A stretch of 64,000 nucleotides of DNA. Source: Pseudomonas fluvialis (GTDB taxonomy: Bacteria; Pseudomonadota; Gammaproteobacteria; Pseudomonadales; Pseudomonadaceae). Positions 1 to 64,000 of this stretch are shown in pieces. A program made the translations under genes and the position numbers. Within the stretch, counting starts at the first letter, position 1; each line of letters opens with the position of its first letter. The stretch covers positions 62,001-126,000 of the forward strand of contig NZ_JACHLL010000001.1 in the NCBI RefSeq assembly GCF_014207935.1. Direction: 5' to 3'. The notes beneath the pieces are model-generated. The model was not told where the DNA came from, searched no databases, and saw only the letters and a program-made list of their open reading frames with translations.

Positions 1-399
1 CGCGGCGGCCTGTACGCCGAAACCAGCAATATCACGGTCAATGGCCAGACCCTGCTGCCGCGCCTGCAGGCCCAGGCCGACGCCGGCGTACGTCTGCTCG
101 GCTTTACCCCGACGCCCAATGCCTACAACGCACCGCAGATCACCCTGACCCTGGCCGAACTGACCTACCAGTCGCCCAAGGACGGCTCCTACGTCACCGA
201 AGCCAACATCAAGGCCGTCTTCCGCGCCGACGTACAGAACAACGGGCGCCGCTACTCCGGCCGCTACTCGGCGGCCCTGAACCAGCGTTTCGGTATGGCG
301 CCCAACGAGGAAACCAACAGCAAGCTGGTCAGCGATGTACTCAGCGATGCGCTGACCCGCGTCTTCAAGGACCAGAGCATTGGCCAGGCCTTGCGCTGA
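1..399 (+). CDS. yajG: YajG-family lipoprotein, C-terminal part
   Basis: The reading frame is open from the first base and stops with TGA at 397-399, so only the last 132 residues are present; the N-terminus with the expected lipobox lies outside the window. The visible part looks like the YajG family of outer-membrane-directed lipoproteins of unknown function (a run of short beta strands, then a helical tail with TNSKLVSDVLSDAL). A strong terminator follows within 25 bases. The family call rests on overall resemblance, since the diagnostic N-terminus is missing. Confidence 0.7.
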   Translation, partial: RGGLYAETSNITVNGQTLLPRLQAQADAGVRLLGFTPTPNAYNAPQITLTLAELTYQSPKDGSYVTEANIKAVFRADVQNNGRRYSGRYSAALNQRFGMAPNEETNSKLVSDVLSDALTRVFKDQSIGQALR

Positions 400-420
400 A
401 GGCTTTCGCCCGGAAGAAAG

Positions 421-444
421 AGCCCGCAAAAGCGGGCTTTTTTT
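421..444 (+). terminator. Rho-independent terminator after yajG
   Basis: A perfect 7-bp stem AGCCCGC/GCGGGCT (421-427 and 432-438) with an AAAA loop is followed by seven T residues (438-444). It lies 21 bases after the yajG stop on the same strand. The rest of the stretch up to the next gene at 570 shows no gene. Confidence 0.9.
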
Positions 445-569
445 GTACCGTTGACTATCACCACCGCCCCATAACGGCACGCAGATCAACGCTGGTAGCC
501 ATCAATCATGAAGCGATGAGATAGCGGCCTATACTCAAGGAGAAGTCGCCTCCGCCGCGAGAGTTTTTC

Positions 570-2549
570 ATGCCCCTGCGCCGCCGCCTGCTCCTGTTGT
601 TTCTGCCGCTGATGCTGATCAGCCTGTGCGCCGTGTGGCTGCTTAGCCAGCACCTGTTGCTGCAGCGTTTCGATCAGCTGGACGCCGATCATCTGGCCGA
701 ATCGGCCAACCAGCTGCACCGCGAGCTGCACCAGCAGATGGAACACCTGCAGACCCTGAGTCGCGACTGGGCCTGGTGGGATGACAGCTATCGCTTCGTC
801 GAGCAGCGCAATCCGGAATACCGCAGCAGCAACCTGACCCTGGATACTCTGGACAACCTCGGCCTGCACTTCATCCTGCTGTACGACCATCAGGGCCGCC
901 TGATCGAAGAGATCTGGCATGTACCCGAAGCCGAGCAGTTGCCCGGACTGCAACTGGATCGCCAGCACGACCCGACACTGGTCAAGCTGCGCACCCTGAA
1001 CCAGTTGGCTCGCAGCGGCTTCAACCAGTATCGCGAAAACCCTGCCGACAGCCTCACCGAGTGGTTCGACCTCGACCGCCACCCCTTGCTGGCCACCAGC
1101 TCGCCGATCAGCAACTCCGATGCCGACAAGCGCCCCAATGGCATTCTGGTGATGGGGTTCTTCATCACCAGCGAATGGCAAAAAGGCCTGGAGAATCGGC
1201 TGCTGCAGAAGCTGGTGCTGGAAGACAACCCCAGCGCTCCGGGCAAAGCCTTCGCACTCGATATCCACAGCAAGCAGATGCGCAGTCAGGCCTGGCTGAC
1301 ACCGCGTCTGCTGGTCGGCAATCTTCAGGAAACCCGCCTGAGCATGGTTACCCAGGAGGGGCAGCCAGCCCTGAGCCTGTTACTGAGTCGCGACCGGCCG
1401 ATCTACCGCCAGGGCCAGCAGGTGATCAACCTGTTCTTTACCGGCGTGCTGCTGATCATGCTGATCAGCGCCGGCATCGGCTACCTGGGTCTGGAGGTCT
1501 GGGTCCTGCGGCGCCTGCTGCGCATGCACCAGCAAGTCGGACAGATCGGCCAGGACAACCAGCGTGAACGCCTGACGATGGAAGGTCGCGATGAGCTGGG
1601 GCAACTGGCCGGTGAGATCAACCACATGCTCGAACGGGTCGAGCAGAGCGAAAGCCGTGACCTGGCGATTCTCAACAACATCCAGGATGGCTTCTTCGAA
1701 CTGGACACCAACGGCCGGGTCCTGACCGCCAATCCGGCCCTGGAAAAGATGCTCGGCTACCCGGGCGGCGCACTGGAGAACATGGACATGCTGCAGGCAT
1801 TGAGCGCCGAGGACGCCGTGCGTGCCCGCGAGCTGTTCCGTGAAGCCATCCACAGCGATGGCAATACGGTGATCAGCGTGCCCTTACAACGGCGCAATGG
1901 CAGCTATGGCCATTTCGAGGGGCGATTCTCACCCATCCGTGACAGCCACGGCACACTGCTGGGCTACCGCGGCATCGTGCGCGATGTCAGCGGCCAGGTG
2001 GCTCTGCAGAACCAACTCATGGAGATGGCCTATCGCGACACGCTGACCGGCCTGGGCAATCGCAAGGCCTTTCTCGAACAGCTCAAGCAGGCGCTGGACG
2101 AGGCGGACCAGTTGCAACGCCCGCTGGCCCTGTTCTACATCGACCTGGACCGTTTCAAGGAGGTCAACGACCGCTTCGGCCATGACGCCGGTGACGAACT
2201 GCTGACACAGATTGCAGAACGCCTGCGCAACAGCCTGCGCGCACCAGACCGGGTGTACCGCCTGGGCGGTGACGAATTCACCCTGCTGATGCCCGGCGGC
2301 ACCCTCGACAGCTCCCAGCGCCTCGCAGCACGGCTGCTGGCCAGCCTGCATGAACCGATCTACCTGAAGCAGGTGATGGTCGACTTTGTCACCCCAAGCA
2401 TCGGCATCGCCCTCTACCCAGAACATGCCGACGAGGCGGCAACCCTGATCAGTGCTGCCGACGCGGCCATGTACCAGGCCAAGCAGCAGCGCAATCGCGC
2501 CTGTGTCTACCAGGGCGACGCACTTTCCCCTCTGACGGAAAATCGTTAA
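570..2549 (+). CDS. Membrane diguanylate cyclase, CHASE4-HAMP-PAS-GGDEF
   Basis: Makes the second messenger cyclic di-GMP from two GTP. Residues about 8-28 form a first membrane helix. A periplasmic CHASE4 sensor domain follows (typical WAWWDD near residues 67-72), then a second membrane helix at about 284-310, a HAMP linker, a PAS domain (about 370-480) and a C-terminal GGDEF domain. The active-site loop is intact (GGDEF at 566-570) and the inhibitory I-site RAPD sits the expected five residues upstream (557-560), so product feedback inhibition is likely. There is no EAL domain. The order with cysZ downstream resembles P. aeruginosa PA0847-PA0846 as I recall it. The signal sensed by CHASE4 is unknown. 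Confidence 0.92.
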   Translation: MPLRRRLLLLFLPLMLISLCAVWLLSQHLLLQRFDQLDADHLAESANQLHRELHQQMEHLQTLSRDWAWWDDSYRFVEQRNPEYRSSNLTLDTLDNLGLHFILLYDHQGRLIEEIWHVPEAEQLPGLQLDRQHDPTLVKLRTLNQLARSGFNQYRENPADSLTEWFDLDRHPLLATSSPISNSDADKRPNGILVMGFFITSEWQKGLENRLLQKLVLEDNPSAPGKAFALDIHSKQMRSQAWLTPRLLVGNLQETRLSMVTQEGQPALSLLLSRDRPIYRQGQQVINLFFTGVLLIMLISAGIGYLGLEVWVLRRLLRMHQQVGQIGQDNQRERLTMEGRDELGQLAGEINHMLERVEQSESRDLAILNNIQDGFFELDTNGRVLTANPALEKMLGYPGGALENMDMLQALSAEDAVRARELFREAIHSDGNTVISVPLQRRNGSYGHFEGRFSPIRDSHGTLLGYRGIVRDVSGQVALQNQLMEMAYRDTLTGLGNRKAFLEQLKQALDEADQLQRPLALFYIDLDRFKEVNDRFGHDAGDELLTQIAERLRNSLRAPDRVYRLGGDEFTLLMPGGTLDSSQRLAARLLASLHEPIYLKQVMVDFVTPSIGIALYPEHADEAATLISAADAAMYQAKQQRNRACVYQGDALSPLTENR

Positions 2550-2582
2550 GGTCGGCGCACTTTTCCTGCCCTGGAGCCTGCC

Positions 2583-3320
2583 ATGCCCCCAGTCGTCCTC
2601 AACGGCCCGCAATACCTGGCCGAAGGCCTCAAGCTGATGCTGCGCCCCGGCCTGCGCCTATTCGTGCTGCTGCCATTGCTGGTCAACCTGCTGGTGTTCG
2701 GCGGCCTGATCGTGCTCGCCGTGCAGCAGTTCGGCGGCCTGCTCGAACAGTTGATGGGCTCGGTGCCGGACTGGCTGAGCTGGCTGAACTGGTTGCTGTG
2801 GCCGCTGTTCGTAGTGCTCCTGCTGTTTACGGTGTTTTTCACCTTCAGCCTGCTGGCCAACATCATCGCCGCGCCCTTCAACGGCTTTCTCGCCGAGAAG
2901 GTAGAAGTCGTGCTGCGCGGCACGGACGACTTCCCGCCCTTCAGCCTGGCCGAGCTCTCCGCCATGGTGCCGCGCACCGTTGGCCGCGAACTGCGCAAGC
3001 TCGGCTACTTCCTGCCGCGCGCGCTGGTCCTGTTGATCCTCACCTTTATTCCGGTGATCAACCTGGTGGCCATTCCCCTGTGGCTGCTGTTCGGCGTCTG
3101 GATGATGGCCATCCAGTACATCGACTACCCGGCGGACAACAACAAGCTGGGTTGGAACGAGATGCTCGCCTGGCTGCGCGAGAAGCGCTGGCAGAGCCTG
3201 GGCTTCGGCGGCTCGGTGTACCTCGCGCTGCTGGTTCCCTTTGCCAATATCCTGGTGATGCCGGCGGCAGTGGCCGGCGCCACCCTGTTCTGGGTGCGCG
3301 AGCGCCAGACGCAAGCGTAA
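2583..3320 (+). CDS. cysZ: CysZ-type sulfate transporter (EI24 family)
   Basis: An inner-membrane protein of 245 residues, close to the usual CysZ length. Hydrophobic blocks at about 22-47, 66-93, 140-170 and 200-232 fit the family's half-buried and transmembrane helices. The stretch [16 protein letters not shown] is typical of CysZ/EI24 proteins, which take up sulfate for cysteine synthesis. It starts 33 bases after the cyclase gene, preceded by a CCTGGAGCCTGCC leader, and may be read from the same transcript. No cysteine-regulon gene is next to it, so the functional assignment rests on family similarity alone. Confidence 0.88.
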
Positions 3321-3346
3321 CCGCGCGGTCATACGTCTGACATACG

Positions 3347-3384
3347 GCATTCATGCCAGCAGCCAAGACTGCTGGCATGAATGC
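3347..3384. other. Perfect 16-bp hairpin covering the glycosyltransferase start
   Basis: GCATTCATGCCAGCAG at 3347-3362 and its exact reverse complement at 3369-3384 are separated by six bases (CCAAGA). The structure lies 26 bases after the cysZ stop and contains both candidate ATG codons (3353 and 3377) of the downstream gene. No T run follows, so it is not a standard terminator. Confidence 0.85.
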
Positions 3385-4588
3385 ACAGCCTCTGCACATC
3401 GCCCTGATCAGCGAAACCTTCCCTCCGGAAATCAACGGCGTGGCCCATACCCTGGCGCGCCTGGTCGATGGCCTGCGCCTGCGTGGCCATCGTGTGCAGA
3501 TCATCCGCCCGCGCCAGCCTGGCGAGGCCCGCCCACCCATCAGTGACGATCTACTGCTAACCCGCGGCTGGCCCCTGCCCGGCTACCCCGGCCTGCAATG
3601 GGGTCAGTCGGCCCTGCACAAGCTGCTGCGCCGCTGGCGCCGGCAACGCCCGGACGTGCTGTACATCAGCACCGAGGGCCCGCTGGGGCTGTCCGCCCTG
3701 CGGGCCGCGCGCCGACTGGGGATTCCGGTCGTCAGCGGTTTTCACAGCAACTTCCAGCACTACAGCGAACACTACGGCCTGGGCCTGTTCAGCCGTCTGC
3801 TCGGCGCCTACCTGCGGGCCTTCCACAATCGCTGCCAGGCTACCCTGGTGCCCAGCTGCAGCCAGCAGATGGAACTGCAACGGCGCGGCTTCGAGCGCCT
3901 GACCCTGCTCAGCCGCGGGGTCGACAGCCTGCTGTTCCACCCCAGCCGGCGCTGCCCGCAACTGCGCCAGGCCTGGGATCTGGGCGAGCAGGACATCGCC
4001 GTGCTGCACGTCGGCCGCCTGGCCGCAGAAAAGAACCTCGGCCTGCTCGCCGACAGCTTCCACGCCCTGCAACTGGCCCATCCCACAAAGCGCCTGCGTC
4101 TGGTGCTGGTCGGCGACGGGCCGCAACGCAAGGCGCTGGAGAAACAGCTGCCGGACGCCATCTTCTGTGGCCTGCAACGCGGTGAAGAACTGGCCCGCCA
4201 CTACGCCTCGGGCGATCTGTTCCTCTTTCCCAGCCTGTCGGAGACCTTCGGCAATGTGGTGCTCGAAGCCATGGCCGCCGGGCTGGCGGTAGTGGCCTAC
4301 GATCAGGCTGCCGCCGCCCAACATATCCAGCACGGCCACACCGGCGCACTGGCCATGCCCGGCGACGAGGCAGCCTTCATCGAGGCGGCCGGCTGGCTGC
4401 TGGAAGACCGCGAACACCTGCGCCGGGTGCGTCTGAATGCCCGCCAGCACGCCAGCCGCCAGGGCTGGACGGCGATCATCGAGCAGTTCGAGTCCTGCCT
4501 GTTCCAGGCCATGAGCAGCGCCCCGAGCACCCCGCCGCCCCACTCGCTGACGCATAAAAAAACCCCGGGGCTTACGCCTCGGGGCTGA
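3377..4588 (+). CDS. Glycosyltransferase family 4 (GT-B fold)
   Basis: A retaining sugar transferase of the group that includes plant/bacterial sulfolipid and mannosyl-lipid synthases; related Pseudomonas proteins are thought to glycosylate membrane lipids. The N-terminal half starts with ALISETFPPEINGVA, the acceptor-side signature of this subgroup. The C-terminal half has HVGRLAAEKN and the EX7E sugar-nucleotide motif in SLSETFGNVVLEAM. Two in-frame starts exist, ATG 3353 and ATG 3377; neither has a clear Shine-Dalgarno sequence and both lie inside a 16-bp perfect hairpin. I chose 3377 because the conserved domain begins within ten residues of it. The 3' end overlaps the terminator of the convergent gene. 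Confidence 0.88.
   Translation: MNAQPLHIALISETFPPEINGVAHTLARLVDGLRLRGHRVQIIRPRQPGEARPPISDDLLLTRGWPLPGYPGLQWGQSALHKLLRRWRRQRPDVLYISTEGPLGLSALRAARRLGIPVVSGFHSNFQHYSEHYGLGLFSRLLGAYLRAFHNRCQATLVPSCSQQMELQRRGFERLTLLSRGVDSLLFHPSRRCPQLRQAWDLGEQDIAVLHVGRLAAEKNLGLLADSFHALQLAHPTKRLRLVLVGDGPQRKALEKQLPDAIFCGLQRGEELARHYASGDLFLFPSLSETFGNVVLEAMAAGLAVVAYDQAAAAQHIQHGHTGALAMPGDEAAFIEAAGWLLEDREHLRRVRLNARQHASRQGWTAIIEQFESCLFQAMSSAPSTPPPHSLTHKKTPGLTPRG
4555..4587 (-). terminator. Minus-strand terminator of the ene-reductase gene, inside the glycosyltransferase 3' end
   Basis: Read on the minus strand, a 9-bp stem with one mismatch (CCCCGAGGC / GCCCCGGGG, loop GTAA) is followed by seven T residues. It serves the leftward gene ending at 4642. 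On the plus strand there is no T run. The hairpin lies within the last codons of the convergent glycosyltransferase gene. Confidence 0.85.
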
Positions 4589-4641
4589 AAGGCTGTAGCG
4601 GCAACGCTCCCGTGGCCGCTACAGGGGGTATTGCGGAAAAC

Positions 4642-5751
4642 TCAGTTCAGGCTCATCAGGGCATCGCGGCTGAACGGCAGGATGTCCTGCTCACGGCCAT
4701 CGCGTACCTTCACGGCCCAGTCGGCATCCACCAGCAGGGCACGGCCCACGGCCACCAGGTCGAACTCCTGCTTGTTCAGACGCTCCAGCAGGTTTTCCAG
4801 GCTGGCCGGCTGCGCCACCTTGTCGGTGTTGACCATGAACTGCAGGAACTCGCCATCCAGGCCGACACTGCCCACGGTGATGGTCGGCTTGCCGGTGAGC
4901 TGACGGGTCCAGCCGGCCAGGTTGAGGTCGGAGCCGTCGAACTCTGGCTCCCAGAAGCGGCGGGTCGAGCAGTGGAAGATATCCACGCCAGCCTCGGACA
5001 GCGGTTTGAGGAAGGCGCCCAGATCTTCGGCGCTGGTCACCAGACGCGCGGTGTAGTCCTGCTGCTTCCACTGGGAGAAACGGAAGATGATCGGGAAATC
5101 CGGACCGACGGCGGCGCGTACGGCCTGAATCAGCTCGATGGCAAAGCGCGAACGGTTGGCCAGGCTGCCACCGTAACCGTCGGTGCGCTGGTTGCTGCCT
5201 TCCCAGAAGAACTGATCGATCAGGTAGCCGTGGGCGCCGTGGATCTCCACGCCGTCCATGCCGATGGCCTGGGCGTCACGCGCGGCCTGGGCGAAGGCGG
5301 CAATCACCGCGTCGATGTCGGCCTGGGTCATGCCGTGCACCACGACGTTGCCGTCCTTGAGTTTCTCCATCGGGCCATAGCCCGGCACGCTGGCATCCGG
5401 CTCGGTGCCCAGCTTGCGCACGTTACCCACGTGCCACAGCTGCGGGACGATCTTGCCGCCTTCGGCGTGCACCGCATCGACCACCTTCTTCCAGCCGACC
5501 AGGGCATCTTCGCCATAGAAGCGCGGCACGTTGGGATAACCATTGGCCGCGGCGTGGCCGACGGTGGTGCCCTCGGTGATGATCAGGCCGACACCGGCCG
5601 CGGCGCGACGACGGTAGTACTCGATAACCTTGCTGTTGGGCACACCGCCCGGGGAAAAGGAACGGGTCATCGGCGCCATCACCACGCGGGTCGGCAGCTC
5701 CAGGCTACCCAGGCGGAAGGGTTCGAACAGGGCTTTTACGGGGGCGGTCAT
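4642..5751 (-). CDS. Old Yellow Enzyme family ene-reductase (NemA-like)
   Basis: An FMN- and NAD(P)H-dependent flavoprotein of 369 residues that reduces electrophilic alkenes, quinones or nitro compounds. The family's N-terminus is present (LFEPFRLGSLELPTRVVMAPMTR), as is a substrate-binding pair in HGAHGYLIDQFF and the YGGS loop after it. The start has a good ribosome site (GAGGAG, then CAAGC). It lies 54 bases downstream of a TetR gene on the same strand, and an operator-like sequence identical to that upstream of the TetR gene sits 24 bases before its ATG. This is the nemR-nemA arrangement of E. coli, so a role in detoxifying reactive electrophiles is likely. Confidence 0.9.
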   Translation of the reverse strand: MTAPVKALFEPFRLGSLELPTRVVMAPMTRSFSPGGVPNSKVIEYYRRRAAAGVGLIITEGTTVGHAAANGYPNVPRFYGEDALVGWKKVVDAVHAEGGKIVPQLWHVGNVRKLGTEPDASVPGYGPMEKLKDGNVVVHGMTQADIDAVIAAFAQAARDAQAIGMDGVEIHGAHGYLIDQFFWEGSNQRTDGYGGSLANRSRFAIELIQAVRAAVGPDFPIIFRFSQWKQQDYTARLVTSAEDLGAFLKPLSEAGVDIFHCSTRRFWEPEFDGSDLNLAGWTRQLTGKPTITVGSVGLDGEFLQFMVNTDKVAQPASLENLLERLNKQEFDLVAVGRALLVDADWAVKVRDGREQDILPFSRDALMSLN

Positions 5752-5774
5752 GCTTGCTCCTCTGCCGGCCAGGC

Positions 5775-5788
5775 GACCGGTCGTCTCG
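5775..5788. promoter_or_regulatory. Operator-like GACCGGTC motif before the ene-reductase
   Basis: The 14-base sequence GACCGGTCGTCTCG here is identical to one at 6413-6426 upstream of the TetR gene. Its core GACCGGTC is palindromic, and extends to CGACCGGTCG at this copy. Placement just upstream of both genes suggests the TetR protein binds both. Confidence 0.7.
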
Positions 5789-5805
5789 TTAAATGGGTTA
5801 AAAAA

Positions 5806-6399
5806 TCAGCCCTGCAGCACACGCTGCAGGCGCACGACAAACTCTTCCACCGGGCGGATGCTGTGGCCGACCTTGAGTCGGCCCAGCACGCCCTGCCAGG
5901 CACAGGTAATGAAGCTGGCCAGGTTGGTGCAGTCTTCGTCCGCGGCCAGCTCGCCACAGGCCCTGGCCTCCAGCAGGCAACGCTCGAGAATCGCCAGCGA
6001 CTCGGCGTAGATGGCATCTACCTGGGCGCCGACGGCAGGCAGCAACTCGCTCATCTCGAAACTCAGGCTGCCGATGAAGCAGTGGTATTCCACGCGTTCC
6101 TGCTGCTGAAAGTGCCCCAGCAGCTCGCGGTAATAGGCCAGAATCCGCGCACTCGGGCTCAAGGCCGGATTGCTCAGCGCCTCGGCGTAGCGCTGCAGAC
6201 GCGGCCGGTAGACATACTCCAGTGCCTGCAGGGCAAAATCTTCCTTGCTGGCGAAGTAGTGATAGAACGAGCCCTTGGGAATCCCAGCGGCCTGGACAAT
6301 CTCCAGCACCCCGGTGCCGTGGTAACCGCGGCGGGTCATCACCGCCGAGCCCTTGGTCAGGATCAGATCACGCTTGTCGAGTCGGATGCTTTTGCTCAT
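5806..6399 (-). CDS. TetR-family repressor, NemR-like
   Basis: A 197-residue regulator with a TetR helix-turn-helix at about residues 15-60 (GVLEIVQAAGIPKGSFYHYF, typical of the AcrR/NemR branch). The ligand domain contains YHCFIGSLSFEMSELLPAV, which lines up with the segment of E. coli NemR that carries the redox- and electrophile-sensing Cys106. The cysteine is kept here, so oxidation or alkylation of this residue may relieve repression of the adjacent ene-reductase. Further cysteines follow (CLLEARAC, DEDC). The operator-like motif 14-27 bases upstream points to autorepression. The NemR alignment is from memory. Confidence 0.88.
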   Translation of the reverse strand: MSKSIRLDKRDLILTKGSAVMTRRGYHGTGVLEIVQAAGIPKGSFYHYFASKEDFALQALEYVYRPRLQRYAEALSNPALSPSARILAYYRELLGHFQQQERVEYHCFIGSLSFEMSELLPAVGAQVDAIYAESLAILERCLLEARACGELAADEDCTNLASFITCAWQGVLGRLKVGHSIRPVEEFVVRLQRVLQG

Positions 6400-6412
6400 G
6401 GAGCGAGCATAT

Positions 6413-6426
6413 GACCGGTCGTCTCG
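6413..6426. promoter_or_regulatory. Operator-like GACCGGTC motif before the TetR gene
   Basis: Second exact copy of GACCGGTCGTCTCG, 14 bases upstream of the TetR start codon. A wider inverted pair GGTCG-N7-CGACC is also visible here on the minus strand. Confidence 0.7.
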
Positions 6427-6429
6427 CCC

Positions 6430-6777
6430 GACCAGTATTATTGATTTCGGTGATTAAGAACTATGGTCCCGTCAGCCACCGAGTAAAGCACGCCCCCATA
6501 CGCGAAACGCTCGACCTATACAGCAAGCAGGTGATCAATTCATCACCGCCAAGATCAGTATGTAGAAGATCGAAGCGTGGAGATGGCGATAGCTCTGCCT
6601 ATGAAGTGCTCTTCGTTCAGTTCAAAGAGAGTCTGCCATACAACAAAAGCATCCATCTCGAGCAAAGTACAGACGGACTTATTGGGTACATCCGGCGTAC
6701 TCTTCCTAGAGTAGGCCGCAGATTAACTCGTAAAACTCAGCAGAGCCACGAAAAACTCGAAACCTAAAGTTATTACC
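6430..6777. other. A+T-rich stretch with no convincing gene
   Basis: About 350 bases at the 3' side of the acyltransferase gene. Base composition shifts from the G+C-rich chromosome to an A+T-rich character and stays so to about 8820. No start with a ribosome site and no recognisable protein was found; a plus-strand open frame crossing it begins inside the TetR gene and has no family features. Confidence 0.6.
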
Positions 6778-8727
6778 TCAGTTGAATGCATTATTCTCCT
6801 TGACCCATTGCGCAAAGCTACCCCCCATAAACTCAGCACCTTCAGGCGTCAAGTGGTGAGTATCATACATCATAGGCCCACCAAGACGCCCTACGACCTT
6901 ACAGCCAGAATCCCCAGCGCATAAATACTTCAAAGGATTGAAAAACAGAACACCCTTTTCCTTACTTATCTTCTCAAGCCTGTTATTTATCGCCACCGTG
7001 TCAGGATCAATAAATTTAGCGGCTGCGGCTTCAATCCCATATAGACTCTTGTGATACCTAAATATGCCAGTACTACTGGCCAACATATGCTTATGCCCCA
7101 CCACAATTATTTTCGCACTGGAACCCTCACGAATTCTATCTATAGTCCCTGGCAGATACTGAACCAAGTAATCGTACCAAAACGGACCAAGAACAACTAT
7201 CTCACTCCCCTTGAGCATATCGACCGAGAATGCGGAGGAATTTTGACCCTCACAAATCTCTCGCTTTACTTTTTCTTTTAGAAAAGCCTTATTCTCCAAG
7301 CCATAGTAACTTTCTTTACTAGCAGAAGGAATAAATACACCTCCGCAAAAATATTGAATATGGCTAACCGAAACATTGGAATTAATACCACTTACGAGTT
7401 TCGTCGTAGAAATTGCATTAAGCATGTCTGCCGCCTGAGAGTCCCCTATCAGATAAATCTTGGCCTTTGCTGAGCGCAGCCCACTATTTGAACTTACAAC
7501 CTTCCACAAATCCCATACATAGCTCTTATCATTAATATCATAACGAGTCAGGAACATCTCATTCTCTTTGAATCGCCAAACCCACCCTTTGTTTGCCCAA
7601 GAATCCGCAGCAGGAAGTACCAAAGCCAGCGTCAGAATGGCACAGGCAAGACCAAATGCAGCAGGCGAACTCTGCGCGGAGCCTTTCATGCCAAAGCGAA
7701 AGGGTTTCTCGATGAAATTGTAAAGAGCAAGTGCCGATACCAAAGTACCCCCAAGGAGTGCTATCTGATCAATCACTCCGAGCGGTTCAATTTGCAGATA
7801 TTTATAAAACACAAAAATCGGCCAATGCGTCAAGTAAAGAGAATAACTAATCTTACCAATACCCACAGGGCCGGCAGAGGCCAACACCCGACCAACCGGA
7901 CCTGTGCCCCCTGCATAAATCAGCAGCGCAGCTCCTACGCAGGGAAACAAAGCATTGACTCCAGGAAATGGAGTCTCGCCATTAAAAAAGTGTACAGAGT
8001 AGATAATTAGAGCCACACCAAGAATAGAAGAGGCCACCTTCCTCACTTGACTACCAGGAAAATAATTGACAACCCAAATCACCCCCGCGCCAATTGCAAA
8101 TTCAAAAATACGAAACGGGGTAAGATAAAAACTGGCCGGCGAGAACTCTTTGAGAACCACCTCTGCCCCAAGCAAACTGACAATCCCTAAACAAATCACC
8201 ATAACAGGCAAAGGCCATGACCTTGGCACTTTATGCAGAAAGTACAGCAGCACCGGCCAAAACAAATAAAATTGTTCCTCGACACTCAGCGACCACGTAT
8301 GCAATAGAGGCTTAAGCTCAGATGCAGCATCGAAGTAGTCGCTCTCCAACCAGAAAAATATATTCGAAAGCGACATAGATGCATATACAATCGATCCCGA
8401 AAGCCTCTCCATATCCTCTGCCGAAAATAGAACAAAGCCAACACAAAAAGTTGAAAGCAATATCACAAATAGAGCAGGAAACAATCTGCGAGCCCTTCGC
8501 ACAAAGAACACCGAGAATTTGAAACGCCCCTCTTTCAACTCCTCAAGCAGGAGCCTACTAATAAGAAACCCACTAATTACAAAGAAAATATCTACCCCAA
8601 CAAAACCTCCAGAAAAACCTGGAACGCCGAAGTGATAAAGAATAACAACAAGCACTGCAACCGATCGTAACCCATCAATTTCCGGGCTATAGATAACGCG
8701 ACCATTTCTTTTTGTTGGATTTTTCAT
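6778..8727 (-). CDS. Membrane acyltransferase, AT3 domain fused to SGNH (O-acetyltransferase)
   Basis: A 649-residue OafA/OatA-type protein that likely moves acetyl groups across the inner membrane onto a surface polysaccharide. The N-terminal 380 residues hold about ten membrane helices and the AT3 signatures (EIDGLRSVAVLVVILYHFG, FVGVDIFFVISGFLIS, HTWSLSVEEQFYLFWP). The C-terminal part is an SGNH esterase-like domain with the nucleophile in LIGDSQAAD and a final DTHHLT carrying the Asp/His pair. Its codon use and base composition are clearly more A+T-rich than both neighbours, and no other polysaccharide gene is nearby, so I infer horizontal acquisition as a single-gene cargo, typical of serotype-modifying acetylases. 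Confidence 0.9.
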   Translation of the reverse strand: MKNPTKRNGRVIYSPEIDGLRSVAVLVVILYHFGVPGFSGGFVGVDIFFVISGFLISRLLLEELKEGRFKFSVFFVRRARRLFPALFVILLSTFCVGFVLFSAEDMERLSGSIVYASMSLSNIFFWLESDYFDAASELKPLLHTWSLSVEEQFYLFWPVLLYFLHKVPRSWPLPVMVICLGIVSLLGAEVVLKEFSPASFYLTPFRIFEFAIGAGVIWVVNYFPGSQVRKVASSILGVALIIYSVHFFNGETPFPGVNALFPCVGAALLIYAGGTGPVGRVLASAGPVGIGKISYSLYLTHWPIFVFYKYLQIEPLGVIDQIALLGGTLVSALALYNFIEKPFRFGMKGSAQSSPAAFGLACAILTLALVLPAADSWANKGWVWRFKENEMFLTRYDINDKSYVWDLWKVVSSNSGLRSAKAKIYLIGDSQAADMLNAISTTKLVSGINSNVSVSHIQYFCGGVFIPSASKESYYGLENKAFLKEKVKREICEGQNSSAFSVDMLKGSEIVVLGPFWYDYLVQYLPGTIDRIREGSSAKIIVVGHKHMLASSTGIFRYHKSLYGIEAAAAKFIDPDTVAINNRLEKISKEKGVLFFNPLKYLCAGDSGCKVVGRLGGPMMYDTHHLTPEGAEFMGGSFAQWVKENNAFN

Positions 8728-8838
8728 TTTACATTCTGATAATTTTGGTTAATTAGGTTACCCGCCAACATAGAAACAGTATTGACCTCCAGCTAACTGA
8801 CCATGATGAAAAAGAGACGCCAGGGTTAGTTTCTCCCG

Positions 8839-9576
8839 CTACAGCCACTCGACATGCTGCTCCAGCGGAAAGCGCAGACGCGGGTTATACACCGCCTTCT
8901 CGCCCGGTTTGCCCACTGCCAGCAGCATGATCGGAATGGCCTGACGCGGCAGGTTCAGCACCCGGCGCAGACGCACCTCGTCGAACCCCTCCATCGGGCA
9001 GGTGGCGTAGCCGTGGCTCTGGAACGCCAGCATCAGGTTCTCCGCCGCCAGCGCCGTGGACTTGACCGCCCACAGACTCATCTGCGCCTGACTGTTGGGC
9101 GTGCGCATCAGCGCCCGGCGCAGCCCGAGCAGACGCACCAGCTGGCGTTTGAACAGGCCGCGCCAGCCACACCAGCCCTGGTTGTACTGAAAGGGCGCGG
9201 TCTTGCGGTAAAAGTGCCGGATACGCTCCGGTACCTCGGCTTCGGGCCAGTAGTCGATGACATTGGCACACGCCTGACGCCAGGTATCGGGGCGGGCCAG
9301 CACGGCGATGATCAGCGGAGCCCTGGCCGCATGCTGGCCCATGCACACCGGGTGCAGTCGCTCCAGCAGCGCCGGCTCGCGGATCACCTGGAAGCTCCAC
9401 GGCTGCAGGTTGCAGGAATTGGGCGCCAGCACCGCCAGCTCAAGGCAATCGCGGATCACCGCTTCCGGCACAGGCTCATTGGTAAAACGACGCACGGCAC
9501 GGCGACTCTCGATCAGCGCACGCAGCTGAGCAGGTGAGCAGGTCGCAACGGACAGATCGGCAAGCGGCTGGTTCAT
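8839..9576 (-). CDS. Nitroreductase-family FMN protein
   Basis: A 245-residue member of the nitroreductase superfamily, which uses FMN and NAD(P)H to reduce nitro groups, quinones or related substrates. The N-terminal cofactor-binding signature is present (SRRAVRRFTNEPVPEAV, then LAPNSCNLQPW). The C-terminal half has the usual AVKSTALAAENLMLA helix and a GKPG turn near the end. The start has AAGGAA nine bases upstream. It is divergent from the GGDEF-EAL gene with 257 bases between them, in which I see no gene. The actual substrate cannot be read from the sequence. Confidence 0.88.
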   Translation of the reverse strand: MNQPLADLSVATCSPAQLRALIESRRAVRRFTNEPVPEAVIRDCLELAVLAPNSCNLQPWSFQVIREPALLERLHPVCMGQHAARAPLIIAVLARPDTWRQACANVIDYWPEAEVPERIRHFYRKTAPFQYNQGWCGWRGLFKRQLVRLLGLRRALMRTPNSQAQMSLWAVKSTALAAENLMLAFQSHGYATCPMEGFDEVRLRRVLNLPRQAIPIMLLAVGKPGEKAVYNPRLRFPLEQHVEWL

Positions 9577-9833
9577 GGTCAGGTTCCTTGGCTGATGCCG
9601 CTCTTGTAGCGAGACGTGGCGCCAGCCACAAGCACCACGGACAAATCAGCCGCGCCCTTGGCCAAAGTGCGGCCTACCCAGCGGCCAGATCAGCCGACCG
9701 CCGGACTTGTCCGACAACTGACGCCGGCTATGCTCTGGGCTTGAGGGGAGCAGCTGCCAAATCGATCACAGAATCGCCGGGCAGCCGCAAGAGTCAGTCA
9801 TCTGACACCATGGCATCAGGGAGGATGTAGCCC

Positions 9834-12149
9834 ATGCCCTTCAATCAAAGCCTGCGTAGCCGCATGCTGCTTTATCTGGTGCTGATCCTGCTGATCTTCA
9901 GTGGCATCGGTTACTGGAGCACCGGGCGCCTGCTGGCCCACAGCCAGCACAACCATGAACAGCGTTTTGCCGAGGCAGACCTGCGACGCCTGCAGACGCT
10001 GCTGCACAGCCAGCAACAGAACCTCCTGCATACCCTGCTGGATTACAGTCGCTGGGATGACACCCTGAATTATCTCGACACCCGCAGCAGCGCCTACCTG
10101 AAAAGCAACTACACCCGCGATTCGCTGGAGAATCTGGGCATCGACCTGGTGCTGTTTCTCTCCACGGACCTGCAAGTGCTCGAAGGCCTGCACCTGCACG
10201 ATGGTCGCCTGCAGACAGTGACCACACATAACCCGCTGTGGCAGCAGCTCAAGCCCATCCTCGCGCAACGCAGCCAGGGTGAGCTGAATGAGGGCATCAA
10301 ACTGGTACTTTGGGCCGAAGGCACCGCGGTACAGCTCGCCATTGGACCGATCACCGACTCGGACCAGAGCCAGCCTGCCGCCGGCTGGCTGGTGTTTGCC
10401 CGGCACCTGGATGCTCCTCGTCTGCAGCGCCTGCAAAGCGAAAGCGGCGTGGCATTCAGCCTGCAGGCCAATGGCTCGCCCCTGCCGGACACTGAATCCG
10501 GCGCGCAGATTGTCGCCAGCGACCTGCTCAAGGACTGCCTTGGCCTGAGTGACGTGCGCCTGCTGATCAGCCGTCCCCTGGCAGCACAAAGCCACCTGGC
10601 CCTGGCCGAACGCCTGCAACTGGGCAACAGCCTGCTGATCCTGTTTCTCGCCACCCTCAGCGTCGCCCTGCTCCTTGAGCACCTGGTGCTGCGCCGACTC
10701 AGCCGCCTGCAGCGAGTGGCCCACCTGCACCAGCCTGCGCCCGGGGAGCAACCGGTCGGCGACGAGCTGGATCAGCTGTCACACTCCCTGCACAGCACCC
10801 TGAACGAGCTCAAGCACGCCCACCGCGACCTGTATGCCGAAGTGCGCCGCGATGCCCTCACCGGCCTGGGCAACCGCAAGCATTTCGACGAATGCCTGGT
10901 GCTGTTCCAGGCCCTGCAGCAACGCCACGACAACATGCGCACCACGCTATACCTGTTCGATCTGGACAACTTCAAGCTGGTCAACGACTGCCTTGGCCAT
11001 GAAGCCGGCGACCACGTGCTGCAGCAGATTGCCGAACGCATCCGCAGCATGATCCGCGCCAGCGACAGCGCCATCCGCCTGGGAGGTGACGAGTTCGCCA
11101 TTCTCAGTATCAGCGACTGCGACGAGCTGGGCATGCAGACCTTTGCCGAGCGCCTGCTTGAAGCCATCCGCCAACCCCTGCTGATCGACGGCATCCGCAT
11201 GACTCTGAGCGCCTCCATGGGCATCGCCGACAGCAAGACCGGCATGAGTCAGGATCAGCTGCTGCGCAATGCCGACATCGCCATGTACGAGGCCAAAAGC
11301 CTTGGCAAGGGCAGTGTTGCCTTCTTCTCCGCGCAGATGCACGAACAGGTGCGCGAGCGCATGAGCATCGAACAGGACCTGCGCGCCGCGCTGGCCAACG
11401 GCCAGCTTGAAGTCTGGTTCCAGCCGATCGTCGACCCGAACGGCCGCCCGCTGATGCTCGAAGCCCTGGCGCGCTGGCCACGCAACGGCACGCTGTTCCC
11501 GCCGGACCGCTTTATCCCGGTGGCCGAAGAGTCCGGTCTGATCGACGAACTGGGCATGTACATCGCCCGCAACGCCATCAGCGCCCTGCCTCGCCTGCAG
11601 GCCGTGCAACCCGGGCTTGAGCTGAACATCAACCTGTCGGTCAAGCAGATGCTGCAGGACGACCTGGCCACACAGCTCTGCACCCTTGTCGACAGCGCCC
11701 AGGTGCCGCGCCGTCTGGTGCACTTCGAACTGACCGAAAGCGCCTTCGCCGACCACCAGCAGAACCTGGAACAGCAATTGTTCAACCTGGCCAGCGAGGG
11801 CTTCGACCTGCATATGGATGACTTCGGTACCGGCTATTCCTCGTTGCAACGCCTACAAAGCCTGCCGATGAGCGCGCTGAAGCTGGACAAGTCGTTCACC
11901 CGGCAGATCGGCCAGGGCGATGAGCGCATCGCCCGGGTCATCCTCTCCCTCGGCGAGCAGTTGCAGATGCAGGTGATTGCCGAAGGCGTGGAAACCGAAA
12001 CCGAGCGGCGCCGCCTGCAGGAGCTGGGCTGCCCGCTGATGCAGGGCTTCCTGTTCGGCAAACCCATGCCCGAACAGGAACTGATCACCTGGCTGCGGCT
12101 GCACTCGGCCAGTCCGGCTCCCGCCACTGGTATCAGTCGCGCCAGCTGA
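9834..12149 (+). CDS. CHASE4-GGDEF-EAL protein (c-di-GMP synthesis and/or breakdown)
   Basis: A 771-residue membrane protein. A helix at about 10-29, a periplasmic CHASE4 domain (DYSRWDDTLNYLD) and a second helix at about 266-285 precede the cytoplasmic part. The cyclase domain keeps GGDEF (417-421) with I-site RASD five residues upstream. The phosphodiesterase domain keeps the EAL motif (543-545), ELTES, DDFGTGYSSL, the LKLDKSF lysine and AEGVET. Both halves therefore look catalytically complete, so the net direction cannot be predicted. It shares its sensor type with the cyclase at 570-2549 although the two are otherwise different in layout (no PAS here). Upstream GGGAGG at 9820-9825 is the likely ribosome site. 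Confidence 0.92.
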   Translation: MPFNQSLRSRMLLYLVLILLIFSGIGYWSTGRLLAHSQHNHEQRFAEADLRRLQTLLHSQQQNLLHTLLDYSRWDDTLNYLDTRSSAYLKSNYTRDSLENLGIDLVLFLSTDLQVLEGLHLHDGRLQTVTTHNPLWQQLKPILAQRSQGELNEGIKLVLWAEGTAVQLAIGPITDSDQSQPAAGWLVFARHLDAPRLQRLQSESGVAFSLQANGSPLPDTESGAQIVASDLLKDCLGLSDVRLLISRPLAAQSHLALAERLQLGNSLLILFLATLSVALLLEHLVLRRLSRLQRVAHLHQPAPGEQPVGDELDQLSHSLHSTLNELKHAHRDLYAEVRRDALTGLGNRKHFDECLVLFQALQQRHDNMRTTLYLFDLDNFKLVNDCLGHEAGDHVLQQIAERIRSMIRASDSAIRLGGDEFAILSISDCDELGMQTFAERLLEAIRQPLLIDGIRMTLSASMGIADSKTGMSQDQLLRNADIAMYEAKSLGKGSVAFFSAQMHEQVRERMSIEQDLRAALANGQLEVWFQPIVDPNGRPLMLEALARWPRNGTLFPPDRFIPVAEESGLIDELGMYIARNAISALPRLQAVQPGLELNINLSVKQMLQDDLATQLCTLVDSAQVPRRLVHFELTESAFADHQQNLEQQLFNLASEGFDLHMDDFGTGYSSLQRLQSLPMSALKLDKSFTRQIGQGDERIARVILSLGEQLQMQVIAEGVETETERRRLQELGCPLMQGFLFGKPMPEQELITWLRLHSASPAPATGISRAS

Positions 12150-12207
12150 CTGGTCGCAGGCAGTGGGCGCCTGCTAAGGTGCGAGACCGTTCCACCAGGC
12201 CCACGCC

Positions 12208-12843
12208 ATGCTGTTTTCCGACCCTCTGCTGGCTCCCAGCGAAACCCTGCCGTGCCCCACGCACGTCCCTCCCGAGTGGCACAGGGGCCGCCAGCACTAT
12301 GCCGTGTGGCTGCTGGAGATCGAGCAGGATGAAGTCCTGCAGCGCCTGCAGCAGGCCCGCCACCACCTCGGCGCCTGGCTGACCGACAGCCACCGCCAGG
12401 CCCATATCACCCTGGCCATTGCCGGTTTTCTGGTCGAGCAAACCCGGCTTGACGACGATGCCTGCCCGCTGCAGCTGGCGGCACTGCGCCAACAGCTGCG
12501 CGAACAGCCGCCCCGCGCCATCATCCTGACCCTTGGCGGTCTGGACAGTTTTGCCAGTGCCGCCTTCCTCAAGGTTGGCGACCCACAACGGCAACTGCCC
12601 GACCTGCGCCAGCAGCTGGCCCGCGGCGATGATTTTCGCGACAGTCCCTACCTGCCGCATCTGACTGTCGGCCTGTACCACCAATGCCTGCCAGCCACCG
12701 AGGTACAGGCCCGGCTGCGCGCCTTTCCCCACACTCAGCCACTGTGGCTGACCTGCCGCAGCCTCAGCCTGTGTCATTACCAGGCTGACGAGTTGCAAGG
12801 CCCGTTGCACTGCATCGAGCGTTTTTCCCTGAGCAGCCGCTAA
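12208..12843 (+). CDS. 2H phosphoesterase, LigT/2'-5' RNA ligase family
   Basis: A 211-residue protein with the two HxTx motifs that define the 2H superfamily: HITL at residue 66 and HLTV at residue 151, both in the expected strand context (QAHITLAIAG and LPHLTVGLY). Members open 2',3'-cyclic phosphates or handle 2'-5' linkages in RNA. The spacing of about 85 residues fits a single LigT-like domain. It lies 58 bases after the GGDEF-EAL gene and could be co-transcribed. The natural RNA substrate is unknown. Confidence 0.85.
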   Translation: MLFSDPLLAPSETLPCPTHVPPEWHRGRQHYAVWLLEIEQDEVLQRLQQARHHLGAWLTDSHRQAHITLAIAGFLVEQTRLDDDACPLQLAALRQQLREQPPRAIILTLGGLDSFASAAFLKVGDPQRQLPDLRQQLARGDDFRDSPYLPHLTVGLYHQCLPATEVQARLRAFPHTQPLWLTCRSLSLCHYQADELQGPLHCIERFSLSSR

Positions 12844-12963
12844 AGCTCACCCCTGACCAGCCGATTGACTAAGCTCAAGACTGAGCCTGAGCCCCACGGG
12901 CTGACTGGCTCGCCGGCGTGTCCCGCGCAGTAGGCGCCACTCTCACTCAAGGAAGCGCTCCGC

Positions 12964-14406
12964 ATGTCCCAAGGCTTTCTCAATCATTTCCTGCCCCAGC
13001 AGCACAGCGACCAGGCCAGCCTGTTGCAGGGACGTACCCTGGCCTTTTCCGGCCTGTGCAGCCTGGTCATAGGTCTGTACAGCGCGATCAAGTGGGGACG
13101 CCTGGGCAACGGTGCCCTGGTCGAAGGCTCGCTGCTGCTGATAATCGGCATGCCGCTGATGCTGCTGGTCCTGCGCCAGGCCTGGCTGTCGCGCACGGTC
13201 ATCGCCAATCTGGCTCTGGCCTGCATGATCAGCTATGCCTCGATCCTGGTGTACCAGTTGGGCGGCCTGCATTCGGCGCATATCTTCTGGCCACCGACCC
13301 TGATCGTCTTCGCCTACCTGCTTGCCGGCGGCCTCAGTGCCAGCTTCTGGACCCTGGTGCAGATCGCCTTCGTGTTGTGGCTGATCAGCCTGGAACGCAG
13401 CGGCGCGGCGCTGCCACAGTTCGAGCTGAGCCCACGAGATGCCACGGTCAACCAGTTTTCCGGCTACATCCTGCCCATGCTCACCCTCTGGCTGGCGCAG
13501 TGGTACAACACCCACCTGCGCGAGCAGGCGCTCAGCGAAGCCGGTCAGAGCCTGCGCCAGGCCGAAGCCAATGCTGCCCAGGTAGCCCAGAGCAGCGCCA
13601 ACCTGGCCGGCCTGCTCGAAGAAGTGCGGCAGAGTGCCGAAGAGCTGCAGCAGGTTGGCCTGCAACTGCAGCAAACCCTCGGCCACATGCACCAGCGCTG
13701 CCAGAGCATCGACGGCGATGCCCGCGAACAGGCCGAGCTCAGTCAGCAGCTGGACTCTGCCCTGGCCCGGGTGCTGCAGCAGGTGGATGACGGCAACCAG
13801 CAGATGCACGAACTGAACGCCGACACCCAGCGCAGTTCCCAGCAGATGGACGACTGCGCCCAGCGCATGAGCCAGGCCCAGCTGAGCATGCAGGACATCC
13901 AGCAGAGCAATGGGCGCATCGCCGAATCGATGCAGATGATCAGCGCCATCGCCGCGCAGACCAACCTGCTGGCCCTCAACGCGGCGATCGAGGCGGCACG
14001 GGCCGGCGAGCAGGGACGCGGCTTTGCCGTGGTGGCCGAAGAAGTGCGCAACCTGTCGCAACGCAGCAACCAGACCGCCGACGCGGTACAGAGCGTGCTC
14101 GGCCAATCCCAGGGCACCGTGGACACTGGCGTCAGCCAGGTCAGCGATGTCGGCGAAGCCCTGCGCGCTAGCGCCGAGCAGACCCGTCACCTGTCCAGCG
14201 CCATCCTCGAACAGAGCCACAACCTCGACCAGGCCCATGTACAGTTGCTCACTCTGCGTGACCTCAGCGCCCAGCAGCACACCGCCAGTGCCCGCCAGCG
14301 CGATGCCAGTGCCGAGCTGCTCAACGCCCAGGATTCCCTGGTGAGTCTCGGCCAGCGCCTGGCCAGCCTGGCCCAGCAGCTGAACCAGCGCATCAGCCGC
14401 AGTTGA
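12964..14406 (+). CDS. Methyl-accepting chemotaxis protein with a multi-helix membrane input domain
   Basis: A 480-residue chemoreceptor. The first 195 residues form about six membrane helices with short loops, without the usual large periplasmic ligand domain and without an obvious HAMP domain. The remainder is a long helical signalling domain whose conserved hairpin tip ([20 protein letters not shown], followed by [12 protein letters not shown], about 330-365) contacts CheA and CheW. The multi-helix input suggests sensing of a membrane state or small hydrophobic ligand. A ribosome site AAGGAAGCG precedes the start. The ligand cannot be inferred. Confidence 0.9.
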
Positions 14407-14445
14407 TGCCGCTACAGGGCTTCACGGCACACACAGCAACACCTA

Positions 14446-14465
14446 TACTGTATGCGCATACAGTA
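14446..14465. promoter_or_regulatory. LexA (SOS) box upstream of yebG
   Basis: TACTGTATGCGCATACAGTA is a perfect 20-base palindrome containing the LexA consensus CTG-N10-CAG (14448-14463). It ends 38 bases before the yebG ATG. E. coli yebG is a known SOS gene, so LexA repression is strongly supported. Confidence 0.95.
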
Positions 14466-14503
14466 AAACATTTTAACTAACGCAGATGGGAATGAGGTGA
14501 TGA

Positions 14504-14773
14504 ATGGCCGTCGAAGTGGTGTACCGCAGCAGTCGAGATCCGGAGCGCCTGTTCATGGATAAGGCCGAAGCCGACCGTCACGACAAGATGCTCGAACTGG
14601 CCGAGTCGCTGGCCGAAGTCCTGCAGCAGGCGGTGCCGTCGCTCAGCGAAGGGCAGGTCGAGGAGCTGGGCATTTTCATGGCCAAGCACCGCGATACCTT
14701 CGCCCGCGCCTTCAAGAACCAGCCGGATGCCCTGCAGGAACTCAAGGATGGCACAGGCAATCAGCCGAGCTGA
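14504..14773 (+). CDS. yebG: DNA-damage-inducible protein YebG
   Basis: An 89-residue protein that starts MAVEVVYRSSRDPE and continues with DKAEADRHDKMLELAE, matching E. coli YebG along its length. The biochemical role is not known; the family is induced by DNA damage. A perfect LexA box lies just upstream and GAGGTGATGA provides the ribosome site. The last 13 bases overlap the 3' end of the convergent cyclase gene. The position before a leucine dehydrogenase operon matches P. aeruginosa PA3413 onward as I recall it. Confidence 0.92.
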   Translation: MAVEVVYRSSRDPERLFMDKAEADRHDKMLELAESLAEVLQQAVPSLSEGQVEELGIFMAKHRDTFARAFKNQPDALQELKDGTGNQPS

Positions 14774-15684
14774 TAGATGACGCGGTCACGCCCCGCCGCC
14801 TTGGCCTCGTAGAGCAGGCCATCGGCGCGGCTGAGCATCTGTTCGAAGCTGCTGTGCTCAACATCCAGTGGGCTGATCCCGGCACTCACGCTCAGACGAA
14901 CCATGCTGCCGTCGTCCAGGGTCAACGCCCAGTTGCGCAGACGCTTCTGCAAGCGTTCCACCCAGTGCGCCGCCTGCGTGACCGTGGTGTGCGGCATCAG
15001 CACGGCAAACTCCTCGCCACCCAGGCGGCCCAGGCTGTCATTGCTGCGCACCTTGCCCGCCAGCAGATGGGCGAACTCGCACAGCACACGGTCGCCAACG
15101 GCATGCCCATACTGGTCATTGATCGCCTTGAAGTGATCGAGATCGAACATCACCAGGCTCAGGGCAAACTGATAGCGCTGCGCCCGCTGCACTTCATGCT
15201 GACCGATCTCGAAGAACTTGCGCCGGTTGTGCAGCCCGGTCAGGCCGTCGGTATCGGCCAGCAGCTTCAGCTCGTTGGTCAGTTGACGCAGGCTGGTGAT
15301 GTCGGTGGCCACCAGGCCGGTGGCATACAACTGGCCATGCTGATCGAAGATGGGAAACTTCACCGAAAGAAAATGCCGCAACTGGCCGTCTACCGGCGCG
15401 ACTTCCTCGACCTGCAAGGTCTGCCGGCGCTTCTGCACCTTGAGGTCGGCCTTGCGAAACTCGCGGGCGATTTCCGGCGGAAACAACTCATGGTCGTCAC
15501 GCCCGATGAACTCGCTGCAGGCACGGTGAAACAGCCGCGAATACTCACTGTTGACGAACAGGTAACGCCCTTCGAGGTCCTTCGCACCGATCACCGCATG
15601 GGAGTGGTCGGCGATGGCGCGAAACAGCAGCAGCTCGCGCATCAGGTCGCTGCTGATTGCACTGTCCACTACCCACTCGTCCAT
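14761..15684 (-). CDS. Diguanylate cyclase, PAS-GGDEF, cytoplasmic
   Basis: A 307-residue protein with one PAS domain (about 15-130; KDLEGRYLFVNSEYSRLF) and one GGDEF domain. The active loop is the functional variant GGEEF (222-226), and I-site RSND sits five residues upstream, so it is probably an active, feedback-inhibited cyclase. No membrane helix is seen. A GTG in frame at 15705 is possible, but ATG 15684 has GGAGG seven bases upstream and is preferred. It is convergent with the SOS gene yebG and overlaps it by 13 bases, so transcription of one could interfere with the other during DNA damage. Confidence 0.9.
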   Translation of the reverse strand: MDEWVVDSAISSDLMRELLLFRAIADHSHAVIGAKDLEGRYLFVNSEYSRLFHRACSEFIGRDDHELFPPEIAREFRKADLKVQKRRQTLQVEEVAPVDGQLRHFLSVKFPIFDQHGQLYATGLVATDITSLRQLTNELKLLADTDGLTGLHNRRKFFEIGQHEVQRAQRYQFALSLVMFDLDHFKAINDQYGHAVGDRVLCEFAHLLAGKVRSNDSLGRLGGEEFAVLMPHTTVTQAAHWVERLQKRLRNWALTLDDGSMVRLSVSAGISPLDVEHSSFEQMLSRADGLLYEAKAAGRDRVIYQLG

Positions 15685-15776
15685 CGCCCGGCCTCCGAGG
15701 CCCACCTGCCCTTACTGGCAGCATAGCCGGCCATCACGACAGCGCCGTGGCAGCCGACGGCAGGTGTCAGCGCCTA

Positions 15777-16047
15777 CTAGGGTCTGTTGCCGTTTCGGCA
15801 CAGCCGCGACGGAGCCGTTTTTTTTGCGCACGGCAAGGCGCGAGATGCGAAGTTTAGCGAGCTAAATGAGCCATCGAGCAACACCGCTGTGCGCAAAAAA
15901 CGGCCCGTCCCTGCGGGTTGCGCGGCAAATGGCGCCAGTCGTTGTTGCAGGACTTGGCAAGGGAACGACCATTGCCGGCGCCCTGCGCCTAGCCTGGCGC
16001 TATTTGGCGCAGCAACGCGGTCTGCGCCGAAACGGCAACAGCCCCTA
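15777..16047. mobile_element. MITE-like element, 265 bp, with target duplication CTA
   Basis: The element spans 15780-16044. Its ends are inverted repeats: 15780-15803 against 16022-16044, sharing CTGTTGCCGTTTCGGC exactly. It is flanked on both sides by CTA (15777-15779 and 16045-16047), a likely 3-bp target duplication. The right-hand CTA is the complement of the TAG stop codon of the E2 gene. There is no coding capacity. Inside, a second inverted pair (CGTTTTTTTTGCGCA 15816-15830 / TGCGCAAAAAACG 15890-15902) encloses a small hairpin TTTAGC-GA-GCTAAA. The size, ends and lack of a transposase suggest a non-autonomous element mobilised by an IS elsewhere in the genome. Confidence 0.8.
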
Positions 16048-17154
16048 AGCGTCAGCCTGCTCCAGTGCATCCACCAGCGCCTTGAGAAAGCGCGCCGCCT
16101 CGCCGCCGGTGGCCACGCGATGATCGAAGGTCAGCGACAGCGGCAGGATCGGGTGGATCACCACCTGCCCCTGCCAGGCCACCGGTTCGTCGCGAATGCC
16201 GCCGGCGCCGAGAATGGCCACCTGTGGCGGCACGATCACCGGGTTGGCATAACGACCGAACAGCGTGCCGAAGTTCGACAGGGTGAGGGTTGCCCCCATC
16301 ATTTCCTGCGGCGGGATGGAACGTGCCTTCACGTCCGCGCGCAGGCGCGCCATGCCATCACGCAGGTCCTGAGCGCTGCGAGCGCCGACATTGCGCAGCA
16401 CCGGCACGAACAGACCGTCCGGGGTATCCACGGCAATCCCCAGATCGACCTGCTCATGGGTTTTCAGGCTCAGACTGCGACCATCGAACCAGCTGTTGAA
16501 GATCGGTTCAGCGCGACAGGCCACGGCAATGGCCTGGGCAATGCGCACCAGCGGGTCGCGTGCCTCGCGCCAGCGATGCAGATCGGCATCCCCGACCAGC
16601 ACCACCGGCACCACCTCGGCATGGGAACGCGCCATGTTCAGGGCCATGCTGCGCCGCACGCCGCGCAGTTTTTCGCCGCCAAAGCGGTTGCTCTGGGTCT
16701 GCGCTGCCGCCTCGACATCGGCGCGGGTCACCAGACCATCGGCACCGCTGCCGTTCAGGCTGCTCAGCTCCACGCCCAGCTGGCGCGCCAGCTGACGCAC
16801 AGCCGGGGTGGCGCGCGGCGCCAGATGTTCGCGGGTCGAGGGCGCCGCGCCGATGCAGAAGCTGTCGCTACCGCTGGCGCCACCGGCGGCCAGCTCACCG
16901 ACCACCGTGCCGCTGTCCCCTTCGCCCTCGTAGCCCAGCAGCGGCTCGCCGACATGCAGGATGTCGCCCGGACCGCCGAAGATTTTCGCCACCACGCCGT
17001 CATAGGGCGCGGGTATGTCGACGATGGCCTTGGCGGTTTCTACCGAGACCAGCAGCTGGTCGGCCTTGACCGCCTCACCAGTCTTCACGTGCCACTCGAC
17101 GATCTCGGCTTCCTGCAGTCCCTCGCCCAGATCCGGCAGTTTGAAATACTTCAT
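16045..17154 (-). CDS. E2 acyltransferase of a branched-chain 2-oxoacid dehydrogenase complex
   Basis: A 369-residue lipoamide acyltransferase that passes the acyl group from E1 to coenzyme A. One lipoyl domain comes first (KYFKLPDLGEGLQEAE, lipoylated lysine in SVETAKAIVDI, about residue 44), then a peripheral subunit-binding domain (ATPAVRQLARQLG) and the catalytic core. The core ends with LTFDHRVATGGEAARFL: the His of the usual DHRxxDG motif is present but its Asp is Thr. I start it at ATG 17154, six bases after AAGGAG, and not at the long upstream extension, which overlaps the E1 beta gene. It is the last gene of an ldh-E1 alpha-E1 beta-E2 operon; no E3 gene is present here. The stop codon abuts a MITE-like element. 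Confidence 0.9.
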   Translation of the reverse strand: MKYFKLPDLGEGLQEAEIVEWHVKTGEAVKADQLLVSVETAKAIVDIPAPYDGVVAKIFGGPGDILHVGEPLLGYEGEGDSGTVVGELAAGGASGSDSFCIGAAPSTREHLAPRATPAVRQLARQLGVELSSLNGSGADGLVTRADVEAAAQTQSNRFGGEKLRGVRRSMALNMARSHAEVVPVVLVGDADLHRWREARDPLVRIAQAIAVACRAEPIFNSWFDGRSLSLKTHEQVDLGIAVDTPDGLFVPVLRNVGARSAQDLRDGMARLRADVKARSIPPQEMMGATLTLSNFGTLFGRYANPVIVPPQVAILGAGGIRDEPVAWQGQVVIHPILPLSLTFDHRVATGGEAARFLKALVDALEQADA

Positions 17155-17200
17155 CGTCATCTCCTTGTTCCACCCGCTCCACGGGAGTGGGGCTGAGGGC

Positions 17201-18187
17201 TCAGGCGTAGTGCAGCACCAGATCACAGGCCGCGAGGATGTCCTCGACGCCGGGGATATACAGCGGTTCCAGGCGGTACAGCGGCGGCGGAATGTCCGGC
17301 GCGGTGACCCGCTGGATCGGCGCCTGCAGGTCCAGCAGCACCCGCTCGTAGAGGCTGGCGGCGATCTCCGCGCCAATCCCGCCACTGCGCGGTGCCTCAT
17401 GCACGATCACGCAATGCCCGGTCTTGCGCACCGAGGCTTCCAACGTGGCCAGGTCAAGCGGCTTGATGGTGGCCACATCGATCACTTCAGCACTGACGCC
17501 CTGTTCGGCCAGCCGCTCGGCGGCCTGCAGGGTTTCCACCACGCTGGCACCCCAGCTGATCAGGGTCAGGTCGCTGCCTTCGCGCAGGGTGAAACAGCAG
17601 TCCAGCGGCAAGCGCTGGCCGTTGTCCGCCAGCGGCTGCGGGTTCATGCGGTAGAGCCTTGTCGGTTCGAGAAACACCACCGGATCGGGATCATCGATGG
17701 CCGCCAGCAGCAGGCCATAGGCCCGTGCCGGCGATGACGGGATCACCACGCGCAGACCGGGAATATGGGCGAACAGCGCCTCGGTGCTCTCACTGTGATG
17801 CTCAGGCGCGCGGATGCCAGCGCCCATCGGACTGCGCACCACCAGCGGACAGGACAAGCGCCCGCGGGTGCGATTGCGCAGGCGGCTGGCATGCGACACC
17901 AGGTGTTCCATGGCGGCATAGATGAAGCCGAGAAACTGGATTTCCATCACCGGTTTGAGGCCCTGCGCCGCCATGCCCACGGCCAGCCCGGCGATCATGG
18001 TTTCGGCCAGTGGCGTGTCGATTACCCGCTTGAAGCCATAGCTGTCGCGCAGGCCGGCGGTGGCGCGAAACACCCCACCATTGATGCCGACATCCTCACC
18101 CAGCACCAGCACGTTCTCGTCCTCGGCCATGGCGCGGTGCAGCGCCAGGTTGACCGCCTCCAGCAGACTGCGTTTGACCTCACTCAT
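17201..18187 (-). CDS. E1 beta subunit, 2-oxoacid dehydrogenase
   Basis: A 328-residue transketolase-like beta subunit that completes the thiamine-diphosphate site of E1. Typical segments are LGEDVGINGGVFRATAGL near the start, DTPLAETMIAGLAVGMA, MGAGIRAPEHHSES and the C-terminal VHEAPRSGGIGAEIAA. ATG 18187 follows GGAGG and overlaps the E1 alpha stop by eight bases (ATGAGTGA), indicating coupled translation of the two subunits. The longer frame to 18265 has no ribosome site and no conserved residues. Context with leucine dehydrogenase suggests that 4-methyl-2-oxopentanoate is a substrate. Confidence 0.92.
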   Translation of the reverse strand: MSEVKRSLLEAVNLALHRAMAEDENVLVLGEDVGINGGVFRATAGLRDSYGFKRVIDTPLAETMIAGLAVGMAAQGLKPVMEIQFLGFIYAAMEHLVSHASRLRNRTRGRLSCPLVVRSPMGAGIRAPEHHSESTEALFAHIPGLRVVIPSSPARAYGLLLAAIDDPDPVVFLEPTRLYRMNPQPLADNGQRLPLDCCFTLREGSDLTLISWGASVVETLQAAERLAEQGVSAEVIDVATIKPLDLATLEASVRKTGHCVIVHEAPRSGGIGAEIAASLYERVLLDLQAPIQRVTAPDIPPPLYRLEPLYIPGVEDILAACDLVLHYA

Positions 18188-19274
18188 GTTCGCCTCCTGC
18201 GGCGCGCGCAGCACGCTCAGCCAGCCACTCGCGCTGCTCGGCCAGCGCCGCCGGCCACTGTGCATAGACGTGCTCCAGCACCGACGACCAGTCCTGTGCG
18301 GGTGTCTGCTCGAAGCCGTCCACCGCCTCCTGCAGCTGCGCCTGGCACTCGGTGATCAGCGCCTGTTCTTGCTGCTCATCCCACAACCCCTGATCGGCCA
18401 GGTAGCGCTGCAGGCGGCGGATCGGCTCGGCCAGCCAGGCCTGCTTGACCTCCTCGGCCGAGCGATAGCGGGTGGCGTCATCGGCGGTGGTGTGGTCGCC
18501 TAGGCGGTAGCTGATGCACTCCAGCAGGTGCGGCCCCTTGCCCTGCCGAGCTCGCTCCAGAGCCACCTGCAGGCGGTCGTAGACGGCGATGATGTCGTTG
18601 CCGTCCACCTGTTCACCGGCAAAGCCGGCGCCGATGGCCTTCTGCGCCAGGCTCGGGGCACCGCTCTGAATGCGCCGCGGGGTGGAGATGGCCCACTGGT
18701 TGTTGTTGACCACGAACAGCACCGGCAACTGCCAGGCACCCGCGACATTCAGCGCCTCGAGGAAGTCACCCTTGCTGGTGGCGCCATCGCCACAGGTGGT
18801 GACCGCCACCCGGTGCTCGCCGCGCACCTTGAACGCCGTGGCCACGCCGCAGGCATGCAGAGCCTGGGTGGCAATCGGCACGCACAGCGGAAAGTCCTCG
18901 GCGGCGGCCGGACTGGCGTAGGCACTGCCGCGCTCGTCGCCACCCCAGTAGAGAAAGATCTCGCGCATGCTCACCCCGCGCAGCAGTTGCACGGCGGTAT
19001 CGCGGTAATAGGGCACCAGCACATCGCGGGGCTGCATCAGGCTGCCAATGGCCACGCCGATGGCCTCCTGACCGAGGGTTGGCGCGTAGGTGCCGATCCG
19101 CCCGGTACGCTGCAGGGCTACGGCCTTCTGGTCGAACAGCCGGGTCAGCACCATCTGTCGGTACAGGCGCACCAGCAACTGGCCATCCGCGGCCCAGGCC
19201 GGCAGTTCTCTGACCACCTGGCCGGCAGCATCCAGGTAGCGGGTAAAGGGGAGGTCGATCGGTAGATGCGGCAT
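18180..19274 (-). CDS. E1 alpha subunit, 2-oxoacid dehydrogenase
   Basis: A 364-residue alpha subunit that binds thiamine diphosphate and decarboxylates the 2-oxoacid. The cofactor motif begins GDGATSKGD and ends NNNQWAIS, and the phosphorylation-loop equivalent SYRLGDHTTADDATRYR is present, as in branched-chain and acetoin-type E1 alpha. Several upstream starts are in frame; ATG 19274 is chosen because GAGGAG lies seven bases before it. It follows the leucine dehydrogenase gene by 89 bases on the same strand. The set recalls P. aeruginosa PA3415-PA3418. Confidence 0.92.
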   Translation of the reverse strand: MPHLPIDLPFTRYLDAAGQVVRELPAWAADGQLLVRLYRQMVLTRLFDQKAVALQRTGRIGTYAPTLGQEAIGVAIGSLMQPRDVLVPYYRDTAVQLLRGVSMREIFLYWGGDERGSAYASPAAAEDFPLCVPIATQALHACGVATAFKVRGEHRVAVTTCGDGATSKGDFLEALNVAGAWQLPVLFVVNNNQWAISTPRRIQSGAPSLAQKAIGAGFAGEQVDGNDIIAVYDRLQVALERARQGKGPHLLECISYRLGDHTTADDATRYRSAEEVKQAWLAEPIRRLQRYLADQGLWDEQQEQALITECQAQLQEAVDGFEQTPAQDWSSVLEHVYAQWPAALAEQREWLAERAARAAGGEHE

Positions 19275-19363
19275 CTGCTCACTCCTCATCACGCCGGGTA
19301 GGCATGTCGGTTTCACGCCACGGCTTATGGCCATGACACTCCCCCGTCAGCACTGATTGGCAG

Positions 19364-20386
19364 CTAACGGGCGTACAGCAACTGTTCGGCCAGGGCTTCG
19401 GCGACCCGCGCCGGGGCGCGTTTGTCAGCCTTGGCATGGGCATAGATTTCGCTCAGGCGCCCACCGATACGACTCAGGTGAGCGGTCACGGCGGCGGCAC
19501 CGGCGCCCTGGTAGGTCAGGGCCACATGAATCAGGCCACCGCTGTTGATCACATAGTCCGGCGCGTGCAGGATGCCGCGCCGCTCCAGGGCATCGGCCAC
19601 CTCCAGACTCGACAACTGGTTATTGGCTGCCCCGGCGACCACCGCACAGCGCAGCTGCGCCACGGTGGCCGGATTGAGCACGGCACCCAGGGCGCAGGGT
19701 GCGAGGATGTCGCAAGGCGTGGCCAGCAGCGCCTCGGCCGCCACCGGGCGGGCCTGCAGCTCATCCACGGCCAGCTGCACGCGGCCGCTGTCCAGATCGC
19801 TGACATACAGCTCGGCACCCGCCGCCACCAGCAGCTCGGCCAGGGCATACCCCACCTGCCCCAGCCCCTGTACAGCCACACGCAGGCCCTGCAGATCGTC
19901 ACTGCCCAGACGGTCGAGGGCGCTGGCACGAATGCCGGCAAACACGCCCAGCGCGGTATGCGGTGACGGGTCGCCAGCCGCGGTGGTGCTGGTGACAAAG
20001 GATGTGGTCTGGGCGATGCAGTCCATGTCGGCGCTGGAGGTGCCGCTGTCGACGGCGGTGATGTAGGCACCACCGAGGGAGTCGATCATCCGCCCGAAGG
20101 CCTCGAACAGCTGGGCGCGGCTGGGAATGTGCGCCGGGCGCAGAATCACCGACTTGCCACCACCGAACGGCAGGCCGGCCAGCGCCGCCTTGTAGCTCAT
20201 GCCGCGGGCCAGGCGCACGGCATCGTCGAGGGCGGCCTGTTCATCCGGGTAGGCGAGATAACGGCAGCCGCCCAGGGCTGGTCCCAGGTGGCTGTTGTGG
20301 ATGGCGATGATGGCTTGCAGCCCGCTGTCAGGATCACGGGCCAGGTGCAGGGACTCCAGCCGGGCGGCTTGCATCAGGCTGAACAT
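19364..20386 (-). CDS. ldh: Leucine dehydrogenase (Glu/Leu/Phe/Val dehydrogenase family)
   Basis: A 340-residue NAD-dependent enzyme that oxidatively deaminates leucine and other branched-chain amino acids to 2-oxoacids. The substrate-binding segment LGGCRYLAYP, the lysine-rich PFGGGKSV with the catalytic lysine around residue 80, and the nucleotide fold VAVQGLGQVGYALAELL are all present. GGAGG lies five bases before the ATG. As first gene of the operon it would supply the 2-oxoacid that the E1/E2 proteins turn into an acyl-CoA, a catabolic route separate from the main bkd operon. Confidence 0.93.
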   Translation of the reverse strand: MFSLMQAARLESLHLARDPDSGLQAIIAIHNSHLGPALGGCRYLAYPDEQAALDDAVRLARGMSYKAALAGLPFGGGKSVILRPAHIPSRAQLFEAFGRMIDSLGGAYITAVDSGTSSADMDCIAQTTSFVTSTTAAGDPSPHTALGVFAGIRASALDRLGSDDLQGLRVAVQGLGQVGYALAELLVAAGAELYVSDLDSGRVQLAVDELQARPVAAEALLATPCDILAPCALGAVLNPATVAQLRCAVVAGAANNQLSSLEVADALERRGILHAPDYVINSGGLIHVALTYQGAGAAAVTAHLSRIGGRLSEIYAHAKADKRAPARVAEALAEQLLYAR

Positions 20387-20444
20387 GGGCGCCTCCGAGA
20401 GGGTCGTTCTGCCTCAGTATAGGAGCCCTGCCGACGCTGACCCG

Positions 20445-20475
20445 ATCAGCCGGGCATAAGCGATGCCCGGCTGAT
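20445..20475. terminator. Terminator-like 13-bp hairpin between two leftward genes
   Basis: ATCAGCCGGGCAT (20445-20457) pairs perfectly with 20463-20475 around a five-base loop. It lies 17 bases past the stop of the periplasmic protein gene on the minus strand. No T run follows, so it may stabilise or terminate the transcript with help from other factors. Confidence 0.6.
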
Positions 20476-20491
20476 AACCCGCACTACCCGA

Positions 20492-21268
20492 TCAATTGCT
20501 CGCGGTCAGGCTGACGACGATCTTGTCGCTGTAGCGGCTGACCACATAGGGCACCGAGCGCTCCTTGTAGTTCTGCAGCGACTTCTCGATGTAGGCGAAG
20601 GTGATGCCGACCTTCTTCAGTTTCTGGCTCACCTGCGCCTGACCGGCATACTGCTGGTCGAGGCTGGCCAGTTGCTGACGGAATTCCTGGGCCAACTGGT
20701 CAACCGGCTTTTCCAGGTCCTGGGCGTTGTCATAGATCGCCGAACCGCCGTCGAGGCTGGCAGATTCGCGCACGTACTCGGCGGCGATGCGCTGCATGAG
20801 AATGGCCTGATCCTGCAGCGGGTTGCCCTTGACGCCCTTGCTGGCCAGCTGTTCTTCCAGGCGCTGATAGCCTTCGCGCAGGGCATGCTGGCTGGCCGAG
20901 AGGTCGTTGACCGTGTGCAGATCGACATAGCCCTGTTCGAGCAGTTCGTCGGTGGCGACGATGCCGGCAAACTTGCGCCCCTCGTCCTGCACCGCCTTGA
21001 TTTCTGTCTCCAGCCCCAGGCCACTGGCCTGCTCGTCGAGCTGCTCGAGCTGGGTGAGAAAGCTCGCGCTTTCCGCCTTGAGCTGGCCGCCGACGTTTTC
21101 CGCACCTTCCTGAATGCTGTGCAGGTGGAACAGCGTCTGCAAGCGATAGCTGGCCAGCTGCTGCTGCTCCAGGCTGGTCAGCAAGGCCGCCGAATCGCCC
21201 TGCGCCACGGCCTGACCGGCCAGCAACAGCAAAGCACCCAACGAACCGTTCCGAATCAAAGATGACAT
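20492..21268 (-). CDS. Periplasmic protein of unknown function
   Basis: A 258-residue protein. Starting at ATG 21268, the N-terminus is a clear Sec signal peptide (MSSLIRNGSLGALLLLAGQAVAQ, cut after AVAQ or VA). The rest is largely helical and rich in Gln, Glu and Leu with long coiled-coil-prone stretches (EQQQLASYRLQTLFHLHSIQ; SQKLKKVGITFAYIEKSL), ending in a beta-like VPYVVSRYSDKIVVSL. I recognise no catalytic motif. Its place next to ldh is the same as that of a hypothetical gene in P. aeruginosa (PA3419, from memory). The open frame runs upstream to 21463 but without features. Confidence 0.75.
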   Translation of the reverse strand: MSSLIRNGSLGALLLLAGQAVAQGDSAALLTSLEQQQLASYRLQTLFHLHSIQEGAENVGGQLKAESASFLTQLEQLDEQASGLGLETEIKAVQDEGRKFAGIVATDELLEQGYVDLHTVNDLSASQHALREGYQRLEEQLASKGVKGNPLQDQAILMQRIAAEYVRESASLDGGSAIYDNAQDLEKPVDQLAQEFRQQLASLDQQYAGQAQVSQKLKKVGITFAYIEKSLQNYKERSVPYVVSRYSDKIVVSLTASN

Positions 21269-21600
21269 CCTAGTACCCCTTTCGCGTTCACTACCCTGTC
21301 GAAGCTGGCACAGCCCCCAACCACCCGACACTGGACGAAGGTTAGGTCGCCGTCGGTGGCTGGCCCCCTGCCAGAACTGCCTTTGTGCTGCTCCACGGCT
21401 TTTCCGGGCCGAACAGCGACTGTGCCATAGCCTGGGAGAGCCTCGCCAGCCGTGCGACAACACGGCGCAGCAGGCGGGCGAGCCTACTCACGGAGTGTTA
21501 CCGGCAGAAGTCAGACCTCCCCCATCTGGGCGATGGTCACTACCGATCAGCGGCGTACTGTGCAGGCTACCCCACACAACAACAAAAGAGGGTTCGCCGC
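21269..21600. other. Divergent intergenic region, no gene seen
   Basis: About 330 bases separate the leftward periplasmic protein gene from the rightward lipase gene. No protein family features, RNA gene or strong hairpin was found; only a weak imperfect inverted repeat near 21317-21362. It should hold both promoters. No sequence close to sigma-70 consensus could be assigned with confidence. Confidence 0.5.
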
Positions 21601-22674
21601 ATGCGTCAGTTACTCCTGTCCTGCCTGCTCTGCCTGTCCAGCCTGGCCCACGCCGCCACCGGGGTATTCCCCGACAGCACCTTCCAGAACCTCGACCACG
21701 GCCTGTACTGGTTCGGCTATGGCGACAGCTGGCAGAAGGCCGTGCCCGGCCAGAGCAATGCCTACTACAGCGCCAGCAAGCCCACGGTGATCTATGTGCA
21801 CGGCTGGCAGAACGGTTCGAGCCAGGCCAAGAACCGCGAGACCTTCAACCGCAAGGACGCCGGTGGCCCCGACCTCGATCTGGCCTACGCCTGGCTGGCC
21901 GCCGGCTACAACGTCGGCATCCTCTACTGGAACCAGTTCGCCGATGAAGGCGAGGTAAAGGACGCCGAAGCGAAGATCTGGACCGCCACCGGCCCGCGCG
22001 CCATGCGCTGGAAGAACAGCAGCGGCGTGTACAGCACCGGCCCGAGCATTTCCGCCGGCGAGCTGCTGTTTCGCAGCTACCGTGACAACCTGGCCGGCTA
22101 CAGCGGCAGCAACATCCGCCTGCTCGGCCACTCGCTGGGCAACCAGATGGCCATCGTCATCGCCAAGAAGATCAGCGACGCCGTCACTGCCGGCAGCATG
22201 AACAGCAAGCTGCTGCCCAAGCGCGTGGCCCTGCTCGACCCCTTCTATTCCAACTACGCCAAGAGCTACCTGGGCAACAAGTGGGTCGGCGAGGTCTGCC
22301 GCAGCTACGTCAGCGAGCTGAAAACCAAAGGCGTGATCTTCGAGGCCTACCGCTCCTCCGGCGCCAGCAGCACCGGTTTCATCGGCGACAGCAACAGCGG
22401 GCTGATGAACATGACCGCCTTCACCGAACTCAAGCCCTGGTACTTCGGCTCCACCCAACTGACCGAGAAGCACAACGCGGCGGTCTGGCACTACCTGTGG
22501 TCGTTCAGTTTCAACCCGCCGCTGATCACCGGCACCAGCAGCCAGGCAGCCTCGGCCAAAACCAGCGACAGCCGCATCAGCACCCTGATGAGCGGCACGC
22601 AGAAACTGGTACACGACCAGGGTGCCTACACCAAGGAACCGTCGGACGACAATTTCACCCTGCAGGCACGCTGA
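21601..22674 (+). CDS. Secreted lipase-like alpha/beta hydrolase
   Basis: A 357-residue exported protein. MRQLLLSCLLCLSSLAHAA is a typical signal peptide with cleavage after HAA. The mature part has the alpha/beta hydrolase features of lipases: an oxyanion strand VIYVHGWQNG, the nucleophile elbow in LLGHSLGNQMA, an acid candidate in ALLDPFYSNY, and a late histidine in KHNAAVWHYLW. The fold and length fit extracellular lipases or esterases. I begin it at ATG 21601, directly before the signal peptide; the frame is open further upstream without features. It is convergent with the SDR gene and followed by a strong hairpin. Confidence 0.82.
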   Translation: MRQLLLSCLLCLSSLAHAATGVFPDSTFQNLDHGLYWFGYGDSWQKAVPGQSNAYYSASKPTVIYVHGWQNGSSQAKNRETFNRKDAGGPDLDLAYAWLAAGYNVGILYWNQFADEGEVKDAEAKIWTATGPRAMRWKNSSGVYSTGPSISAGELLFRSYRDNLAGYSGSNIRLLGHSLGNQMAIVIAKKISDAVTAGSMNSKLLPKRVALLDPFYSNYAKSYLGNKWVGEVCRSYVSELKTKGVIFEAYRSSGASSTGFIGDSNSGLMNMTAFTELKPWYFGSTQLTEKHNAAVWHYLWSFSFNPPLITGTSSQAASAKTSDSRISTLMSGTQKLVHDQGAYTKEPSDDNFTLQAR

Positions 22675-22689
22675 GTCTCCGGCAGAAAC

Positions 22690-22718
22690 GACAAGGCCGG
22701 CATTTCGCCGGCCTTGTC
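22690..22718. terminator. Bidirectional hairpin between convergent genes
   Basis: GACAAGGCCGGC (22690-22701) and GCCGGCCTTGTC (22707-22718) form a perfect 12-bp stem with loop ATTTC, 16 bases after the lipase stop and 22 bases beyond the SDR stop. T runs are absent on both strands, but the position between convergent genes fits a shared terminator. Confidence 0.7.
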
Positions 22719-22740
22719 GCATTCAGTCAGCAGATAACCC

Positions 22741-23652
22741 TCAACCGGCATACTTCTGCAGGTTGGCCATCATTTCCTTCATCGCCTCGATATTGTCCTT
22801 CGGATGGGCAGCGCCTTCGAAGTCACAGATGCGGGCGAAATTGGCAGCCACGTCATCCGGGCTGAAACCGGCACGCGGGTCGAAACCGGCACCCAGGCTG
22901 CGCTCCCAACGCACCTTGCCCATCCAGCCGCCACCGACTTCGAACAGGCCGCCGGTTTCCTCGCAGGCTTCGCTGCCGAGGAACACCACCAGCGGGCTGA
23001 CCAGCTCGGGCTTGAGCTGCTCGAACACCTGCGGCGGAATCAGGCCTTCGGTCATGCGCGTGCCACCGGTGGGGGCAATGGCATTGACCAGGATGTTGTT
23101 CTTGCGGCCTTCGATGGCCAGGGTACGGGTCAGGCCGTACAGGCCCAGCTTGGCCATGCCGTAGTTGGACTGGCCGAAGTTGCCGTAGATGCCCGAGGTG
23201 GACGCGGTGAAGATCACGCGACCGAAATTCTGCTCGCGCAGGTGCGGCCAGGCGGCGTGGGTGACCTTGTAGGCCCCTTCGACGTGGACCTTGTAGACCA
23301 GATCCCAGTCGGCGTCTTCCATCTTGACGAAGGACTTGTCGCGCAGGATGCCGGCGTTGTTCACCACCACGTCGATGCGGCCGAAGGCATCCAGAGCGTT
23401 TTGCACGATCTTGCCGCCATCGGTTACCGAGTCATGGTTGGCCACCGCGGTACCGCCAGCGGCACGAATCTCTGCCACCACCTTGTCGGCTGCCGAAGCA
23501 TTGGCGCCCTCGCCGTGGGTGCTGCCGCCCAGATCGTTGACCACCACCTTGGCGCCATGCTGAGCAAACAGCAGGGCATGGGCACGGCCCAGGCCACCGC
23601 CGGCACCGGTGACGATCACTACTTTGTCTTCGAAACGCACTGCTTCAGTCAT
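22741..23652 (-). CDS. SDR-family dehydrogenase, 3-hydroxyacyl-CoA dehydrogenase-like
   Basis: A 303-residue short-chain dehydrogenase. The cofactor loop TGAGGGLGRAHA, the NNAG strand, a catalytic Ser region TASTSGIYGN and the YGMAK catalytic pair (SNYGMAKLG) are present. The extended GVFxVGGG-like C-terminus (GGLFEVGGGWMGKVRWERS) is characteristic of the dehydrogenase part of peroxisomal multifunctional enzyme type 2, which oxidises 3-hydroxyacyl-CoA. A fatty acid or side-chain beta-oxidation role is likely but the exact acyl chain is unknown. It stands alone, divergent from nothing, with 111 bases to the next gene upstream on the same strand. Confidence 0.88.
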   Translation of the reverse strand: MTEAVRFEDKVVIVTGAGGGLGRAHALLFAQHGAKVVVNDLGGSTHGEGANASAADKVVAEIRAAGGTAVANHDSVTDGGKIVQNALDAFGRIDVVVNNAGILRDKSFVKMEDADWDLVYKVHVEGAYKVTHAAWPHLREQNFGRVIFTASTSGIYGNFGQSNYGMAKLGLYGLTRTLAIEGRKNNILVNAIAPTGGTRMTEGLIPPQVFEQLKPELVSPLVVFLGSEACEETGGLFEVGGGWMGKVRWERSLGAGFDPRAGFSPDDVAANFARICDFEGAAHPKDNIEAMKEMMANLQKYAG

Positions 23653-23763
23653 GCAAAAAACTCCTGCGCCAGGCTTGGGGATGGCGCGAGTGTCAGGCAG
23701 GCTCCGCGTGCCGGCAACAATCGCCGCCAGCGCTGAATGATGAGCGATAAGACAGCGGCATGA

Positions 23764-24300
23764 TCAGCCGCGCTGGATCAGGCTCAGGTGGTTGTACAGA
23801 TGCAGCACATGCGCCTCGGCATACTCGGCGTGGCTTAGCTCACCATAGGCAAAGTGCGGCTGCAACGCGCCCTGGTGCGCGGCAAAACGGGCAAAAGCCT
23901 GCTGCAGCCGGGCCAGTGCATCGCTCACGGCCACCGGGCTGTCGATGGCCGGCGCGCCGGGGATCGGCTGATCCAGCGGGTGACGCATGGCGCCGCGGGC
24001 GGCAAACACGCTGAACGCCAGCGGCCCGACGGTCTGGCGGAACCAGGCCGGCTTCAGCTCGGGGTAGCCGTCGATACTGAAGTCGATGCTCTGCGCGCAG
24101 TGGTTGAAGACTTCGGTCGGCGACCAGCCCTGACGGCTGACCAGCGGCTCGGTCGCCAGGCGTTGCAGCAACACCAGCGCGGCATCGATGCTCAGCGCCG
24201 CTGGCGCAGGCCCTGCCGGTAGGCGCCAGTAACCGGCACCCAGCGCCGCCGCCCCACCGACCGCGAGCACCCCGAAAAACCGCCGTCTCTGCATATTCAT
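23764..24300 (-). CDS. DUF1569 protein with Tat signal (DinB-like fold)
   Basis: A 178-residue protein. The N-terminus MQRRRFFGVLAVGGAAALGAG is a twin-arginine-type signal, so the product is probably exported folded or membrane tethered. The body resembles DUF1569, a DinB/YfiT-like four-helix family, with SPTEVFNHCAQSIDFS and a late HVLHLYNHLSLI that may supply metal-binding histidines. Its ATG overlaps the stop of the hydrolase gene (ATGA), so the two are translationally coupled. The function is not known. Confidence 0.75.
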   Translation of the reverse strand: MNMQRRRFFGVLAVGGAAALGAGYWRLPAGPAPAALSIDAALVLLQRLATEPLVSRQGWSPTEVFNHCAQSIDFSIDGYPELKPAWFRQTVGPLAFSVFAARGAMRHPLDQPIPGAPAIDSPVAVSDALARLQQAFARFAAHQGALQPHFAYGELSHAEYAEAHVLHLYNHLSLIQRG

Positions 24301-25181
24301 GCCTCCCTGCCCTGACGAAACGCCAGGTAATGTGCCAGCACCGCTTCGGGTGCCTCGACCTGTGGATAGTGGCCGATAGTCTCCAGCAACACGCAGTCGG
24401 CGTTCGGAATCAGTTCACGGTAGCGCTCGACCATGTGCGCCCCGGAAATCGGGTCGGCCGCGCCATCGATCACCCGCAGCGGCACGCGCGTGCGCTGCAT
24501 GGCGCTGACCCAGCGTTCGCGCTGCACGCGGCGTTCGGGCATATACCGAATCAGCCGGTGCATCACCGCCGGGCCGTTGTGACTCTGGATCAGACTCCAG
24601 AAGGCATCCAGCTCGGCCGCCGACGGCTGGGTCTGCGGACCGAAGATCCGGGAAAGGTTGGCCGCCAGCTTGTCCCGGCTGAAAAAGCGGCCGATCAACG
24701 CGCCGATCGGGCTGAGCAACAGCTTCTGCACCAGCACCGGATGGTGGGTTTCCGGAAACAAACCGCCATTGAGGAACACGCAGCTGGCCAGGGCAAAGCG
24801 CCCTTCCTCATGCCGTGCCAGCAGCTCCTGGGCCACGCTGTCGCCGTAGTCATGGGCCAGCACATGCACCGACCCGCTCACACTCAGGTGCGTCAACAAC
24901 GCCTGCTGCAGATCGGCCTGCTCCAGCAGGCTGTAGGCATGCCCGCGCGGCTTGGCCGAATCGCCGAAGCCGAGCATGTCGCAGGCGATCAGCCGATAGC
25001 GCTCGGCCAGAGGCTGCCACAACAAGTGCCAGTCCCAGGCGGCAGTAGGAAAACCATGAATCAGCAGCAGTGGCTCGGCATCACTCGCACCAGCCGTCCA
25101 GTAGGCGATAGCCTGCCCTCTGAAGTCGAATGTCTGACTCCGGGCGCGCCAGTCGCCCAGAGCAATGCCCGTCAGCGCCAT
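24297..25181 (-). CDS. Alpha/beta hydrolase, epoxide hydrolase-like
   Basis: A 294-residue hydrolase of the epoxide hydrolase / haloalkane dehalogenase branch. The oxyanion region LLIHGFPTAAWDW and the nucleophile elbow LAHDYGDSVAQEL place an aspartate, not a serine, at the nucleophile position, which indicates an ester-intermediate mechanism on epoxides or halides. The acid is probably in DGAADPISG and the histidine in ETIGHYPQVE. ATG 25181 shares its A with the TAA stop of the aldolase gene (TAATG), so I prefer it over the longer frame. It belongs to an aldolase-hydrolase-DUF1569 operon. Confidence 0.85.
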   Translation of the reverse strand: MALTGIALGDWRARSQTFDFRGQAIAYWTAGASDAEPLLLIHGFPTAAWDWHLLWQPLAERYRLIACDMLGFGDSAKPRGHAYSLLEQADLQQALLTHLSVSGSVHVLAHDYGDSVAQELLARHEEGRFALASCVFLNGGLFPETHHPVLVQKLLLSPIGALIGRFFSRDKLAANLSRIFGPQTQPSAAELDAFWSLIQSHNGPAVMHRLIRYMPERRVQRERWVSAMQRTRVPLRVIDGAADPISGAHMVERYRELIPNADCVLLETIGHYPQVEAPEAVLAHYLAFRQGREA

Positions 25182-25957
25182 TACTGATCGTAACCAGGCA
25201 TCTGCGCATCCAGTTTGCGCAGCAGTGCCGGCCACGGCAGCGCGCCGCCCATGCCCACCGGCGTGCGCATCACACCCGCCATCATCTGCATGGCGCCATC
25301 GAGCACCCCCTGCGGGATATGCACCAGCTCACCGCCGCCACTCTGCGCCATGACCTGGATTTCGCAGGCGCGCTGGAAGATGAACATCATCAGGAAGGTA
25401 TCGGCGACGCTGCCGCCAGCGGTCACCAGGCCGTGGTTGCGCAGAATATAGAAGTGCTTGTCGCCGAGATCCGCCTGCAGGCGCGGTTTCTCGTCCGCGC
25501 GCAGGAACACGCCTTCGTAGTCGTGATAGGCCAGGCTGGAGAGCACGAACAGCGACTGCTGCGACAACGGCAACAGGCCGCACTTCTGCGCCGCCACCGC
25601 GACTCCGGCGGCGGTGTGGGTGTGCAGCACGCAGTTGGCATCCGGGCGCACTTCATGCACCGCGCTGTGCACTGTGTAGCCGGCCGGGTTGATCTCGTAC
25701 TGGCTTTCCATGAGTTTTTTGCCCGCCAGGTCGACCTTGATCAGGCTGGACGCGGTGATCTCATGGAACATCATCCCGTAGGGGTTGATCAGGAAGTCTT
25801 CGGTGCCGGGTACCTTGGCCGAGATGTGGGTAAAGATCAGATCATCCCAGCCATGCAGGGCGATAAGGCGGTAGCAGGCGGCCAGGTCGACACGGGTCTG
25901 CCATTCGGCAGCGGAGACCTGATCCTTGACGTTGGGCAGATTCAGTTGGGCAGTCAT
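25181..25957 (-). CDS. Class II aldolase/adducin-family protein
   Basis: A 258-residue zinc-dependent aldolase-like protein. The metal-binding pair is in VLHTHTAAG and the third histidine in ILRNHGLVTAG; THISAKVPG near residue 44 and NPYG follow the family pattern seen in fuculose-phosphate aldolase and adducin head domains. The substrate is unknown. It is the first gene of a three-gene operon, with the downstream hydrolase starting on its stop codon. The order SDR, DUF1569, hydrolase, aldolase matches what I recall of P. aeruginosa PA3427-PA3430. Confidence 0.86.
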   Translation of the reverse strand: MTAQLNLPNVKDQVSAAEWQTRVDLAACYRLIALHGWDDLIFTHISAKVPGTEDFLINPYGMMFHEITASSLIKVDLAGKKLMESQYEINPAGYTVHSAVHEVRPDANCVLHTHTAAGVAVAAQKCGLLPLSQQSLFVLSSLAYHDYEGVFLRADEKPRLQADLGDKHFYILRNHGLVTAGGSVADTFLMMFIFQRACEIQVMAQSGGGELVHIPQGVLDGAMQMMAGVMRTPVGMGGALPWPALLRKLDAQMPGYDQ

Positions 25958-26050
25958 GACTCACCTCGGCGTGTTGTTATGCCGATGGAGTCTAGCGACT
26001 GCCCACCGCGTCACCAGTTGCCCGGCGAGCCAGCATCGTGGCTTTGCCGG

Positions 26051-26518
26051 TCAGAGCAGTTCGGGATACTCGGCGAGCAGGCGGGACCATTCACGCTGCG
26101 CCTGCGGATCGTCACTGAGCAGGCGAAAGCCTGCGAACTCGAACGCCGGCGCCACCGTGCAGCCCACCAGGCAGTAATCCCCCAGGGCTCGCGCCGCCTG
26201 CCAGGCATGGGCCGGCACGGCGCGCTGCGGCAGGCAGTCCGCCATCACCGGTCCCAGACGCTCGCAGCGCAACTGCTCGGGCGACTCGGCAATCAGCAGC
26301 TCCAGGCCATCACCTTCATGGAAGTGCCACAGCTCGTCGGCATCCACCCGGTGCCAGCGACTGATCGCCCCGCCCGGCAGCAGAAAGAGAATGGCGCTGC
26401 TGGCCAGGCGACCGCCGGGCAGTTGCTGCGCCGAGGCGAAGACACGGCGGTAATAGCCGCCCTCCGGATGCGCCAGCAAACCCAGTTGCTCGATCAGCTG
26501 CAGGGCACGCGGGTGCAT
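26051..26518 (-). CDS. Cupin protein, DUF985 family
   Basis: A 155-residue single-domain cupin. HPEGGYYRRVF, the histidine-containing SRWHRVDADELWHFHEGD and the second beta-barrel motif near VGCTVAPAFEFAGF are DUF985 hallmarks. Proteins of this family are structurally known cupins with no settled activity. The start ATG 26518 comes one base after the flavodoxin stop, so the two genes form an operon with flavodoxin first. Confidence 0.86.
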   Translation of the reverse strand: MHPRALQLIEQLGLLAHPEGGYYRRVFASAQQLPGGRLASSAILFLLPGGAISRWHRVDADELWHFHEGDGLELLIAESPEQLRCERLGPVMADCLPQRAVPAHAWQAARALGDYCLVGCTVAPAFEFAGFRLLSDDPQAQREWSRLLAEYPELL

Positions 26519-26519
26519 A

Positions 26520-26972
26520 TCAGCCCTTGAGCGCGGCAATGAAACCGGCCAGCCAGGGCTCGGCATCGGCTTCCGGGGTCACCGTCTCGCTGGCATCCAG
26601 GCGCAGCATCGGCAGGACTTCCTCAAGACCCAGTTCGCCATACAGCTCACGCACCAGCTCGCCACCGCCACAGAAGGTATCGCCGTAGCTGGCATCGCCC
26701 AAGGCGATGACCGCCGCCGGTTTGCCGAACCAGGCCGGCAACTGATCACGAATGGCAAAGTACAGCGGCTGCAGGTTTTCCGGCAGCTCGCCCATGCCGG
26801 TGGTGGCGGTGACGGTGAGGAATGCCTCGGGCTCGAACGCCTTGAGCTCTTCCAGGCTCATCCGCGGCGCATGCCAGGCATCAAAACCAGCCTCTTTAAG
26901 CAGGCGCTCGGCATGCCGGGCCACTTCTTCGGCGGTGCCGTACACAGAACCCGAGAGAATCGCGACTTTCAT
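26520..26972 (-). CDS. MioC-type flavodoxin
   Basis: A 150-residue FMN electron carrier. The phosphate-binding loop ILSGSVYGTAEEVA is at residues 5-18, and further FMN contacts are expected in TATTGMGELPEN and LGDASYGDTFCGGG. The start ATG 26972 places the loop where flavodoxins have it; the frame's upstream extension has no features. It is divergent from the LOV photoreceptor gene with only 93 bases between the two starts, including an inverted repeat TGTGC-N5-GCACA at 26990-27004. Confidence 0.88.
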   Translation of the reverse strand: MKVAILSGSVYGTAEEVARHAERLLKEAGFDAWHAPRMSLEELKAFEPEAFLTVTATTGMGELPENLQPLYFAIRDQLPAWFGKPAAVIALGDASYGDTFCGGGELVRELYGELGLEEVLPMLRLDASETVTPEADAEPWLAGFIAALKG

Positions 26973-26989
26973 GAAAACTCCGAAACATA

Positions 26990-27004
26990 TGTGCCAGGCG
27001 CACA
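26990..27004. promoter_or_regulatory. Inverted repeat in the flavodoxin/LOV divergent promoter
   Basis: TGTGC CAGGC GCACA lies 18 bases upstream of the flavodoxin start and 62 bases upstream of the LOV start. It has the size of a repressor half-site pair. No TGTACA box is present in this region. The function is inferred from position only. Confidence 0.4.
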
Positions 27005-27065
27005 TTATGCCGCAACCGCGCGCTTTGCCTTAGAATGCCAGGGAATCCGACCGGGAAGTCCGCCG

Positions 27066-27512
27066 ATGATCAACGCCAAGCTGCTGCAACTGGTAGTCAA
27101 CGCCTCCAATGACGGCATCGTGGTCGCCGAGCAGGAAGGCGATGACAACATCCTCATCTACGTCAATCCGGCGTTCGAGCGCCTGACCGGTTACCACAGC
27201 GACGACATCCTTTATCAGGACTGTCGCTTCCTGCAGGCCGGTGATCGCGAGCAGGCCGGGCTGGCAGCCATCCGCCAGGCGGTGAAGGACAATCGCCCCT
27301 GCCGGCAGATCATCCGTAACTACCGCAAGGACGGCTCGCCCTTCTGGAATGAACTGTCGATCACCCCGGTGTTCAACGAAGGCGACCAGCTGACCTATTA
27401 CATCGGCATCCAGAAGGATGTCACCGAGCAGGTCGAAGCCACCGAACGGGTAAAACAGCTGGAAGCCGAGGTCGCCGAACTCCAGGCCGAACTGGCGAAA
27501 CTGCGCGGTTAG
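27066..27512 (+). CDS. Short LOV blue-light photoreceptor (PpSB-LOV type)
   Basis: A 148-residue protein made of one LOV (PAS) domain and a C-terminal helix without an effector. The chromophore site is complete: YQDCRFLQAGDREQ places the adduct-forming cysteine at residue 53, and NYRKDGSPFWNELSITP and YYIGIQKDVTEQ supply the flavin-contacting Asn and Gln residues. The whole sequence follows the P. putida SB1-/SB2-LOV proteins, whose genes sit next to LitR-type regulators and are needed for light-induced transcription. A predicted coiled coil (VKQLEAEVAELQAELAKL) ends the protein and would mediate dimers. A MerR/LitR-type gene lies 2.7 kb downstream. Confidence 0.95.
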   Translation: MINAKLLQLVVNASNDGIVVAEQEGDDNILIYVNPAFERLTGYHSDDILYQDCRFLQAGDREQAGLAAIRQAVKDNRPCRQIIRNYRKDGSPFWNELSITPVFNEGDQLTYYIGIQKDVTEQVEATERVKQLEAEVAELQAELAKLRG

Positions 27513-27582
27513 AGTCATGTCCCGTCGAAAGGACTGAAAATTGCTTGTTCCTTCGGCAAGCCATTTCCGTCAAAATTCCGAC

Positions 27583-28191
27583 ATGACCGACAAATCCCTG
27601 CTCAACCGCGATGAACTGGAATACATCCAGCAGATTCTCGGCTACAGCCTGAGCCCCAGCACATTGCCCACCCCGACGTTCCGGGTGGATGGCGGTGCCG
27701 CAGCCAATGCGCTGTTCGCGGCACTGGGCAGGCAGGCCGATCTGCATCTGGAGGCGGTATTCGGCGATCAGCGCCTGCGCTTCCCACTGCAACTGGTCGA
27801 AGACGAATTCCATGCCCTGCATCTGGAACTGGGGGCGCCTGGCATCTTTCAAAATGGTCCGGTGCAGCGCCCCTGGCGCCTGCCGCTGGATACCCCGCTG
27901 ACACTGCTGCATGACAATGGCCAGGCCAGCAGTCTGGAGGTGCATGAGCTGTCCCCGGCCGGGGTACTGCTGAAATCCACCGACCTGCTGCCACCACCCG
28001 ACAGCTTTGCCCTGTGGCTGCCGCTGCCCGATCAGGAGCCGGTGTTGCTGCGCGGCAATCGCGTGCGCCATACCAGCAGCGACCTAACCGCCTTCCGTCT
28101 GGAGATGCCGCCGGCCAGTCATGCCGAGCGCCTGCGCCACTTCATTTTCCAGCAGCACCGCCTGCGTCATCCGCAACTGCAGCAGCGCTGA
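27583..28191 (+). CDS. PilZ-like protein, degenerate
   Basis: A 202-residue cytoplasmic protein. The second half resembles a PilZ barrel: QRPWRLPLDTPL is followed by VHELSPAGVLLKST, similar to the (D/N)xSxxG c-di-GMP loop, and a later RGNRVRHTSS strand. However, the arginine motif reads RPWR, one residue shorter than RxxxR, and the loop starts with Glu, so c-di-GMP binding is doubtful. ATG 27583 is preferred over a TTG at 27541. It lies 70 bases after the LOV gene on the same strand with no terminator between, so the two may form one transcript. Alternative reading: an uncharacterised conserved Pseudomonas protein. Confidence 0.6.
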   Translation: MTDKSLLNRDELEYIQQILGYSLSPSTLPTPTFRVDGGAAANALFAALGRQADLHLEAVFGDQRLRFPLQLVEDEFHALHLELGAPGIFQNGPVQRPWRLPLDTPLTLLHDNGQASSLEVHELSPAGVLLKSTDLLPPPDSFALWLPLPDQEPVLLRGNRVRHTSSDLTAFRLEMPPASHAERLRHFIFQQHRLRHPQLQQR

Positions 28192-28218
28192 GACGCACAC
28201 CCTTCTCAAATCGCAGGC

Positions 28219-28258
28219 AAAAAAAATCCGGTAGCCAAAAGTGGGGACGACTACCGGA
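28219..28258 (-). terminator. Minus-strand terminator of the acyl-CoA dehydrogenase gene
   Basis: TCCGGTAG (28227-28234) pairs with CTACCGGA (28251-28258). Read leftward, the stem is followed by eight T residues (A run at 28219-28226). It lies between the convergent PilZ-like and dehydrogenase genes. Confidence 0.85.
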
Positions 28259-28284
28259 GTGCGCAGGCTGTGTGAAGCAATCAA

Positions 28285-30063
28285 TCAGGCAGCAAATTCA
28301 TCCTCGGCAAAGGCCATCAGGGTGGCTTTGCCAGCCTGAACCTCGGCCAGCAGGCTGTCGGTTTCAGTGAGCACGCGAGCCACATAGAAATCCGCCGACT
28401 TGAGCTTGGCGCCATAGAACCGGGTCTCGCTGCTGCCGGCCGCCAGCTTCTGCTGAGCCACCAGGGCCATGCGCGACCACAGCCAGGCCAGCGTGGTGAG
28501 GGCAAACAGGCGCAGGTAAGGCACCGATGCGGCGCCAGCCTGCTCGGGGTCCTTCATGCCTTCGCTGGCAATCCACAAGGTGGCCTGCTGCAGTTGCTTG
28601 AGCGCCTTGCCCACCGCCGCCGCATGCGGCGCCTCGGGATTGGCCTTGAGCCAGCCTTCAACCAGAGCAAAGAAACTGCGTACGGCACGACCGCCGCCGA
28701 GGCCCAGCTTGCGCCCGACCAGATCCAGCGCCTGAATGCCATTGGTGCCTTCGTAGATACGGGTGATGCGGCAGTCACGCACCAGTTGCTCGATTCCCCA
28801 GTCTTCGGTAAAGCCCGAGCCGCCCAGCACCTGCAAGCCCTCGTTGGAACAGTTGTGGCCTTCATCAGTGAGGAACGCCTTGACCACAGGAGTCAGCAGC
28901 TGCACCAGATCGTCGGCCCGCTCCCGAATCTGGGCATCCTCATGCTCGTGCGCCACATCCAGGTGCAGGCCGGTGAAGTAGGCGAGTGCGCGGCAGCCCT
29001 CGATCATCACCTTCTGCCGCAGCAGCATGCGCCGTACGTCCGGGTGCACCAGAATCGGATCAGCCGGCTTGTCGGCAGCCTTGGGACCGGACAGCGAGCG
29101 ACTCTGCAGACGCTCCTTGGCGAAGCCCAGGCTGATCTGGTACGCGCTCTCGGCGATACCCAGTCCCTGCATGCCGACCATCAGGCGCGCCGAGTTCATC
29201 ATGGTGAACATGCACTTGAGGCCCTTGTTCGGCTCGCCGATCAGCCAGCCCTTGGCGCCTTCGAAGTTCATCACGCAAGTAGCCGAGCCCTTGATACCCA
29301 TCTTGTGCTCAAGGCCGCCGCAGAACGCCGGGTTGCGCGAGCCGTCTTCGAGGAACTTGGGCACCAGGAACAGGGAGATACCCTTCACGCTGTCCGGCGC
29401 GTCCGGCAGCTTGGCCAGTACCAGATGGATAATATTGTCGACCAGATCCTGCTCGCCGCCGGTGATCCAGATCTTGGTGCCACTGATGGCGTAGCTGCCG
29501 TCAGCCTGGGGCACGGCGCGGGTGCGGATCAGGCCAAGGTCGGTGCCGCACTGCGGCTCGGTCAGGCACATGGTGCCAGTCCACTCACCGCTGATCAGCT
29601 TGGGCAGGTACTGCTCCTGCTGCTCGCGCGTGCCGTGCTGGGTCAGCGCGTTGATCGCGCCATGGGTCAGGCCCGGGTACATGCCCAGCGACAGGTTGGC
29701 CGAGCAGACCATCTCCTCGACCATCATGTTCAAGACATGCGGCAGGCCCTGACCACCGAACTCTGGGGTACAGGCCAGCGCGGTCCAGCCGCCCTCGGCG
29801 AACTGCTGGTAAGCAGCCTTGAAGCCATCCGGGGTTTTTACCGACTTGCTTTGCGGGTCGTACTGGCAGCCCTGCTTGTCGCCGGGGCCATTGAGCGGCG
29901 CGAGCACGTTCTCCGCCAACTTGGCGGCTTCCTCCAGAATGGCGCCACCGAGATCGTTGCCGAACTCGCGCTGCGTGGGCAGCGACTGCAGGGTGGCATA
30001 AGCGTCGAGCACTTCATCAAAGACAAAGCGCATATCACGTAACGGGGCACGGTAAGCGGGCAT
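28285..30063 (-). CDS. Acyl-CoA dehydrogenase, long (about 590 residues) class
   Basis: A 592-residue FAD enzyme that introduces the first double bond in acyl-CoA breakdown. Motifs include MCLTEPQCGTDLGLIRT (FAD/substrate strand), WITGGEQDL, the active-site region around CRITRIYEGTNGIQALDL with the glutamate base, and an extended C-terminal helical domain shared with Pseudomonas paralogs of this size. ATG 30063 follows GGAGG by five bases. Its promoter region contains three TGTACA-like boxes (30080-30113) typical of LitR/CarH-family operators, and the regulator gene itself is next upstream, so light control is a reasonable inference. The chain length of the substrate is unknown. Confidence 0.92.
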   Translation of the reverse strand: MPAYRAPLRDMRFVFDEVLDAYATLQSLPTQREFGNDLGGAILEEAAKLAENVLAPLNGPGDKQGCQYDPQSKSVKTPDGFKAAYQQFAEGGWTALACTPEFGGQGLPHVLNMMVEEMVCSANLSLGMYPGLTHGAINALTQHGTREQQEQYLPKLISGEWTGTMCLTEPQCGTDLGLIRTRAVPQADGSYAISGTKIWITGGEQDLVDNIIHLVLAKLPDAPDSVKGISLFLVPKFLEDGSRNPAFCGGLEHKMGIKGSATCVMNFEGAKGWLIGEPNKGLKCMFTMMNSARLMVGMQGLGIAESAYQISLGFAKERLQSRSLSGPKAADKPADPILVHPDVRRMLLRQKVMIEGCRALAYFTGLHLDVAHEHEDAQIRERADDLVQLLTPVVKAFLTDEGHNCSNEGLQVLGGSGFTEDWGIEQLVRDCRITRIYEGTNGIQALDLVGRKLGLGGGRAVRSFFALVEGWLKANPEAPHAAAVGKALKQLQQATLWIASEGMKDPEQAGAASVPYLRLFALTTLAWLWSRMALVAQQKLAAGSSETRFYGAKLKSADFYVARVLTETDSLLAEVQAGKATLMAFAEDEFAA

Positions 30064-30079
30064 GTGGGCCTCCAAAATC

Positions 30080-30113
30080 TATACAAGGCAAATTCTTGTA
30101 CAGCTTTTGTATA
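30080..30113 (-). promoter_or_regulatory. Triple TGTACA-type boxes at the acyl-CoA dehydrogenase promoter
   Basis: Plus-strand order: TATACA 30080-30085, TGTACA 30097-30102, TGTATA 30108-30113, with gaps of 11 and 5 bases. On the coding (minus) strand a possible -10, TATAGA, lies at 30083-30078, thirteen bases after the TGTACA box. The boxes fit the direct-repeat operators of LitR/CarH/PplR regulators; the published P. putida consensus, as I recall it, is T(G/A)TACA-N12-TGTA(C/T)A. Confidence 0.65.
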
Positions 30114-30216
30114 GCTTTTTACAAAGGACGTGCAAGTACTTTTCGCTCAGACACAGCAAGAAAGTGACCTGGACAGTGCTATCCGGTCACAAAGCAGCGC
30201 AGAAAGAAGGGAAGGA

Positions 30217-31149
30217 TCAGGTATCCAGATGACCACGCAGCAACTGCTGCAAGCGGCGCTGCAGGGTGCGCGCATCGCTACCCAGGCAGGCGACCGGCGA
30301 GCCGGCCAGCTGTTCTTCGGCCAACTCGGCCACTTCACCCGCTACCGCCAGCGGGCAATCCAGAGCCAGGGCCAGCTTGCCTAATTGACGGGAAAAATCG
30401 GCGGCCGGCGGGTGATTGGAGAACAGTACCAGCAGTTGCGGCTGGAGCTTTTCGCAAACCAGGGTCAGCTCGGCCAGCGGCTGCCCCAACGGCAGTACGG
30501 TCAGGGCAATCTCGCTGCTGGCCAGCAGCACGCCCGCCACCAGCAGCTCCAGCTCATGGCACTGACCGGGAATGGCACTGAGCACCACCCGCGCGCCCTG
30601 CCCCCGCGCCAGTTGCAGGCGCTGCAGCACGCGCCCGCGCAGAAAGGCATCGAGGAACAGCCACTCACTGGTCTGACCGAAACCGTCCTGGCTCAGCAGT
30701 AGCTCCTGCCAGACCGGCAGCAGGACATCCTGAAACACCACCGGCAGCGGGTAACTGGAGAACACCTGGCCGTAGACCTGCTCCAGGCGCGCCTCATCGA
30801 AGGCTGCCACGGCGCGGCGCACCTGACGCTGCCATTCACCCCACTCGCCCAGCGCTACTTCCTCGTACACCGGCGCGGCCGCCGCACGCTGAGCCTCGCT
30901 GCGCTCAAGGATCTTGCCGACCTTGCTCACGGCCACGCCGCGCTCCAGCCAGGCAAGGATGCTGCGCACGGCATCGATATCGGCCTGCGAATACAGGCGA
31001 TGGCCACTGTCGGTGCGGGTCGGCTGAATCAGACCGTAGCGCCGCTCCCAAGCCCGCAGGGTGACCGGATTGACTCCCGTAAGCCGCGATACCTCGCGAA
31101 TCGGAAACAGCTCTTCCTGCTTGAGGGAAGCGGAAACGAGGTCGGTCAT
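30217..31149 (-). CDS. MerR-family regulator of the LitR/CarH/PplR type
   Basis: A 310-residue regulator. The MerR winged helix is at about 12-80 (FPIREVSRLTGVNPVTLRAWERRYGL, then SGHRLYSQADI). The rest has the length and layout of the helical-bundle plus B12-fold region of LitR/CarH. A PGQCHELELL segment corresponds to the histidine loop that ligates cobalamin in CarH, but the W-x9-EH cap motif is missing (the Trp in SEWLFLDAF is followed by LRGRV). This suggests a class II, B12-independent member, the kind that works with short LOV proteins in P. putida. ATG 31149 precedes the domain directly. Two TGTACA boxes in its promoter imply autoregulation. Confidence 0.85.
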   Translation of the reverse strand: MTDLVSASLKQEELFPIREVSRLTGVNPVTLRAWERRYGLIQPTRTDSGHRLYSQADIDAVRSILAWLERGVAVSKVGKILERSEAQRAAAAPVYEEVALGEWGEWQRQVRRAVAAFDEARLEQVYGQVFSSYPLPVVFQDVLLPVWQELLLSQDGFGQTSEWLFLDAFLRGRVLQRLQLARGQGARVVLSAIPGQCHELELLVAGVLLASSEIALTVLPLGQPLAELTLVCEKLQPQLLVLFSNHPPAADFSRQLGKLALALDCPLAVAGEVAELAEEQLAGSPVACLGSDARTLQRRLQQLLRGHLDT

Positions 31150-31210
31150 GGCTAGGTATCGCGCTGATGGGCTTGCCGGCATTGTAACCCAGGGGCCCGA
31201 CGGCTTAAAT

Positions 31211-31227
31211 TGTACAAAAGCTGTACA
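31211..31227. promoter_or_regulatory. Tandem TGTACA boxes between the MerR and DCC genes
   Basis: TGTACA at 31211-31216 and 31222-31227, an 11-bp repeat period as in CarH operators. A possible -10 for the MerR gene on the minus strand (TACAAT, 31214-31209) overlaps one box. For the DCC gene, TTGTAA (31182) -N17- TTAAAT (31205) could be the promoter, with the boxes just downstream of it. Confidence 0.7.
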
Positions 31228-31240
31228 AAGGAAGCCCATC

Positions 31241-31660
31241 ATGCTGCCACACTGGCCACTACGCCTGTACTACGACGGTGATTGCCCGCTGTGCGCGCGA
31301 GAAGTTGCCCTGCTACGCCGTCGCAACAGTGCCGAGCGGCTGGTACTGATCGATATCAGCCAGCCGGATTTCGACCCAACCAGCACGCCATTCAGCCTGA
31401 TACAGCTGCAGACCGTGCTGCACGCACAGGACGCCAACGGCCACTGGCTGAAAGGACTCGACGCCACCTATGCCAGCTGGCTGGCCGCAGACCTCTGGCA
31501 ACTCAGCTGGCTACTGGCCTGGCGTCCGCTGCGCAGCCTGCTGCATCCACTGTACTGGCTCTTCTGCTGGCTCCGCCCCGGCCTAACCTGGCTTCCCCAT
31601 CCAGATGGCGCCAGTCGCTGCACTCAGGATCGCTGCGCCCCCGGCAAACGCCGGAACTGA
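31241..31660 (+). CDS. DCC-family (DUF393, YuxK-like) putative thiol-disulfide protein
   Basis: A 139-residue protein. YYDGDCPLCAREV near the N-terminus (DGDCPLC at 12-18) is the DCC motif: an acidic residue followed by CxxC, seen in thioredoxin-like proteins of unknown substrate. The C-terminal half is hydrophobic and Trp-rich (LLAWRPLRSLLHPLYWLFCWL), suggesting membrane contact. AAGGAAG lies seven bases before the ATG. It is divergent from the LitR-type regulator and shares a promoter with tandem TGTACA boxes, so it probably belongs to the same regulon. The function is unknown. Confidence 0.85.
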   Translation: MLPHWPLRLYYDGDCPLCAREVALLRRRNSAERLVLIDISQPDFDPTSTPFSLIQLQTVLHAQDANGHWLKGLDATYASWLAADLWQLSWLLAWRPLRSLLHPLYWLFCWLRPGLTWLPHPDGASRCTQDRCAPGKRRN

Positions 31661-31936
31661 CCCTCGCCCAGATAAATCTGCTCAATTCCATTACAAGAAA
31701 ACCAAACATGTACAACAAAGAGAAAGCATTCACCTCCCCAAGAAGCCCACTAATACCCTGAAAATGCCGGAAAATCGGCTTTCAGCTCACCCACCCGCTT
31801 TATCCACACGCAGCGCATGGTTGTACAAAATAAAATCGTGGTATAAGTTTACATCAAGTTCAGTCGGCCAAAAGCAGCTTTGGTCAGGTTATGCCGGCGG
31901 TCGCTGAACCCTACTCTTTCTGCCCACGAGGCCTGC
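31661..31936. other. Intergenic region before folM with a LitR-type box
   Basis: No gene is seen. A lone TGTACA is at 31709-31714. Nearer folM, TGTACA at 31822-31827 is followed after 12 bases by GGTATA (31840-31845), close to the P. putida light-operator spacing as I recall it. TATAAG (31842-31847) is a probable -10, giving an untranslated leader of about 80 bases. Confidence 0.6.
31822..31845 (+). promoter_or_regulatory. TGTACA-N12-GGTATA box at the folM promoter
   Basis: TGTACA (31822-31827), 12-base gap, GGTATA (31840-31845): one mismatch to the reported PplR1 site T(G/A)TACA-N12-TGTA(C/T)A as I remember it. It overlaps the probable -10 TATAAG. The same geometry, a TGTACA box 13-14 bases before the -10, is seen at the acyl-CoA dehydrogenase promoter. 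Confidence 0.65.
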
Positions 31937-32647
31937 ATGAGCACGCAATCCGCCCCCATCCTGATCACCGGCGCCAGCCAGCGTATTGGCCTGCATTGCG
32001 CCGAGCGATTGCTGGACAGCGGCCAGCCCGTGATCATCAGCTATCGCAGCGAGCGACCAGGAGTTGGAAAACTGCGGGAGCGCGGCGCTATCTGCCTGCC
32101 GGCCGATTTCGCCAGCGAAGCCGGCATCCTGGCCTTCATCGACCAACTCAAGCAGCACACTGACTGCCTGCGTGCGATTGTGCACAACGCCTCGGCCTGG
32201 CTGAACGAAACACCCGGTCATGAGGCAGAAGCCTTCCAGCAGCTGTTCAGTGTGCACATGCTGGCGCCCTATCTGATCAACCTGCACTGCGCCGAGCTGC
32301 TGCGCCGGTCGCAACCGGCCGACATCGTGCACATCAGCGACGATGTCGCCCGCAAGGGCAGCGCCAACCGCATTGCCTACTGCGCCAGCAAGGCTGGTCT
32401 GGACAGCCTGACCCTGTCCTTTGCCGCCCAACTGGCACCGCAGATCAAGGTCAACGGCATCGCGCCGGCACTGATCCAGTTCAACGAAGACGATGACGAC
32501 GAATACCGCAGCAAGACGCTGGCCAAATCCGCTCTGGGCATAGAGCCCGGCGCCGAGGTGATCTACCAGAGCCTGCGCTATCTGCTGGACAACCCCTACG
32601 TCACGGGCACCACCCTGACGGTCAACGGCGGCCGCCATCTCAAGTAA
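31937..32647 (+). CDS. folM: Dihydromonapterin reductase FolM (SDR family)
   Basis: A 236-residue SDR that reduces dihydromonapterin to tetrahydromonapterin (and dihydrofolate weakly) with [21 protein letters not shown] is the cofactor loop with the Arg/Gln pattern of FolM and pteridine reductases; the catalytic pair is in [12 protein letters not shown]; the end [14 protein letters not shown] is typical. It is directly followed by folE and folX, which make its substrate. In Pseudomonas tetrahydromonapterin is the cofactor of phenylalanine hydroxylase. ATG 31937 is the first in-frame start next to the conserved domain. Confidence 0.93.
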
Positions 32648-32666
32648 GGCCGCGAGGACAATTGCC

Positions 32667-33224
32667 ATGCCGCTTATTTCCGATCACTACCGCGAAATCC
32701 TTGTGGGTCTCGGTGAAAACCCGGAGCGCGAGGGCCTGCTGGACACCCCCAAGCGCGCCGCCAAGGCCATGCAGTACCTGTGCAACGGCTATGAGAAGAC
32801 CCTCGACGAGATCGTCAACGGCGCCCTGTTTGCTTCCGACAACGACGAGATGGTGATCGTCAAGGACATCGAGCTGTACTCGCTGTGCGAGCATCACCTG
32901 CTGCCGTTCATCGGCAAGGCCCATGTGGCCTACATTCCCACCGGCAAGGTACTGGGCCTCTCCAAGGTCGCCCGCATCGTCGACATGTTTGCCCGGCGCC
33001 TGCAGATCCAGGAGAACCTCACGCGGCAGATCGCCGAGGCCATCCAGCAGGTCACCAATGCCGCCGGCGTTGCCGTGGTGATCGAGGCCAAGCACATGTG
33101 CATGATGATGCGCGGCGTGGAGAAGCAGAATTCGGTGATGAACACCTCGGTGATGCTCGGCGCCTTCCGCGAGTCGTGCAACACTCGCCAGGAATTCCTC
33201 ACCCTGATTGGACGGAGCAAGTAA
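32667..33224 (+). CDS. folE: GTP cyclohydrolase I
   Basis: A 185-residue enzyme that opens GTP and forms dihydroneopterin triphosphate. The zinc ligands are in [10 protein letters not shown] (Cys and His near residue 74) and the second Cys in [11 protein letters not shown]; the catalytic region [17 protein letters not shown] is complete. It begins 19 bases after folM and ends directly before folX (TAA then ATG). In P. putida a folE gene is reported as light-induced, consistent with the TGTACA boxes before this operon. It may be one of several folE copies in the genome. Confidence 0.96.
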
Positions 33225-33596
33225 ATGCCGCGACTGGAACCGGGAATGGCGCGCATCCGCGTCAAGGATCTGCGCCTGCGCACCTTTATCGGTATCAAGG
33301 AAGAGGAAATCCTCAATAAGCAGGACGTACTGATCAACCTGACCATCCTCTACCCCGCGCAGGAAGCAGTGCGTGACAACGATATCGACCATGCCCTTAA
33401 CTACCGCACCATCACCAAGGCAGTGATTCGTCACGTCGAGGAAAACCGTTTCTCCCTGCTCGAACGCCTGACCCAGGAAATCCTCGATCTGGTCATGCAG
33501 AACCCGGCCGTACGCTACGCCGAGGTGGAAGTGGACAAGCTGCACGCCCTGCGCTTTGCCGAGTCGGTCTCCATTACCCTGGCCGGCCACCGCTGA
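33225..33596 (+). CDS. folX: Dihydroneopterin triphosphate 2'-epimerase
   Basis: A 123-residue member of the FolB/FolX tunnel-fold family that converts dihydroneopterin triphosphate to the monapterin epimer. [20 protein letters not shown] and the [17 protein letters not shown] segment are typical, and the conserved glutamate region is [12 protein letters not shown]. The start codon follows the folE stop without a gap. Together folE, folX and folM form a complete route from GTP to tetrahydromonapterin apart from a phosphatase, which separates it from classical folate synthesis. Confidence 0.92.
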
Positions 33597-33603
33597 GAAA
33601 CGA

Positions 33604-33730
33604 CTCAAAGTCTGCTGCGCGTCGGCCATGCGTCGTTGGAAAAGAGGCTCGGCCGCTCATTTACTCCATGTAAACTCCGCGGCCTCGCCTCTTTCCCGCC
33701 TAGCCTGGCTCTAGCTCGCGAGACTTTGAG
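33604..33730 (+). repeat. Structured intergenic repeat, copy A
   Basis: An element bounded by perfect 10-bp arms CTCAAAGTCT (33604-33613) and AGACTTTGAG (33721-33730). It contains the shared block TCTGCTGCGCGTCGGC (33611-33626), an inner stem GGAAAAGAGGC/GCCTCTTTCC (33638-33648, 33687-33696) and a core GCTCATTTAC-N5-GTAAACTCCGCG (33655-33681). Copy B on the opposite strand at 34433-34552 has the same blocks with different but again complementary arms. No open frame is present. Confidence 0.85.
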
Positions 33731-33756
33731 CCGCTTCTGATCACAAGGAGCCCTTC

Positions 33757-34053
33757 ATGACCGAACAACAACGCCTGGAACTGGAAGCCGCCACCTTCCG
33801 CCGCCTGCTTGAGCACCTGCAGAACCGCTGTGATGTGCAGAACATCGACCTGATGAACCTCGCCGGTTTCTGCCGCAACTGCCTAGGCAAGTGGTACAAG
33901 GCCGCCGCCGATGAGCGCGGCGTTGAGTTGTCCGCCGACGCCGCCCGTGACGGCATCTACGGCATGCCCTACGCGCAGTGGAAAGCCCAGCACCAGAAAG
34001 AAGCCAGCGCCGAACAACTGGCCCAGTTCGACAAGAGCAAGCCCAATGACTGA
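33757..34053 (+). CDS. DUF1244 family protein
   Basis: A 98-residue protein with the conserved DUF1244 pattern: FRRLLEHLQNRCDVQNIDLMNLAGFCRNCLGKWY at 10-43, then a GIYGMPYAQWKAQHQ motif. The family is widespread in proteobacteria and of unknown function; the CRNC cysteines could bind metal. CAAGGAGC precedes the ATG. Its last eight bases overlap the next gene, so the two are coupled. The pair is enclosed by the inverted repeats A and B. Confidence 0.88.
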   Translation: MTEQQRLELEAATFRRLLEHLQNRCDVQNIDLMNLAGFCRNCLGKWYKAAADERGVELSADAARDGIYGMPYAQWKAQHQKEASAEQLAQFDKSKPND

Positions 34054-34384
34054 TCTGAACGATTTCCGCGCCAGCCTGCGCAGCGGCCAGCATGTTTTCG
34101 CCGACACCCTGGCCTTTATCGCCGAACACTATGACTACCAACCCAGCGCCTTTCGCAACGGTGCGGTAGAAAACGCCAGCGGCCAGAACGAAGGTTCGTG
34201 CAAGCTGCTCGGCCTGGCCCTGCTGGAGGGCTTCAGCGTGGAGGAAACCCTGCTGGCCTTCGGCGAGCACTACCGCAGCGTTCTGGCCACCCCGGAAGGC
34301 AGTGACCACGGCAATATTCGTGCGCTGATGGATACCGGCCTCGCCGGTGTGCGCTTCAAGCAGCCATCGCTGCGCCGCAAGTAG
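34046..34384 (+). CDS. HopJ-family protein (conserved chromosomal type)
   Basis: A 112-residue protein beginning MTDLNDFRASLRSGQ and containing HYDYQPSAFRNG, ENASGQNEGSCKLLGLALLEG and GEHYRSVLATPEGSDHGNIR, the hallmarks of the family named after the type III effector candidate HopJ. Chromosomal copies like this one are found in many bacteria without type III secretion, so the effector label should not be taken literally. It overlaps the DUF1244 gene by eight bases. Function unknown. Confidence 0.88.
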   Translation: MTDLNDFRASLRSGQHVFADTLAFIAEHYDYQPSAFRNGAVENASGQNEGSCKLLGLALLEGFSVEETLLAFGEHYRSVLATPEGSDHGNIRALMDTGLAGVRFKQPSLRRK

Positions 34385-34432
34385 CGCTGAAAACGCAGAC
34401 GCCTGCACTTGGCGGCGTCTGAGAGCATGAGC

Positions 34433-34552
34433 AGGATCGTGCGAGCTAGAGCGAGACAAGGCGAGAACCGCCGAGGACGCGGAGTTTACTGAGTGTAAAT
34501 GAGCAGTCCGAGGCGGTTATCAACACAGTCTCGCCGACGCGCAGCAGATCCT
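34433..34552 (-). repeat. Structured intergenic repeat, copy B (inverted relative to A)
   Basis: Outer arms AGGATC (34433-34438) and GATCCT (34547-34552); inner arms AACCGCC (34466-34472) and GGCGGTT (34512-34518); core CGCGGAGTTTAC-N5-GTAAATGAGC (34478-34504). Read on the minus strand it aligns with copy A through TCTGCTGCGCGTCGGC, GCTCATTTAC, GTAAACTCCGCG and GCTCTAGCTCGC. Arms differ from copy A yet still pair. Confidence 0.85.
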
Positions 34553-34559
34553 TACGAAC

Positions 34560-35039
34560 TTAGTCGCGGAAGTTGTTGTACTGCAGCGGCATCCCCAGCT
34601 CCTGGGTACGCAGCAGGGCAATGGCTTCCTGCAGATCGTCACGCTTCTTGCCGGTAATACGCACCTGCTCGCCCTGGATAGCGGCCTGCACCTTGAGCTT
34701 GGCATCCTTGATCAGGGAGACGATCTTCTTTGCCAGCTCCTTGTCGATGCCCTCGCGCAGCACCACTTCCTGCTTGACCACCTTGCCGGAAGCGTAGTGA
34801 TCTTTGATCTCTAGGCACTGCACGTCGATCTTGCGCTTGACCAACGCCAGCTTGAGGATTTCGATCATCTGCTCCAGCTGAAACTCTGCCTCGGCGGTCA
34901 GCGTCACGGTCTTTTCCTTGAACTCGAAGGTGCCCTTGCCGCGCAGATCGTAACGGCGGTCGAGGTCCTTGATGGCGTTATCCACGGCGTTGGTGACTTC
35001 ATGTTTGTCCAGTTCAGACACCACGTCGAACGAAGGCAT
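34560..35039 (-). CDS. yajQ: YajQ-family nucleotide/c-di-GMP-binding protein
   Basis: A 159-residue protein, standard length for YajQ. It starts [22 protein letters not shown] and carries the duplicated RRM-like fold with [21 protein letters not shown] and [19 protein letters not shown]. Family members bind nucleic acid and, in Xanthomonas and Pseudomonas, c-di-GMP as a transcription-linked effector. ATG 35039 is preferred; the longer frame adds only a featureless tail. It is divergent from a response regulator with a degenerate GGDEF domain. Given the many c-di-GMP proteins in this window the connection is suggestive. Confidence 0.93.
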
Positions 35040-35187
35040 GCTTGATTCTCCAGATAAACGGCGCAACCCTTGTCACAGCAGGGCTACGCACAGCTTGACG
35101 ATAAAAACGCGCGGTCATTATAACTGCAGAATTAAATAGCGCTTGGCCATGAACCAGCGCCCCGAGCCCTTATTGCAAGAGTCTGCC

Positions 35188-37058
<1,871 letters not shown>

Positions 37059-37099
37059 GCACGGGCTACCCTGCCCTTCCCCGACTGCGGCGATTCGCC

Positions 37100-39115
37100 A
37101 TGAACCTGCGCCAGCGCCTCGACAACCTGCCGGTCGGCCGCAAGCTGCTCACCGCCCTGCTGGTTCTGCTCGGCACCCTGCTGCTGATGGCCAACCTGAC
37201 CTTCATCAGCGCCGCCTACTGGATCTTCCAGGAAAACGTTGCGCCACAGACCATGCGCAGTATCGGCCAACTGGTCGCCAGCCCGGCCATGACCAGCGAA
37301 GCCCTGGCCTCGCCGGCCACCGCCCAAGCCCTGCTGGAGCGCCTGCGCGGTTTCGAGCCGCTGCGGGCGGCAGCCCTGTACGACAGCAATGGCGTGTCCC
37401 TGGCCCAGCTGCAGCTCGGCGAAAGCCTCGACATCCCGCTGCAGATGAGCCAGTTGAAGCCGTGGCTGGCCAGCGAATACCGCTCCACGGAACTGATCAG
37501 CCTGCCCCAGCCCGGCAAGGCGCCGGGCCATCTGCTGCTGATCGCCTCCGGCGAGCTACCCAGCGCGTTCTTTACCGGCACCCTGAGCGCCAGCCTGCTC
37601 ATCCTGCTGATCAGCGCACTGCTCTGGTTCGCCATTTCCAGCCAGTCACGTCGCCTCATCACCCGCCCTCTGCGGCGCCTGGAAGAACTGTCGCGCCGGG
37701 TGACCCTGGAAGAGAACTACGCCCTGCGCGCCGAGCCCGGCAACCGCGACGAAATCGGCAGCCTGGCCGAAGCCTTCAACACCATGCTCGAACGTATCGA
37801 GGCCCGCGAGCAGCAGCTCAAGCGCGCCCGCGACGAAGCGCAGCTGGCCTCCGAACAGGCCCGCGAACTGGCCGAGGAAACCCGCCGCTCCAACCGCAAG
37901 CTGGAGCTGGAGGTGCAGGTCCGCGGCAAGATCGAGAAGAAACTCACCGGCTTCCAGAACTACCTCAACAGCATCATCGACTCGATGCCCTCGGCACTGA
38001 TCGCCCTCGACGAGCAATTGTTCGTCACCCAGTGGAACCAGGAGGCCAGCCGCCTCTCCGGCACGCGCATGGATCAGGCGCTGAACCAGCCCCTGCTGCT
38101 GGCCTTCCCCTCTCTCAAGCCTTACCAGAACCAGTTGCGTCGCTGCATCGAACGGCACCGGGTAGAAAAAGTCGAGCGGGTCAGTTGGCAGCAAAACGGT
38201 GAGCAGCAGCATTACGACCTGACCTTCTACCCGCTGACCGGCAGCGCCGGGCGGGGCGTGGTGATCCGCATCGACGACATCAACCGGCGCCTGGCCATGG
38301 AAGAGCTGCTGGTACAGTCGGAAAAGATGCTCTCGGTCGGTGGCCTGGCGGCCGGCATGGCCCATGAAATCAACAATCCACTGGGCGCCATCCTGCACAA
38401 CGTGCAGAACATTCGCCGGCGCCTGTCGACCGAACTGCCGCGCAACCGAGAGCAGGCCGAAGCGCTGCAGCTGTCGCTGGAGGCCATCAACCAGTACCTC
38501 GATGCCCGGGAAATCCCCGCCCTGCTGGACGGCATCCATCAGGCCGGCAGCCGCGCGGCGAAGATCGTCAGCCACATGCTCAATTTCAGCCGGCGCAGCA
38601 ACCGTCAGCTGCTGCCGTGCGACATCAACAGCCTGATCGAACAGACCCTGGAAATCGCCGGCAACGACTTCGACCTGACTGGCAACCTCGATTTCCGCAA
38701 CCTGCTGATCATCCGCGATTTCGACAATGCGCTGCCGCCCATCCCGGTGGTCGGCAACGAGATCGAACAGGTGCTGCTCAACCTGCTGAAGAATGCCGCC
38801 CAGGCCATCCGCCAGCGCAGCGAGCAGGACGACCCGGGACGCATTACCCTGCGCACCCGGCTCAAGGCGCCCTGGCTGGAAATCCAGATCACCGACAATG
38901 GCGTGGGCATGAGCGAAGCGGTGCGCAAACGCATTTTCGAACCGTTCTACACCACCAAGGAAGTAGGCGAAGGCACGGGCCTTGGCCTGTCGCTGTCGTA
39001 CTTCATCATCACCAACAACCACAAGGGGCAGCTGGAAGTGCAGTCACGCCCGCGCAAGGGCACCACCTTCACCCTGCGCCTGCCCCTGGAACCCCCGCAA
39101 AACCTGGAGTCCTGA
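37100..39115 (+). CDS. Sensor histidine kinase (HAMP-PAS-HisKA-HATPase)
   Basis: A 671-residue membrane kinase. Helices at about 15-40 and 155-178 enclose a periplasmic sensor of about 115 residues with no recognised fold. A HAMP domain, a coiled coil (about 232-285) and a PAS domain follow. The phosphoacceptor is H422 in MAHEINNPLGAILHN; the ATPase has NLLKNAAQA, DNGVGM and GTGLGLSLSY. In P. aeruginosa the counterpart PA4398 is linked to swarming and biofilm formation, as I recall. The receiver protein at 35188-36153, two genes upstream, is a plausible partner. The next gene starts one base after its stop. Confidence 0.92.
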   Translation: MNLRQRLDNLPVGRKLLTALLVLLGTLLLMANLTFISAAYWIFQENVAPQTMRSIGQLVASPAMTSEALASPATAQALLERLRGFEPLRAAALYDSNGVSLAQLQLGESLDIPLQMSQLKPWLASEYRSTELISLPQPGKAPGHLLLIASGELPSAFFTGTLSASLLILLISALLWFAISSQSRRLITRPLRRLEELSRRVTLEENYALRAEPGNRDEIGSLAEAFNTMLERIEAREQQLKRARDEAQLASEQARELAEETRRSNRKLELEVQVRGKIEKKLTGFQNYLNSIIDSMPSALIALDEQLFVTQWNQEASRLSGTRMDQALNQPLLLAFPSLKPYQNQLRRCIERHRVEKVERVSWQQNGEQQHYDLTFYPLTGSAGRGVVIRIDDINRRLAMEELLVQSEKMLSVGGLAAGMAHEINNPLGAILHNVQNIRRRLSTELPRNREQAEALQLSLEAINQYLDAREIPALLDGIHQAGSRAAKIVSHMLNFSRRSNRQLLPCDINSLIEQTLEIAGNDFDLTGNLDFRNLLIIRDFDNALPPIPVVGNEIEQVLLNLLKNAAQAIRQRSEQDDPGRITLRTRLKAPWLEIQITDNGVGMSEAVRKRIFEPFYTTKEVGEGTGLGLSLSYFIITNNHKGQLEVQSRPRKGTTFTLRLPLEPPQNLES

Positions 39116-39691
39116 ATGGGTTACCGACTGTCGAAGATTTACACCCGCACCGGCGACAAAGGCGAGACCGGCCTGGCCGACGGCCGCCGCGTGAGCAAGG
39201 ACCACCCGCGCGTCGAAGCCATGGGAGAACTGGATACGCTCAACAGCCAGCTGGGCCTGCTGCTGGCCGAACTGGCCCTGGAAGAGCCGAAGTGCCCAGC
39301 ACTGACGGAGATCATCGAGGTGCTCAGCCCCTGCCAACACCGCCTGTTCGACCTCGGCGGCGAACTGGCCATGCCCGAATACCAGGCCCTGAACAGCGCA
39401 GAAGTGGAGCGACTGGAGCAGGTTATCGACCGCTGGAACGAGGAAGTCGGCCCGCTGGAGAACTTCATTCTGCCCGGAGGCTCGCGCCTGCTGGCCCAGG
39501 CCCATGTGTGCCGCTGCCATGCCCGCACCGCCGAGCGCCGCTGCCAGCACCTGAATGCCGTCGAGCCGGTGCGCGAAGCCGGCATGGCCTACGTCAACCG
39601 CCTGTCCGACCTGCTGTTCGTTGCCGGCCGCCTGATTGCCAAGCGCACGCAAGTCAGCGAGGTGCTGTGGCAGCAGGCCGACAAGCCCTAA
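39116..39691 (+). CDS. Cob(I)alamin adenosyltransferase, PduO type
   Basis: A 191-residue ATP:corrinoid adenosyltransferase that makes adenosylcobalamin. The ATP site KIYTRTGDKGETGLADG is at residues 7-23, and FILPGGSRLLAQAHVCRCHARTAERR is the conserved PduO helix. The ATG directly follows the kinase stop (TGA ATG), so the two are probably co-translated; why a B12-processing enzyme should be coupled to a sensor kinase is not apparent. The same order exists in P. aeruginosa as I recall (PA4398-PA4399). Confidence 0.92.
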   Translation: MGYRLSKIYTRTGDKGETGLADGRRVSKDHPRVEAMGELDTLNSQLGLLLAELALEEPKCPALTEIIEVLSPCQHRLFDLGGELAMPEYQALNSAEVERLEQVIDRWNEEVGPLENFILPGGSRLLAQAHVCRCHARTAERRCQHLNAVEPVREAGMAYVNRLSDLLFVAGRLIAKRTQVSEVLWQQADKP

Positions 39692-39701
39692 ACCCAGGCG
39701 A

Positions 39702-40646
39702 TCAGGCCTGCGGCCAGAACGCCCGAATCCCCGCTACACCCTGGGCGCCGATCTGCCAGGCGCGGTCCAGGTGTTCGGGGCCGACGCCGCCGAGCAGATA
39801 AACCGGGCGATTGCAGGTTTCCAGCCACTGCGCCGCCTGTTCCCAGCCCAGCGGCTGGGCCTCGGGGTGGGTCTGGGTCGCCTGCAGCGGCGACAGGGTG
39901 ACGAAATCCACGCCCATCTGCTCAGCCAGGGCCAGTTCCTCGGCACTGTGACAGGACGCCGCCAGCCAGCGTTCACGCGGAAACGGGCGTCCCTTGTCGG
40001 CATACTTGCGCAGCTGCTCGGCGGTGATATGCCAGCCAGCCGCCGGGAAATCCCCCAGCCACTCCAGCGGTCCCTTGAGCATCAGCTGCGCCTTGCCGGC
40101 ACACAGACCCTGAATATCCACGGCCAGGTCACGGTACTGTGCATCGAACATATTCGGTGCGCGCAGCTGGATCAGACGAGTGCCACGGGCCAGCGCCTCG
40201 CGCACGCCCTGCAGCAGCTCGGCCGGCTCCAGCGCCTCCGGGGTAATCAGGTAATGCTCCGGCAGGCGCGCCGCCGAAACTATCGGCAGATTGGCCGCCG
40301 GAAACTGGTAATTGCCCAGCTCGCGGGGCGCCGCCCAGGACAGCGGCTGGCCTTCAGCGCCATGGGGCTCACCGCTGAACGAGGACACTTCCCAGACATC
40401 CAGCAGCACCTGCTTGTCGGGGTAGTCGTGGCGCACCTTGATCAACGGCCGGGCACTCTGCAGCTCGATCCCCAGCTCTTCTTTCAATTCACGGGCCAGC
40501 GCGGCGCGCACGGTCTCACCACTTTCCACCTTGCCGCCGGGAAACTCCCACAGGCCGCCCTGATGCAGATGATCCGGACGCTTGGCCAGCAGAATGCGGC
40601 CATCCTGGCCGCGGATCACCGCGGCCGCTACATGCACTCGTTTCAC
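39702..40646 (-). CDS. mutT: MutT Nudix hydrolase fused to a ThiE-like domain
   Basis: A 314-residue fusion. Residues 1-130 form a MutT domain that cleaves 8-oxo-dGTP (Nudix box GGLWEFPGGKVESGETVRAALARELKEELG). Residues 140-314 resemble thiamine-phosphate synthase (TenI/ThiE barrel: LIQLRAPN, ASCHSAEELALAEQMGVDFVTLSP, PVYLLGGVGPEHL, GVAGIRAF) with the phosphate loop GGVG kept. I start at GTG 40646, which has GAGGAAG seven bases upstream and overlaps the GST stop (GTGA). This fusion is common in Pseudomonas. Whether the second domain is an active synthase is unknown. Confidence 0.92.
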   Translation of the reverse strand: MKRVHVAAAVIRGQDGRILLAKRPDHLHQGGLWEFPGGKVESGETVRAALARELKEELGIELQSARPLIKVRHDYPDKQVLLDVWEVSSFSGEPHGAEGQPLSWAAPRELGNYQFPAANLPIVSAARLPEHYLITPEALEPAELLQGVREALARGTRLIQLRAPNMFDAQYRDLAVDIQGLCAGKAQLMLKGPLEWLGDFPAAGWHITAEQLRKYADKGRPFPRERWLAASCHSAEELALAEQMGVDFVTLSPLQATQTHPEAQPLGWEQAAQWLETCNRPVYLLGGVGPEHLDRAWQIGAQGVAGIRAFWPQA

Positions 40647-41275
40647 GCCTGAACTTCCTCGCGGGCCGCCTGCAACCAGCGCTGGAACGGCGGCCATTGA
40701 TAGATGGTTTGTACATAAGCTTCGGCAACCGCCGGCAGGGCGATGCGATAGCAGCGCAGGCGACTGGCCACCGGCGCATAAAAGGCATCGGCAATGCTGG
40801 CGTGGCCAAACAGAAAGGGACCATCGGCACCGAAGCGACCCCGGCAATCCTGCCACAGGGCACAGATGCGCTGGATATCCGCCTGAGCAGCCTCGGGCAG
40901 CTCATCCGGCGCCTGATCACGCTGCAGATTCATCGGCAGATGCGTACGCAGGGCTGCAAAACCGCTGTGCATTTCGGCACAGACACTGCGCGCGACTGCC
41001 CGCGCGTATTCGCCGCGCGGCCACAGATGCGCTTCCGGGTAGGCTTCCGCCAGGTATTCGGCGATCGCCAGAGAGTCCCAGACCGGGCCTTCCTCGGTAT
41101 TGAGCAGCGGCACCTTGCCAGTGGGCGAATGACGCAGGATCTGCTCGCGGGTATCGGTCTGGTACAGGCGCACCCGCAGCTCCTCGTAGGGCTCGCCGGT
41201 CAGCTCCAGTGCCAGCCAGGCCCGCAGTGACCAGGAGGACAGGTTCTTGTCGCCGATCACCAGTTGCAGAGTCAT
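40643..41275 (-). CDS. Glutathione S-transferase
   Basis: A 210-residue GST. The thioredoxin-like half contains LVIGDKNLSSWSLRAWLALEL with the Ser-rich active site, GKVPLL (cis-proline) and DSLAIAEYLAE; the helical half ends with FGHASIADAFYAPVASRL, the N-capping box. It resembles the YfcF/maleylacetoacetate-like group but the substrate is unknown. ATG 41275 is the start nearest the fold. Its stop overlaps the GTG of the MutT fusion. argJ lies upstream on the same strand after a hairpin. Confidence 0.9.
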   Translation of the reverse strand: MTLQLVIGDKNLSSWSLRAWLALELTGEPYEELRVRLYQTDTREQILRHSPTGKVPLLNTEEGPVWDSLAIAEYLAEAYPEAHLWPRGEYARAVARSVCAEMHSGFAALRTHLPMNLQRDQAPDELPEAAQADIQRICALWQDCRGRFGADGPFLFGHASIADAFYAPVASRLRCYRIALPAVAEAYVQTIYQWPPFQRWLQAAREEVQA

Positions 41276-41308
41276 TGCCGCACTCCTCAGCACGCCATTG
41301 GGGAAATG

Positions 41309-41336
41309 CACAGGGGACGCCGAAGCGCCCCCTGTG
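41309..41336 (-). terminator. 12-bp hairpin with TTCG loop after argJ
   Basis: On the minus strand CACAGGGGGCGC-TTCG-GCGTCCCCTGTG forms a 12-bp stem with one G-T pair. It lies 27 bases past the argJ stop and before the GST start. There is no T run, so it may attenuate rather than fully stop transcription. Confidence 0.65.
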
Positions 41337-41362
41337 TCAATCAGCCGACCGCCAGCAAACGC

Positions 41363-42580
41363 TTAGCTGCGGTACTCGGCATTGATGCGCACGTACTCGT
41401 GGGACAGGTCGGTGGTCCAGATGGTCTCGCTGCAGTCACCACGGCCCAGTTCGATGCGGATGGTGATTTCCTCGCGGGCCATCACCGCAGCGCCCTGCTC
41501 CTCGGTATAGCTGGCGGCGCGACCGCCCTGACTGGCGATACAAACCTCGCCGAGGAACACGTCAATCTTGCTCACATCCAGTTGCGGCACGCCGGCATAG
41601 CCGACGGCGGCGAGGATACGTCCCCAGTTGGGATCGGAAGCGAACAGCGCGGTCTTGATCAGCGGCGAGTGGGCCACGGCGTAGCCGACATCCAGGCATT
41701 CCTGATGGTTGCCACCGCCGTTGACCTCAACGGTGACGAACTTGGTAGCGCCTTCGCCGTCACGAACGATGGCCTGGGCCACTTCCATGAACACCTCGAA
41801 CACGGCCTGCTTGAGCTTGGCGAACAGTTCGCCGGTCGTGCTGGTGATTTCCGGCAGGGTAGCCTGGCCGGTGGCAATCAGCATGCAGCAGTCGTTGGTC
41901 GAGGTGTCGCCATCGATGGTGATGCGGTTGAACGACTTGTTCGCCGCGTCACTGACCAGAGCCTGCAGTACCTCGCGACTCACCTTCGCATCGGTGGCGA
42001 TATAGCCCAGCATGGTCGCCATGTTCGGGCGGATCATGCCGGCGCCTTTGCTGATACCGGTCACGGTCACGGTCACGCCGTCATGCTGGAACTGGCGGCT
42101 GGCACCCTTGGGCAGGGTGTCGGTGGTCATGATGCCTTCGGCCGCCTGCGCCCAGTTGCCTTCGGCCAGATCGTCGAGCGCCGCCTGCAGCGCGCCCTCG
42201 ATCTTCTCCACCGGCAGCGGCTCACCGATCACACCGGTGGAAAACGGCAGTACGGCGGTTTCACTCACACCGGTCAGCTGGGCCAGCGCCGCACAGGTAC
42301 GACGGGCATTGGCCAGGCCGTCCGGACCGGTGCCGGCATTGGCATTGCCGGTATTGGTGAGGAAGTAACGCACTTCGCCCTGCAGGCGCTCGCGGGTAAC
42401 CAGCACCGGGGCGGCACAGAACGCATTGGTAGTAGTCACACCGGCCACGCGCGAGCCTTCGGCACAGCGCATCACCACCACATCCTTGCGCCCTGGGCGC
42501 TTGATACCGGCGGAAGCAATGCCGAGTTCAAAACCGGGAACCGGGTGCAGAGTGGGCAAAGGGCCAAGACCAACAGCCAT
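41363..42580 (-). CDS. argJ: Bifunctional ornithine acetyltransferase / N-acetylglutamate synthase
   Basis: A 405-residue enzyme of the cyclic arginine pathway that moves acetyl from N-acetylornithine to glutamate. It is made as a precursor and cuts itself at the conserved ATML site ([13 protein letters not shown]), where the Thr becomes the nucleophile of the beta chain. GISKGAGMI just before and the end RINAEYRS are typical; [11 protein letters not shown] near residue 50 is the substrate loop. It follows secA on the same strand after the secA terminator, so it has its own promoter in the 114-base gap. Confidence 0.96.
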
Positions 42581-42641
42581 GTGTGCGCTCCTTGTCGAAG
42601 TGTGCGGCTCTTGAGAGCCGTCTGATACGGAAAGGTGAGGT

Positions 42642-42675
42642 AAAAACGCCGCGAGCAGCCAGGCTGGTCGCGGCG
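42642..42675 (-). terminator. Rho-independent terminator of secA
   Basis: On the minus strand CGCCGCGA and TCGCGGCG form an 8-bp perfect stem around a 13-base loop, followed by five T residues. It sits 20-50 bases past the secA stop. Confidence 0.88.
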
Positions 42676-42694
42676 CGTTCAGGCTAGATCAGCG

Positions 42695-45433
42695 TCAGCT
42701 GATCTGCCCGTGGCAATGCTTGTACTTCTTGCCGGAACCACAGGGGCACGGCTCGTTGCGGCCGATCTTCGGTTCGCTGCTGCGCTGCGGCAGGTTGACC
42801 ACCTCGCCTTCGGGCAGCTCTTGCGCCTCATCGGCGGCCAGCACCGAAGATGCGTCGGCGTGCTGGAACTGCATGCGTTTGGCCAGCTCTTCGGCTTCGT
42901 GACGCAGACGTGCCTCTTCCTCGGCCGGATCTTCGCGACGCACCTGCACATGACTGAGCACGCGAATGGCGTCGCGCTTGATCGACTCCATCAGTTCCTG
43001 GAACAGGGTGAAGGACTCGCGCTTGTATTCCTGCTTCGGGTTCTTCTGCGCATAGCCACGCAGGTGGATGCCCTGACGCAGGTGATCCATGGTCGCCAGG
43101 TGATCCTTCCACAGGTCATCCAGCACACGCAGGAGGATCTGCTTCTCGAAGCTGCGCAGGGCATCGGCGCCGGCCTGTTCTTCCTTCTCCAGGTAAGCGG
43201 CCTGAACCTGCTCGCGGATGCGTTCACGCAGGGTTTCTTCGTACAACTGGTGATCGTCGTCCAGCCACTGCTGCACCGGCAGCTTGATGCCGAAGTCACT
43301 GGACAGGCTGTGCTCCAGGCCCTTGATGTCCCACTGCTCGGGCAACGACTGCGGCGGCAGGTGGGCATCGATGGCGGCAGTCAGCACTTCGTCACGGAAC
43401 TCGGCAATGGTCTCGCCCACGCTGTCGGCAGCCAGCAGGCTGTTGCGCATGTGGTAGATCACCTTGCGCTGCTCGTTGGCCACGTCGTCGTATTCAAGCA
43501 ACTGTTTGCGGATGTCGAAGTTGCGGCCTTCGACCTTGCGCTGCGCCTTCTCGATGGCGTTGGTCACCATGCGGTGCTCGATCGCCTCGCCCTGCTGCAT
43601 GCCCAGGGCTTTCATGAAGTTCTTCACCCGGTCGGAGGCGAAGATGCGCATCAGGTTGTCTTCCAGCGACAGGTAGAAACGGCTGGAACCCGGGTCGCCC
43701 TGGCGGCCGGCACGGCCACGCAGCTGGTTGTCGATACGGCGCGACTCGTGACGCTCGGAAGCGATCACGTGCAGGCCGCCGGCTTCGATGACCTGCTGGT
43801 GGCGCTTCTGCCACTCGGCCTTGATCGCGGCGATCTGCTCGTCGGTCGGGTTCTCCAGGGCAGCCACTTCGGCTTCCCAGTTACCACCCAGCAGGATGTC
43901 GGTACCACGACCAGCCATGTTGGTGGCGATGGTCACCGCGCCCGGACGACCGGCCTGGGCAATGATCTCGGCTTCCTTCTCGTGGTACTTGGCGTTGAGC
44001 ACCTTGTGCTCGATGCCGGCCTGCTGCAGCAGCTTGTCGACGTACTCGGAGCTTTCGATGGTGGCAGTACCCACCAGCACCGGGCGGCCGATGGCCTGGC
44101 ATTCCTTGATGTCTTCGATGATCGCCTGGTACTTCTCGTCCTGGGTCAGGTAGACCAGATCGTTGAAGTCCTTGCGCGCCACGGTGCGGTGGGTCGGAAT
44201 CACCACCACGTCCAGACCGTAGATCTGACGGAACTCGAAGGCCTCGGTATCGGCCGTACCGGTCATGCCGGACAGCTTGTTGTACAGGCGGAAATAGTTC
44301 TGGAAGGTGGTCGACGCCAGGGTCTGGCTCTCGGCCTGGATCGGCAGATTTTCCTTGGCCTCGATGGCCTGGTGCAGACCTTCGGACAGGCGACGCCCCG
44401 GCATGGTACGTCCGGTGTGTTCGTCGATCAGCAGCACCTGATCCTGCTGCACGATGTACTCGACGTTGCGATGGAACAGTTTGTGCGCGCGCAGGCCGGA
44501 ATACACATGACTGAGCAGGCTCAGATTGTGCGCCGAGTACAGGCTCTCGCCTTCGGCCAGCAGACCGGCCTGCACCAGCAGCTCTTCGACGAACTGGTGA
44601 CCGGACTCGTTGAGCTCAACCTGGCGGCTCTTCTCGTCGATGCTGTAGTGACCTTCCTGAGTCACCTGGCCTTCAACCTCCTCGATGTGCTGGGTCAGGC
44701 GCGGGATCAGGCGGTTGATTTCCTGATACAGGCGCGAGCTATCCTCCGCCTGACCGGAGATGATCAGCGGGGTGCGGGCTTCGTCGATGAGGATGGAGTC
44801 CACTTCGTCGACCACGGCGAAGTTCAGCTCACGTTGGAACTTGTCTTCCAGGCTGAAGGCCATGTTGTCGCGCAGGTAGTCGAAACCGAATTCGTTGTTG
44901 GTGCCGTAGGTGATGTCGGCCGCATAGGCTGCACGCTTTTCCTGCGGTGGCTGGAACGGGCTGACCACGCCGACCGAAAGACCGAGGAACTCGTACAGCG
45001 GGCGCATCCAGTTGGCATCGCGGCGGGCCAGGTAATCGTTGACCGTGACCACATGCACACCTTTGCCGGACAGCGCATTGAGGTACACCGCCAGGGTACC
45101 AACCAGGGTCTTGCCCTCACCGGTACGCATTTCGGCGATCTTGCCGTCATGCAGGGTCATGCCGCCAATCAGCTGCACATCGAAGTGACGCATGCCCATC
45201 ACGCGCTTGCCGGCCTCACGGGCCACGGCAAAGGCCTCTGGCAGCAGCTGGTCGAGGGTCTCACCCTTGGCCAGACGCTCCTTGAACTCGCCGGTCTTGG
45301 CCGTCAGCTGCTCATCGCTCAGAGCAATCATCCGCTCCTCGAGCGCATTGACTGCCAATACGGCCTTCTGCATGCGCTTTACTTCGCGCTCATTCTTGCT
45401 TCCGAACAGTTTTCTCAACAGAGGCGCAAACAT
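42695..45433 (-). CDS. secA: Preprotein translocase ATPase SecA
   Basis: A 912-residue motor that drives unfolded proteins through SecYEG. The first nucleotide domain has [20 protein letters not shown] (Walker A) and [14 protein letters not shown] (DEAD-type box); the second has [11 protein letters not shown]. The C-terminus carries the zinc site [14 protein letters not shown] used for SecB binding. Length is standard. It is divergent from dciA with 186 bases between the starts. Its translation may be controlled by the upstream gene in enterobacteria, but no SecM-like arrest gene is seen here. Confidence 0.98.
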
Positions 45434-45619
45434 TAACCGTGTCTTCCCGAGCGTATGAGTGGAGGGGCGCTTCGACGTCGCCCGTCTTGCCTTGAGGCTT
45501 AGAGCAAAGGGGGCATTCTACTCGGAAACGTTGACGAGAAAAGGCCTATGGACAGCCTGCAGGCCAACGAACGACGGGGGCTTTTGTTACCATGATCTAC
45601 CGCACAGGAGCCCACCCGC

Positions 45620-46072
45620 ATGAGCCGTCGCCCGCCACCGGCGAAGACCGCCGATTCCATCTTGCGCCAGAGTCAGCCACTGCAGGCACTGCTGGGTGCC
45701 GCGCGACGCCTGGATCATTTGCAGAAGCTGCTGGAAGCCGCCCTAGAGCCGGCGGCACGCGAGCACTGCAAGGTCGCGTCATGGCGCGATGGCACTTTGC
45801 TGCTGATCGTCAGCAACGGCCACTGGGCCACCCGTTTGCACTATCAACAGCGCCGCCTGCTACGCCTGCTGCAGGAACAGACTGCCTTCAATGGCCTGCA
45901 ACGCATCCTGTTCAAGGTTCAACCTGTCACCGGCAGCAGTTCGGCCGGCACGCGCCATGTCGAACTCACCCCAGCAGCAGCCGAAAGCCTGCGTACTGCC
46001 GCCGACGGCATCAGTGATCCGCGCCTGCGCGAAGCACTAGAGCGTCTGGCCAAACACGCCGACCAGCCCTGA
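45620..46072 (+). CDS. dciA: DUF721 protein, DciA-type replicative helicase operator
   Basis: A 150-residue protein whose first 100 residues match DUF721 (LQKLLEAALEPAAREHCKVASWRDGTLLLIVSNGHWATRLHYQ). DciA is the ancestral partner that helps load DnaB helicase in bacteria lacking DnaC; it was studied in P. aeruginosa, in a gene near secA and lpxC. The C-terminal 45 residues are a variable helical tail. CAGGAG is nine bases before the ATG. It is convergent with lpxC, with the lpxC terminator between. Confidence 0.88.
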   Translation: MSRRPPPAKTADSILRQSQPLQALLGAARRLDHLQKLLEAALEPAAREHCKVASWRDGTLLLIVSNGHWATRLHYQQRRLLRLLQEQTAFNGLQRILFKVQPVTGSSSAGTRHVELTPAAAESLRTAADGISDPRLREALERLAKHADQP

Positions 46073-46090
46073 TTTCCGAATCGCGCGCAT

Positions 46091-46116
46091 AAAAAAGGCC
46101 ACCCGAAGGTGGCCTT
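46091..46116 (-). terminator. Terminator of lpxC
   Basis: AAGGCCACC (46095-46103) and GGTGGCCTT (46108-46116) with loop CGAA; on the minus strand the stem is followed by TTTTTT. It ends the dcw-lpxC transcription unit, 30 bases beyond the lpxC stop. Confidence 0.9.
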
Positions 46117-46145
46117 GAAAGAAAGCATAAGGAAAGAGGTATTGC

Positions 46146-47075
<930 letters not shown>

Positions 47076-47168
47076 TCAGTTGCGAACAATTTTCAACAAT
47101 GGTCGAGCATGATAACAGAGCCGACCATCGCTGCACACCAATCACAACTGTGCTCCCCATAGCAAAAA

Positions 47169-48368
47169 TCAATCAGCCTGACGACGCAGGAAAGCCGGGA
47201 TATCCAGGTAATCGAGATCATCCTGGGTATTCAGCTTGGCTGCAGTAGCGGCGGCTGCGTAGCTCTGACGCTGCACGGTGGGACGCTCGTAGTCCTTGTA
47301 GTTGACGCTGGCCTCAGCCTGCTGACGGGACGGAGCAGCGGCGGCAGGCGCCGACGCCACGGCTACCGGAGCAGCGACGGTGTTGTCGACCACCTTGACC
47401 GGCTTGTCGCTGCGCTGACCCAGGCCGGTGGCGACCACGGTCACGTGCAGTTCGTCACGCAGTTCCGGATCGATCACGGCACCAACCTTGACGGTCGCGT
47501 GCTCGGAAGCGAAGGCCTCGATGATCTCGCCCACCGCGGCGTATTCGCCCAGGGACAGATCCAGACCAGCGGTGATGTTGACCAGAATACCGCGGGCGCC
47601 CTGCAGGTTGATGTCTTCCAGCAGCGGGTTGCGGATGGCCGCCTCGGTCGCTTCGCGCGCACGGTTCGGACCGCTGGCGCAGCCGGTGCCCATCATGGCC
47701 ATGCCCATCTCGCCCATCACGGTCTTCACGTCGGCAAAGTCGACGTTCATCAAGCCCGGACGCTGCATGATGTCGGAGATGCCGCGCACGGCACCAGCCA
47801 GCACGTCGTCAGCCTTGGCGAAGGCGGACAGCAGGCTGGCGTCCTTACCGAGGATGGTCAGCAGCTTTTCGTTGGGGATGGTGATCAGCGAATCGACGCA
47901 CTCACCCAGGGCGCGGATGCCTTCGTCCGCTACCTGCATACGCTTGCGACCTTCGAACGGGAACGGGCGGGTCACCACGGCGACTGTGAGGATGCCCATT
48001 TCCTTGGCCACCTGGGCAATGATCGGTGCAGCACCGGTACCGGTACCGCCACCCATGCCGGTGGTGATGAAGACCATGTCGGCGCCATTCAGGACTTCCT
48101 GAATGCGCTCACGGTCTTCCAGGGCAGCCTGACGGCCGATTTCCGGGTTGGTACCGGCGCCCAGTCCCTTGGTAACGCCCGGGCCGAGTTGCAGCACGGT
48201 GCGTACGGAAACATTTTTCAGTGCCTGTGCATCGGTGTTGGCGCAGATGAATTCGACGCCTTCGATGTTGCTGCGCAGCATGTGGTTCACGGCATTGCCG
48301 CCACCGCCGCCCACGCCAACAACTTTGATCACAGCACTTTGCGGGATATTGTCTACGAGCTCGAACAT
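47169..48368 (-). CDS. ftsZ: Cell division GTPase FtsZ
   Basis: The 399-residue tubulin homolog that forms the Z ring. The tubulin signature [12 protein letters not shown] is near residue 105, with the T7 loop around [12 protein letters not shown] flexible Ala/Pro-rich linker (about 320-375) leads to the conserved C-terminal peptide [14 protein letters not shown] that binds FtsA and ZipA. The ribosome site is GGAAGGAGAGG. It follows ftsA by 48 bases, a gap with an A-rich leader that could hold an additional promoter. Confidence 0.98.
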
Positions 48369-48416
48369 TTCCCCTCTCCTTCCTTTTTTAGTTATATCGC
48401 CAACAGCTACCGCGGT

Positions 48417-49661
48417 TTAGAAATTGCCTTGGATCCAGCGTTTCAGCTTTTCCAATACAGGTGTCTTGGGTTCGTCATTGAACAAACCGCCCGCCATGGC
48501 ATAACCGTCGGACTGTTTTTGTAGTCCGTACATCAGCAAGCCCACGGCAGTGGAATAAATCGGATTACGCACCACGTCAGCCATTCCCTTGACGTTATGA
48601 GGAGCGCCCAAGCGCACCGGCATGTGAAAGATCTCTTCGGCCAATTCGACGGCACCTTCCATCTTGGCGGTGCCACCGGTAAGGACGATCCCGGCCGGAA
48701 TCATGTCCTCATAGCCACTGCGCCGCAGCTCGGCCTGAATGAGGGTGAAAAGCTCGTCGTAACGAGGCTCGACAACCTCAGCCAGAGCTTGACGGGACAG
48801 TTCCCGCGGTGGCCGGTCCCCAACACTGGGAACCTTGATGGTTTCCCCAGCACCGGCCAGTTTGGCTAGTGCACAAGCATACCGAATCTTGATCTCCTCG
48901 GCATACTGGGTCGGGGTACGTAATGCCATTGCGATATCATTGGTAACCTGGTCGCCAGCGATCGGAATCACCGCAGTGTGACGTATCGCACCTTCTGCAA
49001 AAATGGCGATGTCGGTGGTACCTCCGCCGATATCGACCAGGCACACGCCCAGTTCCTTCTCGTCGTCGGTCAGCACCGCATAGGCCGAGGCCAGTTGCTC
49101 CAGAATGATGTCGTCGACTTCCAGGGCACAGCGGCGCACGCACTTCTCGATATTCTGCGAGGCGTTGGTGGCGCAGGTGACCACGTGCACCTTGGCTTCC
49201 AGACGCACACCCGACATGCCCAGCGGCTCACGTACACCTTCCTGGTTATCGATCACGTAATCCTGCGGCAGGGTGTGCAGCACCCGCTGGTCGGCCGGAA
49301 TGGCCACCGCCTGGGCCGCGTCCAGTACCCGCTCGATATCAGCTGGGCTGACTTCGCGGTCGCGGATGGCGACGATGCCGTGGCTGTTCAGGCTGCGGAT
49401 GTGGTTGCCGGCCACGCCCACGAAGGCCGAATGAATCCGACAGCCGGCCATCTGCTGCGCTTCGTCGATGGCGCGCTGGATCGACTGCACGGTGGATTCG
49501 ATATTGACCACCACGCCTTTTTTCAAGCCGCGCGAGGGATTGGTGCCGATCCCGACGATTTCCAGTGCGCCATCGGCAGTCACTTCGCCCACCAGCGCCA
49601 CCACCTTGGAGGTGCCGATGTCCAGACCGACGATCATCTTGCCGCTCTGCATGCTTGCCAT
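48417..49661 (-). CDS. ftsA: Cell division protein FtsA
   Basis: A 414-residue actin-like ATPase that tethers FtsZ to the membrane. IVGLDIGTSKVVALVGEV is the phosphate-1 motif, VCLVDIGGGTTDIAIF the phosphate-2 motif and GIVLTGGTAKMEG the adenosine motif. The C-terminal amphipathic helix LEKLKRWIQGNF is the membrane anchor. I start at ATG 49661, next to AAGGAC; the frame extends upstream across the ftsQ end without conserved residues. The ftsQ stop is 20 bases upstream. Confidence 0.97.
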   Translation of the reverse strand: MASMQSGKMIVGLDIGTSKVVALVGEVTADGALEIVGIGTNPSRGLKKGVVVNIESTVQSIQRAIDEAQQMAGCRIHSAFVGVAGNHIRSLNSHGIVAIRDREVSPADIERVLDAAQAVAIPADQRVLHTLPQDYVIDNQEGVREPLGMSGVRLEAKVHVVTCATNASQNIEKCVRRCALEVDDIILEQLASAYAVLTDDEKELGVCLVDIGGGTTDIAIFAEGAIRHTAVIPIAGDQVTNDIAMALRTPTQYAEEIKIRYACALAKLAGAGETIKVPSVGDRPPRELSRQALAEVVEPRYDELFTLIQAELRRSGYEDMIPAGIVLTGGTAKMEGAVELAEEIFHMPVRLGAPHNVKGMADVVRNPIYSTAVGLLMYGLQKQSDGYAMAGGLFNDEPKTPVLEKLKRWIQGNF

Positions 49662-49681
49662 GTCCTTGCCTTCTCCTCGCT

Positions 49682-50545
49682 TCACTGTACGGCGGCGGCC
49701 TTGGCCGCCGTGGGCGCCACCGGCTCGCGCCACGCCACGGCCAGGCCGTTGGGGTAGCGCAGATCGATGCGCGCGATATTGGGTTGCTGCGCCTTCAGCG
49801 CTTTTTCGTAGATCGCCGCAAAGCGGCGCATCTTGTCGACGATATGGTCACGACCCAGCAGCAGGTCGATGCCCTGGGCGGTACGCAGATACCAGCTGCC
49901 ACGCTCGCGCATTTCCAGGGCGATGATGGAAAAGCCCAGCGGCCGCAGCATCTGACTGAGAACCTGGTACTGCTGCATCACCTGGCGCTGGGCACGCTGC
50001 GGCCCGGCCAGACGCGGCAGATGCTGGTAGTTGGCCGATTCGCGCGGGGCAAAGGCATGCCCGGCATTGTTCAGCAGGGCCTCATCGCCCCAGCGCGCCA
50101 CCGGCAGCTGCTCTTCCAGGCGGATCATGATCTGGTCCGGCCATACCCGACGCACTTCGGCATGGGCGATCCAGGGCATCTGCTCCAGCTCCTGGCGCAT
50201 GCCCGACAGGTTGATCTGCAGGAAGCTGGCCTGAATGTAGGGCGCGATACGTTGCTGCACCGCCTGCTGGCTGATGTAGCTGAGCTCGCCGTCGACACTG
50301 ACCTTGCTGATCGGCCGGTCGACATAGGGCAGCGCGCGCTGCGCACCTTCATAGGCGGCCACACCAAGCACCAGCAACAGCACCGGCCAGATCAGGCGCT
50401 TGAGCGGGCTGAAATCCGGCTTGGGCAGACGCAGGCTGAGCGGCTCCTTGGCCACCAGGCGGCTGGCGCCACGCTGCTCCGGACGACGCGGCGGCGTGCT
50501 GCGTTCCGGAACGGCGTACTGGTGGTGACGGAGCGACATGCTCAT
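49682..50545 (-). CDS. ftsQ: Cell division protein FtsQ
   Basis: A 287-residue bitopic protein of the FtsQLB complex. A basic Pro/Arg-rich cytoplasmic tail (1-45) is followed by one membrane helix ([18 protein letters not shown], about 50-67), the POTRA domain ([18 protein letters not shown]) and the beta domain ([19 protein letters not shown], where the family keeps a WPxxL/I pattern). The start is three bases after the ddlB stop. A second ATG two codons on is possible. Confidence 0.96.
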
Positions 50546-50548
50546 GAC

Positions 50549-52921
<2,373 letters not shown>

Positions 52922-52929
<8 letters not shown>

Positions 52930-53992
52930 GGGCCACCTCCAGGCAAATACTCACCACACGGTCGGTGGCATCCGGTTTGGCCAGACGACGGGCGATCTCG
53001 CCCATGGCCAGCAGTTTGTCGTTGTGCATCAGAACCTCGGTCAACTGTGCGGCCAGCGCGGTCGCATCAGTGGCATGTTGCGGCAACAGCACGGCGGCGC
53101 CGGCGTTGGCCAGAAATTCGGCGTTGCGCGTCTGGTGATCGTCGATCGCGTGGGGCAACGGAATCAGGAAAGCCGGCAGGCCGGCAGCGGCCACCTCGCT
53201 GACGGTCAGCGCGCCGGCGCGGCAGACGATCAGGTCGGCCCAGCCGTAGGCATCGGCCATGTCGCTGATAAACGGGCGAACGTCCGCCTCGATGGCCAGA
53301 GCCTGATAGCGCCCGGCGGTGATCTCCGCGTGCTGGCGGCCGGCCTGGTGGCAGATCTGCGGGCGCAGAGCTTCGGGCAGCAGCGCCAACGCCGCCGGCA
53401 GCAATTTGTTCAGCGGTTCGGCACCCAGGCTGCCGCCCAGCACCAGCAGGCGCGGCTTGCGGCCCTGCAGTGAAGTCCGCGGCGTCGGCAGGAACAGTTC
53501 TTCGCGCACCGGATTGCCGGTGGTGTGCAGCTTGGCGCTGGCCTTGAAAGTCTGCGGGAAGGCCTCGCAAATCCGCGCAGCAATGCGCGACAGCAGGCGA
53601 TTGGCAGTGCCGGCCACGGCATTCTGCTCATGGATGATCAGCGGTACGCCAGCCAGGCGAGCGGCGAGGCCGCCGGGGCCGGTGACGTAGCCACCCATGC
53701 CGAGCACGCAGACCGGCTGCAGCTCGCGGACGATGCGGCGGGCCTGCAGCAGGGCTCGCAGGATATCGAACGGGGCCTTGAGCAGAGACTTCAGGCCCTT
53801 GCCACGCAGGCCGGACACCTGGATCAGGTGCAGCGGCAGGCCGGCGGCGGGCACCAGCTCGTTCTCGATGCCGCGCGGGGTGCCCAGCCAGTGCACGGCA
53901 TAACCGCGCGCTTGGAACTCGCGGGCACAGGCCAGCGCCGGGAACACGTGCCCGCCGGTACCGCCGGCCATGATCAGTACGTTAGCGGCCAT
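52922..53992 (-). CDS. murG: Lipid II synthase MurG
   Basis: A 356-residue GT-B glycosyltransferase that adds GlcNAc to lipid I at the inner face of the membrane. [16 protein letters not shown] and [17 protein letters not shown] are the G loops; the UDP-GlcNAc site is [38 protein letters not shown] 53992 lies inside the last 11 bases of ftsW, and gives the length usual in Pseudomonas (about 357); the frame's 13 additional upstream codons are within ftsW. Confidence 0.97.
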
Positions 53993-55217
53993 GGCGGAGC
54001 TCCCGTACGGCCGACTCGTCGAAGAAGTCATCTTCGGAGAACTCCACTTCCTCGCTGCCCAGCAGGCTGCGGCGCTCCCACTCGATGCGCAGCAGCACGC
54101 CCAGGCAGGCGGCGCAGACCACCAGCGAGCTGCCGCCGTAGCTGAGGAACGGCAGGGTCAGGCCCTTGGTCGGCAGCAGACCGGTGTTCACACCGATATT
54201 GATGAGAATCTGGCCGATCCACAGGAACGCCAGGCCGTAGGCGACGTAGGCCGAGTAGAACTGCTTGGCCCTCTCCGCCCACAGGCCGATGTACAGGGCA
54301 CGCACGCCGACGAAGACAAACAGCGCCACGGTCAGCAGCGCTCCGATCATGCCAAGCTCTTCGGCCAGCACGGAAAAGACGAAGTCGGTGTGGGCTTCCG
54401 GCAGGTAGAACTGCTTCTGGATGCTGTTGCCCAGTCCCACGCCCAGCCATTCGCCACGACCGAAGGCGATCAGTGCCTGCGACAGCTGGTAACCGGCACC
54501 GAACTGATCGGCCCAGGGATCGGCAAAGTTGGTCAGACGCGCCATCCGGTAAGGTTGCGCCTGCACCAGAATGACCACGGCGACCACGGCGGCAATCACC
54601 AGCAGCAGGAAGCGGAACAGCCCCACCCCACCGAGGAACAGCATGGCACCGGCCGCCCCGAGCATCACCACGGTGGCGCCGAAGTCCGGCTCCAGCAGCA
54701 ACAGCACCGCCAGCGGCAGCAGTACGAAGAACGGCTTGATAAAGCCCATCCAGCTTTCCCGCACTTCCTGCTGGCGGCGCACCAGGTAGCCGGCCAGATA
54801 GATCACCACTGCCACCTTGGCCAACTCGGAAGGCTGGATGTTGAAGATGCCGAAGCCGATCCAGCGCGAAGCACCGTTGACCTCACGGCCGATGCCGGGG
54901 ATCAGCACCAGCACCAGCAGAGCCGCGCTACCCAGCAGCAGCTTGCCGCCATTGGCCTGCCAGGTGCTCATCGGCACCATCAGCGTGAGCACGCAGGCCA
55001 CGGCGCCAATGGCCAGGTACACCAAGTGACGCACCATGTAATACAGCGGCGTGCCGGACTGCGCGGCGGCCACTTCGGACGAAGCCGAGGTGATCATCAC
55101 CAGGCCCAGGCCGAGCAGTGCCAGGCAGCCGGCCAGCAGCGGAAAATCGATATCGACACCACGCCCGCTGTTCAGCGGTGACGGGAAGGGGCGCAGGAAG
55201 CCGAGACCGTTGATCAT
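53982..55217 (-). CDS. ftsW: Septal peptidoglycan polymerase FtsW (SEDS)
   Basis: A 411-residue SEDS protein with about ten membrane helices that polymerises lipid II together with FtsI. Conserved residues are in SRWIGFGIFNIQPSELAKVAVVIYLA and LLLLEPDFGATVVML (catalytic Asp in the extracellular loop that follows, EAHTDFVFSVLAEELG); the end holds GLTLPFLSYGGSSL. A charged cytoplasmic tail follows. The start overlaps the murD stop (ATGA). Confidence 0.97.
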   Translation of the reverse strand: MINGLGFLRPFPSPLNSGRGVDIDFPLLAGCLALLGLGLVMITSASSEVAAAQSGTPLYYMVRHLVYLAIGAVACVLTLMVPMSTWQANGGKLLLGSAALLVLVLIPGIGREVNGASRWIGFGIFNIQPSELAKVAVVIYLAGYLVRRQQEVRESWMGFIKPFFVLLPLAVLLLLEPDFGATVVMLGAAGAMLFLGGVGLFRFLLLVIAAVVAVVILVQAQPYRMARLTNFADPWADQFGAGYQLSQALIAFGRGEWLGVGLGNSIQKQFYLPEAHTDFVFSVLAEELGMIGALLTVALFVFVGVRALYIGLWAERAKQFYSAYVAYGLAFLWIGQILINIGVNTGLLPTKGLTLPFLSYGGSSLVVCAACLGVLLRIEWERRSLLGSEEVEFSEDDFFDESAVRELRHGR

Positions 55218-56560
55218 GCCAGGGCCTGCGCTGCAGCGGCGAACAGACGGCCGCGCTCTTCGAAGTTCTTGAACATGTCCAGGCTGGCGCAGGCCGGCGA
55301 CAGCAGCACGGCATCACCACTCTCGGCCAGCTCGGCAGCGCGCTGCACGGCCTCTTCCAGGCTCTGCACACACAGCAGCGGTACGGCATCGCCCAAGGCC
55401 CCAGCCAGACGCTCGGCATCACGCCCCAGCAGCACCACGGCGCGACAGAACTTCGCCACCGGTGCCTGTAGCGCAGCGAAGTCCGCGCCCTTGCCATCAC
55501 CACCGGCGATCAGCACCAGCTTGCCGGCGATATCCGCGCCCAGCCCTTCGATGGCAGCCAGTGCCGCGCCAACGTTGGTTGCCTTGGAGTCGTTGTAGTA
55601 GCTGACCCCGGAGTGTTCGCACACCCACTGACAGCGATGCTCGAGACCGACGAAACGCTGCAGGGTCGCCAGCATCGGCGCAAACGGCAGGCCGGCGGCG
55701 TGCCCCAGTGCCAGGGCCGCCAGGGCGTTGCTCTGGTTGTGTGCACCGCGCATTTTCAGTTCACGGGTTGGCAGCAGCGGCTCGAACTGGAAGGTCAGCC
55801 ACTTCTCGCCATCGCGCTCGGTCAGGCCAAAACCCTTGAAGTCCGGCTTGCCCAGACCGAAGGTCCAGCACGGCAACTGATCGGCCACCAGCGGACGCGA
55901 CAGGCCGTCATCGCGATTGACCACCACCTGCTGCGCGCCGCGGAAGATACGGTGCTTGGCCAGGTGGTACTGTTGCATGTCCGCATAGCGGTCCATGTGG
56001 TCTTCGCTGAGATTGAGGCAGGTTGCCACGGCGGCATTAAGGCGCTCGGTGGTTTCCAGCTGGAAGCTGGACAGCTCCAGCACGTACAGCTCCACCTCGT
56101 CGCTGAGCAGATCCAGCGCCGGGGTGCCGAGATTGCCGCCCACCGCGACCTTTTTGCCGGCCTCGGCAGCCATTTCGCCGACCAGGGTTGTCACCGTGCT
56201 CTTTGCGTTGGAGCCGGTGATGGCAATGATCGGAGCCTTGGCATAACGGGCAAACAGGTCGATATCACCCGACAGTTTGACGCCGCGCGCGGCGGCTTCC
56301 TGCAGAGCCGGGGTGGCCACGGCCAGACCGGGACTGACATACAGCTCGCTGGCGCGACTGAGGAACTCCACATCCAGTTCACCGCAGCGGACTTCCACCT
56401 CAGGGTAGTCGCGCTGCAGGGTGACCAGCTCCGGCGGATTCGCACGGGTATCGGCCACGGCAAAGCGCAGGCCCTGGCGCGCGAGGAAGCGCACCAGGGA
56501 CATGCCGCTCTTGCCGAGGCCGACAACGATGCGGAATTGGTCGGAGGCGATCAGGCTCAC
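55214..56560 (-). CDS. murD: UDP-N-acetylmuramoyl-L-alanine--D-glutamate ligase
   Basis: A 448-residue Mur ligase that adds D-Glu. The N-terminal IVVGLGKSGMSLVRFLARQG binds UDP; AITGSNAKSTVTTLVGEMA is the ATP loop with the family's Asn-Ala-Lys-Ser variant; NDSKATNVGAALAAIEG is the central motif and LSPACASLDMFKNFEERG the last. The ten bases between it and mraY include no separate promoter. Confidence 0.98.
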   Translation of the reverse strand: MSLIASDQFRIVVGLGKSGMSLVRFLARQGLRFAVADTRANPPELVTLQRDYPEVEVRCGELDVEFLSRASELYVSPGLAVATPALQEAAARGVKLSGDIDLFARYAKAPIIAITGSNAKSTVTTLVGEMAAEAGKKVAVGGNLGTPALDLLSDEVELYVLELSSFQLETTERLNAAVATCLNLSEDHMDRYADMQQYHLAKHRIFRGAQQVVVNRDDGLSRPLVADQLPCWTFGLGKPDFKGFGLTERDGEKWLTFQFEPLLPTRELKMRGAHNQSNALAALALGHAAGLPFAPMLATLQRFVGLEHRCQWVCEHSGVSYYNDSKATNVGAALAAIEGLGADIAGKLVLIAGGDGKGADFAALQAPVAKFCRAVVLLGRDAERLAGALGDAVPLLCVQSLEEAVQRAAELAESGDAVLLSPACASLDMFKNFEERGRLFAAAAQALA

Positions 56561-56570
56561 AGGTCAGTCC

Positions 56571-57653
56571 TCAACGCAGCTTCAGGGTGGCCAGGCCGAT
56601 CAGCACCAGAATCACGGTGATGATCCAGAAGCGCACGATCACGCGCGGCTCCGGCCAGCCTTTCAATTCAAAGTGGTGATGGATCGGCGCCATGCGGAAC
56701 ACGCGCTTGCCGGTCAGCTTGAAGCTGGCGACCTGGATCATCACCGACAGGGTTTCCATGACGAACACGCCGCCCATGATGAACAGCACGATCTCCTGAC
56801 GAACGATCACGGCGATGGTGCCCAGCGCCGCGCCCAGCGCCAGCGCGCCCACGTCGCCCATGAACACCTGAGCCGGGTAGGTGTTGAACCAGAGGAAGCC
56901 CAGACCCGCACCGACCAGCGCGGCGCAGAACACGATCAGTTCGCCGGAGCCCGGCACATAGGGGATGAACAGGTATTCGGCGAACTTAATGTTGCCCGAC
57001 AGGTAGCAGAAGATGCCCAGTGCGCCGCCCACCAGCACGGTCGGCAGGATGGCCAGGCCATCGAGACCGTCAGTCAGGTTCACCGCATTGCTGGTGCCGA
57101 CGATGACGAAGTAGGTCAGCACCACGAAGCCCACACCCAGCGGAATGGCCACATCCTTGAGCATCGGCACGATCAGAGTGGTTTCCACTGGGCTTTGCGC
57201 GGTCATATAAAGGAACGCAGCGGCGGCGAGACCGAATACCGACTGCCAGAAATACTTCCAGCGGCTCGGCAGGCCACGGGAGTTCTTCTCGATCACCTTG
57301 CGGTAGTCATCCACCCAGCCGATGGCGCCAAACAACAGGGTCACGGCCAGTACGGTCCAGACATAACGATTGGACAGGTCCGCCCACAGCAGGGTGCTCA
57401 CGGCGATCGCGGTGAGAATCAGCGCGCCACCCATGGTCGGCGTGCCCTTCTTCGACAGGTGCGACTGCGGGCCATCGTTGCGAACAGCCTGGCCGATCTG
57501 GCGAATCTGCAGGGTGCGGATCATCCACGGGCCCAGCCACAGCGACAGGGCCAGGGCCGTCAGCACCCCGAGAATCCCGCGCAGGGTCAGGTACTGGAAC
57601 ACGCCGAAGCCGGTGTGAAACTGTTGCAGGTACTCCGCCAGCAGCAGCAGCAT
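56571..57653 (-). CDS. mraY: Phospho-MurNAc-pentapeptide transferase (lipid I synthase)
   Basis: A 360-residue, ten-helix membrane enzyme that joins UDP-MurNAc-pentapeptide to undecaprenyl phosphate. [22 protein letters not shown] with the catalytic aspartates, [18 protein letters not shown] and [14 protein letters not shown] are all present. The correct start is ATG 57653, giving the E. coli length exactly; its A is the last base of the murF stop (TAATG). Confidence 0.98.
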
Positions 57654-59020
57654 TAGTGAGTCTCCTCGGTGGATGCGCAAAGTGCAGCGACGACCTTGTC
57701 CATAGCCGCACTGCGCGAACCTTTGATCAATAGCGTGGTAGAGGGTCCCTGCTCGGCGGCCAGTGCGGCGATCAGGCTGGCCTGATCGGCAAAGTGGTGG
57801 CCTTCGGCGCCGAATGCGGCTACCGCATGGCGCATCAGCGGGCCGACGGCATATAGCGCGTCGACTTTGCCGGCCGCATAGGTGCCGACGTCGCGATGGC
57901 CTTGCTCGGCCCATTCGCCCAACTCGCCAATATCCCCCAGCACCAGAACGGTGCGGCCGGGGAAGGCGGCGAGTATATCAACCGCGGCGCACACGGCGAC
58001 CGGGTTGGCGTTGTAGGTATCGTCGATCAGACGCGCACCATTCGTCGCCACACGAGCAACGGCGCGGCCTTTGACCGGTTGCAGGCTTTCCAGCCCCTGC
58101 TGGATCCCGACCAGCGGCACATTCAGCGCGTGCGCCGCAGCCGCCGCAGCCAGGGCATTGGCAACGTTGTGCAGACCCAGCAGATTGAGCTGCACCCGCA
58201 CCTCGCCCGCCGGGCTGTGCAGGGTAAAGGCCGGGCAGCCGCGCGCATCATGCTCGATGGCGCTGGCGTGAAAATCTGCCTGGGAGTTGTTCAGGGCAAA
58301 GGTCAGCACGGGGCGCTCGCCGACACGCTGCCGCCAGGTCGCGAAGGCGGCCTGGTCCAGATTGAGCACAGCCACACCATCGGCGGCCAGCCCTTCGAGA
58401 ATTTCGCCCTTGGCCTGGACAATCTTCTCCGGACCACCGAACTCGCCGACGTGGGCATTGCCGGCATTATTCAGGATGGCCACCTGCGGCCGGGTCAGCG
58501 CCACGGTGTAGGCAATCTCGCCGACATGGTTGGCGCCCAGCTCAATCACGGCACTGCGGTGCTCGGGCGCCAGCTCCAGCAGAGTCAGCGGCACACCAAG
58601 GTCATTGTTCAGGTTGCCGCGGGTCGCCAGGACCGGCCCCAGGGTCGAAAGAATGCTGGCGAGCATTTCCTTGACCGTGGTTTTGCCGGAGGAGCCGGTG
58701 ACCGCGACCAGCGGGCCGCTGAAGGCGGCACGGTTAAGCGCGCCCAGTTGCCCGAGCGCAATACGGGTATCAGCCACCACCAGCTGCGGCAGGTGCGCAT
58801 CCGGCACTTCGCGCTGCACCAGCGCGGCAACGGCGCCCTTGGCCGCCACGTCAGGCAGATAGTCGTGACCATCGAAGTTGGGGCCAACCAGAGCGACGAA
58901 CAGCTGGCCAGCTTCGATCTTGCGGCTGTCGGTGCTCACGGCAGCAAAAGCCACATCGGCGCCAATCACCCGGGCACAGAGGGCGTTGGCCACTTCACTG
59001 AGCCGCAGCGGCTTAAGCAT
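57653..59020 (-). CDS. murF: UDP-MurNAc-tripeptide--D-alanyl-D-alanine ligase
   Basis: A 455-residue Mur ligase that adds the D-Ala-D-Ala dipeptide made by Ddl[21 protein letters not shown] is the ATP loop; [17 protein letters not shown] and [19 protein letters not shown] mark the active site and are characteristic of MurF. It overlaps murE by eight bases and mraY by one, so translation is coupled across three genes. Confidence 0.98.
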
Positions 59021-60475
59021 GTTTCACCTCACGGCCAGCCAGAGCCTTGGCCGCTTCTTCGAGGTCGGAGAAGTGCAGACGCTCACCGTGAATCTCCTGG
59101 TAGTCCTCATGCCCCTTGCCGGCCAGCACCACCACGTCACCGACCTTGGCGGCGGCGATCAGCTGCGCGATGGCCTCGCCGCGACCGTGCAGGAACTGCA
59201 CAGCCTCGGCCTGAGCGAAGCCGGCGCGAATATCGGCAAAAATCTGTGCCGGCTCTTCCGTGCGCGGGTTGTCGTCGGTAACCAGCACACGATCAGCCAG
59301 CGCCTCGGCAATCTGCGCCATCAGCGGACGCTTGCCACGGTCACGGTCACCACCGCAACCGAACAGGCACAACAGTTCGCCCTGCACATGCGGACGCAGC
59401 GCCCGCAGCACCTGCTCCAGAGCATCCGGGGTGTGCGCGTAATCCACGACAACCAGCGGCTGCGCACCGCCGCCCAGGCGCTGCATGCGGCCTACCGGAC
59501 CCTGCAGTTGCGGCATGACCGCGAGAATTTCGTCCAGCGGATAGTTCAGACCCAGCAAGGCCCCGACTACCGCCAAGAGGTTGCTCAGGTTGAAACGGCC
59601 CAGCAGCGGGCTGCGCAGCAGGCCGGCACCTTGCGGCGAGACAATGCGTGCTTCGATGCCGTCATTGCTGAAGCGGGCTTCGGAGCAATACAGATAAGCA
59701 TCGGCGTTTTCCAGGCTGTAGCCGATCAGGCGCGACTCAGCGACCCCGGCAGCCAGCTGGCGACCGAAGGCGTCGTCCAGATTGATCACCCGGCACTTGA
59801 GCTGCGGCCAGGCGAACAGCTTGGCCTTAGCCGCGCCATAGGCCTCCATGCTGCCGTGGTAATCGAGGTGATCACGCGACAGGTTGGTGAACACCGCCAC
59901 ATCGAAATCCAGCGCCGCCACGCGCCCTTGCTCCAGACCATGGGAGGAAACCTCCATGGCCACGGCACGAGCACCGGCCTGCTTGAGGCGGGCCAGGGTG
60001 GCCTGCACAGCCAGCGGGTCGGGCGTGGTGTGCTTGCCGCTCTCCAGAGCGTCGAAGAAGCCCACACCCAGGGTGCCGATCAGGCCGCAGCGCTCGCCCA
60101 GCAGGTCGAGGGCCTGAGCAATCAGTTGGCTGACGCTGGTCTTGCCATTGGTGCCGGTCACCCCGACCAGATGCAGACCGCGACTCGGTTCGCCATAGAA
60201 GCGCCCGGCGATGGCCGACAGTTGCTGGGCCAGCCCCTTGACCGGCAGCAGCTGGGCGGCGCTATCGCTCATCTGCGGCGCGCCTTCACTTTCATAGGCC
60301 ACCGCGGCGGCGCCACGGCCGATGGCATCGGCGATATGGTCACGGCCATCACTACGGGTGCCGGGAATGGCCAGAAACAGATCACCGGCCTTGACCGCAC
60401 GGCTATCCAGGGTCAGCTCGCGAATCAGCGTCGAGCTCTCCGCCTGCAGCATGAATTGATTGAGCGGCATGGGCA

Positions 60476-60476
<1 letters not shown>
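59013..60476 (-). CDS. murE: UDP-MurNAc-L-Ala-D-Glu--meso-diaminopimelate ligase
   Basis: A 487-residue Mur ligase that adds the third residue of the stem peptide. VTGTNGKTSVSQLIAQALD is the ATP loop, and VLVTDDNPRTEEP contains the DNPR motif that indicates meso-diaminopimelate rather than lysine, as expected in a Gram-negative cell wall. ATG 60476 shares a base with the ftsI stop (TGATG); a second ATG two codons later is also possible. Confidence 0.98.
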
Positions 60477-62513
<2,037 letters not shown>

Positions 62514-62517
<4 letters not shown>

Positions 62518-63464
62518 CGCAGCTTCTCCGCCACACGCATCACCGCACTGCGCGAGCGCGGATTGGCTTTTACCTCGGCATCGCTGGCGAAGATCGGCTT
62601 GCCCAGCAGCTTGAGGCGCGGCTCGAAGGCCTTGGGAATGATCGGCAGGTGACGCGGCAGATTGTCCGCCTCGCCCTTGGCATGCCTGCGCATGAACTGT
62701 TTGACGATGCGATCTTCCAGCGAATGGAAGCTGATCACCACCAGGCGGCCGCCGACTGCCAGGCTCTCCAGAGCCGCATCCAGCCCGCGTTCCAGATCAC
62801 CCAGCTCGTTATTGACGTGAATGCGCAAGCCCTGGAAGGCCCGGGTTGCCGGGTTCTTGCCCTTCTCCCACGCCGGATTGGCTTCGGTCAGCACCGCAGC
62901 CAGATCGGCGGTGCGCTCGAACGGCTTGAGCGCACGGCGCTCTACGACTGCCCGCGCCATGCGCTTGGCGAAACGCTCCTCGCCATACTCCTTGAAGACG
63001 CGGGCAATCTCTTCGGCATCCGCCGTGGCAATGAACTGCGCGGCACTGACACCGGCATCCGGGTTCATGCGCATGTCCAGCGGGCCGTCATTGAGAAAGC
63101 TGAAACCGCGGGTCGGATCATCCAGCTGCGGCGAGGACACCCCCAGGTCGAGCAACACACCTTGCACCTGACCCGTCAGCTGGCGCGCCGCCAGTTCATC
63201 GCCCATGTCGGCAAAGCTGCGCTGCACAATGACAAAGCGGCCGTCTTCGGCCGCCAGAGCGTTGCCGGTGGCAATTGCCAGAGGGTCCTTGTCGAAACCG
63301 AGCAGCCGCCCTTGCGCGCCGAGCCCCTCGAGAATCAGCCGACTATGCCCGCCGCGACCGAACGTGCCATCGACGTAGCAACCATCGGCGCGCAGCGCCA
63401 ACTGCTCGACGGCCTCGTCGAGCAGCACGGTGATATGGCGGTAGTCGCTGGCAGTCATAGTCAC
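62514..63464 (-). CDS. rsmH: 16S rRNA (cytosine1402-N4)-methyltransferase RsmH
   Basis: A 316-residue SAM-dependent enzyme that N4-methylates C1402 of 16S rRNA in the P site. [27 protein letters not shown] (SAM loop), [12 protein letters not shown] and [15 protein letters not shown] are characteristic. The start is either GTG 63464, whose bases overlap the mraZ stop (GTGA), or ATG 63458 two codons later; neither has a strong ribosome site, consistent with coupling to mraZ translation. Confidence 0.96.
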
Positions 63465-63916
63465 AGGATCAGATCACGCAGTTCATCCGGCAGACCGCCA
63501 GGTTGTTTGATGGCCGCCAGATCCGCCTCTGCCAGCGCGTTCCAGGCACTTTCATTCCACAACTGAAACTTGTTCAGCTGGCCGACCAGCATCGCGTGCT
63601 TGTCCAGGCCGGCATGCTCGCGCAGACGCGGTGGCACCAGGAAACGGCCATTGCTGTCCAGTTCCAGATCCACGGCATTGCCGATCAGCACACGTTGCAG
63701 GCGGCGGTTTTCTTCGACGAGGGATGGCAGCTGACGCAATTTGGCTTCGATCAGCTCCCACTCGGTCAGCGGGTAGACACACAGGCAGGGGTCGACGGCA
63801 TCAACCGTCACGATGAGCTGGCCGGCACAACGCGAAAGCAGCTCATCACGATACCGACTCGGCATCGCGAGGCGCCCTTTGGCGTCGAGACTGATGGCGT
63901 TAGCTCCGCGAAACAA
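63461..63916 (-). CDS. mraZ: Transcriptional regulator MraZ
   Basis: A 151-residue protein with two AbrB/SpoVT-type swapped-hairpin domains ([19 protein letters not shown] and [18 protein letters not shown]). MraZ forms rings and binds GTGG-type direct repeats upstream of its own gene to control the dcw cluster. The conserved start FRGAN is preceded by TTG (63916) with GGGGAAG eight bases upstream, so a TTG start is used or the true start is not ATG in this strain. Three AAGTGG boxes lie 44-70 bases upstream. Confidence 0.95.
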
Positions 63917-63959
63917 GATTGCGCTTCCCCTTATTAACTAGCTTTCCGTGCTTAAAAAA

Positions 63960-63985
63960 CCACTTCAACCCACTTCATACCACTT
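63960..63985 (-). promoter_or_regulatory. Triple MraZ-binding boxes in the dcw promoter
   Basis: On the minus strand AAGTGG occurs three times with an exact 10-bp period (plus-strand CCACTT at 63960-63965, 63970-63975, 63980-63985). Known MraZ operators are runs of such direct repeats one helical turn apart, upstream of mraZ. Sequence beyond 64000 is outside the window, so further repeats cannot be excluded. Confidence 0.85.
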
Positions 63986-64000
63986 TCGCACACTATAGGA

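Follow-up and report, generated by a model that had tools for sequence, protein, structure and literature searches.

The 64-kb window, by which we mean the whole stretch of Pseudomonas fluvialis DNA analyzed here, carries at 27066-33596 all the genes named in the original prediction as open frames: a short LOV receptor, an acyl-CoA dehydrogenase (ACAD), a LitR-type regulator, a DCC-family protein and folM-folE-folX. Protein families at the locus were assigned with Pfam and NCBIfam. The blue-light receptor (27066..27512, + strand, 148 aa) contains a PAS domain by Pfam and keeps its photoactive cysteine, Cys53, in the motif YQDCRFLQ. Its best PDB match, over residues 1-147 at 244 bits, is 7r5n ("Sensory box protein"), which we take to be a short LOV protein. 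Judged from this end-to-end alignment only, the receptor has an N-cap and J-alpha and no effector domain. The genome encodes this one LOV at E<=1e-25, and two LitR proteins.

Between the LOV and ACAD genes lies a 202-aa frame (27583..28191, + strand) that was missing from the original list. Searches of Pfam and NCBIfam with the single sequence of its product gave no match. With E values up to 1 admitted, the PilZ model PF07238 hit 14 of the 26 relatives that were aligned (best 3.5e-8) and missed the window copy. Foldseek with an AlphaFold2 model (pLDDT 78.5) returned MotI/DgrA, MrkH, BcsA and YcgR, plus single PilZ domains; the MotI, MrkH and YcgR matches had a query TM of 0.35-0.41 and a large rmsd. 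Relatives and predicted structure together point to a YcgR/PilZ-like protein with a PilZ fold, and the reading of this frame as an unknown gene was rejected on these grounds. PilZ domains bind c-di-GMP through the motifs RxxxR and (D/N)xSxxG; across the 26 aligned sequences RxWR is invariant and the SxxG part is present in most, not all, making the set degenerate.

The ACAD gene runs on the opposite strand (28285..30063, − strand, 592 aa; Pfam acyl-CoA dehydrogenase), with a terminator-like hairpin at its 3′ side (28219..28259, − strand) that has, by eye, similar counterparts 3′ of ACAD in relatives. The closest solved enzyme is P. aeruginosa FadE1 (PA0506; PDB 8pns, assigned to FadE1 via the E441A variant 8pu5), at 688 bits. 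The alignment retains the catalytic Glu and the open-tunnel residues Gly129, Ala295 and Gln302 (FadE1 numbering), as these are named in excerpts of PMC11890623. The enzyme is FadE1-like, and would probably act on long-chain acyl-CoA. Excerpts of the same paper describe FadE1 as induced by growth on fatty acids, whereas the window ACAD sits behind LitR-type boxes. A different identity, the furan-fatty-acid desaturase UfaD, was rejected, UfaD being described in excerpts of PMC7380195 as phytoene-desaturase-related, with an NAD-FAD-binding domain. Elsewhere in this genome, the rudS-phrB cluster includes a frame that resembles, by eye, an NAD-FAD-binding oxidoreductase.

Upstream of ACAD, a predicted LitR operator, TATACA-N5-TGTACA-N11-TGTATA (30080..30113, − strand), places its first box at the predicted −10 position, 16 bp from a predicted −35 element, TTGCAC (30130..30135, − strand). 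The regulator gene itself follows (30217..31149, − strand, 310 aa). Only MerR models match its product in Pfam at E<=0.001, and no cobalamin-binding domain is matched there, bearing out the earlier call of a class II LitR/CarH-family protein. The paralog at C7:84430, beside rudS-phrB, shares the MerR domain. For the four-helix B12-binding_2 domain, Pfam gives a match in that paralog and none in the local LitR, which phmmer aligns to CarH over residues 13-242. Divergently from the regulator, a DCC-family thiol-disulfide oxidoreductase-like protein is encoded (31241..31660, + strand, 139 aa; Pfam DCC1-like, PF04134 at E 3.5e-19); its motif, DGDCPLC, recurs as DGxCxxC in 38/39 relatives. A DCC promoter, TTGTAA-N17-TTAAAT (31182..31210, + strand), was read off the sequence, and a box search placed a predicted LitR operator, TGTACA-N5-TGTACA, between the two genes (31211..31227). 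Further on, the element TGTACA-N12-GGTATA (31822..31845, + strand), of the same form as that reported upstream of P. mendocina folM, precedes folM (dihydromonapterin reductase, 31937..32647), folE (GTP cyclohydrolase I, 32667..33224) and folX (dihydroneopterin triphosphate 2′-epimerase, 33225..33596), all on the + strand and identified by NCBIfam, with Pfam agreeing for folE.

This arrangement recurs. LOV, PilZ-like gene and LitR lie within 6 kb of one another in 47 of 80 LOV loci, and these 47 include folM-folE-folX in 46 cases, a divergent DCC gene in 30 and ACAD in 15. ACAD is present in 18 of the 80; the promoter counts below use 17, because L116 ends inside ACAD. The LOV-LitR pairing beside folM-folE-folX does not stand as a novelty; it corresponds to the published pmlR2/pmSB-LOV region of P. 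mendocina NBRC 14162, where the illuminated LOV relieves LitR repression and folM-folE-folX is induced (Maruyama 2022, PMC9758184). Both systems feature a short LOV, a class II LitR and folM-folE-folX behind TGTACA-N12-GGTATA, and both genomes have one LOV and two LitR. By homology, the proposed light response gains support, as does folE as a target. In P. mendocina this locus itself responds weakly (folM 2.4-2.5x, pmlR2 1.4-1.5x, LOV 0.9-1.1x), cryB is among the light-responsive units of that species, and the words acyl and DCC are absent from the main text of that paper (PMC9758184). The sensor-repressor core is thus already known, and the part to be flagged is the ACAD.

A second comparison is P. 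putida KT2440, which shares the regulator and LOV families with this locus. In the work of Sumi et al. from 2020, PplR1-3 with PpSB1-LOV and PpSB2-LOV reportedly control folE, phrB, ufaM and cryB. ACAD is not among the targets named in passages of papers citing that study; those passages give P. putida two LOVs and three LitR, against one and two here.

TGTACA occurs 16 times in the window versus 4.4 expected (maximum of 100 shuffles, 10), five of these at 30097-31827, and TRTACA-N5-TGTACA is found at only three places in the 3.95-Mb genome, two of them in this locus (reversed control, 0). The TGTACA-type boxes claimed for the folM and LitR/DCC promoters are present, and the ACAD promoter has them too; those of ACAD and DCC lie over or just after the predicted −10 elements. 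Within 150 bp upstream, TRTACA-N5-TRTACA at 0 or 1 mismatch appears in 39/39 DCC loci and 17/17 ACAD loci (shuffled ACAD upstreams, 5/1020). Upstream of flavodoxin (68), LOV (80), PilZ-like (57) and folX (59) genes, it was not found below 3 mismatches. The folM element is exact in 44/52. An extra TGTACA at 31709 was left unused, since it is absent from the folM upstream region of a near relative (L055).

At ACAD and at LitR/DCC, two repeats stand 11 bp apart, which is the CarH-type operator form: excerpts of PMC9304148 describe CarH-family operators as tandem 11-bp TnnACA repeats, three or more in number, and TRTACA-N5-TRTACA fits this repeat. According to the same excerpts, the repeats of Thermus, Bacillus and myxobacteria overlap promoter elements, as here, under regulators that are mostly B12-dependent and control carotenoid genes. 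The N5 spacing at ACAD and DCC differs from the published N12 consensus and from the P. mendocina system. Own-genome boxes of the same type also precede photolyase, cryptochrome-like and tRNA-desulfidase (RudS) genes. Eight box pairs among the relatives were classed as "other": five occupy the slot after LitR (L058, L090, L106, L109, L132), and three (L086, L100, L112) lie near rudS-like or second-LitR-like frames, by eye.

Shared boxes of this kind favor the earlier proposal that ACAD and DCC are predicted members of one regulon. For ACAD, the promoters beside LitR were written as a 34-bp pattern, TRTACA-N5-TRTACA-N11-TGTAYA, which covers the predicted −10. It occurs at 15 places in 248 genomes and 19 in 298; with each place and genome counted once, this comes to 30 places across 522 Pseudomonadaceae genomes, against none for the reversed pattern. 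Of the 30, 25 precede ACAD by 16-38 nt. Because the pattern was derived from LitR-linked ACAD promoters, matches at these are circular; independent evidence comes only from matches remote from LitR or in front of other genes, and many of them may go back to one lineage. In nine of the 25, no LitR lies in the 1.5 kb retrieved to either side, and the same boxes stand 18-19 nt before the ACAD start. The remaining five places precede DUF6482(-cryB) or DUF3833-SDR, or fall in the slot after LitR; in our genome, the sole other place is the DUF6482-cryB promoter. All 21 ACAD orthologs in the 248 genomes have at least two TRTACA boxes within 120 bp (shuffles, 11/4200), the exact pattern being absent in 9. 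TTGC lies 15-16 bp from the box in 17/17 linked loci and in 16/21 orthologs, leaving 5 without it. Membership of ACAD in the light regulon is accordingly a strong prediction from sequence.

We consider it probable that the locus is a short-LOV/class II LitR switch of the published type, with folM-folE-folX, DCC and ACAD predicted to be induced by blue light. In the dark, LitR would sit on the TRTACA-type boxes of the three promoters; in the light, the illuminated LOV likely pulls it off the DNA, acting as the light-dependent anti-repressor known from the P. mendocina work, and the folM operon, the DCC gene and the FadE1-like ACAD gene would be switched on. Against this reading weigh the circularity of the LitR-linked matches, the orthologs that lack the exact pattern or TTGC, the N5 spacing and the weak response of the P. 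mendocina locus. The boxes may be bound by the local LitR or by its paralog. The paralog as main binder, while the local LitR works at other sites or jointly with it, is a less likely arrangement that deserves some weight, given that both proteins carry a MerR domain and that the three PplR act together in P. putida, as citing papers relate; on the other hand, the P. mendocina counterpart of the local LitR, PmlR2, does bind at the promoter of folM (PMC9758184).

Alternatively, ACAD may be an unrelated metabolic gene beside LitR by chance, the boxes being LitR's own or relics and the gene outside light control. Boxes do follow LitR without an ACAD frame in several loci (L058, L090, L106, L109, L132, G050). 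By eye, however, three of these (L058, L109, L132) still have a terminator of the ACAD type, as expected after ACAD loss, and no evident shared sequence between boxes and terminator; such loss is a simpler reading than a small RNA gene. Together with the boxes at all 21 orthologs and at the nine sites without LitR in the retrieved 1.5 kb, this makes chance adjacency improbable. More remote still is a class I CarH that senses light itself through adenosyl-B12, with the LOV a neighbor without a role. The best solved matches of LitR are indeed a Thermus-type regulator and CarH (3whp, 5c8d), and the NCBIfam CarH model reaches E 6e-25, yet at 88 bits, far under its 400-bit cut-off. Moreover, besides the missing B12-binding Pfam match, GERHEIG of CarH, which we take to be the B12 motif, reads GQCHELE here. 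P. putida, as citing papers summarize it, does not require B12, and without both LOVs its transcription is low and constant, dark and light.

In bacteria that do not photosynthesize, descriptions of light responses mostly concern DNA repair, pigments and membrane protection. Should a blue-light switch indeed control an enzyme of fatty-acid oxidation, light would be tied to central lipid metabolism. Under the LOV-LitR switch, the most likely use of ACAD would be membrane fatty acid turnover in light stress, beside the photolyase, cryptochrome-like and RudS genes. A bolder reading, which we hold tentatively and at somewhat under even chances, makes the long-chain ACAD a core LOV-LitR output, one that has moved between genomic sites with its light operator (beside LitR, before DUF3833-SDR genes, or on its own) and that feeds altered membrane fatty acids to beta-oxidation in the light, while the same regulator also governs the synthesis of furan fatty acids. 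A limited open-access search found no literature linking this ACAD to LitR or LOV, although the regulon lists for P. putida and P. mendocina may include it; the one paper that mentions acyl-CoA dehydrogenase, LOV and LitR together concerns V. cholerae, in which blue light raises different acyl-CoA dehydrogenases. The conserved 34-bp signature makes the ACAD light link directly testable in several species. Gene order also suggests identities for two P. mendocina neighbors given no function in PMC9758184: PME15565 as the YcgR/PilZ-like protein, and PME15555 as either the product of the DCC gene or that of a 188-aa frame occupying this place in some relatives.

The region at 26520-33596 of the Pseudomonas fluvialis window (C1:62001-126000 of a 3.95-Mb genome) encodes, in order, flavodoxin (-), a short LOV receptor (27066-27512, +), a 202-aa protein (+), an acyl-CoA dehydrogenase (ACAD; 28285-30063, -), a class II LitR regulator (30217-31149, -), a DCC protein (+), and folM, folE and folX (+). 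Among the named relatives fetched in which all nine genes recur, the closest is Pseudomonas sp. HAR-UPW-AIA-41 (L055), at 92-99% per protein. The short LOV is a single-copy gene in the P. fluvialis genome at E<=1e-25, while LitR-type regulators number two, the second adjoining rudS and phrB.

The core of this locus has a precedent in P. mendocina. There, the class II LitR PmlR2 represses a light-inducible promoter in vitro, until PmSB-LOV, activated by blue light, lifts the repression by binding the N-terminal domain of PmlR2; the induced genes include the folM-folE-folX operon, which has TGTACA-N12-GGTATA 5' of folM (Maruyama et al. 2022, PMC9758184). The window matches this both in its genes and in its folM element (31822-31845), so its switch is a further member of the described kind rather than a new one.

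The partners of the switch vary among relatives. Scanning with an alignment of 14 LOV proteins confirmed 412 loci, of which the best 80, all named, were kept. Among these best 80, LitR is present in 66 (it is absent from the fetched stretch in 14), the PilZ-like 202-aa gene in 57, folM in 53, DCC in 39, and ACAD in 18. LOV, LitR and DCC thus recur commonly in such loci, and ACAD is confined to a subset that includes P. anguilliseptica, P. peli, P. guineae, P. cuatrocienegasensis and P. fluvialis; no ACAD turned up at the P. mendocina loci L065, L097 and L124. LOV, the PilZ-like gene and LitR lie within 6 kb in 47 of the best 80, accompanied by folM-folE-folX (46/47), a divergent DCC (30/47) or ACAD (15/47). 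In DCC-less loci (L066, L083, L089, L092 and others), a frame of ~188-190 aa (MSPVTLMVARRVANGRYHDF...) often sits between LitR and folM.

Predicted operators place ACAD alongside DCC. The best 80 of 412 loci, 1.52 Mb in all, contain 53 copies of TRTACA-N5-TRTACA and none of its reversed form: 26 pairs lie upstream of DCC, 16 of ACAD, three of LitR, and eight elsewhere, the last being five in the slot after LitR and three that, by eye, are near rudS or the second LitR. The published N12 spacing occurs 17 times (folM 4, elsewhere 13), N11 14 times (seven at ACAD, three at folM), N7 twice and N9 never. Within 150 bp upstream, an N5 pair with at most one mismatch precedes 17/17 ACAD and 39/39 DCC genes (shuffled ACAD upstreams, 5/1020), as well as 51/64 LitR genes, many via a stretch common to the DCC upstream; no flavodoxin, LOV, PilZ-like or folX upstream comes within fewer than three mismatches. 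The exact folM-type element precedes 44/52 folM genes. The first ACAD box occupies the predicted -10 position, with TTGC 15-16 bp upstream in 17/17 linked loci and 16/21 orthologs, and the window's DCC boxes begin immediately 3' of TTGTAA-N17-TTAAAT, a placement that, read from sequence, would suit a repressor. The ACAD and DCC boxes share the 11-bp spacing and TnnACA core of CarH operators (PMC9304148), but their N5 differs from the N12 of the published class II consensus. The window's LOV upstream bears no TRTACA-type box, which agrees with the constant LOV expression reported in P. mendocina (PMC9758184).

The case for ACAD as a regulon member extends beyond loci linked to LitR. ACAD promoters adjoining LitR supplied a 34-bp pattern, TRTACA-N5-TRTACA-N11-TGTAYA, which was then sought genome-wide, giving 15 places in 14/248 family genomes and 19 in 18/298 genus genomes or, with repeats removed, 30 places across 522 genomes, against none for the reversed control; because many genomes are close relatives, the counts in this analysis do not represent independent events. 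At 25 of the 30 places the pattern lies 16-38 nt before an ACAD ortholog; LitR adjoins 16 of these, and nine have no LitR inside the 1.5 kb fetched per side. The non-ACAD places are the DUF6482-cryB promoter of P. fluvialis itself, a DUF6482 promoter in genome G287 (where cryB has no match), DUF3833-SDR operons in G179 and G497, whose genes come after ACAD in other genomes, and a slot after LitR lacking ACAD in G050. ACAD orthologs at E<=1e-240 occur in 21/248 genomes, and all 21 carry at least two TRTACA boxes within 120 bp (shuffles, 11/4200), the exact 34-bp pattern being present at only 12. The literature searched yielded no link between ACAD and LitR or LOV; one may stand in the supplementary tables of Maruyama 2022 or in Sumi 2020.

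ACAD occupies four distinct neighborhoods: between the PilZ-like gene and LitR; adjoining LitR and fol, where LOV is either not nearby (G163) or ~12 kb away (G194); 5' of DUF3833, with or without SDR (G171, G155, G042, G246); and with none of those genes nearby (G026, G040). In G171, G155 and G042 (L171, L172, L176), DUF3833 follows ACAD, with SDR in two of three, an order that suggests a shared light-lipid function; in L176 a frame that by eye alone resembles chalcone isomerase lies in between. G246 (L177) unites a divergent LitR (48% identical), LOV, DUF3833 and ACAD in one cluster. ACAD-less slots after LitR at L058, L109 and L132 retain the boxes together with what looks by eye like an ACAD-type terminator; such slots may be scars of ACAD loss or may encode a short light-controlled transcript. 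LitR-type boxes also follow LitR at L090, L106 and G050, where the ACAD frame is absent.

The closest solved relatives of ACAD are P. aeruginosa FadE1 (8pns, 688 bits) and FadE2 (8png, 655 bits), from a set of four entries (PMC11890623) that we assigned by their E441A and triple-mutant variants. The glutamate in the iyEgt motif of ACAD agrees with FadE1, as do its Gly, Ala and Gln at three chain-length-setting tunnel positions, and a long-chain preference is predicted on that basis. One source names a close homolog (P0006) 3-methylmercaptopropionyl-CoA dehydrogenase.

The gene between LOV and ACAD (27583-28191) encodes a YcgR/PilZ-like protein: PF07238 matches 14/26 relatives (threshold E 1; best 3.5e-8), and the model (mean pLDDT 78.5) resembles MotI/DgrA, MrkH and YcgR. 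Its c-di-GMP motifs, however, are degenerate. By gene order it corresponds to P. mendocina PME15565, to which the published locus description assigns no function; the cluster pmlR2-PME15565-pmSB-LOV is called conserved there (PMC9758184). Through this gene, c-di-GMP may be connected to the light switch.

Further predicted regulon members lie elsewhere in the P. fluvialis genome, where TRTACA-N12-TGTACA marks five places (reversed control, 0): two upstream of rudS-litR-phrB, one at cryB, one upstream of an FAD oxidoreductase, and one (C10:7371) ~120 bp upstream of a DUF3833-SDR pair. At the rudS promoter the layout is TTGACT-N16-TATGAT, as reported for P. mendocina P6650 (PMC9758184).
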